A stretch of 64,000 nucleotides of DNA from Morchella semilibera (lineage: Eukaryota > Ascomycota > Pezizomycetes > Pezizales > Morchellaceae). The stretch is taken from positions 248,001 through 312,000 of the forward strand of contig WBVU01000011.1 of the NCBI GenBank assembly GCA_009192285.1, written 5' to 3'. Every line of letters begins with the position of its first letter. Positions within the stretch are counted from its first letter, which is position 1. Shown in pieces: positions 1-64,000 of the stretch. Under the pieces are notes generated by a model. It ran no database searches. It was not told the DNA's origin and saw nothing but the letters and a program-made list of their open reading frames with translations. The position numbers and the translations under genes were made by a program.

Positions 1-1135
1 AACCAGACCATGGCCGTGATAGCCTTCGTGCTGTGCGCCCCCCCCCCCTCCCCCCAATCCCCCAGCAGCTAACAGCAGCACAGGGCCAGCAGCGGCATCG
101 GCATCGCCCTCTGGGGCTACACCTCGTACCTGCGCTTCGTGGAGCAGACAATGCACCACTACCCCGCGCCCGTGGCCAAGGAGCTGCGCCGCGGGCTCTA
201 CTACAGCATGTACGACCAGCCGCAGCGGGCCGTGGGGCACTTCCGCGCTGCGCTCGAGCGCTGCGCAGAGCTGGGAATGGACCCGCTTGCCGACGAGGTC
301 ACGGGCATCAAGATTGAGCTGGCGGCGCTCATGGAGAAGCACGGGATGCACGACAAGACCATCACCATCCTGGAGCATGTGCTTGACGAGGTGGCCGTGG
401 GCGCGGAGGCCAGGCGCGGGGCCGAGCGCACGAGGCTGCTGAGGCGCGGGGTCGCAGTGGGGTTGAAGCTCGGGGAGCTGTTTATGGTGCTGGAGAGGCC
501 GAAGGAGGCCGAGGAGCCGCTGGTCTGGGCTGTGCAGACGATGTTGAGGGAGCGGCGGCGTAGGGAGGGGCGGGGGCCGGGCGAGGACGACGAGGGCGAG
601 TGGTTGAGTGATGATGAGGCGGGGATGGCGCTCGAGAACCTGGCCGGGTACTATATGGCGCGCGAGCAGCACTTCCTGGCCACGCCGCTGTACCTCCAAG
701 CGCTGGAGCTGCTACCACCGGGGAACTGCCACGCGGTGGTATTAAGTATCACACCCCTCCCCCCCCCCACTCCACCAGGCTGGCTGGCTGACACATTATA
801 TCGCAGTGAACAACCTCTCGACGTCTCTCGCGCAGCAGCCCATCCCGCCCGGCGCCCCCATCACGCGGCAGCAACTAATCGCGGACTCGGCCGCGCCATG
901 GGCGCGCAAGGCGCTGCAGCTGTGCGCCGAGATCGCCCCGCCGGCGCGCACAGACGAGTGCGACTCGGGCTGCGTGGCGGCCACCTACAACCTTGGCGAG
1001 TTTGCGGAGATGCTGGGCGACCGCGGCGAGGCGCGTAGGCGGTATGGCGAGGCGATGAGTCTGGCGGAGGGGTTGGGCATGCGGGAGGGCGTGGAGAGGG
1101 CGCGGGGCGCGCTGGAGAGGCTGGCGGAGGTGTGA
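1..1135 (+). CDS. MGR3: Mgr3-like mitochondrial TPR protein (5' end outside window)
   Basis: This is the 3' part of a gene that starts before the window. The coding segments read 1-32, 84-745 and 807-1135. The first intron (33-83) has a GCTAAC branch point, and the second (746-806) rejoins A|TG to give the phrase CHAVVLMNNLSTSLAQQ. The first visible residues form a hydrophobic stretch (MAVIAFVLASSGIGIALWGY) that fits a single membrane anchor. TPR-type helical repeats follow, for example RGLYYSMYDQPQRAVGHFRAAL and an AEMLGDRGEARRRYGEAMSLAE repeat at the C-terminus. Known for the family: yeast Mgr3 is an inner-membrane TPR adaptor that, with Mgr1, delivers substrates to the i-AAA protease Yme1. 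The assignment rests on the membrane anchor plus TPR layout and the CHxVVLMNNLSTSLAQQ signature. A TPR protein of another name is possible. Confidence 0.75.
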
Positions 1136-2432
1136 TGCCGGCGGGCGGCGGTCTTGTATTGTAGGTTGGGGGAATGGCGTTTTGTCTTGTTGCGTGTTTC
1201 TTTGGTTGTGGCCTGGCCGTGGTAGCTGTGGGGCGGTGTGCTTGCGTATGTAGGGAGCATTTAAAGGCGGCCAGCAAGTACATAGCTACTTGGCATGGTC
1301 TAGGCTTTATTCCCACTCAATCACTCACTCACCGAGAAGCTGTACGGGTATATATTTGATTCGCGATTATGACATGTCAAGTGGGTCATGGATTATCACT
1401 CTTCACTCCAGCCCCACGCTGGGGTGCTGGCCCACCCATACAGCGAATTACTGGTCTGGCACCTTATTAGCACCAGACATAATCCAGGGGTGGTTTAAAT
1501 TCTGCATGTCGATCACTCACAAGCTCCTTGGAGGCAGGTAATTGATAGTTTATCAACATGCGATTATTTCCAGGCGTTGAGATACATTGTGGCCAGGAAC
1601 TAGGGGAAGAGGCTGTTATCTGTGGCCTTTACCACTACCTTGGAGTGGCTTCTTCCCGTAAGGCGGACATTAGTATCCAACATTCCAGATAGTAATAGAG
1701 GGAATATATACTCGAAACTCCACCTAGGAAGTATTTTCAGTTGGTGAATTTGGAATGTGCATCACTTTCCAGCACCCGGTACAGTGTGTGAATTATAGAG
1801 ACCTGAGTATACACTCCAGAGATTCGTGGCTATGTACCCAGTGATGCAACGACTCGATTTACCACCCACCATTTCAACCACATATGGTATACAGAGTAAA
1901 CACATCAGTATAAAGAATCCACCAACCATATTTACTAAGGCCTCACCTAACAGTGCAATCCCAAGCCATTGCATCACTTTTATATAGGGACCTACATGTA
2001 GTTTAGAAACTGGTTTGTTAATCCACCCCGTGTACGTAGGTACTAGTTTTTGTAGAGGTAGCCTTTGTGGACAGACTCTACGACTGCTGACACGGGCAGG
2101 GAGTGGAGGTTGGTTGGTGCATGCTAGCTAGCAGATCTTGTTGTCTCTTTTATCTCCCACGCAGGCCTAGGCTCGTGGGGGGGGGGGGGGTACGAGACTC
2201 ATACGGACACTGAGGTCCTGGTCCTGGTCCCTCTATTATAGGGGTTAGTATCGGCCGCTATAATTTGGCCGGAGATAGTGGTTCAACTGTGCACGCTGCT
2301 CATGTATGTATGTAGCTGGGATATCCGGAGAAACCTAACCCTGGATATCTTGCAACTGCACCTCTGGGAGAAAGTAGACCTTACGTTACAGAGCACCACC
2401 TGCGGCAGTAAACGGCATTGAATTACTACTAA
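1136..2432. other. intergenic region, no gene seen
   Basis: This lies between the 3' ends of the Mgr3-like gene and SOM1, which converge. I see no coding signal. It holds one TACATGTA palindrome at 1993-2000 and a run of about 13 G around 2178-2191, followed by TACGAGACT. That string recurs at the 26.35-kb inverted-repeat element and near 34.32 kb. Confidence 0.6.
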
Positions 2433-2812
2433 CTAGCCATCCACAGCTGTACCATCTTTCCAGGGCGGCGTCTCCACCCCCGTAACCTCGATCGTGATGT
2501 TCTTCCCTGACGCCGCATCCTTACACCTATATATGTGTATACAGAATTAATGATTAACCACCATCCTGCATTACCCCCCCCTCCCCCCCCCACCCCACTT
2601 ACACCGGGGCCGGGGACTTACCTCCGGAAAAGCCTGTCGATGGACCTGCACTGTATGACTTGGCCCACAATCTGGCAGTCCCACTGCTGCATCTCGAGCA
2701 GTGCGCACTGCGAGAGGTCGAGTGGCTCTTTGCGGCGGCGCCCCGTGCGGACGTCGGTGTTGAGGTGGTGGGCGAGTGCTGGCGAGGGGAAGATCGTGAC
2801 GGGTATGCCCAT
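2433..2812 (-). CDS. SOM1: Som1 family mitochondrial inner membrane peptidase subunit
   Basis: There are two exons, complement(2622-2812) and complement(2433-2526), giving 94 residues. The donor after the codons for LFRR is a consensus GTAAGT. Splicing to the ATATAG acceptor gives LFRRCKDAASGKN and a short tail ending ETPPWKDGTAVDG. The protein starts MGIPVTIFPSPALAHH, then has a basic patch (GRRRKE), PLDLSQCALLEMQQWDC and QCRSIDRLFRRC. This Cys-spaced core with the RLFRRC phrase is the Som1 family signature. Known: Som1 works with the Imp1/Imp2 inner-membrane peptidase that matures proteins sorted to the intermembrane space. The start at 2812 was chosen because the family begins just before the FP motif. 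An in-frame upstream ATG at 2905 would only add low-complexity His/Pro/Thr residues. Confidence 0.85.
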
Positions 2813-2857
2813 CTTGGTGGTTCGTCTTGGGTGGGGTAAATAAAATGGCCTTTCTTT

Positions 2858-2881
2858 GTGGGTGGGTGGGTGGGTGGGTGG
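2858..2881. repeat. (GGGT)n tetranucleotide tract upstream of SOM1
   Basis: About six tandem copies of GGGT lie 46-69 bp upstream of the SOM1 start codon. The G-rich strand is opposite the SOM1 coding strand. Four or more GGG runs spaced by single T residues satisfy the usual G-quadruplex pattern. The tract would lie in the 5' UTR or core promoter of SOM1. Confidence 0.85.
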
Positions 2882-4305
2882 AGATGTGTGGAGGTGGGAT
2901 GACACTCTGGGGCGGGGGGGCGTTTATATTGGGTACATAGATATTACATGTATTACTGCAGACACGCGTTTTACCAGGTTCACGAAAACACGGGATTTTA
3001 TTGAATGGATTGTTTGCTACTACAGTGCCTTTGAATGTCTATGGTTATGTATCCGGCGCATATCATCCTCCTCATCTCTCATCGGTGCTCGCACGTGGGT
3101 GCTGTATTATTCATAAGCTTTTTACCCCGTGCTTTCTTGGAAGCTTGTCCCAAACATAGGCTGTGACGTAGTTTGACCCGGATAAGTGGGTCGTTTGATC
3201 ATTGACATTTGTCTTGCGGGCAAACACCGAAAGTATAAATTGCCAAACAAACTTTCGAGGATCCCAGATCGGCCTGTCGCTGGAAAATCCAGATTTTTGA
3301 TTATATAGATTAATATCCACGAGGACATCCGGGGGGGTATTTCCTAATTTTTTTTTTATATTTTATTTTTCCCCTCTTCGTGTTTTCGATATTTTAAGAA
3401 TATCTGGAATGTCGCCTGTCCATGCAGTCCATATTCTGGAGATCGAGGGGCTATCATATTCGATATCTCCCCTCAGCGGTCGGTAATCGGACTTATCGAG
3501 TCAGGCGCCATCTCATGGTCGAACGGTGGTTCAGCCGACCACCCAGCCATCTCTCTCTATATATAAAGCTTCCCGTGAGCGATTCTCAAGGCTCACGTGG
3601 GGGAGAGGAAATTATTTGAATCTTGGCTGGGTCCTGCATAGGGTAGATACCGTATGGTAGGTTAGATCGATTTGTGACAAGGGTTGACCGATTCCGGAAA
3701 CAGAGGGGGGGGGGGTCTGGTGATAACCTATCAGCGTGCTGCACGCACGGAACTTCAACGAAACATGGAGAAGTAGCGTCTCCAGGAGGCATGATGTACG
3801 CACATATATTGAGGGGGGGAAGAGGGAAGAGATGAAGCGAGCACCTCGCGAAAGCAGGGGCGGAAAGCAGGCGTAAATAGAGATTAAAGATAGATACCAG
3901 GAACCTTTTATATGAGTGTGGGGCATATAATATGCCTATATAGCTGTTACCAGAGGAGGAGGGGGTGGGGTAGAAATGTTGGGGCGGTGGGGTGGAGGTT
4001 TTGTGTGCGTTGCGGAGAGGAAAAAAAAAGACCAGGAAGGAGGAGGGCAGCAACGCATCATAGACTGCGAAACACCAGGTGCACGTACCATTCATCACGT
4101 CCCATCATCCACACAGTTAGACGGGTACTATCGTCTGTTTCCCTTGCCCTTCAGGACACCCCCCCCTCCCTCTGTTGCCCCATCTATTCGCCCATTCGAT
4201 CAACCATCCAGCCTTCAATAAATACAAAATCACCATCGTTGCCACATACCTATCCAGTCCTGCCACTGGCTGTCATAATTCTTCTCTGCTGCCGCCTGTA
4301 CCATC

Positions 4306-4379
4306 AACTTCCCCTCCTCCCTCCCCCCCCCCCACCTCTCCCTCTCAATTAACCCCTCTATCGTTTCACCCCGTCTATA
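4306..4379 (+). promoter_or_regulatory. CT-rich tract before the TOM70 start codon
   Basis: An almost purely pyrimidine run, with one stretch of more than ten C, ends at the ATG at 4380. Pyrimidine-rich stretches just upstream of the start are common in promoters of well-expressed genes in filamentous fungi. The regulatory role is inferred from position only. Confidence 0.4.
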
Positions 4380-6716
4380 ATGTCGGCTCCTCCTATCCCT
4401 TCAAGTCCGGTTAGATCCGTCGGTATCACTCCACCAGACTCATCTCTGTGGACTCGTCTAACAACATTCGCCTCGGAAAACAAGGCTGTTGTTTACACTA
4501 TCGGTGCTGTGGTGGTAATTGCCGGGGCCGGTGGTATTTACTACGTCTCGCAACAGTCGCGAGAAGCCGGAAAGTCCGGAAAGGCTAAGAAAGATAGACG
4601 AAAGGATGTCAGGGACAAAGCTTCGTCGAAGGAAAAGAAGGTTGCAGATGGTGAGAACTCCAATTGGGGATTATTCATGCTGTCATGGAAGTTTTTTTTT
4701 TTTTTTTTTTGTGTGGGCTTTGTATGACGTATTGTGGGGCGCTCAATATGCTGATTGTTTATATGTTTCAGAAAGCCAATCCCAACCCTCAGAACAAGAG
4801 GAAGCTTATCCTGAAGTGGATGAGGAAATTTTGAAGACTTTGACGCCCGAGGTACATGGTCCTGTGCATTTTGGTATTTTTTTTTTTTTGTTTGTGGTGC
4901 GGGTGTTTTAACATTGGTCTCTATTAGCAAAAAAAAGATTATGCCAGCAAACTCAAGGCCGCCGGTAACAAGGCATATGGTAACAAGGAGTTTGACCTAG
5001 CTATCGAGCTGTACAGCAAGGCCATTCTCTGCAGACCAGATCCGATTTTCTACTCCAACAGATCTGCCTGTTACAATTCTCTGTCACAATGGCAAAAGGT
5101 CGTTGATGATACGAGTGCAGCCATTGCGCTTGATCCAGAATATGTGAAGGCTCTCAACCGCCGAGCTCATGCTTATGAGCAGCTTGAGAACTACAGCGCA
5201 GCCTTGTTGGATTTCACGGCCAGCTGTATTATCGATGGGTTCAGGAATGAGGGTGCCGCACAGAGTGTCGAGAGATTGCTTAAGAAGGTTGCTGAGGCAA
5301 AAGGAAAGGCTATGTTGGCGGCTAGGCCCAAGAAATTACCTTCGTGCACCTTCGTTTCCAACTATTTGCAAAGCTTCAGGCAGAAGGACCGGCCAGCGGG
5401 TCTTGAGGACTCCGCACCTCTGCAAGAGGATACTGGAGATTACCATTTGAGAACCGGTCTCCAGGCTGTGGAGAGAAAATCCGTTGACGGATACGAGGAG
5501 GCTAGTGAAGAATTTGAAAAGGCTATGCAGCTTGGTACAAACTTTGAGGCCTACGCGTTGAACTGGAGGGGTACTTTCAAATATCTGCGGGGAGACCCTA
5601 TGGAGGCGTTGGAGGATGTGAGCAGGAGTATCGAAACGGACACGACAATGACCCAGAGCTACATCAAGCGGGCCAGCATGCTTTTGGAACTTGGTAATTC
5701 TCTGCACGCCCAGCTATGGTGGGATAAACATGGAGGTTAACGGATATTACAGGTGATCGCGAAGGTGCTTCTATGGACTTTGCCACTGCTCTCGAGAAAA
5801 ATCCAGACGACCCGGATATCTACTACCACAGGGCGCAGCTCCACTTCATCCTCGGAGAATTCGCGGAGGCCGCCAAGGACTACCAGAAGTCAATTGACCT
5901 CGACAGGGACTTCATCTTCTCGCACATCCAACTTGGTGTTACGCAATACAAGATGGGCTCGGTTGCGTCCTCGATGGCGACGTTCCGAAGATGCATCAAG
6001 AACTTTGAAAAGACACCTGATGTGTACAACTACTTCGGAGAACTTTTGCTTGACCAACAAAAGTATTCAGATGCCATTGAGAAATTCGATACCGCGGTCG
6101 AAATGGAGAAGACAGCCAAGCCGATGGCGATGAACGTTTTGCCATTGATTAATAAAGCGCTAGCACTGTTTCAGTGGAAGCAGGATTTTGCTGAAGCCGA
6201 AAAGCTTTGCGAAAGAGCCCTTATTAGTATGTTTCGAGATTTTCTTTTGGATTTTTACCTTGCTGACTGGCGGGTTTAGTTGATCCGGACTGTGATATCG
6301 CTGTGGCGACAATGGCCCAGCTGCTTCTGCAGCAGGGCAGGGTAAATGAGGCGCTCAAATACTTTGAGAGGGCTGCTACACTTTCGCGGACCGAGGCAGA
6401 GATTGTAAATGCGTTGTCTTATGCTGAGGCTACCAGGACACAGCTTGAGGTAAATACTGTCCCTTTGAGATCCTAACTCCATGCATTTCATCCCATTTGT
6501 TTTTGTGGCGCACTCGATGATGATTCCGCTTTATATCATTGAAGGCCCCTTGGGCTATATGTTGATACTATGTTGATTTCTGAGTTTATGCCACAACCAA
6601 ACCTACGCACTCTCTCTATGATCGAGTACTGATTCGCAAAACCCCGGGGATTTTAGGTACAAGAGAAGTATCCTCAGTTGGCAAACAGACTTCAGGGGAT
6701 GGGCGGTATGAGATAG
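4380..6716 (+). CDS. TOM70: Tom70 mitochondrial import receptor
   Basis: There are six exons: 4380-4650, 4772-4851, 4928-5693, 5753-6226, 6280-6449 and 6657-6716. They give 606 residues, close to the usual Tom70 length. The N-terminus has a short intermembrane-space head, then a membrane anchor at about residues 36-56 ([20 protein letters not shown]) and a Lys/Arg-rich stop-transfer and linker region. After an acidic linker come tandem TPR repeats, beginning [23 protein letters not shown], whose first group forms the Hsp70/Hsp90-binding clamp in known Tom70. The later repeats (for example [19 protein letters not shown]) form the presequence and carrier binding core. The end is GMGGMR, close to known Tom70 C-termini. 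Role: outer-membrane receptor for carrier-type preproteins. Introns 1 and 2 contain long poly-T runs. All junctions preserve frame. Confidence 0.95.
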
Positions 6717-8658
6717 AAGACATGGAAGGGCTTGAGGGTTAAAGAGTAATAAAAGTACAAACAGGCATGGGTAAAATAAAAGTGTTTTACTTTTGTTACT
6801 AATGGACACAGCACTGGTTGCTATACTGGTGAAGTAAAGGCGGTGGCATTGGCTTGTTGACATGGAGGGAGGTCCGGATCAAAACGAGTAAAAGAAAAAA
6901 ACGGAGCATAGCGAGATCCTATATTTGTTTTGCTCCTGTTAATTCCTCATTTTTCATCTGGTTTCCTTTTGATTACATAAGTATCTCTTGGAGTTTTATT
7001 CATTTTTTTCTCTTTCTTTCGATATTCATCTACTATTCTTGTATTATGATCTTCTGGATGGGTTTCCTCTGTCTATTTTCACTGCCGTTCATTCGTTGTT
7101 GACATGTGCATGTATTCACAAGGAGATCCCTTACCTACTTACACTGTTACTGCTTTTCTAACTCGCATCCTCATCATCATCATCTGCATATACGTTTGCT
7201 CTGTGTATCGTTTGCTTCATATCAACACTAAATCCTCACAGCCCGCGGATACGGCATTCGTTCGACTTTGACCTTCCGCACCGTATGGGCTGGTTTTAAT
7301 CTCCGCTTCTTCTTTTTTTTACTTTACTTCACCTAGCTTCCTTTTTACGTCTTAGTTATAACTCCACTCCTATGCTTACTTCTAGTTGGAAAAGAAAATC
7401 GCCTTCGTGTTCATAATATTATTAACATTTTTTTTTTCAACCCTCGGGATTGGGTGCCGAGGTTGGGTGGTCATGGGGTGTCACTCGGTGTAGGCTAGGC
7501 TAGAGAGCATCGGGTGTCTTTATCCATACCACAACCCAGCGCGTTTGCATTATCGTTGGTATTTTTGTTTTGTTTGATGGCGGAGGGATTCTACTACCGT
7601 CCCACACGTCGTAGGCCGGATCCCTACTCTATACATACATACATTTGATGCGTTGCCAAGGAGATCGATCTTTCCACAAATGGGGGGGGCTCATAAACTA
7701 CAACGGCACAAACAAAAGCATCGTGGCGTGGCCTAGTGGTAATACACTGGGCTTCGTCATATGACCACAACAGGTTCAAGCCCTGGTGGGAGCAGTGGTG
7801 AGAATGCCCAATATGGTAGCGACGCTCTTGAGGGATGACTACTCATACACATAAGTCTTTTGTTGCCGGCTTTTTTTTATCATTTGACTGTGAGTTGTGT
7901 ATATTTTAGGGAACAGTGGTAGACAAATCCTCTCTCTACGGTACGTACATGTAGTTGTGGATGTAATCTAGTATATAGTAGATGTAGATAGTCACTACAA
8001 CAGAGACACAGCTACCTAGACACACCCAACGAACGGTTTGACAAGACGGACCGTGGCTGGCAATACCTCCGTTACATGTGTTGCTCCCCATTACTCGGGT
8101 TCTGTCCTGTGCGCAGCGCAACCAATCGGTCCGCTTCCGTCATGGGGTGTCACTCGGTTGCGTTTTTGTGGCTGTCGTGTTGGAGGCTCTCGTTTCCTTT
8201 TTAGCAAGGTACTACTTGGGGCTGGTGCAGTATGTGTGTTTGGTTTAGGGTTTTTAGTAAATTGGGGGCGATTCTAGGGCAACCATTAAGAGCGTTTGGC
8301 GCTACTGATATGGCTGGGTGTCCTTTTTTTGTTTGTTTGTTTACTTCATTAATTGTATATGGCTGGGTGTCTGTAGCGAGATGTGTGTTACTAGAGTACA
8401 TGTAGTAGTCGTGAAGGGTGCTCTACTTGGAATCTGGACGGAGGTTTAAGGTGTATAAAGTGACTTCTACGAGACAACCACGACCCGAGTGATAATCCAT
8501 GTACCCGCCATCTTCCCCTTATCAGATCCGTACCCCTGTCACGTTTGCCAAGCGATAAGCAGCCGATATCTTTCCTCTCTCGATCGCTCGCGAACAACAA
8601 CAAAGCTTCATTTCTCATCTCTTCAATTAAGAGCCGCAGCTCAAAAAGGACCGCAACA
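6717..8658. other. intergenic region with a SINE-like element and dispersed repeats
   Basis: No protein-coding gene is supported. The region contains the tRNA-derived element at 7721-7880, two copies of the 19-bp repeat TCATGGGGTGTCACTCGGT (7471-7489 and 8140-8158) and TACATGTA at 7946-7953 and 8397-8404. The stretch 6950-7440 is T-rich. Confidence 0.6.
7721..7880 (+). mobile_element. tRNA-derived SINE-like element
   Basis: A Pol III A box (TGGCCTAGTGG, 7729-7739) and B box (GGTTCAAGCCC, 7773-7783) lie exactly 44 bp apart start to start, the spacing in an intronless tRNA gene. The surrounding sequence does not fold as a working tRNA. The 7-nt flanks do not pair as an acceptor stem and the anticodon stem is mismatched. 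About 75 bp of unrelated body follow, ending in a run of eight T near 7870. Promoter boxes, degenerate tRNA head and non-tRNA body are the SINE plan. A decayed tRNA gene is the main alternative. The outer ends are approximate. Confidence 0.55.
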
Positions 8659-9545
8659 ATGCCCAAATGTGAGTTCGCACACACACCCCTTCATTTATGG
8701 ACTCTGAGTAATTGGCTAACAGACATCTTTTCGCGCTCGTAGTCTTCTGTTCGTATTCCCTTTTCTTCCGCCTTCACAGCTTATACTTAACTAACACGCT
8801 GCTGCTGCACAGGCGACTACTGCGACGTCTACCTCACCCACGACTCCATCAGCGTCCGCAAGGCCCATAATAGCGGCAGAAACCACCTCCGCAATGTTGT
8901 CGAGTACTACCAGCGTGCGCGCCCTCTCTCTCCCTCCTCTCACATCTAGCTAACCTCTCCTTTACACAGAAATCGGCCACGAGAAGGCCCAGTCCGTGAT
9001 CGACTCCATCACCTCCTCCTACGCCGCCGAAGGCCAGTCTATGCCCGGTCTTCCCAACGGCATGCCTGGTCTCCCTGGGATGCCTGGGATGCCCGGAATG
9101 CCCGGAATGCCTGGCATGCCCGGTCTCCCCGGCCAAGCCGCCTTCCCGCCACCCCCCTTTGGCTTCCCACGTACCTCCCCCCCCCCCTCTCCCTCTCCTC
9201 CTCAAACTTAACTAACACCCCACTCTAGCGCGCCCCGGACAAGCATTCCCGCCACCCTTTGGCTTCCCGATCCCCGGCCAGCCTGGCGCGCTCCCGCCGC
9301 CCCCAAGGCCCGGAATGCCCCCGTTCCCACCAGCAGGGTTCCCGCCGCCGCAGTTTCCTGGGGGACTGCCGCCGCCGCCGGGCGGTGATGCGGTCATGGG
9401 CGGTATGATCCCGCCGCAGATGATGGGCGGCATGCCGCCGTTGATGCCTGGGATGATGGTACCCCCGCCGGGGGGCGGGCCGCCGCCACCGCCGGGCGGG
9501 TTTGCGCCGCCACCTGGGTACGGGCAGCAGCCGCAGCAGAAGTAG
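8659..9545 (+). CDS. YHC1: U1 small nuclear ribonucleoprotein C (U1-C)
   Basis: There are five exons: 8659-8668, 8743-8748, 8813-8914, 8970-9170 and 9229-9545, giving 211 residues. The N-terminus becomes [17 protein letters not shown] only if the 6-nt second exon is used. It places Cys6, Cys9, His24 and His30 exactly where U1-C carries its zinc ligands. The finger is followed by [30 protein letters not shown], the conserved U1-C core. A Gly/Met/Pro repeat region (GMPGMPGMP) and a Pro/Gly-rich tail ending GYGQQPQQK come next. Role: U1-C stabilises U1 snRNA pairing with the 5' splice site in the spliceosome. Introns 2-4 have clear CTAAC branch points. The microexon donor (GTTCGT) is weak, which makes this junction worth testing. 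Confidence 0.93.
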
Positions 9546-12083
9546 GTGTGGTGTGGGTGTGGGGTGAGAGGGGGTTTTTTTCTTTTCTTTTTCGGGTGTC
9601 TGTGCGCGCGCCTTAATGTCTGTAGCCTAACGTTAATGAGAGACATTGCTGTATTTCTAGATTCTTTTAGTGTGTTTTTTCTTCTTTCTTTTTTAAAAAA
9701 AAATTGGCTTCTTGAATGGAATGGGAGAGGACTGTTTCCTGTTCCCTGTGCTTTGTGGGGGTGGCTGTGGTGGTCGTGGTGAATCATTTGCTATCACTCG
9801 TGTTCGTGTGCTCACTCGTATATACTTGCTCCTCGTAAATACACGCATATAACGCATATATACAAACACCATAGGTCTAGGGGGGATGGACTACTGTCCA
9901 TATTCAACTCTACCACAAAGAGACACCTGGATACGTCGAGAGTATAGTAGTAGACTGCGGGTGCGCCCTGGGTCTTCAAGCTAGGTGGAGGCTCCAATCT
10001 ACCTTGGTAACGACCCCTCCAGCCCTAGGCCCCACTAAGTCATTATTTAGCTGGAGGTATATGTACATAGTGCTTTGTCTAGATCTGTTCGCCCCGCGGC
10101 GGGTGGGTCGGGAACTGCGGTTTACATGTCCTCACCAGCCTCTGCAGCCTGCGCTGGGCTCGTGCTGGTTGCGCTTTCCCCTGGAACCCTGCCATGCGTA
10201 CGGAGGTACTCTGGGGTGGGGTGGGGTGGTTCTATAGAGCGGTAAGGGCGGGGCGGGGTGGGGGTTGCTTTTCTTAGGGGGTGCTGGGGGGTGCTGGGGG
10301 GTGGGGGGGGGGGGTATGGCATGGCCTGGGTTTAGCACCTGCATGGGCTGTAGGGGCGGGTATAACATCCCGGGAATAAAAGTCTTTTGCTGTGTATATT
10401 AATCCGTAGCTGGCCTGCCTGGACAAGACAAAATGGGTTGTGTTCACGGGGGATCACTCGGTCTTGGCACTAACAGTAGTACTCTAGTGTCCCCCGACAT
10501 CTGCCTGGATGTGATACTGTGGTGTTGTAATTGGTACTCGAGGCCGGATCTTGGGGAGGGGCTGGATGTGGGGCTTCTGCAGCTGGGGATTAGTACCGCC
10601 GGTCTCTTCTGAGGGTTACAGCGTAAGCCACTGCAGATGGGTGCTAGTTTATCTCTATGGCTTACGCCGTGGAGGGCGTGATTGCCAGTCTTCCAGTGGG
10701 TATCAAGCACTTTTGACGTGGGCGGGAGCTAGGTTACGCTTGCAACTGGAGATGTGGTTCGGTTTGGTGCTGGGGACCCAATCGCGGGCTGCCTGCAACC
10801 GCGAGACGAGCAGAGAGACAGTAGGTAGCGCTACGTTCCAGTCTGATTGGGGCTGCCCTTGCAGCACAGATCTGGAGATCCGGCGGTAAACCGGCATCCT
10901 TTTTTTCTTTCTTTACTTGGGATTGAATGCCAGCGCGTGCGATGTACTGCAGCAGTGGGTGGGTAGCTGGTGCCAATCACTCACTGCTATGCCCGGGCTC
11001 ATCGCAGACGGCGATTGGTCGTTGGTTCAGTAGCTGGCTGGCTGGTGTACATGCGTTTTTCCAATAGCTCGTGTAGCGTGGATCTAGAACGCCTGTCGGC
11101 CTGAATTCCCTTCTTTCTTTCTGGTGGTCGGGTTGGTTAGCATGTGAGAGTTGAAGGGCTAATGGGTTTGGTACGGAGGAAGATGCCATACACGTGGATC
11201 ACACATTTTCCTACACGAGGGTCGGTCAGTATACGTACGTCTGGAGCGTAGGTCTATAGTGAATGTTGTATTGATATTGGGCCTGGCCTGGGATGTTCTA
11301 TAAACTACATACATGGTATTGACCGAATACGAGCTACTACTTACTACCCGCAAGGCGTCCGGGCGTGATGTGATCCGATCATGGATCCCCCCGCACACAT
11401 ATAACGCTTTGTGTGTATTCGTTGCATGGGGTGTATTATTGCCCGTGGGTCTATTCATTACCAAAGCTACTGACTCTCTCTCAACCGTTGATTGGCAGCC
11501 TGAATATTGATTGATGATACTTGGCTAAAAATATATACCCACATGTAGATCGCAGTTTTCAGCACTTTACAACTGGGTTACGTTACGTTACGACGTTACG
11601 CCTGGTGCGTTTTGTGCGCCTTATTGGACCACACACCCAATTACGTTGCGGCATAATAATATCGTGAAGGATCGTGGGCCGGCAGAAAGAAAGAAGGAGG
11701 TTTTTTTATCACGACGAAACTACAAAGTGTCTTTTTTGGATGCATTATATATATATATATGAATTGGAAATCAAACAGCAGCCATGTCTGGATTCGTAGC
11801 ACAGACTGGGGGGAGGGAGGGGCGTGAATCTGAGCAGTCTCAATTCACAAGAATCAAATACGAACTGCTATATCCGCGAGGCAATTCGGTCCTTACGCGG
11901 CAAAAACTCCAACTTGTTGTTGCATTTCTGACCAGTAATCATTACCCCACGTTCCTGACTAGCCATTGATCACGGACCAGGATCTCAGTTGAGCCTCACG
12001 CGTATCCAATCCCTCTCGCTCAACACCCAATTACAATCCCACCTCACCTCCCCCCCCCGCAATATTCACGACACCCTCCCGCC
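9546..12083. other. intergenic region, no gene seen
   Basis: The region is between U1-C and MED1. It contains G-rich stretches, including a GGGGTGCTGG repeat and a G-run near 10303-10315, an ACTCGGT-ended relative of the 19-bp dispersed repeat near 10447-10460, and a short (AT)n run near 11747-11760. ACGTTACG direct repeats lie near 11580-11600. I found no coding signal. Confidence 0.55.
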
Positions 12084-13905
12084 ATGACGACCCCCAAGAT
12101 CACAGGCATGACGCCCAACACGTTCGCCTTCTCCCCTGCGCTTCTCGGCCAGTCGCCGGCCGCCCACCAGCTCCTCAGTAAGCACCGCTCGCCAGCACCC
12201 CTCCAGGCAGGCTTCAGCACCCCCGAAGCTATCGCGAGCATGGGGATCGGCCTGACTCCCAACGCTGCCGGAAACTTGGGTATCCCGCAGATCAGCATGA
12301 GCGGTATGAACCTGCCCCCGGACGAGAGCAAGAAGCGAGAGCTGGCGGAGATATTGCGGCTGCTGGCGTCGAAGCCGGGGAGGATCTCGGAGGAGGGGGT
12401 GGAGAGACTCGCGAAGCGGATGGGGTGCGTATATACGCTTCGGTGGTGGAGCTGTTGGCTGATATTCTCAAAGGCTAGAATGCTACAAAGATACAACAGT
12501 GCCTGGCGTGACCACAATGTCGCTCGCGGCGAAGATCTTCCTCCTTGACATTGATTTCCGTGACTCCCAGATTCCCCGTGTCGCTCTCTCCTTTGCGAAT
12601 ACGGTGGGCCCGTCACAGGAGCTTGCTCACCTCGCGGACGCAATCTTGCACAAGAACCTCAGTCCGAGCCCGAAGGGGCACCCGCCACTCGTACCGCCCT
12701 CGCTGTCCGCGTTCGCGGATAACCTAAACCGCCTCGCAAAGACTGACCGCCTCAGCTCGCCCCCACACCTGAACTGCTTCACGGCAATAACGGGCCTCTA
12801 CTCCTCTCTTTCCAAGATCTTTGCACACGAGTCCACAACCCTCGAGGGCGGCGCAGCAGCCGCAACATGCAAGGGCACCGGCCACCCGCGCATGCACGTG
12901 CGGTCAAAGGTCGGCCTCAGTATCGACTACTGGCAGGAGAACCGCTACACCAGCCCCCTCCCAAGCGATAGCTCCGACGAGGAATCGGACATAGACCCGA
13001 AGACCTACCGTGTCCTGATCGAGGTCGAGGAGCTCCCCACAGACTTCAACCACATCAACCCAATAACCCCAGTCCGCACGTCCTCCGAGTGGGTCTCCGA
13101 GGAGATCAAGAAGCCCAGCGACTCCACCGACAACCTCTTTGGCGACTCGCCCGACTCCGACGTCACGGACTGGCTGGACCCGCCGCTCGAAGAGCTCCTC
13201 GAGACACCCATACCAGCGCGCTTCGTGGCAGTGCTGGACCCACCGCTCGCAATCCCCTTCGTCGACGAGCTCCACCTCTTCAACGCCCTCATGCTCCCGG
13301 CGCCGTCCGGGATAAGCGCAGGCACCCTCGAGGCACTCCTCTTCCCCGGGACCACCACCACCACCGTAGGCACATCGCTGGAGCGCACCCGCCGCGTCTT
13401 TGTCGGCGCGGACGACGACGAGACAATCCTACACCGGTACAAGCTGCACACGGGCCACAAACCCGTCTACTCCCGCTTCATCCACGAAGTCCCCTTCTCG
13501 CACCCAAAGGAGCTCGTCGGCGTCTTCCAGATCCTGCGCCAGTTCGCCCTCGTCGGGACCCTCCTGCGCAGCTGTTTCGACCCCCTTGCCCCTGCGCCCG
13601 CGCCCGCGCCGGCGGAGGACGGACAGGACGACGACCTGGACGCGTTCATGGGCGATGGGCCTGCGGAGGGGGATGCGCCGCTGAAGGTTGATGTCTCGCT
13701 TGTCAGTAACCAGGAGGGGGGCTTCTGCGTGGGCGTGATTTATCCGTCTGGGGGCGGGCTGACGAGCTTTGGGGTCGAGGTGGGCAGGAATGCGGAGGTG
13801 AGGGTGGTGGGGGATGTGGATGCGGGGGGTGCGGAGAAGGCTGTGGTGGTCAGTGAGGACTTGGGTATCGTGGTGGAGTGGATCAGGAGGGCTGCGGGTA
13901 GGTAG
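12084..13905 (+). CDS. MED1: Mediator complex subunit 1 (fungal Med1)
   Basis: There are two exons, 12084-12424 and 12474-13905, giving 590 residues. The 49-nt intron has a GCTGAT branch point and AAAG acceptor and joins RMG to LECYKDTTVPGVTTMSLAAK. The N-terminus resembles fungal Med1 (MTTPKITGMTPNTFAFSPALLG). The helical Med1 domain follows (residues ~85-480), with SLAAKIFLLDIDF, a LADAILHKNL helix and the LSIDYWQENRY strand segment. The C-terminal third has an Ala/Pro repeat (near 13585-13615) and an acidic stretch. Med1 is a Middle-module Mediator subunit that contacts activators and relays them to RNA polymerase II. Codon use is strongly C/G-ending compared with neighbouring genes. The assignment rests on length, N-terminal phrase and the conserved VPGVTTMSLAAK block. 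Confidence 0.85.
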
Positions 13906-16725
13906 GCTTTTCTTTGAAGAGGGGGTTAATGTAGCTAGTGGCGTTAAGTAGTCTTTTTTGCTTGTGTAATGAGAAACGGTTCCTAACAAGTGATATTGGG
14001 ATTTCGTGGGTGAGTGATAGTTCGTGATTGGAATTCAAGTTGGCCATGACCTGAGACAATGGAATCCGAAACCCAATCCGCACTGTCACACTAGACCCTA
14101 TCATCGCGAAATGAAATGTGAGAACGGCTTTACAGTACTCTATATGCTTAAAACCATCCATCTATCCCCACAACCGTTCCAGCCTAGCACCCACGATCGT
14201 ATCAATAAATGCCGACCATGTACAGCCCCGCTCGATCGAAAAGTCCCCGGGTCAAAAGTACGAGGGTGTTTCTTCTACTTCCCAATTCTCCCATTACTGT
14301 GAAGCTTCATTACGGCCATACCAATCAACCCTTGGGTATGCACAGGAGAAATGGTTGTTGGTGGGTCGAATCAATAAACAGATGCAATGTAGTAAGGACT
14401 TTCCGGACATGGCTGCATCTACATATACCTACTACGTACATAGCCTGATTGTATCCGAGCACGCCCGCCGTAGCTAAGTTGGTGTAGGGTGTAGGGTGTA
14501 AGGCGGGGTATCGGGGTATCAGGTTCTAACCGTAAGGTATACCCTGAATTTTGCACCTGTGGATTTTCTGCTTGGGTTGTGGTTGGCAAATCATATTTGT
14601 GGAGGCCCTAGCTAGCCAACGCCACCACTTGTGTTGCGGAGTGGCTGGGCCTGGGGGGATATGGGGCAGTGCTGGTAGCTCTGGATTATGTCAGATACTA
14701 CGTGAATTCCGGATTCTGCCTGACATACTGTGTCGAAATCATTGGGCATTCCGGTGCTTACTCAACACGTACGGGTTGGTGCCCGAGTGATATTGTATGA
14801 TTCAAATGTTTGACAAATGGATTTGTTTCTCAAGTACGAAAGGTGTCTCTGACTTTTTTTGCATGGGTTATGTTTTCTCTAACAATGGCTGGGATCCTGC
14901 TATGAGGGTGTTTTCACACTGGTTGGATCTTTGGAATCGGGTCCCAGTATTGTACTCCCCTACACGCATTTCCCATACCACATACTGGCTGGGCTTCTGA
15001 GACACTATACTATCAGGGAAGATCATGGGCTGGGTCTAATTTCGCTGATTGTGACTATGGGGTGTGTGGCTGTGGCCTGTGTGGCGGGTCACAGGGGGAT
15101 CTAAAAGGAGGGGACGTAAAGAGAGAGCTAGACTTGAAGTAGAGAAAGCTTAAATGCCTTTTTTGGGAGGATACTCGCATAGATGACCAGCTGTTCAGAT
15201 CACCCATAGGCACAATCCAATTCCATTAGATGGAACCAGCACGTGCACTCCCTGTATGTCTCTTGGCTAGTACCAATCAGTACACAGCATACGGCACATG
15301 TCATAGTTGCATGCATACAAAATTGACCGAGTGATCACCCCTGATCGAGAACACGATACTTGAAATGTTGACAGATGCTCGGACCTACGTCATTTCGAGT
15401 GTTACTCTGAGTACAGTATCATGTATAGTGATAATGCCCATGTGCTCTCTCGTATATTGCGGGTATATATCATGTCATGCGGGACCCCGCATGGACTCAC
15501 GCATGCTGGGACATCAAACAGAGTAAATTGCGGGGAAGGTACGGAGACCTTCCTATCGTCACAACTGAACAACCCTCGATAGCCGCCGATGAAGTTGCTT
15601 TGGAGCCCCACTACGCAGTCCTAATGGGTTTCATATGTCTGGAGAGCCTCTGTAAGGTTTATGCGGCCTTGTGTATCAACGGTATTGTGTGCGGGGAGTA
15701 GATTACTCTGCTCCTTTCTCGTGGTCCCTTGGTTGCCAACGGATTCCCCTTGAGAACGATTGCACGATGTGTCTTCTATGCTTTGTGCTGGCTGCATCCC
15801 AGACAATTGACTAGTGACTCGGTTTCAAGATATGCAATTTGCCGATATGCGAATGCCCATGGCTTCGCGATAACAAACTACCGTCCCTAAATGCGTGACA
15901 TTTACATCCAACACGTCAGTTGGTGCAGCCGATTTGGACAGACATCGATTGCAGCTACTTCAATTGGAAGGGCCAGGAACCAGGGTTAAACAGCAAAAAA
16001 AGAAAGGGTCCGGCGATGAATCTGAATTGTGAGCGTCGATCGTAGATGTAGGTACATGTAGGTACCTAGATAGTTATGTAGATAAGAAGTTGGTGTGGTG
16101 GTGGTGCTGCTGCTGATAAAGGTAAACCCAACGTTAGAGCTTGTACCCAGAAGAGGGGGAAATGTGGGGTAATTGATGTTTGAGCCTCATAGTGGCCCGT
16201 TTACTAGTCGGGGATGTTTAAAATACATCCGTGCGGGCTGCCACCTGCAGGCTGCTCCGCTCTGACAGGTTTTTGTTCTGCCATCCGCTCCTCCTTTTCG
16301 GGAGTTTCCGGAAGCTTCCATCAACGGTACCCTAGCAACGGTATCTCCCTTGATAAGTAGAGCAAGATCCCGATAGGCGAATGCAATCTTGCATCGGAAA
16401 ATAACCGAGACCTTATTTTATTTATAACGCTGCCGCTAACATTGTCACTGTCTACTGCTTGGATCACATATTGGGAGAAGATGAAGACAAAATCTAATAG
16501 GAATCTAACCGCATGATTCATTTATCAATGCACCCCCAAGGGTTGGGAAGGTTAAAACCGTCTAATCGAACATTGGATCGACAAAACAGGAAAGGTACAG
16601 TTGTGCCCACCTTTACCCAAGTGTAAAAGTCAAAAAAAAGAGACGTAAAAAAGAAACCTAAAAAAGAAACCCGAACCAATTCCACCCATCCCACCAACGT
16701 AAAAAGAGACTAAAAAATTAATACC
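13906..16725. other. intergenic region, no gene seen
   Basis: The 3' ends of MED1 and glutamine synthetase converge here. I see no recognisable coding region. A reverse-oriented relative of the dispersed repeat (ACCGAGTGATCACCCC) is at 15326-15341 and TACATGTA is at 16053-16060. The remainder looks like unique intergenic DNA. Confidence 0.55.
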
Positions 16726-18170
16726 TTACTCCGAGTCGAGACCACCGCAGATGGTCTCGATCATAATACCAGTGATCTGGTAAGGGCAAGCGTTGGAGGC
16801 AGGGCGGCGATCCTCGAAGTATCCGTAACCCTCCTTGGCACAAGACCTGGGAATACGGATTGAGGAACCACGATCAGCAACACCATATGAGAAGCTGTCG
16901 ATTGAGCCAGTCTCGTGTCTGCCAGTAAGACGGAGGGTGTTGTCGTCTCCGTAGACAGCAATGTGCTCCTTGTGACGCTTGGCGAGCTTCTGGATGGCCT
17001 CCTCGATGTACTTCATTCCTCCCTCTTTCCTCATCGCCTCAGTAGAAACGTTGGTGTGAAGACCAGAGCCGTTCCAGTCACCACTATACAATATTAGACA
17101 CAAGCTATAACCATGTGATGAACCCGAGATACTTACGGGATGGGCTTAGGGTGGAAAGAGATCTTAACACCGAACTCCTCAGCAACGCGCTGAAGGAGGT
17201 AACGGGACAACCACAAATGGTCACCCACTATGCGAAGTCAGTAGAGGTTCTTGGTAGTAAAGGAATTTTTGATATACTGACTTTCAATACCCTCGCAAGG
17301 TCCAACCTGGAACTCCCACTGGGATGGGAGGACCTCGGCGTTGATACCAGAGATCTTAATTCCAGCGTACAAGCAGGCACGGTAGTGGGCCTCGACAATG
17401 TCACGGCAGTAGACCTTTCCAGTACCAACACCACAGTAGTAAGGACCCTGAGGACCGGGGAAACCACCCTTGGGCCACCCGTAAGGTTGACCGTACTCGT
17501 CAAAGAGGGTGTACTCCTGCTCAAGACCGAACCAGGGCTTCTGGTCCTTGTGGGCCTCCATGAGCTTGGCGCACTCGTGGCGGTAGTTGAACTTGTTTGG
17601 TGCACCGTCGGCGTTCCAGCACTCAGCCAAGACGAGGATGTTGTCGCCACCACGGAACGGATCGGGGAAGATGGCGACAGGGCGGAGGTAGACATCAGAG
17701 TCTTCACCAGGAGCCTGGCCGGTGGAAGATCCATCGAAGTTCCATTCTGGGAGGTCTTCGAGAGAGGTAACCTTCTTGGTGACAGTCTAAAGAAAGTTAA
17801 TAATATGAAAATATAGTTTGTGTTTTGAAGGCGGAATTTGGTGTTGTTGAGGAATTGATGTCGCGTGTAGTGGGGGCGGGGTATTGCTATTTCGATAAGG
17901 AAGGATTACAAACCTTGGTTTTGCTCCTCACTCCGTTAGATCCGTCAATCCAGATATACTCGGCTTGTATGCTGCCCTTCTGGTCGAGATTGAGGTATTT
18001 GAGAAGCTGCAGATAAAAAAGTTTAGTTTTTGTTTTAATTTAAGTAGTTTAAACATGAAATTACTGACGTTGGCGGTGTTAGAGATAACCGTTGATTCAG
18101 CCTACCAAGAGAAAAAAATGTTAGCGATTTGCTTTAAAGGCTTCGGGTGATATGGAAGGGCGCTGACCAT
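16726..18170 (-). CDS. GLN1: glutamine synthetase, eukaryotic type II
   Basis: There are six coding exons on the minus strand: 18168-18170 (only the ATG), 18069-18101, 17914-18006, 17282-17786, 17137-17227 and 16726-17083. They give 360 residues, the normal size for this enzyme. The protein begins [24 protein letters not shown]. It then shows the beta-grasp segment [34 protein letters not shown], the metal-binding [12 protein letters not shown], the GPYYCGVG loop, [26 protein letters not shown] and RGSSIRIPR. All catalytic motifs look intact. Role: ATP-dependent amidation of glutamate to glutamine, the main cytosolic ammonium-assimilation step. Intron phases agree at every junction. A long open frame on the opposite strand is an antisense shadow. 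Confidence 0.97.
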
Positions 18171-18298
18171 TTTGAGAATGTGTTGAGGGTATCTGAGAAC
18201 GAAACGAAGAAAAGATATGAAGGAGAAAGATGTAGAGGTTGGAAGCTATGAGCTTGGAGTGAATGATGAAGTAGGAAGAAGAAGGAGCGGGGGAGCGG

Positions 18299-18310
18299 AA
18301 TATATAAAGC
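18299..18310 (-). promoter_or_regulatory. TATA-like box upstream of glutamine synthetase
   Basis: The minus strand reads CTTTATATATTC about 130 bp upstream of the ATG. This is a reasonable distance for a TATA element plus a 5' UTR in a highly expressed fungal gene. The function is inferred from position. Confidence 0.4.
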
Positions 18311-21300
18311 AGAAAATGGATGGGTGGAGAGAGAATAGAGGAAAGGTTTGGTGGCAGGGGACCGAGATGCCGTGGAAGTTTACACCCACACTGAAGCAGG
18401 GGCACGGTTTGTTGGTTGCGTGTGTGCGGGAAAAAAAGCAACTTTCTTTTTTTGAGAGAACCCTCGTGCTAACTGTGAGTGGGGGATAGAACACCACACT
18501 ACGATAAGATTGAAAGACACAGGGGTTTTGAGGCTTGCTGAAGAGCCTGCATGAAGCATCTCTGATACAAATTTATCCGAATGCAGTTTTTTTGGAAAGA
18601 AGAGTACATTATTGGGCATAATTATAGCTGAACTCTTCAAAGGTCGTATTTACAGTTCGTGTCTATCAATCCAACATACCTCGTCCCACGGCAGTTAGAA
18701 CACCTAGCAGTTACGCGTATTACTCCATGTATCTCCTGCCTGCTTCACTACTATCCTCGCCTTCGAACCTAGAGCCCTGCCTGATGTTGTCCCACGTGAG
18801 TTATTATTTTTTTCTCCCCTGCAACACTTCACATAAAAGTAATCGCTAGATGGCGATCAAGACCTCTCTACAGCGTATTCGATTATTATCGATCACTTTA
18901 GGAGACCGTTATGTAGCCTCGAAGAAAAAGGAAAATTTTACGTTTCATGAAGAAAAAATCGTGGGTGAAAAACTTTCAAATGGAATTGGTTCTCCATGTC
19001 ATAAACTTGACGTCCTTGTTTAAACCCAGGTTCATGATTTTAAGATCTAGCCGAATAAGGATCTTGCCTGTAGCCTTCGTGGCGGGCGTGGAGGTGGTAC
19101 CCTCCTTCATCAACCATTCCAGACCTCCCCATCACACTTTTACAAAACCCCTCTCTCTTTCTGCAGCCCCGCCATGCAGGGAGTGTTTGGCACAGTCAGG
19201 CCGATAGCGAGACGAGGTGTCCCCCATTCTGCCAGAAGGTCGTCTTATCAGTTGCAACCTCTTCGGTGTCTGTGTGTAACCGATAAGCCATCTGTAAGTT
19301 CATACCTGGAAAAGACGATAAATAACATAAAATACAAACGTAAAAAATGGTTTGCGGTTGTCATGTAGACCTTTAAAGGGTCAATAGTTCATCCAGACTC
19401 CCTAAAAATACCTAGTGGGGGGGGGGGTATTTCTGGACAAACATTTGACATAGGAACCCTTTATGCCTAGCTTCCTCAAGTCTCGTGGCCAGCCTCACAA
19501 CTTCCCTAGGGCCTTCCAGAAGCTTGAGTTTTGCCGGTGCGGCCACCGTCCTATGATAGCTACCACCGCTCTCCGTTACCCCTGAACGAGACCCATTTGT
19601 TGGGGGCCGAATGGCCAATAGAAACGAATCTATTACGGCATCATTTCTGGGCAGTCTGGGAGCTCGTACCTGCGCCGTAGCTGTTCGGCAAAGAGCATAG
19701 AGAACATAGAGGTTCGTTTTCTTACCGGGTAAAACCTTTTGAAAGGTAAATTTACGAGGTCCAAAGAGCCATGACTCATGGGATCAATGGAATTTACATA
19801 TCAAGGTACCTAACTAACATGTTTCAAAGCTTCACGATATCATGGACAAAATACAGAGGGGCTGGAAATTGGAATGCTGACAACCAGCCAGCGACCACCG
19901 CGCATAATCAGACAGAAGCCAATCTTCTCCTTAATCGTGCAGTCAGCCATTTCGGATCTCGGGGGATCTCTCCGCTACGACCTCGAGCTCAGCTCCTGAC
20001 GATAGGTATCTTTACTTAGAACACACACGAGGGTTTTTTTTGCCAACACTTCGCCGGCTTGTGCTGTACACAGAAATAGATCGATTATCCGGCCCGTGTC
20101 TCGTCTACACATGCTGAGGCAGGAAGCATTTATTTGTTCTTTGACGTACGGTGGGTTTACACGTTCGTTAGCGGTGCAAAGCGTCTATAGCCGGACGCGG
20201 ATATGACGTAAAGAAGTCCTAAACTGAGACGTGGCCCTAAATCTATCGGACTTCGAGAACAAAGCTGCACAAAGAACACAAATTGTGCCCTTTCCAATGT
20301 GTAGTTCTGTGAAACTTTTTCAAAACGTTGTTTCCCATGATCCAACGTTTGAACTGCGCCTCGTACCTGCATGTGGCCAAGGAAGGCGGGATCTGATAAG
20401 AAAGCTGATAAGAAGCCGCACCTGACAGCTGAGGCAGTGAAACACTAACTTTTGTTTTTCAATCCTTTGCTGCGATAGGTCCTGATCATGATATGAGCTC
20501 GGGGGGCATCGGGTCGGGATGGTGTGGCGCATCTCTCTCTGGGGTGGTAATGATTCTTCGAAAGCGAACCTACCCCGGGTGTTGCCTTTCGAACCACAGA
20601 CTCAGACGATGGTTGCATAGATCGTATCTATTGGACGATTAGGACACATGCACATGCAGCTTCTGGTGCCTAGCTCCCTCGCGCTTATGTATCCGATCAG
20701 AAGCTTATGTTGAGTTACTAATGGTGTTTTGTTTACTCTAGAGCTCAAAATAAAGTACTGTCACTGTTATTGAAAATCCGGTTCCTACACCTCAGTAACA
20801 GATCTCTTGCATGTGAGACTATCGGTACCGTAATAGCAAGTACTTGGTAGAGTGTCCATACACACATAATTTGGGTAGTGGATGATCATCGTTGCACAAG
20901 AGTTTCCATAATCCGGGCGCTCCCGATCACGATTCGGCTCCCCCACGCTGCAACTCTCCACATAATGAACCAGTCAGCTGGGAAACCACTATGACGGTGG
21001 CTACGTTCTCAACCAGCCCTATGCTATGCATTCTATTTTTTCAAAATCTGTTTACATACACACCGTCAACTAACTCCGATTGTTTTGATCGATTAGGTAC
21101 GTACCTAGTCTAGGGTACGTCCTGCAGTGATGTGAAAATTTATTTCCACGTTTTTTCCCATCCAAGACTTGCGGGGAATACTTTGTGGCCTTTTCATCAT
21201 GGCAGAACGATTCTAATCATATCAGGTATTTTGCTTTTGTTTTCCTGGGATCCGTGGAATCTTTTGTTTTTTCTTGACGATCTTACGTACTTCGGGTTGT

Positions 21301-24277
21301 ATTCCCCGAAAACTCAAAAGAAATACTAATTTAAACTACGAGATCTTTTCATGTGTGTTCGATCTTGATCGTTGATCACGAAGGTAAAGTTTTTTCGTTG
21401 AGAAATCCCAACTACCTACTAGATGTTTCGTATTACTCTTGTTTATACGTGATGAAGGAGCTCTCCGACGGTTCGATCTGAAGGTTGGAGTAACACCAGA
21501 TAGTTACATACACAAGGCAGCTACGGCTGGCGATTAATGGACAAAGCGAGTTTAAAAGCAACGATACTCTGCGCCACCGGCCGGCAGTGTGTTTTGCGTA
21601 TTTCCACCACATCATTCAGGAACGGACGTTCGTCCTTCCAATAGGAAAGCTACCATCAAAGACGATTAAGGGTTAGCTCCGCCTGGATGGGGGCTCGTGT
21701 GGGGATGCAAGGGTCCAGCTTTGTCACATCAGAATTGTTGACTACTAATTAAACCACTGTTTATCATGAGTTACTTTCGCTTTAGACATGACGGTATTCC
21801 TTCCGGGAGCAAATGTCTTACAGGCCTCTCATACAAACAGCTAGACCCCTCTCACGTGCCGGGGGATGGGGGTAACGTCGGGACTCTCTTTTTCTCTCGG
21901 GGAAAGAGATATGTTTAGCAACGAAGTACAAGCGATACTATAATACCTCTTTGCACTATTGATTTTTTTTGTTTCGTTTTCGCCGTTCAGATCTCTTTTG
22001 GAGGAGATCACTAATAAGACGTGTATTGTAAACTCCGTGCCCCTTGAATAAGTTAAGCCCCGAGTAAATTATACCTTGAACTTAAACGCTGACACTTTCT
22101 AAACTTAGGTCTCGGGGGCGCGCTTTATAGTTCCCGTAGATCATCCTTCAGACGTTTTTGGCGGGCACGCTAGCCCGCCAGCGAGAGGCGTTCGAAGTGT
22201 ATTTTTTTTTGGCGTTGTTTAGTCCTAGAATCTTGAACGTCCGCATCGGCTTGAAGAAACCTTAAGACTTGGCCCCCTCTCCCCTTGGGTAGCTATATAT
22301 GGGGGAAGCATATGATTATAAACCCCGAACGAGTGACTGGGCGTGCACATGCGCGCATGTCTTGCTTACTTGCTTAAGCGACGTTGGAATAACGTATGGA
22401 GTAGTTACCCGCACCCTGGCCGAGTTTCCGGGTTTCCGGGTGATATCATCGCCAGAAGATATGTGATTTCCTTAGTCTACCCCGGGTATGGCGTCAAAAG
22501 AAGTTGTTGGGCCTCTTTGATATTGGTAATGTATTTTTTCTTCTTCTTCCTCGGTCCGAAATGGGACTTTGTCGTGGGCCGGGTTCAGTCGGCGGTTGGA
22601 CTAGGCTTACATACAGACATACGGACGAGGTAATGATGCGCGTGTCCAGGAAGTGAATTGCACAATGTGCGGTGCATAAGCGCGCACTAGGTATTTACTC
22701 GAGTTTTTGAGGCCTCAAACCTCCACGGATATTACTGTGGATGCAGTTTTACAGGAAATCGGTGCCTACAAATTGTACCTACCTACTCTGGAGCAGTCAG
22801 AACCTTTGCAGACAGACACTGTGGTCCTGTTCTCCCAATTGGCAAGGGAAGGGATCGAAGGGGGAATGGAGGCACCAATGACCGGCCGGTAAATCAAAGA
22901 AGACATAGAGAGGGGTATGTGTGTATGTGTGTGTGCGGTGGCTTGTGTTATGCACTGTCACTGACACTTGCCACTAACTAACTACATACATAAAGAATCC
23001 TTCCTGGCGAGTTTTTTTTTTCCACGAGCTAACGGTTGCGGCTGCTATGGCCGAGGACAGGATAGCTAACATGTACTCTAAGTAGTTAGGCATGGAGTGC
23101 GATCCTCCTTTCGATAAAACCTCCACCTCTTCAGCTTCAGGTGAGTCACGGGCTCGCGAGGTATTTAGCTATTACCCGTGCTCTGCTGGGTATATACCTG
23201 GTTGTAGATAAATGTAGAACATCCAGTCACTCTACTCTACATGTGGTACTCATGGGCGGCCTCCAAACCAGCTAACATTGAGGTCATGATCACTACCCAG
23301 GGCGTCCAGTCCTACTTAGTCGGCCTGTCTACTATCAACATACTCTGGTTCAACCCGAGTTATATACTTGATCTGCCGGGTATTTAGATAATCATTGATA
23401 ACTACAAGTATCGTCAGTGCGCATACTGAGATCAAAAAGTGCAAAACCGGCTCCCCCCCCTGCAAGCCACCCACCCACTCTAACCCCGGTGGGAAACACC
23501 ACACACGCACATAGCGCATCCGCCAGACCCCCTGCATGGTGGGGTCGGGGGATCGGGGGTCAGATCGCCGCCGGACACACACACCACAGGTCGCCGCCGC
23601 GGGTCTAATTTTTAGTTATGGCCCGTAGGTGGTGTTTAATTATAGTCCTCGGGCGGCGATGAGAAACATATCTGTTTAAACCCCATGCATTGCTGCGGTG
23701 GTATGTATTCAGCGGCGAGTGGGGGTGCTGATTAATTTGTGACGTTGCGCTCGTTGAGACCGCGCGCGCTATTTCGTTTGCGGTACTTTTTTTTTTCTTT
23801 TTTTGTCGATGGAAAGGATCGCTTCGACAGGTTTTTTTTTTGGTTGCTGCTGGTGGATTGGTAGAGTATGTAATCTTAGATAACTGACGTATAATACCAA
23901 CTCTCTCCCTCTCTCCCTCCCTCTCTCACTTCTCTCGTGATGGGGGCGTGTGTGTATGTAGCGGTACCGCTGGTCTATATATAGTTGTGGAAAGGGGAGT
24001 TGGTTTATATATGTATTTAGTACAGAAGTTGCGCACCTTGCTTGTTTATTGGTAATAATAGCTATATAAATACATAAAATACAAACGAATAGGATATGAC
24101 AATTCAAACTTAAGAGAGATTGCCATCTTGATATGAAGAATATACATGCAAATGACCAATATATATATATATAATAAACAAAATAACAAAATATACAGAG
24201 CAATATAAGGGGAAACCCTAGATCCAATCTTGAGATTATAAAATAAACCCCTACTCCCCCAAGTCCTCAAGCAGCTC
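18311..24277. other. long intergenic region, no convincing gene
   Basis: About 6 kb lie beyond the glutamine synthetase promoter. Open frames are short (all under about 155 codons), carry no recognisable domain and overlap in several frames. A G-run is near 19417-19427. The 18.8-22.2 kb part looks like degraded, mildly AT-rich sequence, consistent with old repeat relics, although no transposase or polymerase motif can be read. CT-rich microsatellites are at 23900-23935 and (AT)n near 24161-24173. Confidence 0.5.
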
Positions 24278-25018
24278 TCACATCGGCCTACCATACTCCC
24301 CGTCGCCATCATCCCCGCCCGTCTCCTCATCTCCACCACCGCCGCCCTCAACCTCCATCATCTCCCTCGCCTCCTCCATCTCTTCACAGACCCTCGTCTC
24401 TGCAACTACTACATCCCACCCCCAGTGCCTCCTCTCCACCCCCACCACAGCCTGCACCCACCGCCTCTCCACCACGGGCTGCTCCCACCCCCTCCCAATC
24501 CTACACCTCCTACCCACGGCCGCCACCGGCAGTGTCAACACCCACCCCTCGCGCTCCCACCCCCCCGCCACACCCTGCCCATGCGTGGACCCCACGTGCG
24601 CCAGCACTTCGCTGATCCCGCATGCGGGGAGACCGCGGCATAAGCGGCAGCGGAAGCGCGCCGGCCGCCGTCCGGAGAAGTACCGCGAGAGACCGTCGCC
24701 GCCGATGGTGCACAGGCGTGCGGCGGTGCCCAGCGTCAGTGTTGGGGGGCCGCGGATACGAGCGTACGTGAGTGCTTGCAGGGTGAAGGAGGCTTCGGTG
24801 CCGGATGTGCAGCTGGCGCCGTGCACGGTGATGAAGTTACTGATGTGGCGTGAGAGGAGGGCGAGGGTGAGGGTGTTGATGGGGGCTGGGGGGGCGGCGG
24901 GGGCGGGGGCGGGGGCGGGGATAGGGCTGGCCGGGGGGGTGGGGGGGACGGTTATGGTCGGCATTTTGTGTGGTGTTTTTGGTGTGTATGACTTGATCTC
25001 TCGGAGAGGGAGATCCAA
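24278..25018 (-). CDS. hypothetical protein with a finger-like Cys/His motif
   Basis: This is a single open frame of 246 codons; a second in-frame ATG at 24964 (MPTITVPPTPP) would give 228. I do not recognise the family. The N-terminus is Pro/Ala-rich low complexity. The middle (TLALLSRHISNFITVHGASC, then SFTLQALTYARIRGPPTL) looks like a folded segment. A motif FRCRLCRG...LAHVGSTHG has C-x2-C-x13-H-x4-H spacing, resembling a C2H2 finger. The end is acidic and Gly-rich (EVEGGGGGDEETGGDDGDGEYG). Coding use is GC-rich and contrasts with the flanking DNA, which favours a real gene. It is flanked by 6 kb of gene-poor DNA on one side and the ankyrin gene on the other. An intronless pseudogene or chance frame in GC-rich DNA cannot be excluded. 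Confidence 0.5.
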   Translation of the reverse strand: MDLPLREIKSYTPKTPHKMPTITVPPTPPASPIPAPAPAPAAPPAPINTLTLALLSRHISNFITVHGASCTSGTEASFTLQALTYARIRGPPTLTLGTAARLCTIGGDGLSRYFSGRRPARFRCRLCRGLPACGISEVLAHVGSTHGQGVAGGWEREGWVLTLPVAAVGRRCRIGRGWEQPVVERRWVQAVVGVERRHWGWDVVVAETRVCEEMEEAREMMEVEGGGGGDEETGGDDGDGEYGRPM

Positions 25019-26778
25019 GGCGTGGATGTAATTAATTGTATAGCTAGCTATAGCTCAATTAATCAATAGACGTAGACTAGCTATATATATATTTCCCCTC
25101 TCGCTACGAGGAGATTGTGGTTCTGAAAATAGCTTGAATTGGCTATTTTGTGGTGTTTTCAATATTTCTTGTAGTAAAATTAGATCTCGTGACGTATATT
25201 TAGGTATAGTTGCTCAATGAGTAGACTTACATGTATGTGTATATTCTCGGGCAGTGGTGGTTCTGACGTATGAGGAGGAAGATTTCCTGCTCTTCTGGCG
25301 GTCTGCGTAAAAATGATAAGAAGACAAAAAAGGTTGTGGTGAATTCTGACGTAAGGGGACGAGGCCGGGTGGTTGTGGTTGTGGTGGATTGGTTCTCCGT
25401 GGACAGAAAGACAGACAGACAGACAGGCGAGTATACTCTTTTTCTGTCTCGCCGAGCGTCTAGATCCTTCGTTTTCGCTTTTGGAAAAGAGAGTTCGTGG
25501 CTTTTTTTTCCCTTTTTTTTCTCTTCCTGCCTGCTTGATCGTGGCCTCTCGTCTCCTGCCCTTGCTGTGACTGTGTCTAGCTGTGTGTGTGGCTACGCGT
25601 GGGGCACGTATACAGTCTCTCGGGTAGGTTTATAAAAAAAGATTGGCTTATAGATATGATTTACGCAGCAGGAGGGTTTTAGAGAAAAGAAGTTTGTGTG
25701 TGCGCGCGCGCATATGTGATATACACGAGCAGAAGAAGAAGAAAATGTTTATGTTACTCCCTCCAACAGCGGCAGCACCCACTCCCATTTATACCCCTCC
25801 CCCCCAGATCTGGACGCTAGCCTTCTAGATCTGGCGTCCGCGATGGGTGAGATCATAGGTCCTCGTTGTCGCTTGATGTGGCTAGGTGGCGTGGCGAGTG
25901 AGATCCTGTGACGGGGATCCGGGGGGGGGTTATCTCCGTGGTGGTTGGGGGATTGTTAGGATACGAGTGCGAGTGTACTGACAGGAAAAGGGTTGGTTGG
26001 GGCTGGATTGGGAAGGGGGGGGGAGTGAGGAGGTGTACGTACGGGCGTATGATTGTTGGTCACTGGTGCGAGGGTGGGTTTTGGGGGGGGAAAGGTACTG
26101 TGCTGGGGGTGCATGGGATCGGGAAGAGGGTCGTTTAATTGACTGCTGGCCTGGCGTCGTGTGTTTAATAATTAGAGGTGCATGTATAGAGTATGTGTGT
26201 TCTGATCATCAATACTGACTGCATGTTTGGCAATGCACGGTTGTTGAGGGTCAAATTAATACATCTACATTTTGTAGCTGTTGCAATTGTATTGTGTGCT
26301 CGCTTAGAGAGACCAAATGTCTCTTATAAAAACACATATATCCATACCGTAGTCTCGTTCCCAGACTGTTGTTTTGTTGTCGCGCAGTAGCGCTGTGTGC
26401 AGAGGATCACCACAGGCTGGGCACGAGACTACAATGTACCTATAACGTAATATACACTTGCATGTCTACTGTTCTGGATATAAACACTGCTCATGTGTAC
26501 ATGTAGTCATTAACTTGTATTATTAGATCTCAGAGTACACATCCCCACTAATCTAAACTACACACACAACCACTTCATACATGTATCCTTAACGTATCTT
26601 CGTCCTCATCTTCACCCCCCATCTCCAAATTCATGAAGGTGGCCCATACTTAGTGGTCAACCTACTCTTGAAACCATCACGTACCTTTAAAATCACTACA
26701 TTCATCCTCCCCCAGGTATCTATAGTATACTCATAATCAAAAGAGAAAGAAAGGAAAAAAATCACGAGCCACCACAAG
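25019..26778. other. intergenic region with a short inverted-repeat element
   Basis: The region lies between the divergently transcribed hypothetical gene and the ankyrin gene. It holds the inverted-repeat element at 26349-26432, TACATGTA at 25228, 26498 and 26578, a (CAGA)n tract near 25408-25424, a G-run near 25921 and an AGCTATA-rich palindromic patch near 25038-25092. No coding gene is supported. Confidence 0.55.
26349..26432. mobile_element. 84-bp element with 16-bp terminal inverted repeats (MITE-like)
   Basis: The left end reads GTAGTCTCGTTCCCAG (26349-26364) and the right end CTGGGCACGAGACTAC (26417-26432). The reverse complement of the right end matches the left at 15 of 16 positions. 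The 52-bp interior is unrelated to genes here. No clear target-site duplication is visible. It could be a small non-autonomous transposon or an RNA hairpin. The right-end core (ACGAGACT) also occurs near 2193 and 34321. Confidence 0.45.
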
Positions 26779-28074
26779 ATGACTTCTGCTTCATCCCCCC
26801 TCCGAGATCTCACTCTCGACTCCAAATCATCATCTCCCCTATCAACCACCTCCGAAAAGTTGCAAGAAAACTCCCCACCACTCTCTCCACCCTCTCCAGA
26901 TAACTCCACAAAACCCGCCTCTCCGTCCGCTGAGAGCGCCATCTCCATGAAGTCTGCCACTCCCGATAGCATTAGCGCCCCCGTCAAAACTCCTACATCC
27001 ACCTCAATCTCCCCAATCTCCCCGCTCTCCCCTACCAAGCGGTCGCCAAGATCAGAACCCACTAACCAAAATGCCGACCCCATCACCAAGTTCCTACTCG
27101 GAAAATTCCCGTTCATCCGCTCAGACTACGAGCACCGCCCTCTGTTCTCATCTGCTATCCTCTGGACATCCCGCTTCGGCCACTATCACCCAGCCCGTTG
27201 GCTCATTGAGCACGGGGTCGATCTCACACAGCCCAACACCAGTCCCATGGGAAAGCTTCGCACCCCACTCCACTACGCCGCTCTCTACGGGCACAAAGAG
27301 CTTCTTGCCTATCTTATCATTAAATACACCTCCGCCTCATGCCCGCTCGACACCCCCCGGGATCTCTACGGCTTCACGCCCCTCCACCTTGCATGTATCG
27401 AGCCCCAGACACAAGTCATCGATACCCTTATTCAGCACGGCGCCTCTCCCACAGTGCGCACCTCCGCTAGTGATACTGCGCTCCATATCGCCGCCAAGAC
27501 GGCCGGTGAGGCCGTAGTCGAGCTCCTCGTCGAGGCCGGGGCCGACCCTAATGCGCGCAACATCGGCGGCTATACACCGCTCATGGTCGCTGCAGAGCTC
27601 GGCAATGAAGAGGCGATCCTCAAGCTAGCCGAGTATGAGCTTGATCTTAACGTGCGGGCCGAGTGGAGCGGTGACACGGCACTGCATATGGCGGTACGGG
27701 GGGCGCACTTGATGGCGGTGGTGTATCTGCTGCGTATGGGCGCGCAGTATGGTATTCGCAACTTTTGCGGACGGAGAGTGCTGGATTATGGGTGGGAGGA
27801 TATGCCGAGGTTGAGGCGGAGGGAGGCAATCGGCGTGGTGCGTATTCTACGAAGTTTACTAGAGGGGAGGGAGAGGTTTGAGGCTGTGGCGGAGGAGGAG
27901 ACGGGGCGGGGGAGAGGAAGGGAGAGGGGAGGGAAAGGAAAGGTTGTGGGCGCGTTTTCGGCAGAGGGGGTGAAAAGGGGCGGTAGTGGGAGGAAAAGTG
28001 TGTATGACGAGGAGGAGGAGGAGGAGGAGGAGGAGGAGAGTTGGGAGAGCGCGATGGGGAAGAAGGGAGAGTAG
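26779..28074 (+). CDS. ankyrin-repeat protein
   Basis: This is a single exon of 431 residues. Residues 1-110 are Ser/Pro/Thr-rich and probably disordered. From about residue 125 a run of roughly six ankyrin repeats follows. Clear repeat cores are RTPLHYAALYGHKELLAYLI (from ~161), YGFTPLHLACIEPQTQVIDTLI, DTALHIAAKTAGEAVVELLV, GYTPLMVAAELGNEEAILKL and DTALHMAVRGAHLMAVVYLL, ending near residue 350. The tail is Gly/Arg-rich, then has an uninterrupted Glu run encoded by a GAG repeat (about 28010-28036). Ankyrin arrays bind partner proteins and the specific partner is not predictable. No other domain, signal peptide or membrane segment is visible. The start follows AAG and is the first ATG of a frame that stays open to 28074. 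Confidence 0.85.
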   Translation: MTSASSPLRDLTLDSKSSSPLSTTSEKLQENSPPLSPPSPDNSTKPASPSAESAISMKSATPDSISAPVKTPTSTSISPISPLSPTKRSPRSEPTNQNADPITKFLLGKFPFIRSDYEHRPLFSSAILWTSRFGHYHPARWLIEHGVDLTQPNTSPMGKLRTPLHYAALYGHKELLAYLIIKYTSASCPLDTPRDLYGFTPLHLACIEPQTQVIDTLIQHGASPTVRTSASDTALHIAAKTAGEAVVELLVEAGADPNARNIGGYTPLMVAAELGNEEAILKLAEYELDLNVRAEWSGDTALHMAVRGAHLMAVVYLLRMGAQYGIRNFCGRRVLDYGWEDMPRLRRREAIGVVRILRSLLEGRERFEAVAEEETGRGRGRERGGKGKVVGAFSAEGVKRGGSGRKSVYDEEEEEEEEEESWESAMGKKGE

Positions 28075-31000
28075 TCATAAGGTTAGGTAGGCTATAGATT
28101 TTTCTTCTTCTTCTTGCTAATAGCATCATTTTATATGCTTTATGTTTCTTGTTGGTACCTTCCTGTTCCTTTTATAGGGTTGAAGGGTCCTGTACTTGTT
28201 GTCACGCTGCTCTAGGCGGCTTAGTTTTCCTGTTGTCCCTATCATTTCCACCCTGCCAAGCGCGCGGATAGCGTAGCGTAGCAACCCTTATCATCCAACA
28301 ATGTATTGTTATAACTACATGTAAGTACATGTAAACTCCTCCGCGCCCCCATCATCAGCGGCCGTATCCTGTGTTTTGTTAGGCAATACATGACTGCACA
28401 TGTATAGTATAGTATAGACACGGTTTACTCGTCAATGCCAGCAGATATTAACGAGCCTGGCCCCACATCCATCCATTCATCTCGTTCACCCCATTCATCC
28501 CACCCATCCACCCTATCCACCATCCATACCCCATCCGGATCCACCCATCCATCCCATCCTTGCCCTGTACGGTGGGATACATGCATTGAACGTCTCGAAC
28601 TAGGTACATGTATCTACACAGTATACTACTAGCCAGAGGCACGGGTTTAGGCAGGGCAGCAGTACCCGGCTGTGTGTACGGGGTTGGGAGGTTGGGGGGT
28701 TGGGTGGGTGATTACTACACTATACCATGCGGAAAGAGTCATGGCGTGTCACTCGGCGCGGCTGGTGGTGGGGGTTAGGGTTGGGCGCGGTTGGTTGGGG
28801 TTAGGTGTGGTATGGTGGTGAGGCACGTCTTGGCGAGAGTCGAGAGATGCGTCTCTGGCCGGTCTATATGTGTGTGGTTCTCTATATGGTACAAGGGCTT
28901 TGGTGTAGATGGGGTTTTTCTTTTTAGGGGTGGGAGGTATGATTAAGATGTAGGTACCTGCACAGGTGGGTGTGGTGTTGAGATATCTCGAAAAAAAGTT
29001 ATACTGAAGTATTGGGATGTGGGATAATTAAGATTTTCGGATTCCTCCCCCGTGCGCCGGTCACATCAAGTCGGTAGCATCACCTGTCCCATCAACTCAG
29101 TGGAGTTGAACCCAAAGTACATGTATGCACATAGATCTGGCAAGTACAGGAATGTGTCCGCATCTAGGTTTACGGAATATTCTCCTGAAAAAGATGGCGG
29201 TGATGGTGATGGTGAACAGTCATATTACCATTGCAATATTGGCCCTTAAAAAAAAGAGGGAAGCAAAAAAAAAAAAGTTAGTCCAGCCTCCTGTGACTTA
29301 TCCTTCCCCAGCAATTAGGGCCCAGTTCACCGGCACAAATTTTAGATAACTAAGGTGGTTTAAAGGATATCTTAATAAGGACGACTTACTTTTAAGTCCT
29401 TCGCACATTTTGGCAAAGTTATCTTTTTCCAATTGTACCGTAGGGGTGGGTAGCTGCGTGAGCAACCCATAACTACATGTATGTAGACACATGAACGAAC
29501 TAGTTCACTACATGTACATATAACACCTCACTAGGCCTCGTTATCAAAGAGTTCGTAGACGTCCCTTTTTTCAGACTCATCATCCACCACCGCCTTCTGA
29601 TCAGCTTCAGTTTCTTTGGCGGCCTTGGTGGTTGTGGTTGTTCTTCCCGCTACTATCTTCCTAGAATCGCCAGTGCCAGTGCCAGTACCTTCAGCCCATT
29701 CTCACTCTCATGGCTCTAGGTGTATCCCCACGGTTTTTCCCTTTATCTTCTCCTTCCCATCATCCATGGCCCCACCATCCTACGCGTCCCTCTCCCGCTT
29801 CACCCTCACCACCAGCGCTCGGGTTGGGGGGCGGGGCAGGGGAAGGGGATAGTCTGTTGGCTGGAGCCTGGCGTCTGTTTCTCGGCGGTGGTGTACAGAT
29901 GGAGGGTTAAAATGGGAAATGGTTCGGACGAAGTGTATATAGGTTGGGGAGTATGCCAATGGTGTCCTGGCTGGAACACTACCGCGGTGCCGTAATCGGG
30001 TGATATCGGCCCTTCATGATGGGGGAATTACTCGGTTTTTCTTCCTTTCGTAGGTCGGGCGGTATTGCGACATGATCTCATGTCTTGAGCTCTTCACTGC
30101 TCTATTGGCCGTTGTCCAGGCTCTGGCGCATGTAAGACTTGTATAGGAGAATCTCAACTAGATATAATCTAGCTGCATGTCCATATATATATAGCGTTAG
30201 CTCTAGCTCTAGTCACCAATACCTGTTAGAGAAGGTGCCTGAGGTTGCAAAAGAACTGGCGCCAACAAATTTCTCTTCCTTTTTCTAGGACACAAATAGA
30301 AGTAGTGGAAACAAAGTAACAAAAATCAATTAACAGATGCTTGGAACAAAAGAACAAACAAAACAAGATAGTTCCTCGGATGCAGATCAGCTCTAGCTCT
30401 AAAAGGGGAAAGAAAACAAAAAGTTAAGGAGGAACTTCCAGCTCCAGATCGAATTGAGTTATCTAACGACGACATATAAACACCGGATTGGACCCCGGAT
30501 CGAGGGCCGGGTTCTACCTTAAATTTACTTACCGGGCTATAGTAAGTTAGCTAGCTAGTAAGGGGCGGCCTAGCCATAGGGGAGAAATGTACCAATCTTT
30601 GAAACCTCATCGTAGGGGCAAGGGGGGTAGAGGGTTGGTGGGTTACGTATCTGATAGATCTAGGTGAGATTATGTTGATGAATTCTGACGACGACGACGA
30701 GGCAATATCCCCCCCAAACACCACATGTACTCAATCAGCTAGCCACACTCAAATACCTCACGACGCTTCCTGATCATAATACGTTTCCTTGGTCATCTAT
30801 AATACGTTACACATTTCTATACGTAGCTAGGAGCAGCCCCCTCCTTCCCCTACAAGTAAGGAGCTGGAGTTGACAATTTTATGTCCGTTTTTGTTTTCTC
30901 TTCTTAAAAAAGAACTGGTACAAGATGTTAGGTACTCCTATCAAGACCTTTTACGCCCTTTAACCCCAAATCTACATGTATTTACCATGTGTGGTGTGCG

Positions 31001-32900
31001 TGGTTCACCTGGTGGCGGCCCCCGAGTGTGGTTACCTTATCTCCGATCATTGACCATAAGCATCGGCCGCGGCCGCCAGAGCCCTAGAGACCAGTTGGGC
31101 CGTTTTAGGCTGTTTGGATATATATTTTTCCCGGTAGATCAATTTTCCTTAATGCATCTGGTTGTTAAAGTAGATGTTTTTTTAGACTCCAACTCTAACC
31201 CTGAAGCGTCACGTCAACCTAGATCAAGAATATAGTTGGCCTGGACTGGACTTGAAATGTATGTAGCGATAGGTTGCGGGACTAGCTAGAAAGGCGTTTT
31301 CCCGGTCTGGTGCCTTGCCGGCTCTTCTAGGCATATATGCCTTGCTCCGCGCCGAGATAAAATGGTGTCTCGCACTGTATCAATAGGTGAGGTAAATTAT
31401 ATAAATCATGGCCGTGAAAGTTACATGTAGTACGCCAGGGTTTCTCAAAGTGATATATCCCCGCAATATACATAGCTAACATATATTAGCACAGGACCTC
31501 CCAGCCAACGAATGCCGCCGTGCTGGCCTCTCTCGATATCCCGTAATATGTTCCATTAGGACCATTATAATACATGTAGTTAGCCACAGCCTCTCATATG
31601 CATAGATAACGGTCTACATGTAGTTGTGGATCAAGAGCCAATATTCTTACCCTGACGCGTATCAATTTTTCCAGGTACTTGATTTTATGAATCTTTTCTA
31701 GATTGCTTAAAGAATGAAGTCATGAAATTAAAGCCCTTGCCGCTCAGATCCATGGATCCTATATAGCAGCACCCACGGTAGGAGCAACAGACTCATCTAC
31801 CGAGGGGCTTCCAGTGGATCCGTTGGTTCCACGGCTTAATTAAACCAGTCCCAAGAGCCATTTATGGAGGAGCACGGCCCAGTCCGCACTGGTGCCATCT
31901 GTGCATAGAATTTTTACTGCTGTAGAGGGGAAAATGCCTTCACGCATTTTATGCAATTTGCAAATTGCCCATGGGGTAACTACCGAAATTTGCACCGACC
32001 GGGGGGGGGGGGGGGGGGGGCGGTCCTGGTGTTGGCTCGAGCTCGACAACGAAAAAAAACGACTAAACCCGCGAGAAACACTCTGCTAGCGGCGCGGCCG
32101 CTTCTACCGGGCCTGAAGAGTTACTTTTCGGGCACTCTTCATCGCTAGACTAGCTAGTACGGTAGGCCTCAGCCAGGGGTGCTTGGGTCCGGGAGCATTG
32201 TCTCATGCACATGTACGGGTACGGGTACCAGGTGGTTGATTAGTAGCTAGTCTTCCCGTATGCGACTGCAAACTTCTATTGACCAGGGTTTACATCGCTT
32301 CTGCTGTAGTTGAGATCTAGATTTCTAGTAGATCAAATTGCAAAGCATACGAGTCTTTGGAATCTGTGAATGCGGTTGGGCGGGTGGAGAGCATATGCCA
32401 GATACAGGAATCGAGCTGTGGGCTAGACCATGTGTCGACGAGCAGTGCCTTCCAATACCCCCAAGCCAGGCCGACATCGATCCCTATCCGTATCAGTCAG
32501 AAATACCGAAGGGCAATTCTTCGCCTGCGTTTCTCCCCCCCCACTATTTTCACGCCATCTTCCGAGTGAAAATCGTCGGGCTTTAAAGAATCCTGATCCA
32601 ACCAATAGCCTACTTATGCCCGGAGGTGGTAAATAGCACTTTTTATCATATTAGTTTTATTTGAAATTTTTGCTATAACGAGGAATCAATTGATTTTACT
32701 CAAAATTATAAAATCACCAGCAATTGCGTCACAAATTGTCACTCGTCTAGTCCTTCCAGGTTTTGGGCCGATAATCAAGATGTCCAAGTTTATAGTAAGA
32801 AGTGATACTAATAGCTTATAGTAGCTACCATACTAAAAATTCCCAATTGTACGACGAATGCGCACCGCGACGCACATTGATGGACCTGGTTGGTTGATTC
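28075..32900. other. gene-poor region, left part
   Basis: No gene is supported. The region is the densest for TACATGTA (28316, 28326, 28605, 29118, 29474, 29509, 30973, 31422, 31571, 31615). It also carries a copy of the 19-bp repeat (28738-28756), a weaker one near 30014-30036 and a run of about 20 G near 32000-32019. A minus-strand acidic tail-like frame at 29531-29701 is listed separately. Confidence 0.5.
29531..29701 (-). CDS. possible 3' exon of an unidentified gene
   Basis: A minus-strand frame of about 55 codons ends ...SEKRDVYELFDNEA before a TAG. It is acidic, with Lys/Thr/Ala-rich low complexity before it, which is typical of a eukaryotic protein tail rather than random sequence. 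Upstream on the minus strand the frame meets a TGA, and I could not find a convincing splice partner. It may be the last exon of a small gene reaching to about 29.8 kb, a pseudogene fragment, or chance. Confidence 0.2.
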   Translation of the reverse strand, partial: EWAEGTGTGTGDSRKIVAGRTTTTTKAAKETEADQKAVVDDESEKRDVYELFDNEA

Positions 32901-35900
32901 AGTGTGGTGTGATGGGCGGTGGTGACGGCGGATCGGAGACTCTTAGATCCAGTGCCCCTGTATCCAATAAGCTCACCCCCTTCTGGAGAATTGATAGAAG
33001 CCTGTCTCCCGAGACTCGGCGGGGCGTAACACCCTGTTAGAAGCCTACGTACCAGTGAGCTACAGTTCCTATTGACCGACAAAAATACCGGGTATACCCG
33101 GCGACGTCTGGGTCCTCAAATTGTCATAAGCTAACTGTATTGGCATTTAAATCGACAATCTGCCCCGCCTAATACCATGAGCTATAAGAGAGGCTATATG
33201 GAATTTGTCTCAACTTTCAAATGTTTCACTATATTTAATTACGTACTGTTCTGATAGCCTGACGGGCTGCTGTATCGGAAGCCGCATGCAATACCCCTTA
33301 CTGCGCTACGTGCATCGACGGATGTCAGCGCAATAAGGATCTCCCTGCCCCGCAATGTCATGTCGATAAACCTTCTTTCGACCACTGGCTAATATAACAT
33401 CTGCCGCCAGAGCCTACAGGTCGTCCCCTGCGTGCACGCATGCATATTTGAAACACATTTCATATAGACAAGGCGGAGGGGGTAAGGAGGTTGGGAAACA
33501 CTGGGCGAGTTGCCTCGTGATAAGTAAACATGAATGCTCGGCCAGAGAACAGGTTAGTGCTGGGAAAGATTTGTATGTACCAGCCAGTGATGGTGTGTTG
33601 GGTTGTGATCTACATGCAGTGGTGTGTGGTGCTAATTAGGACGAAATCGAATCCACTGCTCACTCTCCTACCTATATCGTTGCGATTTATTGAAACCGCC
33701 TGCAGGAACCTAGCTGCGAGATTTCCCCGCAGTTGTTAGTGTATTTGCTTATTTGAATAATGACTTGAACAGTAAGCCTACATACAGCTCTAGGTACGAT
33801 ATCACCCAGCACATGGGTAAGCTCAAATGCAAACATAGTGGCACTCCATGGCGAGAAAAAGTAAGAAAAAATATAATAAGCCTTTGATATAACTCCATGC
33901 CAACGGCTGGAGGCCGCACAAAGAGATTCTGGATGTGCCTAGCAAGGCGGCTGAAGTTTTTTTTTTTTTTGAATTAATTCCTGGGGGGGGGGGGGGGGGT
34001 AATGCTTGATAACTACTAGTACCATCAGTTCTCAAAAGAACATCCCGGGCCCAAATGTCAGATCTAAGCCGCCTGATTGGTTGTTTTATCTCTGGCCACC
34101 ACCTATTGCTCTGTCCTTTTGCAATTAAACCCGGGCTCTTATTTCGAGACTTAACGGTATGTAGTCGGTGGTTATGTTAAAAAGTTCCCGGCGCACAGCG
34201 ATTCTAATTAATTCTTGGCTGCGGTGGTATAGACGTGGTCATCAGTTGGGCACGGAGGCGAGGTTGAGTATATGTGGATGAACCCCTACGGTGAGCAGCA
34301 AGTTGCTCGTAGGGGATGGGTACGAGACTAGATGAACCCTAGACTGTTTTGTATCCTTGAGTTGTTAGCTAGTAAATGCTGACCCCGGAAAAGCAAAGGT
34401 TGGTGGCTAACAGATCTAGATCTTACTATCTCTCTTATTAAATAACTGATCTCCTGACCCTCTATTATCTCTTTCACTGGTGATTAAATGCTGCCAACTT
34501 TTGAGGGGCTACCTCCGCTACCGTGACAACCATGAAATAGTTCTTAGAAGTATAGACGGCGTATTTCTGGGGGGATTTTTCGGGTGCACGGTGCACTATG
34601 CGGCCTCCTTAAATGTTGGCAGCTTCACCAGCAAAGGAGATAGGGAGTCAGCATCGACAGCTTAAGGGTCGATATTTCTCTCAGCCTTGGTTTTAGCTGG
34701 CCGGTTGCGATTATTGACTGAGCACGTCGTTCACGGTACACATAACAATTATTTGTGCGCGGGTCGACAGAAGCTCAAAAGTCTAGAGCCTATCGAATAG
34801 CTTCCGAGGACAAATCCTGAAACCCGGGGGTGAAGCTAATTCTAATAATATAATTGAACCTAGGTAAAAGTTATTAAATGTCTGGGTTGCGTTTAAGAAG
34901 CTTAACCAAGCGTTTCATCTAGTGGTCGAGTAACCAGATACCTTACATATACATACCTAGCTAGTTCCCTGGAGATCAGTAAGGCACATGGGGGTATAAA
35001 TTCTGAGACCCGGTGTATTCGTACTCTTTAATCGACAAGAGAATGTGTCATATAATAACTCCTATTCAGCCTTAAGAAGGCGGGCAAAATTCAAATTTCG
35101 ATAGCCTGTACTCAGTCGTTAATTAAAAAGTCGGAATTTTTGATAAGCGTTTGGTTGCAACGATATATATCCGACGACTTAGTTAACGCGCGAGTAGATG
35201 ATGTAAATAATCCTATTCTGGTTATGTAAGCTGGGACGAGGGTTAGGCATACATGCATGTTTCATTGCATTGGACTAGCTGTTAAAAAGCGTAAACTGCC
35301 ACACCAGGGTTGAACATCATATATTTCGCGACTCCGTCGTATATATATATGTACGGCACTTTAAGCAAAACAGAACGCGAAAATTTGAACTCGCCCTGCA
35401 TATATGTACGTACCAAAAGCCTAGCCGAGTTGCACAGAGCCTTATCAGGTTCCTACCAGCAGAACGCACTACCTATAATGCTTAGGCCTAAGGGCTATTA
35501 CATGTAGGTTATGTAGGTACAGTCGCACCTCGCTATGCCGGAATGTGAAGATTCGCCGGGTCTCGTATGGGATAGCAAATATTCCCAAGAAATCCGGGAT
35601 AGCGGGTTAGTCTTAAATTAAATCCCCCAGAATTTCGTACGGGACAGTAAAAGATCCGGCGTGTTGAGATCGAGATCCGGCATAGAGTTGGAACTGTAGC
35701 TACTTATATGTATATGGCTAAATCGGTTAGAATATATGAGTTAAAGCTTCTTTTACTAAAACGGGCCAATTGAGATTTATAATGGGCAAATGTTATCAAA
35801 CAGAAGGATTCTCTGAAGATTTATACCTTATAATAATATATTTGAGTGACTGCTCATGCCCGGTTCCGAATTTACCTCTGAGGTACATCATGAAGCCTTG

Positions 35901-38900
35901 TCTATAAGACCGGCGATATAGATAGTAAGGTAAAAGAAATTGAAAACACAGGCTGCGCTGTAGGTAGGGGATTAGGTAATTGCTGAGTCTCGAATAAGGA
36001 GCGACCAAAAAGGTCGTATTTGAGTACTACTTTGTGGCTGTTTGTAGAATGATAGTTCCGACTCAACCCTCGACTCCCAAGGGACGGCCGGACTCAGACA
36101 TCGGTTGCATAATATCCTTCTGATTGGTAGTTAGAGAATTCCTGTTTCCCTAATGATGTGAGTAGAGCTTTGACGTAAAGGCCTAACAATTTTGATATGT
36201 CGTGCAATGAAACTTGATAGTTTTATCGGTGCCGACCCTTTCTTGCATAAAGGGTCCCGAGGGAAAGAAAACCTTGTTAATTAGATAGAGCCTTTGCTAC
36301 TTCGGCCCTATAATATAATTCTATGTAATTGATTGCATGTAATTATTATAATTATGTGATGTATGGACGGATACTGATATAATGACGGAAATAAATTCAC
36401 ACATACCTGAACATAATCCAGCACACCACTACATACCTACTGTACTTATCCCAATGCTGCATATGGCTCACTTGGTTCATAAGTTGCGATATATATTAGA
36501 TCTAGTAGTACCTATTTTAATTTCATGGCTAACAGTGTGTGCCAGCAGGCTCCCGTGAAATTCTGTTGTACCAATCAGCCTGACGATACCGATATTGAGG
36601 AGGTAATCTTGTCCCCATACTTTGGGCCCAGCTTGTCTGCATATACTAATTGAAGACAGCCCAGGAATACGATTTTGTTTGGGTTTGGGGGTACGCAAAG
36701 CTAGACAGGCGCGCGCGCTTGGGAACGTCTCGTAAATTCTTATTCTGAGCCTTTCTTCTATTGATGACTATCTGTGCTAATAACCACTGGCATTGTTACG
36801 CCCATGCCTATCACCTATACTCAACCTTATATAATCTCATGATATAATTATAAGAGAACTCATACGCACTGCCTAATCTATAACGCTAGGATATACTAGA
36901 ATCTCGAAATCAAAAATCCGATGACCTATAAGGATGGATGGGCATGGTGTTGGCATGCGCCTTGTGAGATTTGGAGTGTATTAGACCTAATTTTTGACCC
37001 ACAGCTGTTCCCCGTAGGACGGCGGAAACTTAAGTTGATTGCATAACATAAGACTTAATGAGTAAGTCGTACTGCTAGAGTCCTCTAACAACAATGCCTG
37101 AATTTATATTACGACTTTTTTTCTCAGGCTGCCCAGCTTATCTACGGGACGAGCCTGCAGTGTTCGCTGAGAATATACTCTAGAGCCTATGAGGCACAGT
37201 AAGAAACCTCACAATCCTACAAATAGCCTCTATTAAATGACGGAAATTACCATGGGAGTGGACTGTGGGCACATACGAGTGAACACGTTCTCCACCGCCC
37301 GCGTAGCAGCATGCGGCATGCATGTATATTCAAAATACTTATCGTGTATCCATTGATACATGTAGTCAATGGGACTCTTTGTTTCACGCCGTACCAGTGG
37401 GAGTCCAAGGGTCCCTGCAGGGATACCAAATTTGCCAAAGCGTTATCTTAGAGACAGCACGTGCTATCGTGTACCAAGCCCCTTACCCCTTAGTTTAGGG
37501 CGCTGGACCTAAAATACAGGGCAGCAAACCAGTTGGCATGTTGATTTAGAACTCCAGGCGTGTAAACAGTTATTAGAGCCTCCCCGAACCCCCCGGGATG
37601 CCATGTTTGTAGGTACATAGCAGGTTAGGCCCGGGCCTTGTGACCAGCCTCAAAAGTTATGCGCTCCAAACACCTAATTGAGCTATTTCGTAAGGGCGTC
37701 GACGCGTCTTTCATTATTTCGCCGCATTGATAGCCATATTGATAGCCATGTATTACATCGAGTAACGAATCTTTCGTCCTTATAGGTTACGGCAAATTTT
37801 TGGGAGTCGGACCTTACGGGACCTTGTGCACAGCGACCAGAATCCCGGACCGGATTTCTCGGTGAATTTACCCCATATTGTTCTGTACGCTCCGGAATAT
37901 TGACCAGGCCTGTGAGCTAAAAAAATGTTGAAGCTAGCCCTGGGAGAGCAAAACAATTTTTACTCGGATTTTCCTGAATCGATTTCCGCACCGGAGCCTT
38001 AAACCTAATAGTCTTGAAATAGTGAGATCCAGTCTAAGAGGCTAGAAGAGTGACGTTTTTAGCATCATACATAGATCTTGGTGAACGTATGTATTCCCGA
38101 CTAAATAACGAACGCTAGAGAAAAGTGTTGAATTCAGCGCGGCCGAGACCGACCCGCCTTGATGTTAATATCCGAACGTCGGGTTAAGAGTTTTCCTAAT
38201 CGCGACGTGTATCTACCTACTATTTAGGCTTTCCTTCCTCAACAGTGGATTAGGGTTTCCAAGCAGTATTGGAATTAGGGTTACCTCAGGAAACAACCGA
38301 CAACACAACCAACCATCGCCTGTGTTAAATCATGCATGTCATGGGAACCCCAGGCAAAAGCCTACAGAATCCTATCTTTGAGTTCCGCAACTTACAAATT
38401 TGCGACGCGCTAGAGCACCAAGTATTTTTCTTTTGCGTACTGATAGTTAGGCGGCTGCACTAGGGTTTTATGCAGTTGAATACATACATGCTCCACTGGT
38501 TCGGCTAGTGTTACGTCAGATGTTGAAGGACATTGGACGAAAGCTATCATTGACCTCCTAGGGTCTTATTCGCCTGGAGATAATCGCTGCAGCCTCTATC
38601 TCTCGGTAATCGGTGAGGAAGGAATAGGTAGAGAATATAGTAGAGCATACCTGGTAAGGAAAGCCTGTTCCTAGAGTATGTTCGCAAATCTTTACTCGTG
38701 TTTTAGATACCATTACATGTACTCAAGCGGCGGCAGAGGCGATTTTCATTATGACCCCGATAACTTGTGCGTACATGCAGCAAGAGGCACCAGCTCGGCA
38801 TTTTAGAAAAAGAAAACCCCGAATCCTAAAGGATCGAGACCACTGATATTAAATTCCACCAGTTCGGATACCTAACCAGATGGTCTCAGAGGGCTCAAGG

Positions 38901-40522
38901 ACAGAAGCCCGCATTTTCAGGGCTTCTAGCGTATCTGCAGGGATATGGGTTCGAGAAACTACGCCCTCTGTCTCTCACAAAGCCAGTAAACTTGTAGCAG
39001 GTAACCTGTAGTTCACTTTTCGATTTTATATCGCTACAGGGCCTGGAAGAATAACATTCCTGAGCACATAGATAATGCTCGGTTTGGTACCACGTACTCT
39101 GGATGGAAGTCATACTTTGTACTAAGCTGCCACACAACACAACTATAGTTTAAGCAGACACAGCCGTAAAATCGGAACCCTTAGGATATGCGTACTTTTT
39201 TAAAGCAGGGTATGGACCATCATCGATGAGGCGAGGAAGGCGTAAAGGAAATACAAATCGGCGCATTCATTGGCCAATCGACTCCGGATTAACTTCCACT
39301 TGAGTGGCTATGCGATGAGCAAGATACATATCGTCTTGTTTAAACTCATAACTGCAATTGGTTATTCGTCCCCTGAAACCGATGCCACCATATGTACCAT
39401 AAAACAGTCGCCAATGGTTTTCCTGATGCTTTAAACAGTCTCGGATATGGCGCGAAGACTGGGTGGCGGGGCTATCAGCCTTAAGAAAAATCGTCATCGA
39501 GAGGCCTATTTAGAGTAAACACCCCACACGGATATTTTAAGAGGAATGCCTGTGCGATATCATGATCAGTGTTGAGATCAATGCTGTCATCCCTAACCTA
39601 AATGCACCCACTATATCTCACTGAGTGCGATCAGATACGAACAGCCTTGTGTAACGGCCAGCCACATGACTATAGACTGAGGTAGTAATAATGGGGCACC
39701 GAAGTTATATTATCCTAGCCAGAGGCAGCTGTTGCTGGCCGCTGTGGATAGATGCTCAATGAAGTGCGGTCTTATAAATTGCCGCACAGAGGGTATTGAT
39801 TTAGGATCTATCGTGGCTATGGGTAGGACACAAACGTAACCGGCATAGTTAAGGAAAACGCGGATTTATGCTGGTAGGCATTAATTAATAAGATAGGTTG
39901 AGTGCTGCTGAAAGATAGGCGCCTACAATACCCTCGAGAGTAAACAGCCGGATGACAGCGTCACACTATCGAGCCTCATTCCCCATTCACAAACAAAACA
40001 TGGCGTTCTATCTTATGTCTACCAGATATATGAAGCTCTCTCCGCAGTTTCCGCACGGTCTCATCCGCTTGTTGGGTATTTGAGGAAATACTGCGTGAAG
40101 AAGGTTCGTTACACATGTATACCAGTTCGAATGATAAACCCAACTGAAAACGAGTGGGAACCAACAAGGACCCATGCATCAGATTCTCTGGAACTATTTC
40201 GTGGGGAGCTGAGCGGCGGCGACCTGCGTTTTTTGTTGTCAAAGCACCGCCATAGATTTTCGATTGCCGGCCCCCGAGCAGAAATGATCAACGCGGAAAG
40301 TCAGATGAGGTGGTCGGTGATTGGACCACTAATTTAGCGAGGGATCCTCTTTGGTAGTATGGTATAGAAAGTCAAGCTCAAGAAGGGACAACAAAACAGC
40401 CTATCATGACTTTTGTTTGTGAGATGGAAATTAGCTGGCCAAGATAATCCCCGCAATTCTGTTATCCTAAACTTTCAAATAGTTTGGATCATGGTTCGTT
40501 TGATTCCTGTGTGAATCAATGA
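32901..40522. other. gene-poor region, right part
   Basis: About 7.6 kb with only short, unrecognised open frames on both strands. A run of about 16 G is near 33983-33998 and an imperfect hairpin is at 34283-34315. TACATGTA occurs at 35499, 37357 and 38714. The sequence is TA-rich with many stop triplets in all frames, as expected for old transposon relics or RIP-affected DNA. No reverse transcriptase, integrase or transposase motif can be read. Confidence 0.5.
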
Positions 40523-41281
40523 TTATTGCTTGATGTCTCCTTTTTTTACGCCAGGCACATGCCGTACCTGGCAACCGCACTTTCCCTGCAGGAGAAGAAA
40601 AAAGGAAAAAGAAAAAAGAAAAAGAAAAGAAAAAAAGAAAGAAAAAGAAAAAGAAAAGAAAAAGAAAAGAGGGAAGGTGATGAGCGGTGCATCAAAGAAG
40701 TGAAGTAGAACCGACATCCACCTAAGGTATCCAGGACTGGTAGGTACGGCACTTGTTTTGTCCGCACACCACCAAATCGGGATTCCCATGCACGAAACGA
40801 ATAACCAGAGAGAAGGGTTTAATTCTTCTAGCTGGTTGAGGTAGATGGCCGAGTCCTGAACTGCTGCAATGCGAGAATCATCACCTCCAGGCTCCAGGGT
40901 GCCTGGTACTGTGGTACATAAGTCTATCCTATCAGCATGGGTTATTTTAGAGTCGACTTCGGTAATCCAGTAGAGAAGCCAGCCAGGGAAGATTTTTGCA
41001 GGGGTCAAGAAATATGAGCTTCTTCTGTGCTTCTTTTCATGCATTATACCTACCCGGGTTGATGGGCATGTGGAAGGTCGTGTTGTGTGGAGTGTGAGAT
41101 ACAGCAGCTTGTCTACTGGAAACATTATGTAACTAAGCGGATCACGTACTTCTGTCAAATTTGAACTAAGTACAAAGTTTGATTCATCTCTTTCTCTCTC
41201 ACTCGTTATAGTTATGGTGGCTGTATGTAGGTACATCATACTTGTATGATTCCAACATTCGAGCGCAGCGACTATCACCAC
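40523..41281 (-). CDS. doubtful 252-codon open frame
   Basis: The frame is long for this gene-poor region. It shows no domain, and about 30 residues near its C-terminus are a Phe/Ser run produced by the homopurine tract at 40590-40677. The remainder has no obvious secondary-structure pattern or family resemblance. I list it only because of its length; a chance frame is the more likely explanation. Confidence 0.15.
   Translation of the reverse strand: MVIVAALECWNHTSMMYLHTATITITSERERDESNFVLSSNLTEVRDPLSYIMFPVDKLLYLTLHTTRPSTCPSTRVGIMHEKKHRRSSYFLTPAKIFPGWLLYWITEVDSKITHADRIDLCTTVPGTLEPGGDDSRIAAVQDSAIYLNQLEELNPSLWLFVSCMGIPIWWCADKTSAVPTSPGYLRWMSVLLHFFDAPLITFPLFFFFSFSFSFFFSFLFLFSFSFFLLLQGKCGCQVRHVPGVKKGDIKQ
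40590..40677. repeat. 88-nt uninterrupted homopurine tract
   Basis: Every base on the plus strand in this interval is A or G, mostly GAAAAA/GAAAAG units. It is a low-complexity mirror-rich tract of the kind able to form triplex structures. Confidence 0.9.
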
Positions 41282-42132
41282 TTGTCGTTCACGTATCCCC
41301 TGAATATCATATCACGACATATCACCCACTGCAGTAGTAAGAATATTTCCAAAGAAGCAACGAGAAGATATAGAGACGAAATTCCCAATATACGAATTAA
41401 TACACGACGGTCCCAAACCCTCTTCTTCCCCCAGAGTCACATACATTTCCGACTGTTTCCTTATTAGAACAGTGGCTTTCAAAGCAACATCGCGCGTTTG
41501 ACGGCGAACACAGTGTTTGGTTGTGTTTCTCTGCCTCACACAACGCTTTGACAGTACGCCATTCTCAAAGCTCGAAAGCACCAACGCCCCACTCCCGGAC
41601 CCGTACTCTACTCATTGACTGACGGATTGACGGTTTGACGGCCGCGACCCTTTTTTTCCCACCGAGTCAACCTTCAAAACGGTCCTCGCAGACCACTCTA
41701 CATACTTAAACAGACCATAGTTCCATTAATATTACCGGGGATCCAATTTGTGTGTGGTTGATAGTGGGTTCTTGTAAGCGGCCAGAGCCCAATCCCGCCG
41801 CCTTTACAGTAAGACTCGCCGGATTCTCTCAAAAAGGGCCTTCTCCCTAGTCTTACAACTGTTTGCACCTTCCTGAAGCTCTCAGCAGATTTATTATCAA
41901 TACCATTAATGCCCTTCGGCTGGTAACCGCCCTGTCGTTTCCCGACGCGAGTCGCTGCACTGCTGTTGTACTACTCCTTTAATCTTTTTTAGCGGAAGCG
42001 AACTCTCGGTTTTGTTTTTTTATTTTTTATTTTTTTGTTTGGTTTTTTTTTCTGGGGATAATTCGTTATTACTTTCCTTTCGGCCATTTTTTGCTACTCC
42101 CGTGAACCAACCACCCTTCATAACCGACAAAG
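41282..42132. promoter_or_regulatory. upstream region of the histone-fold fusion gene
   Basis: About 850 bp before the ATG at 42133. A short TTGACGG direct repeat lies near 41622-41641 and a T-rich, pyrimidine-biased stretch near 42000-42090. The T-rich tract close to the start is typical of fungal promoters. No specific site was identified. Confidence 0.35.
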
Positions 42133-45100
42133 ATGAATCGATCATCAAGGCCAGAGGATTTACAGATACAGAGGTCATCTACTTCGACGCGGGCGCGAAG
42201 TCGAAGCATTGGATCAGTGGATAAACCATTAAGCTCCAATGGCTCTTCTATTTACTCACTCGCCAATCCTTTGACAAATGTCGCCCCAGAGCCAGCTTAT
42301 ATTGCAGCTTCAGCAGCCACAGGGATTGTGACAGGTAACCATGAAGGGTTTTTACATGACGAGGAAAACGCTGGTCATGCAACATCAACTATACCAGTTA
42401 CACCAGCTTCATTAAAACTTATCAATCAATTCCTAGATTTTCTTCTATATTCATTTCTTTCAGCATCAAAATCGACTTCATTGAAGGCTCTCCGGCCAGC
42501 AGTATCAGAAGTTCTCCGAAACCGGTTGGCAAAGGAGGCTGTTGCTGGAGCTGATCACGAGCTAAGCTCGTACCTTGGTGGAGGAGATGACGGGGATGAT
42601 TTTGATGGGCTGAATGAAGCCCCGGAAATTAGTGCGGAATGGGACTTGGAGACCGCATGGAAGAAGACCAGATTGCGGTGTATGGTTTACTCGTCACTTG
42701 GAGATATTGAGGAAGAGGATGAAGAGATTTACTCGGGATATGGAAATCTCGAAGGAATCGTTGGTTCTCAGCAATACGAACAGAACAGCATCGTGCCCGG
42801 CGTTGTTTCTCCAGCAGTAGCAATATGGCTCACAGCTGTTTTGGAGTTTATGGGTGAACAAACATTGCTCCTGGCTGGTCACGCAGCTATCAATCGCTAC
42901 ATTCAACGGGATATAACTGAGAGAGAAAGGCCCATGGTTGAAGAGCTGGATACAGAGAAAGTTGCGTTAAATTCCTCATTGGGCCGACTATGGAGGCAGT
43001 GGCGTAAACGCTTGCGCGCTAGAGGGTCTTCATTTTCCTCGCCTGGTCCTCACGGGGGAATTCTGCAACGACTTGAGCGTACTGCTAGCAGAATGAGCAG
43101 CAGAAGTACACTAACGGACCCAAAAAATGTGCAACCCGAACCACCAGAAATCAGAGAAGAGATGGTTGGTACCGCAGACAAAGAACCTGAAACAAATACC
43201 GAGAACCAATCGAAGAAGGTTTGTAATAACGCCTGATATCTAGCTAAGGGGTGGTAGTAGTGACTTGCTGACATTTCGAAGACCCCCATCCCTGCAGAAA
43301 AGGGAGCCTTGGAGTCAATAACCACTACTTCTAACCTGAACTCTGGCCATGATTACTTAGTATGTCACCTACTCTACCATTTTCATTGGCTATTATCCAC
43401 GAAAACTATATCTAACACCCCAAAAAAGTATTTCGAAGATAGTCCAAGAAGGCGCCCACAAAGTTTGGTATTGTTGCCTTCAACAACAACAGAAGCACCG
43501 TTTGTGCTTTCCCGATCCATTAAACGGCATAACTCCTTACCTGTAATTATTCGTTCGGAGTTTCCTGATCCGGTTGTTGAGGGTGCTCCAGAAACCGAAG
43601 ATACAGAAACAGATTTTGAGGATATCGATGGTGAATTTTATACACCTGCGGAAGAGGAGCTCAACTCGGATATATCTGTTCAGGTTGTGAGACCTGCGTC
43701 CGAGCAGCTAGGCCCGTTAGGGAAATCTTACTTTCCTCCTCAAGAGCAGCCCGAGAGATCGACTGTTCAGGGAATTGACAAATCTAAAGTCACTGAATCC
43801 AAACCTTTGAATGAAAAGACCGAGGCTTTGAAAAAAGCTCCGGCCCCTGATGATGGAGTTTCGGAACTTACTTTCTTCTCGCAGGCTACCGATGACGAGG
43901 ATGATGGAGAAGATGATCGTCGTAGTGTTATCGGATCAGCTCAAACGTCAGATATTCGTGTCCAGCCTTCTGCAGCCCAGGCACCATTGCCCTTACATAA
44001 GTCTGGTGACTGTTCTGGGCATGATCATGCTGAAAATGTTGTCCCGAAGTTCGAGCGTTTTACGCCAACATCATCAAGGCGACCAGCTGAGCTTGTAGAA
44101 ATACGCACAAACGGCCGTGTCTCAACTTTCCAGGAACAGCGTGCTGCAGATCGACGACCGTCGGCAACAACACTGGCAGAATTGGCCGATTCAGACGATG
44201 AATCACCAACGTCTACAACAACTCATAGATATTTTGTCGAAGGAGGCAGGCTGACACCTGGTGGTACTAATCAAATTACGGGTGATTACTTTGCGCATGC
44301 AAAAAAGGCTTCCTCGGCCAGCAGCAAGTACTCCCAGCATTCGCAGCTTTCGGACAGGAAGCTTGGGCAGCTCACGCTAATCCAGCCTCCCGGAAGCACC
44401 GTATCACTGCCCTCTGAACGGGGGAACGTACGGGCATGGACACCCCCTCAGACACCAAATAAATCACGGCGCTCATCAAGTTCTGGAAAAGTGCAACGTC
44501 CGGTTACATCACATTCAGGTACATCGCAAAACTCCACAAAGCTTAAGAGCCTCATTGCATGGCCTATGGATTGTGGAAAGCAGTCGAGAGAGTCAGACGA
44601 TGAAAGCAGGAGTAGCTTACATAGTGAAAGGCCATCTACAAAGCTTGCTAGCTTGGATGATAAGGAACGTAGCTTTGAGGAATTGATTTCTAGTGGTGAT
44701 ACTATTCACTGTACAATAACGCCGGACCCCCTAAGACGGATGGAGGTTTGTAAAATGTCGCCTATTATCAGAGTTTGATAAAGCTAATAGTTCAATAGTC
44801 AAAAGAAAACCAAACACCACGCACTGCAACATCGGCACTTGCGGACTTCTTACGAAATACTGGACCGGACGGCAAGGAGGTGCGTGCTACACCACCAAGC
44901 AGATCTGGCAATTCTTCAAGGCCTTCTACCGCCCGCGCAATCCCAATAATTCCTAAAGATCCTAGTCTTGAGGACGTAGCCTCGCTTACTCAGCTACTTC
45001 GATCCACTTCGGCTTCTCCCTCCGAAACAAGGCCTCAAACACCCACAACCTCTATTCCATCTCCTCATAACCCTACTTACAGCCCAGCTTCACGACGTAT

Positions 45101-46253
45101 GTATGGGCCTAGTTCAGTAGCTGCCTCTCCGAAGGCCGGCAGCGAATCCACACCACTAAATCCGGGTGGAATTACCGGAATTCCAGCTGTAATCAGGCAA
45201 TATCGATCCGACTCACTCGGGTCTCGCCCAAAGAACCGTCTTGTGGCTCGTCATGCAAGTGGCTTTACGACAAGCGACTCTACCTCTGCACTTGCCGATT
45301 TCTTTCGCAATACTACACCTCCTGTCGACGTAGATGGACAAGTCACTCAGCGCCGTATTTCCCGAAGCGTCGCGCCATTTCGAAATACTATGGACTCCGA
45401 CCAGTTTGAGCTCCCAGAAGCTGAAGCTGAGCCTGTGATAAACAATGCAACACTACCTAACGAGCTTACATTCTTAACTAGTGCTGCTGCGCCACCCGAT
45501 TCCTACCAGTCGTCGTTCTCGTCTTCGACAGCTCTTCTACGGAATAACTCAAAGAAGCAACATGACTACGGAGCAGTCAGTTCTATGCCAGAGACTAAGC
45601 GGAAACAGACACGAGTCAAAGATCCGTATGCGATTGACATGGACGACGAGGATGAGGATGAAGACATGGAGGCGTTAAATCTGATAATCCCAAAGAAAAA
45701 AAAGGAAGATGAAAGTCTTATGGACTTCCTTCGCAATGTACCGCCACCTCCTCAGCCACCTACGCCGCCTCAAGAGAACGAAGAAAAGACAATACAGAAG
45801 AAAAATAGCTCTGTCAGTTTGATCGGTCGTTTCGGCAGAAGTGGACGAAAGAACTCGATCGCTTCAAACGCCGATAAATTCCCCTTCCCACCCGTTCCGC
45901 AAATACCTGGAGGATACAAGCATACTCCTCTAGCTCAAGAAGACGATTCCTCCTCCTCCTCCTCACGGTATATGCAAGGAGGGGAGCAGCGACGCACTCC
46001 TTATGACCCCCGAGTAGATATAGACCCCATGGCGAATCCTGCCCGTTTCGGCAACAGAACTCAAATCAGGGGTGGCGCTCAAGCCAGGGGTGGCCGGACT
46101 GATAGGGAGGAAACAGATAGACTTGCAGATTTCTTGAAGTTCAGCGAACCACCAACACAACATGCCCCCGCTCCAAAGGAGGACACCAGCGCGATGGCCA
46201 AGTTCAAGAACTTCACCTTTTTGAGAAAATCGAAGAGGAATGAGGTCTTTTGA
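42133..46253 (+). CDS. large protein with tandem H2B-like and H2A-like histone folds
   Basis: The preferred exons are 42133-43218, 43298-43313, 43361-44745 and 44799-46253 (1,313 residues). I do not recognise a named family. Residues ~90-149 read like histone H2B: SLKLINQFLDF matches the H2B alpha-2 start, and PAVSEVLRNRLAKEAVAG...SSY matches the H2B alpha-3/alpha-C stretch around LAKHAV. Residues ~218-288 read like H2A: WLTAVLEFMGEQTLLLAGHAA matches the H2A alpha-2 helix at roughly 14 of 22 positions, and LDTEKVALNSSLGRLW fits H2A alpha-3. An acidic linker (~150-217) joins them. The remaining ~1,000 residues are Ser/Pro/Asp-rich and probably disordered, with four copies of a (L/M)(A/M)DF(L/F)(R/K) motif. 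The N-terminal histone tails are absent. It may be a chromatin protein, which is inference. The first intron junctions are uncertain: skipping the 16-nt exon and using acceptor 43302 also keeps frame. Confidence 0.8.
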
Positions 46254-47766
46254 ACAAACTCCTTTTTCTATTTTGACCACTCTTTCTTTCTTTTTGGCGA
46301 TAGGGTTTCTTTTTTTAAATTTTTCTCCTGCCGGTTCGGTTTTCTAGAGCATTTAGAGCACGGAAACTGAATAGTCAAAACTGTCAAGTTTTTCCATGCT
46401 TTGTTACATTGCCCCCTTTTTTTTGCCCCCGAGAAAAAGTGTTATTTTAGGAGGGATGAAGTTATTGATAAATATCAAGGCTTTTCTCGTGGGCCTTTCT
46501 ATCAGTTCGACCTTTTCTTTCTTCTTTTGTGGTTTGGCGGATAGGCATGTGTGACGATAATCACTTCTCATTTGGAGTTCGAAGCATCTGTACGTGTGAA
46601 TATACATGTGATGGGGTTTTTAGGTTTATTTTCCCTCTATTTATTATAGGTGGACAGGCTCTTAAAGCGGTTTTCTGTCTGGGGTTATGTGGGCTTTGAT
46701 TCTTATAAATATTCTTGCCTTTCTCTTTCTTTGCATGAGTGTCTTCTGTTGAAGTTCTATGGCGTAATTTCATGTAATTGGCACATTATAACCTATGAAG
46801 GGTTACATACCGCTGCGTTGCTAAGGTGTTTCAAGGCCCATCCCTGTTTGTTGTTATTGTTATTCGCTGGGACTCTTTTCTGCTACACCGTAGTGTCATT
46901 TTTCAAAGCACATCCCTCCAGGCTGGGGGATATTTTAAACTGAAAAGTGGTCTCTCTCTCTCTCTCTCTCTCTCCCTTTTCCTTGCTTATTTCCCTTGCT
47001 TTTTTCCCCTCCCCCTCCCTTTTTTTAATTTCACTATGTTTATGGAAGTGGATAAATTTCCCTGTGTTTTTTAGAATTGATTTGGGTTTGAGTATGGGTT
47101 TTGGGGAGTTATATTGCATCTTCTACGTTTTTATTTCCTACATTTGTTGAGTCGACCTGGTGTGTGGGATTATTTTATAACTACATAAACAGCAGACGCA
47201 ATCTATCTCTTTTTTTTATTTATAAAGCGCTCATCGCAACATTAATGCTGATTTTTTATTTGTGGGTGAGGAAATCTATGTTTATGTGCTTAATCTTACT
47301 AGATAAGAGATTGTTAGCTATTGAGAAATTTTTAAATGTGTAACCTTGAAGGGAATTACTTAAAACTACATGTAGTAGATCTTTTTAGAATGGCACGATT
47401 GTGTATCTAAGCCCAAGTTTGCCCGAGACACTCATCTAGTTCATGCCATAGTAAAGATTGTTCTCCAAAGAACGTGCATCCAAGATGAGGAATTGAAGTC
47501 CAGGCAATTTCAGGTGTATACCCCCTTTGCTCCCTTAATTCGAGTGATCAGCATATGATGCAAGGAATATAAACAAACTCCTCGCCCCATAAAATGTCCT
47601 CCTCGCCTCCTCCCACTTCCAAATCGTCATCCACTCGTTCTCTCGATCTTGTAAGCACAAACCTCCACGCACTCATTTGACCACTGTTATTTATTTTATT
47701 TATTTATTATTACTTTTTTTCCACTTCCAATTATCCCGCCTCTTAAAAATTCTCCACACCCCAATA
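46254..47766. other. intergenic region, no gene seen
   Basis: A T-rich 3' flank is followed by unremarkable sequence. It includes a (TC)n microsatellite at 46951-46974 and TACATGTA at 47367-47374. The last ~180 bp before the hydrophobin start are CT-rich and probably promoter. Confidence 0.5.
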
Positions 47767-48427
47767 ATGCACGCCCCCACTGTCCTCTCATTCTTCCTCT
47801 TGGCTCTCACCGCCACTGCATCCCCCCTTCTAGGTGCCCTAGGCTCGAAGCCAGGTCCTGCTCCTGCCCCCGCTCCTGCCCCCGCTCCTGCTTATCCCGG
47901 CCCCGCCCCTGCCTCCTCGGTCACTGCCGCTGGAAATGACGGCTCCGGAGATCAAGATGTCGGTAACGCTGGCCAGAACGCTGGAAACAGCGCAGCAAAC
48001 AAGGGGACCGTTAGAGGTGACTACACGGTCGAGCAGGGAGTGCAGACTTGCGGTAATGCCCAGCTGAACTGCTGCAACAAGATCGAGAAGCAGGGCGATA
48101 CCAACAATGCGGGAGTTTTGGGATCTTTGCTCGGAAGTGGCGATATCGGCTTGCAGTGCACCCCGATTAACTTGCCGATTGCTGCTAGTGAGTCTTCCTT
48201 TGAGGGAGGGGTCTGATCAAGTAGAGGGTTGGAGTCGTGCTGACAGGTTGTGCGAATGTAGTCCAGGTGCCTGTTAACAAGGCTTGTGACGCGAAGGCTG
48301 CTTGCTGCCAGGGAGACACAACTCAGGTAGTCTCCATTCTCCTGTTTTTACTCTATATAAACTAATTAATCTCTTCAAGAACGGTTTGATAAACCTTGGA
48401 TGTATCGCTCTTGCGTCGCTCATCTGA
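47767..48427 (+). CDS. hydrophobin, probably class I
   Basis: There are three exons, 47767-48187, 48262-48326 and 48380-48427, giving 177 residues. A signal peptide is clear (MHAPTVLSFFLLALTATAS). A Pro/Ala repeat (about residues 33-52) and an Asn/Gly-rich spacer precede the core. The eight cysteines are at 95, 102-103, 131, 149, 155-156 and 170: C-x6-CC-x27-C-x17-C-x5-CC-x13-C, the hydrophobin pattern. The long gap after the first CC favours class I. Hydrophobins are secreted and self-assemble into amphipathic layers on spores and aerial hyphae. The acceptor at 48261 was chosen over CAG at 48246. The latter overlaps the CTGAC branch point and would insert five residues with a ninth cysteine. 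An extended Pro-rich N-terminal region is unusual. Confidence 0.9.
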
Positions 48428-50023
48428 GCATTGGTGGCAGATGTTTTTAGGACTTGGCGTCGGATGTCATTTAGGACTTGGCACCAGTGGCTGTTATTCA
48501 GGACTTGGCAGTGGTTGTTATTTAGTACTGTAGTGGGTAGCGTTTCCCTTCCAAAGTACAAATAGATCTTGGTAATTTCGAGGTTATCCTTCATCAGGAG
48601 TACATTTGATTCTTTTCTGGTCTTTTGGAGCGAGAAAAGTTCAGTATATAATCATTAATTTAATGTTTGGCAGAAATTGCGGGCACTACATGATTGGTCG
48701 AGTGATGTTTGGTGACGCAATGTGGATCCGCCGCAGCGAGTGATTCCTTGTGAAAACATAGAAAAACGTGAATTGAGTAGATACACCCTTTTAGCTTCGG
48801 GAACTTGGATTCAGGTAAGTGGATTTATATATACACCAGTCATTGGTGACACCCTCATCAAGTGTTCGGGATTTTGAGTCTAACCGGTCAGGGTTGATTA
48901 AGCACCCCACTTTCAAGCTACATTTATATTTAGTCTAATAATACTCAAGACAACTCTTATTTTTACAAAGGTTCCTAAGCCGTGGTCCCACATTTCTTTT
49001 CTTAGCACACAGATTTTCAAGAGCTAGGTAAGTTCCCGGCTTGAATCTCAGTGATCTCATAATGTTTGGTGAGAGAAATTTCGCGGCGCGCCTGGAGGGT
49101 GGGGGGAGACAGATTCTTATGTGCCCGCCGTTAGCGAGTGATAAACCATGAACCTTGGCGTTATCACCAACGCAAATCTATAGAGCATTAGAAAATAATA
49201 TTTACGTGAGTGGGCGTTGGGGGTTAAGGTCATTGTCTTGGCAGTTCAGTAATCAATATATGTTGAGTGGTCCGCGCGCAGTGCGCACTCTTATGCTTTA
49301 TTGTGTGTTGCTATTCAGGGAGCTTGCCCCCTTGGTGTCAACAGCGGCGATAAACCCGAGGCCCTGTTCACCAGCGCTTTATACCCCCCTGAACTGGCGA
49401 CAGATTTAACCATAGGTGATAGAAGCTAACTACAAGTATATGCACTTTAATAGATGATGCATACCCAGAGCAGCATCGAGCTACGATATTTAAACGATTC
49501 GAACGCACGTGAGAGTACTACACATAAGATGAAGGGTGGTACTGCATTTGCCGATGATAGCAGGCCCCCATCCCATCTTCTGGGCTAATATAGGGGTGTT
49601 CCCGAGCGCTACCGCTCGGGTTTGCGTCTGAAAGTGTATGGGTTTGTATACATGTATGAGTTGTAGATAAATGAATAGGTTTGTGGGACTATATCCTATG
49701 ACGAGTGATATACTATGATTCTACTCCAGAAATAAAAGAAATACTATGTAATGAGAAGTCCTAAACACGAAGTAACCAAGTAATGCTCCGCTCCTCTCAA
49801 AGTACAAAAAAAAGGTAAGGTTGGGTCGGGAATACAAAGGCTTTTCTTTTTGCTGAAGCAAAAGTAACAATAACTAAAATACATGTATAGTTTGACCCCC
49901 TAAATCGATCCAATCCAAGTTATTCCCAGGGCCCGTAAGAAATATTAAGAAATTACAGTATTTGATTTTCCAAAAAAAAAAGGAAAGAAAAAAAACACCA
50001 AACCATTTTCCCATACCCATAGC
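48428..50023. other. intergenic region with a short tandem repeat
   Basis: The 3' flanks of hydrophobin and the three-domain gene converge here. A degenerate ~24-bp tandem repeat at 48440-48538 lies just past the hydrophobin stop. A perfect 8-bp-stem hairpin (CCCGAGCG-CTAC-CGCTCGGG) is at 49601-49620, and TACATGTA is at 49649 and 49880. No gene is supported. Confidence 0.55.
48440..48538. repeat. about four degenerate ~24-bp tandem repeats
   Basis: Units share TGTTATTTAGGACTTGGC...GTGG, with GGACTTGGC present in three copies and a fourth diverged copy (TTTAGTACTGTAGTGGG). They begin 13 bp after the hydrophobin stop codon and so probably lie in its 3' UTR. Confidence 0.7.
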
Positions 50024-52942
50024 TTATGCCTCCTTCGCCTCTGGCTGCAACTTGAGGTTTGCCATAATGTTTTCTAGCCCCTCTGTTCCAGACACCTTAT
50101 CCTTATCCACCTCTTCCGACAAAACCTTAACACTCTCGCAATCCTTAACAAGGAAGTGCCACAGGCCTAGTTCTTCAAACTTATCTAGGCGCTTTAAACC
50201 GGCTTGTTTAATATAGTTCTCCAGAACCGGCCATACCGTAATATCGGCAAGACTAATCTCAGGCCCCGATAGATACCGCTTTGTCCTAAACAAATACGCA
50301 TCCCAAATTGCCAATTCAGCATCAATTGCGGTCTGGTTATCACTTTGTAATACTTTGTGTAGTCTTTCACTTTCCTGCATCTGCTGTAGAACCTTCGCAA
50401 AAGCGGCCCTTTCATCAACAAGAGACGGTAGCAGAAACTTTTCAGGGTCCTTGGAGGGGTGGAACATTTCAATGTACTGAAGAATTGAGAGTGCCTCACA
50501 AACTATTGTTTTTTCGCGGTCAACATCCACAAATACTGGAGTGGTGCCTCGAGGGCTCAAAGCACGGAAGGAGGGCGAATCAATTTCACCGGGCTCGAGC
50601 TCATGAGGAGAAAATTGAATCCCTTTCTCCAGTAGGCACATGCGGGCTTGCATGCTGCCAATATCACCTTTTGTAAAAAAGAGTTTTGGTAGCTGCGGGA
50701 CAAAATGCAGGACATCAAAGCCCCCACCGTATGCTGCATCCCAGTCAAAGTCGCTTTGGTGGTTTTCGGAGCCAAAGGCTTCGATCAGCTTTTGGGTTTC
50801 CGGATCGTCACCATTGACAACAGGCCGTGGATCTTCCTCGGACTTGGAGACGGCACCTTGACCCCATATTTCTTTTTCGTCGGCTGAAAGGAAGGTCCCG
50901 ATATGGCGGAATGTTAAGGAGATTCTTTCGCCGTTGTGAGACATCTCCTGGGCGTTCTTGAGGCTCTTCTCACGACGGTCCTGTCGGATTCCGTGAAGCC
51001 ACTTTTTGTTTGTTTCAAGACCTAGGACAAACATCGAGTTATGGGGAAGTGGTATACGCTGGGTTGTTCGTTCTGGGCCAGAGCCTTCTGGCCGGTTTGA
51101 ACTCCTCTTGGGTGACGCTTCGGCAGCTTTCTTTGCGGCATCCTTTTTTGTTCGGAGAACCATGGTTCGCTGAGCACCCAGACTGACATTGACGATTTTG
51201 GACCCTCGCACGATGTCGAGGGTCTTATCAGAGTGTTCGGATATGTAATCATTGCCATCGCGGTAGTGTTGAATTAGAACATGGTTCACAGGATGTTTCA
51301 GGACCCTTTGGACGCATCCCACTATAAGCTGTACCGTTGGAGAGAATGGGAGAAGAGGAGGCGACTCGTCAGCTGGATGGCGATATATCGGGAAGCTTTG
51401 ATATGATGTTAGTCGCGAAGAAGAAACCGATTACTGATCTCAAGCATACCTTCCGTCATCATTAATTACCCCCTCCACTGCGACCATTCTCGGGACCTCG
51501 CCACCTCGATGGTACATAGTCCTCCAGGCCACCTCTCTCTTTAGGTTCTCGAATGCCAGTCTAGCCAGGGGTTGAGGCAGGATATTATTGACCAGATTTG
51601 AATCGCCTTCACCAAGGAAATCACCTTCTCCCATGATTGGGGATTTTGAATCGAACTTGTGGCTCCCGGGAGGACTGCTACCTTGGGAGACTGTATTCGA
51701 CTTGTCGCGTCTCGAACTGCCTGCGTGTGATTTCTTCTTTCTATGTTCCCTATATACCTTTTCGTCTTTTTTCTTCCCCTCATTGCCAATATTATTGCCC
51801 GCGCCTGATCCGGATGCCTCAGCTGCCTCATTTCTGGATATTGACCCCTTTGAAGCCCTTTGAGCACTTCTTACTGACTTCAAAACCACATTACTCTCTT
51901 CACTAATCGGCGCCAGATCAGTTGGGATTAGGTGGACATCGTCAACCGGCGGGGAAGCCGAACTTTCCGCCGTAACTCCCTTGATAGGCCCTGCAGATGA
52001 GTTCTTAGTGCTCTCACCATTACCACCATCACCTGCCACCTTTAGCCCCTCCACCATTGCAACCAACTGCTCTTTCGAAAGATTGGTGGCCCCCAATTGA
52101 ATACTGGCTGATCCGTTATCGCTATTACTATTGCCCCCAGCCTTCAACCTCTTTCTCTCCCAACTCCTCACCAATAACCCACTCCTAACTTCTTCCACCC
52201 CATAATCTTCAGCCATGACCCTTAATGACTGCTGGTGTGCCGTTAAATTCCTGTATCCTAGACAGTCCTGCAACACAAAAATCCTCAAACCATGGGTGCT
52301 TGCATCGGCTGCCGTTGCAAGAACACATATATTGGTGAGAACTCCACATATATACAACTCCGAGACGAACCGCCCTCTTAGCGTCTCAATAAGACCTGTC
52401 TCTTTGAAAGCTGAGAACCATGTCTTTACCAAGACCTTATCAGGCGGTGAGATCGACGAAACGATTGATGGGTGAAACTCGCACGCGGGAGTCCCCGGCT
52501 TACACGGTGGATGACTGCTCTCAATCGCCAGGAACGCGTCGGAGCGTAGCGGGGGTCTTGCGCCATTCGCAAGCTTCGGCTTAGGGCTAGGGAGCCTTCT
52601 ACTTCCCGGCGTTGTTCCTGCCCCTACTGCTCCTCCGCCGGCCTCATTGCCGTTGGCCTTGTGGTTGTTGTGCTCTGTCTCTGAGTCGGACGAATCGTCG
52701 TCGTCTCTAATTATGAGTACAGTCTGTTGGTTGAGAGGGTCGTTAAGGTCACGTGGTTTTTGGTGCTCGCTCCGCACCCAGATGACGTCGCCACCGTTTG
52801 CGCGGAAGTGCGGGACGAAGGCTTTGATATTCTCGACAAAGGACGGCTTCCCTTGAGGGGGGCCGGCCATGATGCAACGGCCAATATCAGGATCAAGAAA
52901 CTCATTCTGGATTCCTAGGACGAGGAGGGCGCTACGAGCCAT
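50024..52942 (-). CDS. fusion: isochorismatase-like + AlkB-like 2OG-Fe(II) oxygenase + GST
   Basis: There are two exons, complement(51450-52942) and complement(50024-51395), giving 954 residues. Domain 1 (~1-245) is cysteine-hydrolase-like: SALLVLGIQNEFLDPD, Lys173 in VKTWFSAF and Cys206 in GVLTNICVLATA. The family's catalytic Asp (normally in DxQ) is Gly10 here, so hydrolase activity is doubtful. A disordered Ser/Lys-rich linker follows. Domain 2 (~460-670) is AlkB-like: NHVLIQHYRDGNDYISEHSD with iron ligands His552/Asp554 and probable third ligand His632, then the 2OG-binding RISLTFR. Domain 3 (~734-954) is a GST: thioredoxin-like N-half (SMQARMCLLEKGIQFSPHEL, GTTPVFVD) and helical C-half (SGPEISLADITVWPVL). 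The intron joins domains 1 and 2 in frame. The start MARSALL was chosen over upstream in-frame ATGs because it begins right at the domain. The substrate is unknown. Confidence 0.9.
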
Positions 52943-54524
52943 GTTTATAAGGATCTTCTTTTCGCTACCAGTACTTATGGGGCTGGCATATACTGATATA
53001 ACTGGGCAAGATGAGAGTAAGGTTACTTGTATGCACTGCAGCTGAGGAAGGGGGGGGGGGGTAACAAAAGAGACCACCAGAGTTAATATAACAGAGTGTC
53101 AAGGACAGGATGAAGAGTGAAAAGGCGTGAGAGAACAAGAAACGAAGAAAGAGGGATTTTTGCCTCCTTTATTCTAATACCTCCACATAAAAGAATGCCA
53201 GAGAATGCCAGGAAAAGAGCAGGGAGAGCTGTGCGACTTGCTGCCGCCGCGGTTTTCTGGGCGATTGTCCCGAGAGTCTGGAAAGACTGAGTCACTAGTG
53301 TCTGTCCACTTTCACATTACTTGCACTTTCCTCTCAACTCACCCTCACCCACACGGGAAGAGACATTGTGGTCACATCGTTTGGTTTGGGGCTCTGGGGC
53401 TCTGGGGGGGTTTGCGGTGAGTGGGATACCTGGCTGAGAAAGAAAGCAGACCCTGCAAATTACAATATGCTACCGGAAAAACTACATGTATGTACATGTA
53501 TGTACCTAGCATTACCACGTATGGGTTTTTGGGCTTTCTGCAGGACTACCCACATGAGGTGCTCTAGCTACCCTCTGTACCAACTCTGGAAAGGTCAACC
53601 CGCCAGTCAGTAGAGTTATTAGAGACTTTGCGCAAATGGAGTCAGTTCTATATTATATTTCAATTATCTAATTGATAGGCTATGGGATCGGCATCAATCA
53701 GGTTACCGGAAAATAGAGCTGGCTCCATTTACACAGAGTGTCTATTGGGAAAACCTGTGTGGGTTGAATTTTTTTTTATTTCATTTGGTGCCTAGTTGAT
53801 TAAGGGAAGGGGGATAGGCCATGGAGAGATGATCACCAGCCACTCAGGCGCTTTTTTTTTTTTGTTTGATCCGTTACATGCTTGGTTGCTGCAAACCGCC
53901 GCCGCAGGCCGACAACGAACGCTGCTTAGTAGTCTGGAAAATCAATCTCGGATATCCGCATCACAGACCATCACCAACACTCGCAAAACTACTAACCCAG
54001 AGCAAACCAAGCTAGCTAGGCTTCAGGCCGTTCAGCAACTAATTAATGTGTACCTACATGTACATAATTTTACATAAATAAACACTCCTATTCTCAGGAT
54101 CTAAACCATTATAGAACTAATTCCACCCGAATACGGCCAAGGCAGCTAGGCACCAAGCATAAATCCTACAATTATTGGGCCTTAGATCTCTCAGTAGATT
54201 TTTCTCTAGCCGGGTATTTTTACTAATACTACATACTATTACTTACTCAAATTCTTTGTGCAGTAGTCAGAATTACCCTAGTATCTTAACGATATTACTT
54301 GCCTGAACGATTCAAAAGCAAACAGAGATGGGGATTATTTCTTGAGGACTTATCTTCTTATATGTGCGTGCCTTTTCTCGAAGAGTATCTTCCCACGACT
54401 ACCACTCAAATTCTCAACACCTTAGTGCCGCTAAAATATTTATCTTAGTGAGGCTTTGAGAATATTTCGATATACAATTACAACTCATCCCCACGGACAA
54501 GTCAGCGTCGATTAATATCCAACA
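52943..54524. other. divergent intergenic region, no gene seen
   Basis: This is the shared upstream region of the three-domain gene (leftward) and the CCCH gene (rightward). A G-run is at 53050-53061, just upstream of the leftward gene. TACATGTA occurs at 53483, 53493 and 54055. T-rich runs are near 53770 and 53852. No coding gene is supported. Confidence 0.55.
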
Positions 54525-55881
54525 ATGGCCCCCAATCCCTCACAACCACCCCCAAACAATACCGAAAGTATCCCAATACTCCATTACAACTATCTTCTTC
54601 TCCGCCAAAACGGGACAGTACTCCCTCTCGTTTCAGCAGCTGATCTCCCATTGACATTCACCGTGCTTCCACCAACCAGTCCAGGAATAATATCTCTTCT
54701 TCAGGAAATCTCTCACCCAAGAGCTTCGCCAGAGGTATTGGGAACTACGTCGGTGCCAGCGGCAGCATTTACACCGCAAAATTCCAGTGGATTGGTTCAG
54801 TACCATGGCCAAGGCAAAGAAACCCAATCCTTGGGTCGTGAGAAATCTGCCACTACCCCTGCAGAGTCGGGGTGTTCTCGTGACGACGCAGAAATTCAGT
54901 CGAGGGCTACTCCGTCTTCCTCTGCTTTCTCTTCCGCTTCTTCTACAGAGGAATATTCAAAGAATGGTACACTTTACACCCATTCACATTCACACAAGAA
55001 ACTATCCTCCCAACAAATAGTACCTTTGGAGGAGGGAGAAGGTGTTGGGCGACGTAAGGCCCGGCCTTGCGCTTATTTCCACAGAAGGATTGGTTGCAGG
55101 CGTGGGAAAGACTGTTTCTACATTCACACCCCTCCCACGGAGAAAGTGCACAAAGACACTAGAGACGGCTCAACCAGTTTACCGGGACGAGCTACTGACA
55201 CCTCTTCCCCCGAGTCAATTTCTGAGAGAGAAAGGGATGCACACAGATACAGGAGTATTGGTGGCAAATGGAGAAGAGAAGAATATGAGGAGGTCGTAGC
55301 TCAAAAAGAAGAGGGGGATGGGGAGGAAGAGTGTAGTAGTGAAGTCAGAGGTAAAGAGGTGAATATTTACCAGCTAAAATTTATTTATTCTCATTATATG
55401 CCCGATCTTAGCACACTCTCATAGGCTTCTAGTTCATCCTTCTTTCCTTTTCTTTTTCTTTCTCTGAGCTGTACCTATCCCACCTGCAGCACAACCCCCC
55501 CCCCCCCCCCCCACTAGAGCGTTTAGCTTTGCTACAAGTCAACCCAATAATAGTTATTTTCTGTGATTTGAGCTCACAAATACAATCACTTCCTCCCACC
55601 CTTTACCCTTCTCCTACTTTCTAACCCTACGCATCTCGCAGGACTCGCCGACACCACCACAACACATCAAAACGCACTGTACCTTCTTTTTGCGATTCGG
55701 CGAATGTGACTACTGGCCTACCTGCAAGTTCTCGCACGAGCGGCCTGAAGGAAGTTGGAAAGCCAGCAGTAGAAAGCTTACGACTACACTTCCCCCGAGA
55801 AGCTCGGGAAGTAGTAATTCTATTTCTAGCTTTGAGCTGTACGAAGAGAAGCCGAGAGTGGGGAAATTGATCTCATATTAA
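54525..55881 (+). CDS. protein with two CCCH zinc fingers
   Basis: There are two exons, 54525-55358 and 55642-55881, giving 357 residues. The N-terminal ~60 residues (ILHYNYLLLRQNGTVLPLVSAADLP) look like a small folded segment, followed by Ser/Thr-rich sequence. Finger 1 is Cys182-x8-Cys191-x5-Cys197-x3-His201 (PCAYFHRRIGCRRGKDCFYIH). Finger 2 is Cys291-x8-Cys300-x5-Cys306-x3-His310 (HCTFFLRFGECDYWPTCKFSH) and is encoded by exon 2. Fingers of this C-x8-C-x5-C-x3-H type usually bind RNA. The 283-nt intron is long for this genome and contains a run of about 16 C. Its acceptor sits after a CTAAC branch point. A stronger-looking donor at 55351 (GTAAAG) would break the frame, so GTGAAT at 55359 was used. 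The biological target is unknown. Confidence 0.85.
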
Positions 55882-58664
55882 CTGGTTGTGTTGACTCTCT
55901 AATTTTTGTCTCTTTTTTTTTTTTTTTCCTTGCGTACGGTATTGATGCAGAACCCAGTTTAACTTGCCCAGGCGCTGACTGGCACGTGAGGCCTGGCAGC
56001 TCCAATTTCAAATGCTTAGGCAAGATAAGGTCAGCCTTTTTTTTTTTTTTGGTGAGGTTCGTAGGGTGGTTTTTCCGGTGCCTTTCCTTCCTTTCCTTTC
56101 TAAGATCCTTGCGAATTTTGGGTTTCATATCAATAACATTTTCAAAACCCATCTTTGATTCACTCCTACGAGTAGCTAGTATTCAAAAAAAATAAAAATA
56201 TGACCTTCACCCATGGATTTATATTTTCTGCCTACTTCTTCTACCTATTAAAGAACTCGCCGGCCTATTTTACTGTTTACTCATCGTTAATCATGCTCTC
56301 ATAGCTCACCTCACCGAAATTAACGAGAAAAACCGGGATCCAATCTCCCCATCCTAGCTAGCAGGACAAACCTTTGACTTCGAACTAGATGACGCTCATA
56401 GACGCTTTGGCCAAGTTTCAACTTTTAGTCCGTGCGTTGTCCAGAACGGGTTAACCGTGTCCGGCCAGTACATGTAGTTTTGTATGTACATGTATTTAGT
56501 GTGATTCTTTAACTCTAAATTCAACCCACTCAGAAAAGTAGTTCACATATAAATTCTTATCAAGAGAGAGAGAAAAAGGTACATAGGGTTGATGACCAAA
56601 TACCTACCGCCAACATGGAACCAACTGCATAAGATGGTAATGTTTTCACGTCACGAGGCGATAGGTAACGAGTGAGATGTCGTGAATCCAATTGAAAGAA
56701 CAAAGTCGCTTGGAGTATCGATTGATAGTAGTAGTTAGTGGTAGTAGCTACCTCGTTATAGAGTCGACTGCCGGTACTAAAACAATTTTGCGTTAGTGTT
56801 GTGACGGAAATACGGGGGGTGTGCCCCACATCTCAATATTCCATATCATCGTGAACCATAACCAATAGAACTCTCGGCGAGACCAAAGTTATCACTGAGA
56901 GTACCAACTCAAAACTAGGCAGTAATCGACGATTTTTCCAGCTGGAAGACCAACACGCAGTCCTGGTGTCGGGGCCAGGGGTTGTATGCCGGGCAAGCAA
57001 AAAAAAATGGCTCTTTTCCTGCGGGCACTCAAATGAACGCCGGCGTAGTGTACCAGCGTGTAGATATGCTAGGCCTGTGGATATCGATCCAATTAGCTGT
57101 GGAGGAGGATTAATCGATGAGACATGAAAGTACTCACAACAATGTATCGGTATGAGAAAACAAGCCCTAGTCCGAATTACGAGAGATCGAAAATGAACAG
57201 GCCAATATTCGGCTTTTTCATGACGCGTGCCCGATCCGGGCCACTTTATCTCTCGTATTGCGTACGTGGTCTCATGGTGCTAGATGTTACTTGTGTGTAA
57301 GTGCCTGTACTCGTTCATGGGTTGTCACGGTTGAGAAGAAAACATGTAAAAATGATACCGTACTGCTGGGACCCTACCCGTCACCGAATTCAAATGATAG
57401 GCTTTAGCAGCGGATATCAGCTGTTAGACATGCTCTGATCGGACGAGAGTACGTGATGATCATTCTTGAGCTCCTACCTCATTGTACAACCTCTTAATAC
57501 TATCAGCTTCATCAACTGCGCATGACACCTAGAAGCATGTGATCGGCCTGTGAAGGTACAGGCAGCTTCGACTAGGCAATTGTGGATAAAGAGTAAGGCT
57601 CCTTTTGTGAATTATGCTATCTGAGAGCTAATCGACGCACATTTATCCAAGTAACTTATGCAAAAGAGAACAGAAGTATAGCGGTAAGACCACCTCTTCT
57701 CTTGAGCAATAGACGTCAATTTGATGCAGACGGGTATGCTATGCAGGTACAGTACGCACATATTTCCAGAAGCTATAGCCGTCACCATTGAGGTACACAT
57801 TGCCCAGGTTCAGAGATCCGGCTAACACAAAGATTGCCCTATCCAACGGGGAAGTGAGTTTTCCTACTTTAGTTGATTGTCCGACGTAAGGTTTTTCCTA
57901 GGGTTTTAGACCCTATGTATTATCGAAACCTTTATTCCTGACAAGATTGTAACGCCGTCCGGCTTGACACCTGTCAGGACCAACTTGAGCCTGCCATCCG
58001 ACCTTAGCATCTGAAACTATCATCCCGTCAAACAGCGGGTTATCAGGGGCGGGGGGTTCCGGGGCTGCTGTCTTAGGCCTGTGCAGTATACCATTATGTT
58101 CTACATGATATTGCCGTCGAGCAGTTTAGAAAGATTGATGTGTCTCTCAGGAGAACCCTTTTGGATCAATTCCGTCAGGCTTGAGAGATATTCACCGGGG
58201 AAATTCACCCCGTCATATTACAACTCGTATTATTGCTGACAAGGAAGGCCAGAGTTGTGGAAGGCCAAGGATGGGGGAGACCTGACACACCGCCCCCACC
58301 GCCAGAAAGGGTCCCGAAGGAGCTACAATAAATACCAAACCGCATCATACCATTATTATAACTACATGCATCGATACATTATTCACTTATTCGTCGTTAC
58401 CACAAAACAGTAAAAAAAAAAACGATAACTACGCTCAGAATAATTTGAATTCACACCGCTCATGAAATACACAAACAGCAATAACAAACAGCAACGCTTT
58501 CCTCCCTCCTTCAAAAGTAATACTAGTAGCATGATAGCGCAAATAAACAAAAGAAAAAATTCCGGGATAAAAAACGCAACCAGAGATAATAGTGAAACGA
58601 AAAGGAAAGGCGAGAAAGGCACACGTTTGATAAAATTCAAAGGGTAAAGAGAACATTCCCTTTT
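55882..58664. other. intergenic region, no gene seen
   Basis: Two poly-T runs lie near 55912-55927 and 56038-56050. TACATGTA occurs at 56469 and 56487. The stretch 56.9-58.3 kb has only short open frames with no motifs. It ends at the 3' side of the dienoyl-CoA isomerase gene. Confidence 0.55.
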
Positions 58665-60031
58665 CTACAACTTTGAAAAGGTAGGCTTCTTCCTCTGCAT
58701 GGTGGCCTTGATCGCATTCGGCACATCCTGAGTCTGCAATGCCGCGGCATTCCACGATTGTGTGTATAGCAAACCTGCACGTGAGTTAATAAATAAAGGT
58801 CTTAAAACACGGCTTCAATCTTGAATACTAACCTTCCTGAACACTCCTCCCAACACTATAGTTCACCAAGGCTTTGGTGCTCTGCACCGCCACAGGGCTC
58901 TTACCCGCCAACGTGACACCCAATCTCATAGCCGCCTCCAAAGCCTCCTTCTTACTACCATATACCGCGCTAACCAACCCCACACGCAGGGCCTCCTCCG
59001 CGCCAAAGAAACGTGCAGTCATGGTGACATCCTTGACCCACGACAGCGACCCCACAACCTTCGGAAGACGCGACAACGTGCCGATATCAGCAGCGAGCCC
59101 AATGTCAACTTCTTTAACTGCAAAGGTTGTCGAGCTCGCACAAATACGAATATCAGTTGCACAGGCGATGTCGATGGCGAGACCCAGTGAGAATCCATGA
59201 AGCACGGAGATGACCGCTGAAACAACACGAGGCGGTTAACACACGAATCCAATTGGTCCATTCATCACCCCACAAAAAACAAACAAACGCGGGAAAACAA
59301 CAACAAACATACGTTTATCACATCGTTCAGCCGCCGATATCGCATCTTGAAACTCTTGAATATGTTTCCTGAGCGCCCACGCTTTCCTCGCCGGATCAAT
59401 CGGAGCCTCCTCGTCACCCTTTGCGCGCCCCCCCACCATTTCCATGTTCATCTCTAAGTCCAGCCCTGCTGTAAAGGCCTTCTCACCGGCACCCGAAAGC
59501 ACGATGCAGCGTACCGATGAATCGCTCGAAAGACGGTCAAAGATCGAGCCATACTCATCCCACATCCTAGCCCCAAATTAGCCTAGGAGTAGAGTTTCAA
59601 AATAACGAAACAACCTACAGCTTATAAAACGCATTAAGTTTCTCGGGCCTATTAATCTCAACATGGGCGACCCCCGGGGCTGGAATAGTAACATTGAAAT
59701 GCCTATAACTAGCATATGCCTCCGGGGGTGTCATAACGGGCTTACTAGTCTTGTGGTGCAAACTCGGGGCCTCCTCCATCGTGACGCTCTTTGGCTTTGG
59801 AGGTGGGGGCGGCGGCATCGCGAGAGATGCAGGGCTCATGGAGCGTGTGTTCTTCTGGGGTGACATCTTTTCGTGATCGTGATCGTGATCGTGATCGTGA
59901 TCGTGGAGGTTGGTGGTTCTCGAAGATGGGGGTGCTGGGGGATGGGGTGAGTTTACCTGTTGCTGTTGCTGCTGGTGGTGGTGGTGACGGGGTGGGGATT
60001 GTACTCCGAGGGTTCGGGGGTAGCGCCACAT
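58665..60031 (-). CDS. ECH1: peroxisomal Delta3,5-Delta2,4-dienoyl-CoA isomerase (crotonase fold)
   Basis: There are four exons: complement(59619-60031), (59313-59566), (58833-59216) and (58665-58774), giving up to 386 residues. All junctions keep frame. The crotonase core starts at YRHFNVTIPAPGVAHVEINRPEKLNAF. It has the oxyanion-hole segment SGAGEKAFTAGLDLEM and LHGFSLGLAIDIACATDIR. VKEVDIGLAADIGTLSRLPK carries the Glu and Asp that catalyse double-bond shifting in this enzyme and separate it from simple hydratases. The C-terminus is FSKL, a classical SKL peroxisomal targeting signal. Role: beta-oxidation of fatty acids with odd-position double bonds. The N-terminal ~100 residues are unusual: Gln- and His-rich, with an (HD)n repeat, then Pro-rich. 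Internal ATGs (for example at MSPQKN) could be the real start. Confidence 0.92.
59871..59905. repeat. (CGTGAT)n hexanucleotide repeat inside the isomerase gene
   Basis: More than five tandem CGTGAT units on the plus strand encode alternating His-Asp residues on the minus strand, in the N-terminal extension of the isomerase. Length changes in steps of six would keep the frame. Confidence 0.9.
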
Positions 60032-60952
60032 GTTAAAGTATGGGGAAATATATGGGAGAGGGTGGGTGAGAAACGTGAGACCGAGGGGATGGGGAAGGGG
60101 GGGGGACGTTAGCTAATATACAGCAAGCAGATAGCTAGGTAGACAGCCCCAACCCAAGAGACTTGATAGTAGACTGTAGACACGAAGCCGAGTACTGCTA
60201 CCGAGGTAAATAACAGTTGGCTAGGCTGTCTGTTGGCGCTCTTTCGGCAGGGATGAGCAGAGCCGCGCACGATGTTCATTCGCGGAGTGTGAGACACACG
60301 TGAAGACGTGAAGGTTGGGATCGAATCTCGCGATCCCACCAAATACGAGGGTACAACCGTACAAGTACCGGATGCATAAGTACATGTATTCAGACGAAGG
60401 TCATCATCGTGGATACCAGACTCGAGATTGAAACGAAGCAACACCATCACTAACTACTATTGCTTGTCGGTATTAATTTTTTTACAGTAGGTTACAGTAC
60501 CCATGCTATATTAAGTACCGTTCATCACCTTCATCATTAAGCGCTTTCATAAAACAAACAGAAACAGAGAGAGAGAGAGAGAAGGAACACATGATCTCAG
60601 GAAATCGGTCCCATGCCGTGCCGAACCATACCGTGCCATTCCATGCCATGCAAAATTAGCCAACCTTTTTGTATGTAGAGGAGGACGAGGAGGGGAGGAA
60701 GAGTATATGAAACAAGAGCCAGAAACGAGCACTCTCTCGGCTTCAAAATTTCAGAGGTCGCAATCTTCTTTCCCTCCGGACCCATGATAGATAATGAAAG
60801 TGGGAAATCGAAACAAAAACCAACCCAACCAGAGCCCAACCCAACCCAAAGCCCAACCCAACACCAATTAATAAAATAATGAAAAAAGGAAAGGAAATGA
60901 AATGAAATGAAAAAAAAAAAAAAGAAGAAGGAATGCCTTGTATGATTAATCT
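60032..60952. other. intergenic region, no gene seen
   Basis: The 5' flank of the isomerase faces the 3' flank of the membrane-protein gene. TACATGTA is at 60381-60388. Direct repeats of CCATACCGTGCC/CCATGCC type lie near 60610-60650, and CAACCCAA repeats near 60820-60860. No gene is supported. Confidence 0.5.
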
Positions 60953-61631
60953 CTAAATAGGCGTTGGGGCGGAGGTAGAGACGGCACGCTCTGTCTCCGT
61001 CCCCCCACGATCCCCAGGAACCAACCCACCACCACCACCACCCCCAGTCCGCTCCCGGACCGTCTCATCTTCACCTTCAGCTGCGCCCTGTTGCTGTTGC
61101 TGTTGCTGTCGCTCCTGCCCCTCCCCCTCCCCCTCCACACCCGTCGTCGTCCCCCTCTCCACGCTCCTCCTCACCCTCTCCACCTCCTCCTCCGTCGCGC
61201 CCCCCTCCACAACCTCCTCATACTTTGGCAGGCCCCCCCTCGCCCTCTCGGGCCTCTGCACATATGGAGGTGGCGCCTCCCCCATCCCCATCCCCATCCC
61301 CATCCCCTCCCCCAATCCCCATCCCACCCCCATCCCCACCACCACCACCACCGCGATTATCCCGCCGCCGTCGTAGCTCCAGATCAGCCACAAGCGCGGT
61401 CCGCCTCACCCCCAGCGAGGCAAGCGCCTTACTGCGCTTGTTGCGCCGCCAGTACCAGAAGCTGCACATCACCAGGATGACGAATGCCCCGAGGATCAGG
61501 AAGTACATGTTGACGAGGTTGTCGGCGGTGGGGTCGTCGGCGTCGGGGTCGGGGTCGACGTTGGTGCGTGTGCGGAGAGCGGGCATTGGCATTGGCATTG
61601 GCATTGGTTGGGGAGTTAGTGGTGGGGGCAT
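60953..61631 (-). CDS. single-pass membrane protein with an apparent frame switch
   Basis: The N-terminal frame starts MPPPLTPQPMPMPMPMPALR (ATG at 61631). It has one membrane segment (VNMYFLILGAFVILVMCSFWYW) and a basic stop-transfer patch (RRNKRSK). It continues LASLGVRRTALVADLELRRRRDN into a GGGGAT/GGT repeat. The cytoplasmic part continues in another frame (offset by one): GEAPPPYVQRPERARGGLPKYEEVVEGG, a Gln run and ...VSTSAPTPI with a stop at 60953. APPPYV with a PPxY motif and LPKYEEV are plausible real coding sequence, so the two frames probably belong to one gene. The switch could be an intron with poor splice signals, a real repeat-length frameshift, or an assembly slip in the repeat at about 61280-61345. 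I do not recognise the family. The PPxY motif suggests binding to WW-domain proteins such as Rsp5-type ligases (inference). Confidence 0.6.
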
Positions 61632-64000
61632 TGCGGCATGTATGTATATAGATAGGTAGAATTGAAGAATGGGGGTGGGGGAAGGGGTTCGAGTGCGAGG
61701 TGGTATGTGGTGGGAGTGTAACAACTTTTTTTTTTTTTTTTTGGTTGTTTGATTGTCGTGTGGTCTGGCTTAGATCTCGTGATTTGATTCACGGATCGGG
61801 GAGAGACAGAGCTAGAGCCACAAAGCTTAACTATCCGCGGGATGGGCTTGGTTGTCCGTGTCTGTCTGCGTCTGTGTCTGGCCAGGAATGGACAGGCACC
61901 GAGTGTAGTAGTAAGTAGTAGTAATAGTAGTAGTAGAATGTATCTATGTATCGTATTTTAGTATGTAGTTGAGAGTAAACAGGGCAGATTGTAGAATACA
62001 GCAGCAGAAGCAGCAGCAGCAGAGTATGTACAAAACATCCCCTTCCACGTACCTTCTTTTTCCTTGCCGCCTACCAGCAACACACAGCGCGCACGACGAA
62101 ACTGGGACGGGGAGGCCGACGGCCCAGAGACTAAAATCGCCCAGCAAAAGCTTGGGTGTGCGCTAGACAGGGACCCCTTGCTGTGGGGTTGATGTTGGTT
62201 TTGACCTATTTTTTCTTTCTTTTTTTTCTTTTTTTTTTCTCTGCAGGGTTTGGGGGCATGTTGGTGGATATATGGAGAGAGGATTAGTATGTAATAAAGC
62301 AGTAATCAGCTGCATGACTGCAAGAGATACTGGTAATATGTATGGAGATACATATGTAGTTAGATTCAATTGGTACATACATGTAACGTATGTATGCATT
62401 GTGTGGCAGGAGTTATGGTAAACAGAGACAGAGGGGATGCCAGGAATGTGGTCAGTAAAGCAATGCAAGTTAGCAAAACGTGCGGCGTTAATAGGGCGCT
62501 AAGCATCATGGGGTGTCACTCGGTCGTGATGTTCGGTCCGGCCGCGGGATGTGTTGAGTCACACTTAATATTCATAATTGATAAGTCGGTATGCACGAAC
62601 TTTCAACGGCTTCGATGCTGCCAGATGGCTTTTCTTGATGGATGTGCGGGCCTATTGGATGCACTTCTCCCCAACCTGTGGTCACCTATGGTGAGTGAAG
62701 CCGTTGTAGCCGAGTTGCGTGCGTATGTATGGTTGACTGGTGGTGATGAGACGGGGTTTTCTTTAATGAGGCACCTATGACGTATCCTAATGATGGGGTC
62801 TAGGGCTTTGGCGGTCCCCATTGTTCCAGAGTGTGGATTTTTAATACACACTCAGTCGTTATCTAACTTATTGGCAAAAGACCTCAAGGTCGTATCGCGC
62901 TTAACGGTTGTCGTTCTAATATACGTGTTTAATACTTGCTATATAGAACCATGTAGTGTTTGTGTCGTAGTAAATACTTATGGGGCGGGCACGTATATAC
63001 ATTGGTTTGTTTTAAACCCAAGTCCCGGCGGTCATGCGGAATACGGGAAGTTGTTAGCCTTGTACCTGGGCTATATCAACCGCGGGGGTGCAGTAAGTCT
63101 CTTATTTAATAATAACACTTTTTATAAAAGTATTCGTGCCCATTCTCAGTCAATTTTTGGCTTTACGAGCTCAGGACTCGAGATAGAAGCATGATATCTT
63201 TATAGAGTTGAGGGATATAGCCGTGCTTTAATCTCGATTATGAGATATAATCCGGTGCTTGAAATGGTCCTAATGTGGCCTGTCTCGTAGTGCAACGGTG
63301 CCACCGCTTAGTCTATGCTTGACTTTGGAGGCTCTTGCACTTTGTATAGATCCGCGGGATTCCGCCACCTTCACCTCTAGTAAATCCCGAACTATAAGGC
63401 TGACTGCGGAAGTCCCAAGGCAGGTAGCCCTTCGACGCGGGGTGAGCTCCGTTGTAGAAATAATACGTAGCCACTAAGTAGCCCCGATTGTTTATGGGGG
63501 ACTCCCCATGATAGCTGTTTTAATATCCTGACTGCAAGCTCAACAGCTGTTGGATCATTATTGTAGGACGGGTAGCGTAGCTAAATTTATTCTAGACCTA
63601 GCCTACACAGAGTAGCCTTTTAATGTCCGGGGGTAGCTAGGTACTGGGTGGGCGGCCTTCACATGATGATATAGTTATGGAGCCCCTTCTTGATTGCGAT
63701 AGTGCCTAACGACTTTATATTCCTCTGCTTCCCTCATAGCTTTTGGATTGGGCCTAATACAGGTTTCTGGGCCAGACACATAATCTGTCCAGAATCCTGA
63801 TACTGAACGAATGCCGCAATAAGCACACCATCTCGGAGGGACTCAATACAGAACCGGTTTAATGAGCCAGCGATTCTTCTACGGTTCTCTTCGTCTCGAT
63901 CACGCCATTAGGCCGCTCTAGAGAGCTCTATATTCCACTCTATTTCCGAAAAAAAAACCATTGGGATCGGGGGGAGGGCTTATAATTAGCTTAGCCTAAG
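61632..64000. other. gene-poor right end of the window
   Basis: No gene is supported. The region has a run of about 15 T near 61728-61742 and a TAG/GTA trinucleotide tract near 61905-61935. TACATGTA is at 62378-62385 and a copy of the 19-bp dispersed repeat at 62506-62524. From about 62.6 kb the sequence is TA-rich with broken open frames, resembling the 33-40 kb region. Confidence 0.5.

Follow-up and report, generated by a model that had tools for sequence, protein, structure and literature searches.

The table for cellular life in a 2026 review (PMC13088155, cited here from its accessible parts) gives archaeal, bacterial, SOS, ABTB2, SPT3 and HSIH double histone folds. In the SOS histone (H) domain (PDB 1q9c and 3ksy), an H2B-like fold is followed by an H2A-like fold in one chain. 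According to the accessible parts of PMC3762125, this domain binds PIP2 and PA and autoinhibits, and SOS further carries DH-PH, REM and Cdc25 parts. Section 13 of the review, as far as accessible, describes Sos as the only double histone fold of eukaryotes whose cytosolic localisation is strictly confirmed, and as being without the electrostatics for nucleic-acid binding. ABTB2 (Cca3)-type proteins are eukaryotic multidomain proteins that combine a histone-like pair with ankyrin and BTB domains (section 12), and the accessible Table 1 gives no solved structure for ABTB2. Two folds in one chain are also present in Spt3 of SAGA (6t9i_C, a chain read as Spt3 through the accessible table of the review) and in the Methanopyrus kandleri histone (1f1e). 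The protein described here, from the fungus Morchella semilibera, is predicted to share this architecture.

We analyzed a window of 64,000 nucleotides, in which a gene with four exons lies on the + strand; the frame at 42400-42999 falls within its first exon, which is intact. The gene model, predicted by a splice search and an open-frame test, spans 42133..46253 (exons 42133-43218, 43282-43359, 43429-44745 and 44799-46253), and its predicted product has 1311 aa, or 1304 aa if the alternative acceptor 43302 is used for exon 2. Homologues of comparable length share the N-terminal start M-x-R-x-x-RP. Within its own genome, the gene gave two 100% matches, on contigs C9 and C10; as these are identical over 3777 compared bases, we read them as one locus that was assembled twice. 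The third and last match reached only E 0.33, and the gene seems, from the assembled sequence, to be single-copy. The assembly itself seems to hold the region twice, on these two contigs. Elsewhere in the window lie a TPR-repeat protein over two frames (4928-6276, +; TPR families), for which a Sti1-like co-chaperone is a guess, Mediator subunit Med1 (12463-13902, +; PF10744, E 6.6e-71) and an ankyrin-repeat protein (26737-28071, +). Two adjacent open frames at 50024-53098 (-), the first with an isochorismatase domain (51443-53098, -) and the next with AlkB-like 2OG-Fe(II) oxygenase and glutathione S-transferase domains (50027-51430, -), perhaps encode one fused protein.

Residues 51-298 are predicted with high confidence to self-fold into an H2B-H2A-like pseudodimer. 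In the AF2 model, the H2B-like fold (residues 51-150; 42283..42582, +) is composed of α1 59-78, α2 91-112, α3 117-127 and αC 130-147, with a block-mean pLDDT of 82-97. The H2A-like α1 (residues 170-200; 42640..42732, +) is an extended helix bearing WxxTRLRCMVYSSLGD and then an acidic EEEDEE, and is modeled over 172-200 (block-mean pLDDT 92 and 87 over 171-190, and 61 over 191-200). It is followed by α2 227-258, an L2 strand at 269, α3 271-279 and αC 284-298 (42805..43026, +; block-mean pLDDT 74-98). The top match in a structural search was the SOS histone domain 1q9c, and matches to fused H2A-H2B chains, some from chaperone complexes, had Z mostly of 12.9-14.7. In rows 36-50 of this search, model residues 44-152 align with nucleosome or dimer chains that have one fold each; we read these chains as H2B. 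The helix pattern and the two-fold chain matches thus indicate two consecutive folds in one chain, forming a predicted pseudodimer, and the same fold is found in single-chain H2A-H2B and in the Marseilleviridae (Melbournevirus) doublets. The structural search and hhalign place the H2B-like fold first, which is also the order given for the viral doublet in a paper title. The initial annotation had observed such a fusion, had suggested an intramolecular H2A-H2B-like dimer, and had named a structure prediction beforehand as a test; AF2 shows both folds, the structural matches confirm the fusion, and the dimer is supported as a predicted pseudodimer. The profile comparison agreed as well, since hhalign related the H2A-like part to H2A (E 1.9e-5, probability 78%) and, weakly, the H2B-like half to H2B (E 5.9e-4, probability 29%). 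A PDB sequence search gave weak matches to H2A and H2A.Z, which are not significant alone.

Several local features of the two folds differ from those of nucleosomal H2A and H2B. Our alignment A2 comprises 78 rows, the window protein and 77 of 180 matches, and the acidic-patch residues, taken from the list in the accessible parts of PMC10878826, were mapped through the yeast residues. By this mapping, seven of the eight positions are non-acidic and one is acidic. The H2A E56 position is E in 78/78 rows, but 76 rows have Q in place of E61, and 74 have V, L, I or M in place of E64. At the positions mapped to D90, E91 and E92, acidic residues are absent from at least 76, 78 and 78 rows, respectively, although this mapping may be one residue off and the neighboring position 280 is Asp in 38/78 rows. 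On the H2B side, the E105 position is K/R in 71 rows, and the E113 position is G in 53 and acidic in none. The folded segments have a median net charge of -2 (range -8 to +5 over the 78 rows), as compared with -1 in SOS1 and +11 in the yeast H2B and H2A cores, and therefore lack the strongly basic core of nucleosomal H2A/H2B. With loops included, window residues 50-300 have a net charge of -15 and a pI of 4.77, and the acidic stretch after the H2A-like α1 has a median net charge of -9. In addition, the span from N98 to A123 (α2, L2 and the start of α3; 42424..42501, +) measures 26 residues in 78/78 rows, nine fewer than the 35 in yeast H2B, and SOS aligns across it with one single-residue gap. 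SOS thus shares both the near-neutral net charge and the short α2-α3 spacing in the first fold, at 15% identity over aligned residues. Single-chain and viral H2A-H2B, in contrast, differ from the fungal protein in charge and at most acidic-patch positions (judged on yeast and the listed residues), and also in its shorter α2/L2, longer helices and long tail.

Many of the strictly conserved positions are special to the fungal family. The basic Trp/Arg helix GRLWRxWxKR (42982..43026, +; net charge +4 to +7) contains R285, W287, R288, W290, K292 and R295, each present in 78/78 rows of A2, as are R180, C183 and M184 in the H2A-like α1. We know of no histone counterpart for any of these nine residues. 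Histone-like positions such as N98, F100, D102 and E238 are likewise invariant in A2. In alignment A3 (84 rows, fragments included), the six residues of the Trp/Arg helix are retained at 90% or more, and most of the A2-invariant positions are no longer invariant there but reach 90% or more.

The folds are followed by a tail of about 1000 residues, of which residues 301-362 have an AF2 block-mean pLDDT of 46-60. A conserved block, SFEELISSGDTIHCTITPDPLRRME (residues 803-827; 44671..44745, +), was found in alignments A1, A2 and A5, with the consensus RSFEQLIxSDxTIQYTLTP. With a more permissive pattern, four copies of a motif, SLADFLRNxxP, are found in the window protein: LADFLRNTGP (residue 841; 44838..44867, +), LADFFRNTTP (residue 992; 45291..45320, +), LMDFLRNVPP (residue 1134; 45717..45746, +) and LADFLKFSEPP (residue 1269; 46122..46154, +). 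At least one copy lies beyond residue 320 in 88 of the 92 matches longer than 1150 residues (from 180), with a mean of 1.9 against 0.002 in shuffles, for a pattern written after the motif had been seen ([LIM][ADMTIEK][DEN]F[LFM][RKHMSLN], then P after 1-5 further residues). To our knowledge, this motif has no known partner, and a literature search with its letter strings found no paper. Between the second and third copies lies a conserved basic block, KRKQTRVKDPYAID (45597..45638, +; A2 consensus RKxRRVxDPYAID), a possible nuclear localization signal.

The family is widespread. A first search gave 906 of 4510 candidates at E<=1e-3, and a second, with an Orbilia member as the query, 821 of 7998 scored, the content being known for the best 120 of each. 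A third, restricted to short lengths, gave 56 of 4373 at E<=10; all 56 lie at E<=1.1e-36, and no match among these 4373 candidates falls between E 1.1e-36 and E 10. The closest of the matches listed (best 120 of 906) is a Morchella snyderi protein, with 92% identity over residues 80-320. The named matches belong to what we take to be Pezizomycetes, Orbiliomycetes, Leotiomycetes and Sordariomycetes, and a taxonomy look-up added Geoglossomycetes, Lecanoromycetes and one leotiomyceta incertae sedis. No named match was recognized outside Pezizomycotina among the best 120 of 906, the best 120 of 821 and all 56 short ones, and none from Eurotiomycetes or Dothideomycetes among the names of the matches listed. 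The expectation of a conserved, uncharacterized Pezizomycotina protein was thus borne out, in several classes and by the names of the matches listed. Some relatives bear the UniRef/NCBI name Flo11 (flocculin), probably given because of a Ser/Thr-rich length that these proteins may share with flocculin. This name is probably misleading; Pfam found no family at E<=1, flocculin or other, in the three long exon ORFs of the window protein.

From the computed fold, order, conservation, charge and motifs, we infer a place outside the nucleosome, and we lean, with modest preference, toward an SOS-like double-histone-fold interaction module heading a motif-rich scaffold. We favor this reading because the folds differ from nucleosomal histones in charge, acidic patch and helix length, because in charge and helix length they differ in the same direction as SOS, and because many of the residues under strict conservation do not belong to the histone pattern. 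A histone-pair shape without the histone charge pattern suggests that the protein probably serves to keep other molecules together and not to pack DNA. The pseudodimer would most likely bind proteins or membrane lipid instead of nucleosomal DNA, through the invariant Trp/Arg helix with which the second fold ends and through the H2A-like α1, an extended helix under strict conservation. The tail, which carries the FEELI block and as many as four SLADFLRNxxP motifs, may recruit partners or dock back on the pseudodimer, so that it would be gated by the head much as SOS is by its histone domain. The likeness has limits, since the long tail with repeated motifs sets the fungal protein apart from SOS, and the three long, Pfam-free exon ORFs differ from the multidomain chains of both SOS and ABTB2. 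Moreover, loop 113-115 of the H2B-like fold largely keeps K/R-S-T, which counts against the scaffold.

This loop speaks for the main rival, a nuclear histone mimic with a regulatory role, in which the pseudodimer would dock transiently on H2A-H2B chaperones, remodellers or DNA, similar to what has been proposed for ABTB2 proteins. We regard such a chaperone- or DNA-binding role as possible but rather unlikely: the near-neutral folded segments, the acidic stretch after α1 and the loss of most acidic-patch positions argue against it, even though the fold matches fused H2A-H2B chains, some of them from chaperone complexes, the basic block is conserved, and possible DNA-binding roles are described for ABTB2-type double histone folds (PMC13088155, accessible parts of sections 12 and 13). 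Another possibility, an improbable one, would be a scaffold at the septal pores or the cortex of multicellular fungi, comparable to SPP/SPA, with a presumably disordered tail targeting septa and the fold as an anchor. The placeable named matches do fall in Pezizomycotina, a group studied for such pores, and in the accessible parts of PMC10023807, 9/23 SPP proteins are restricted to Pezizomycotina and have no known domain, and 13/23 have highly disordered stretches; however, no link of the fungal protein to the SPP set was found there. The replacement of H2A-H2B in special nucleosomes, proposed in the initial annotation, is very improbable in view of the loss of most acidic-patch positions, the lack of a strong positive charge, the nine residues missing from H2B α2/L2, the long tail, the separate H2A and H2A.Z genes in the genome, and a top structural match to a cytosolic signaling module. 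The earlier interpretation therefore holds for the fused folds, the pseudodimer and the Pezizomycotina spread, but not for special nucleosomes. Chance resemblance of an unrelated helical domain is barely credible, despite the sequence-weak H2B half, the PDB sequence matches that lack significance by themselves, and the 18 families weakly matched by Pfam across 56 members without a histone model among them.

For fungi, the accessible Table 1 of PMC13088155 lists SPT3 only, and our literature searches found no description of a fungal double-histone-fold family among their best-listed results; we therefore consider the family undescribed. The same order, the same short H2B helix and the similar near-neutral charge raise the idea, a doubtful one, that the fungal and SOS domains derive from one H2B-H2A pseudodimer that left chromatin before the animal/fungal split. 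If so, Pezizomycotina would have built the pseudodimer into a motif-rich scaffold, while animals joined it to a Ras exchange factor. To conclude, a widespread, strongly conserved fungal family joins the few double histone folds listed for eukaryotes, and the database name Flo11 is called into question. The family lends itself well to knock-out and tagging in laboratory molds, and offers, after SOS, a second case open to testing in which a histone pair probably serves outside the nucleosome.
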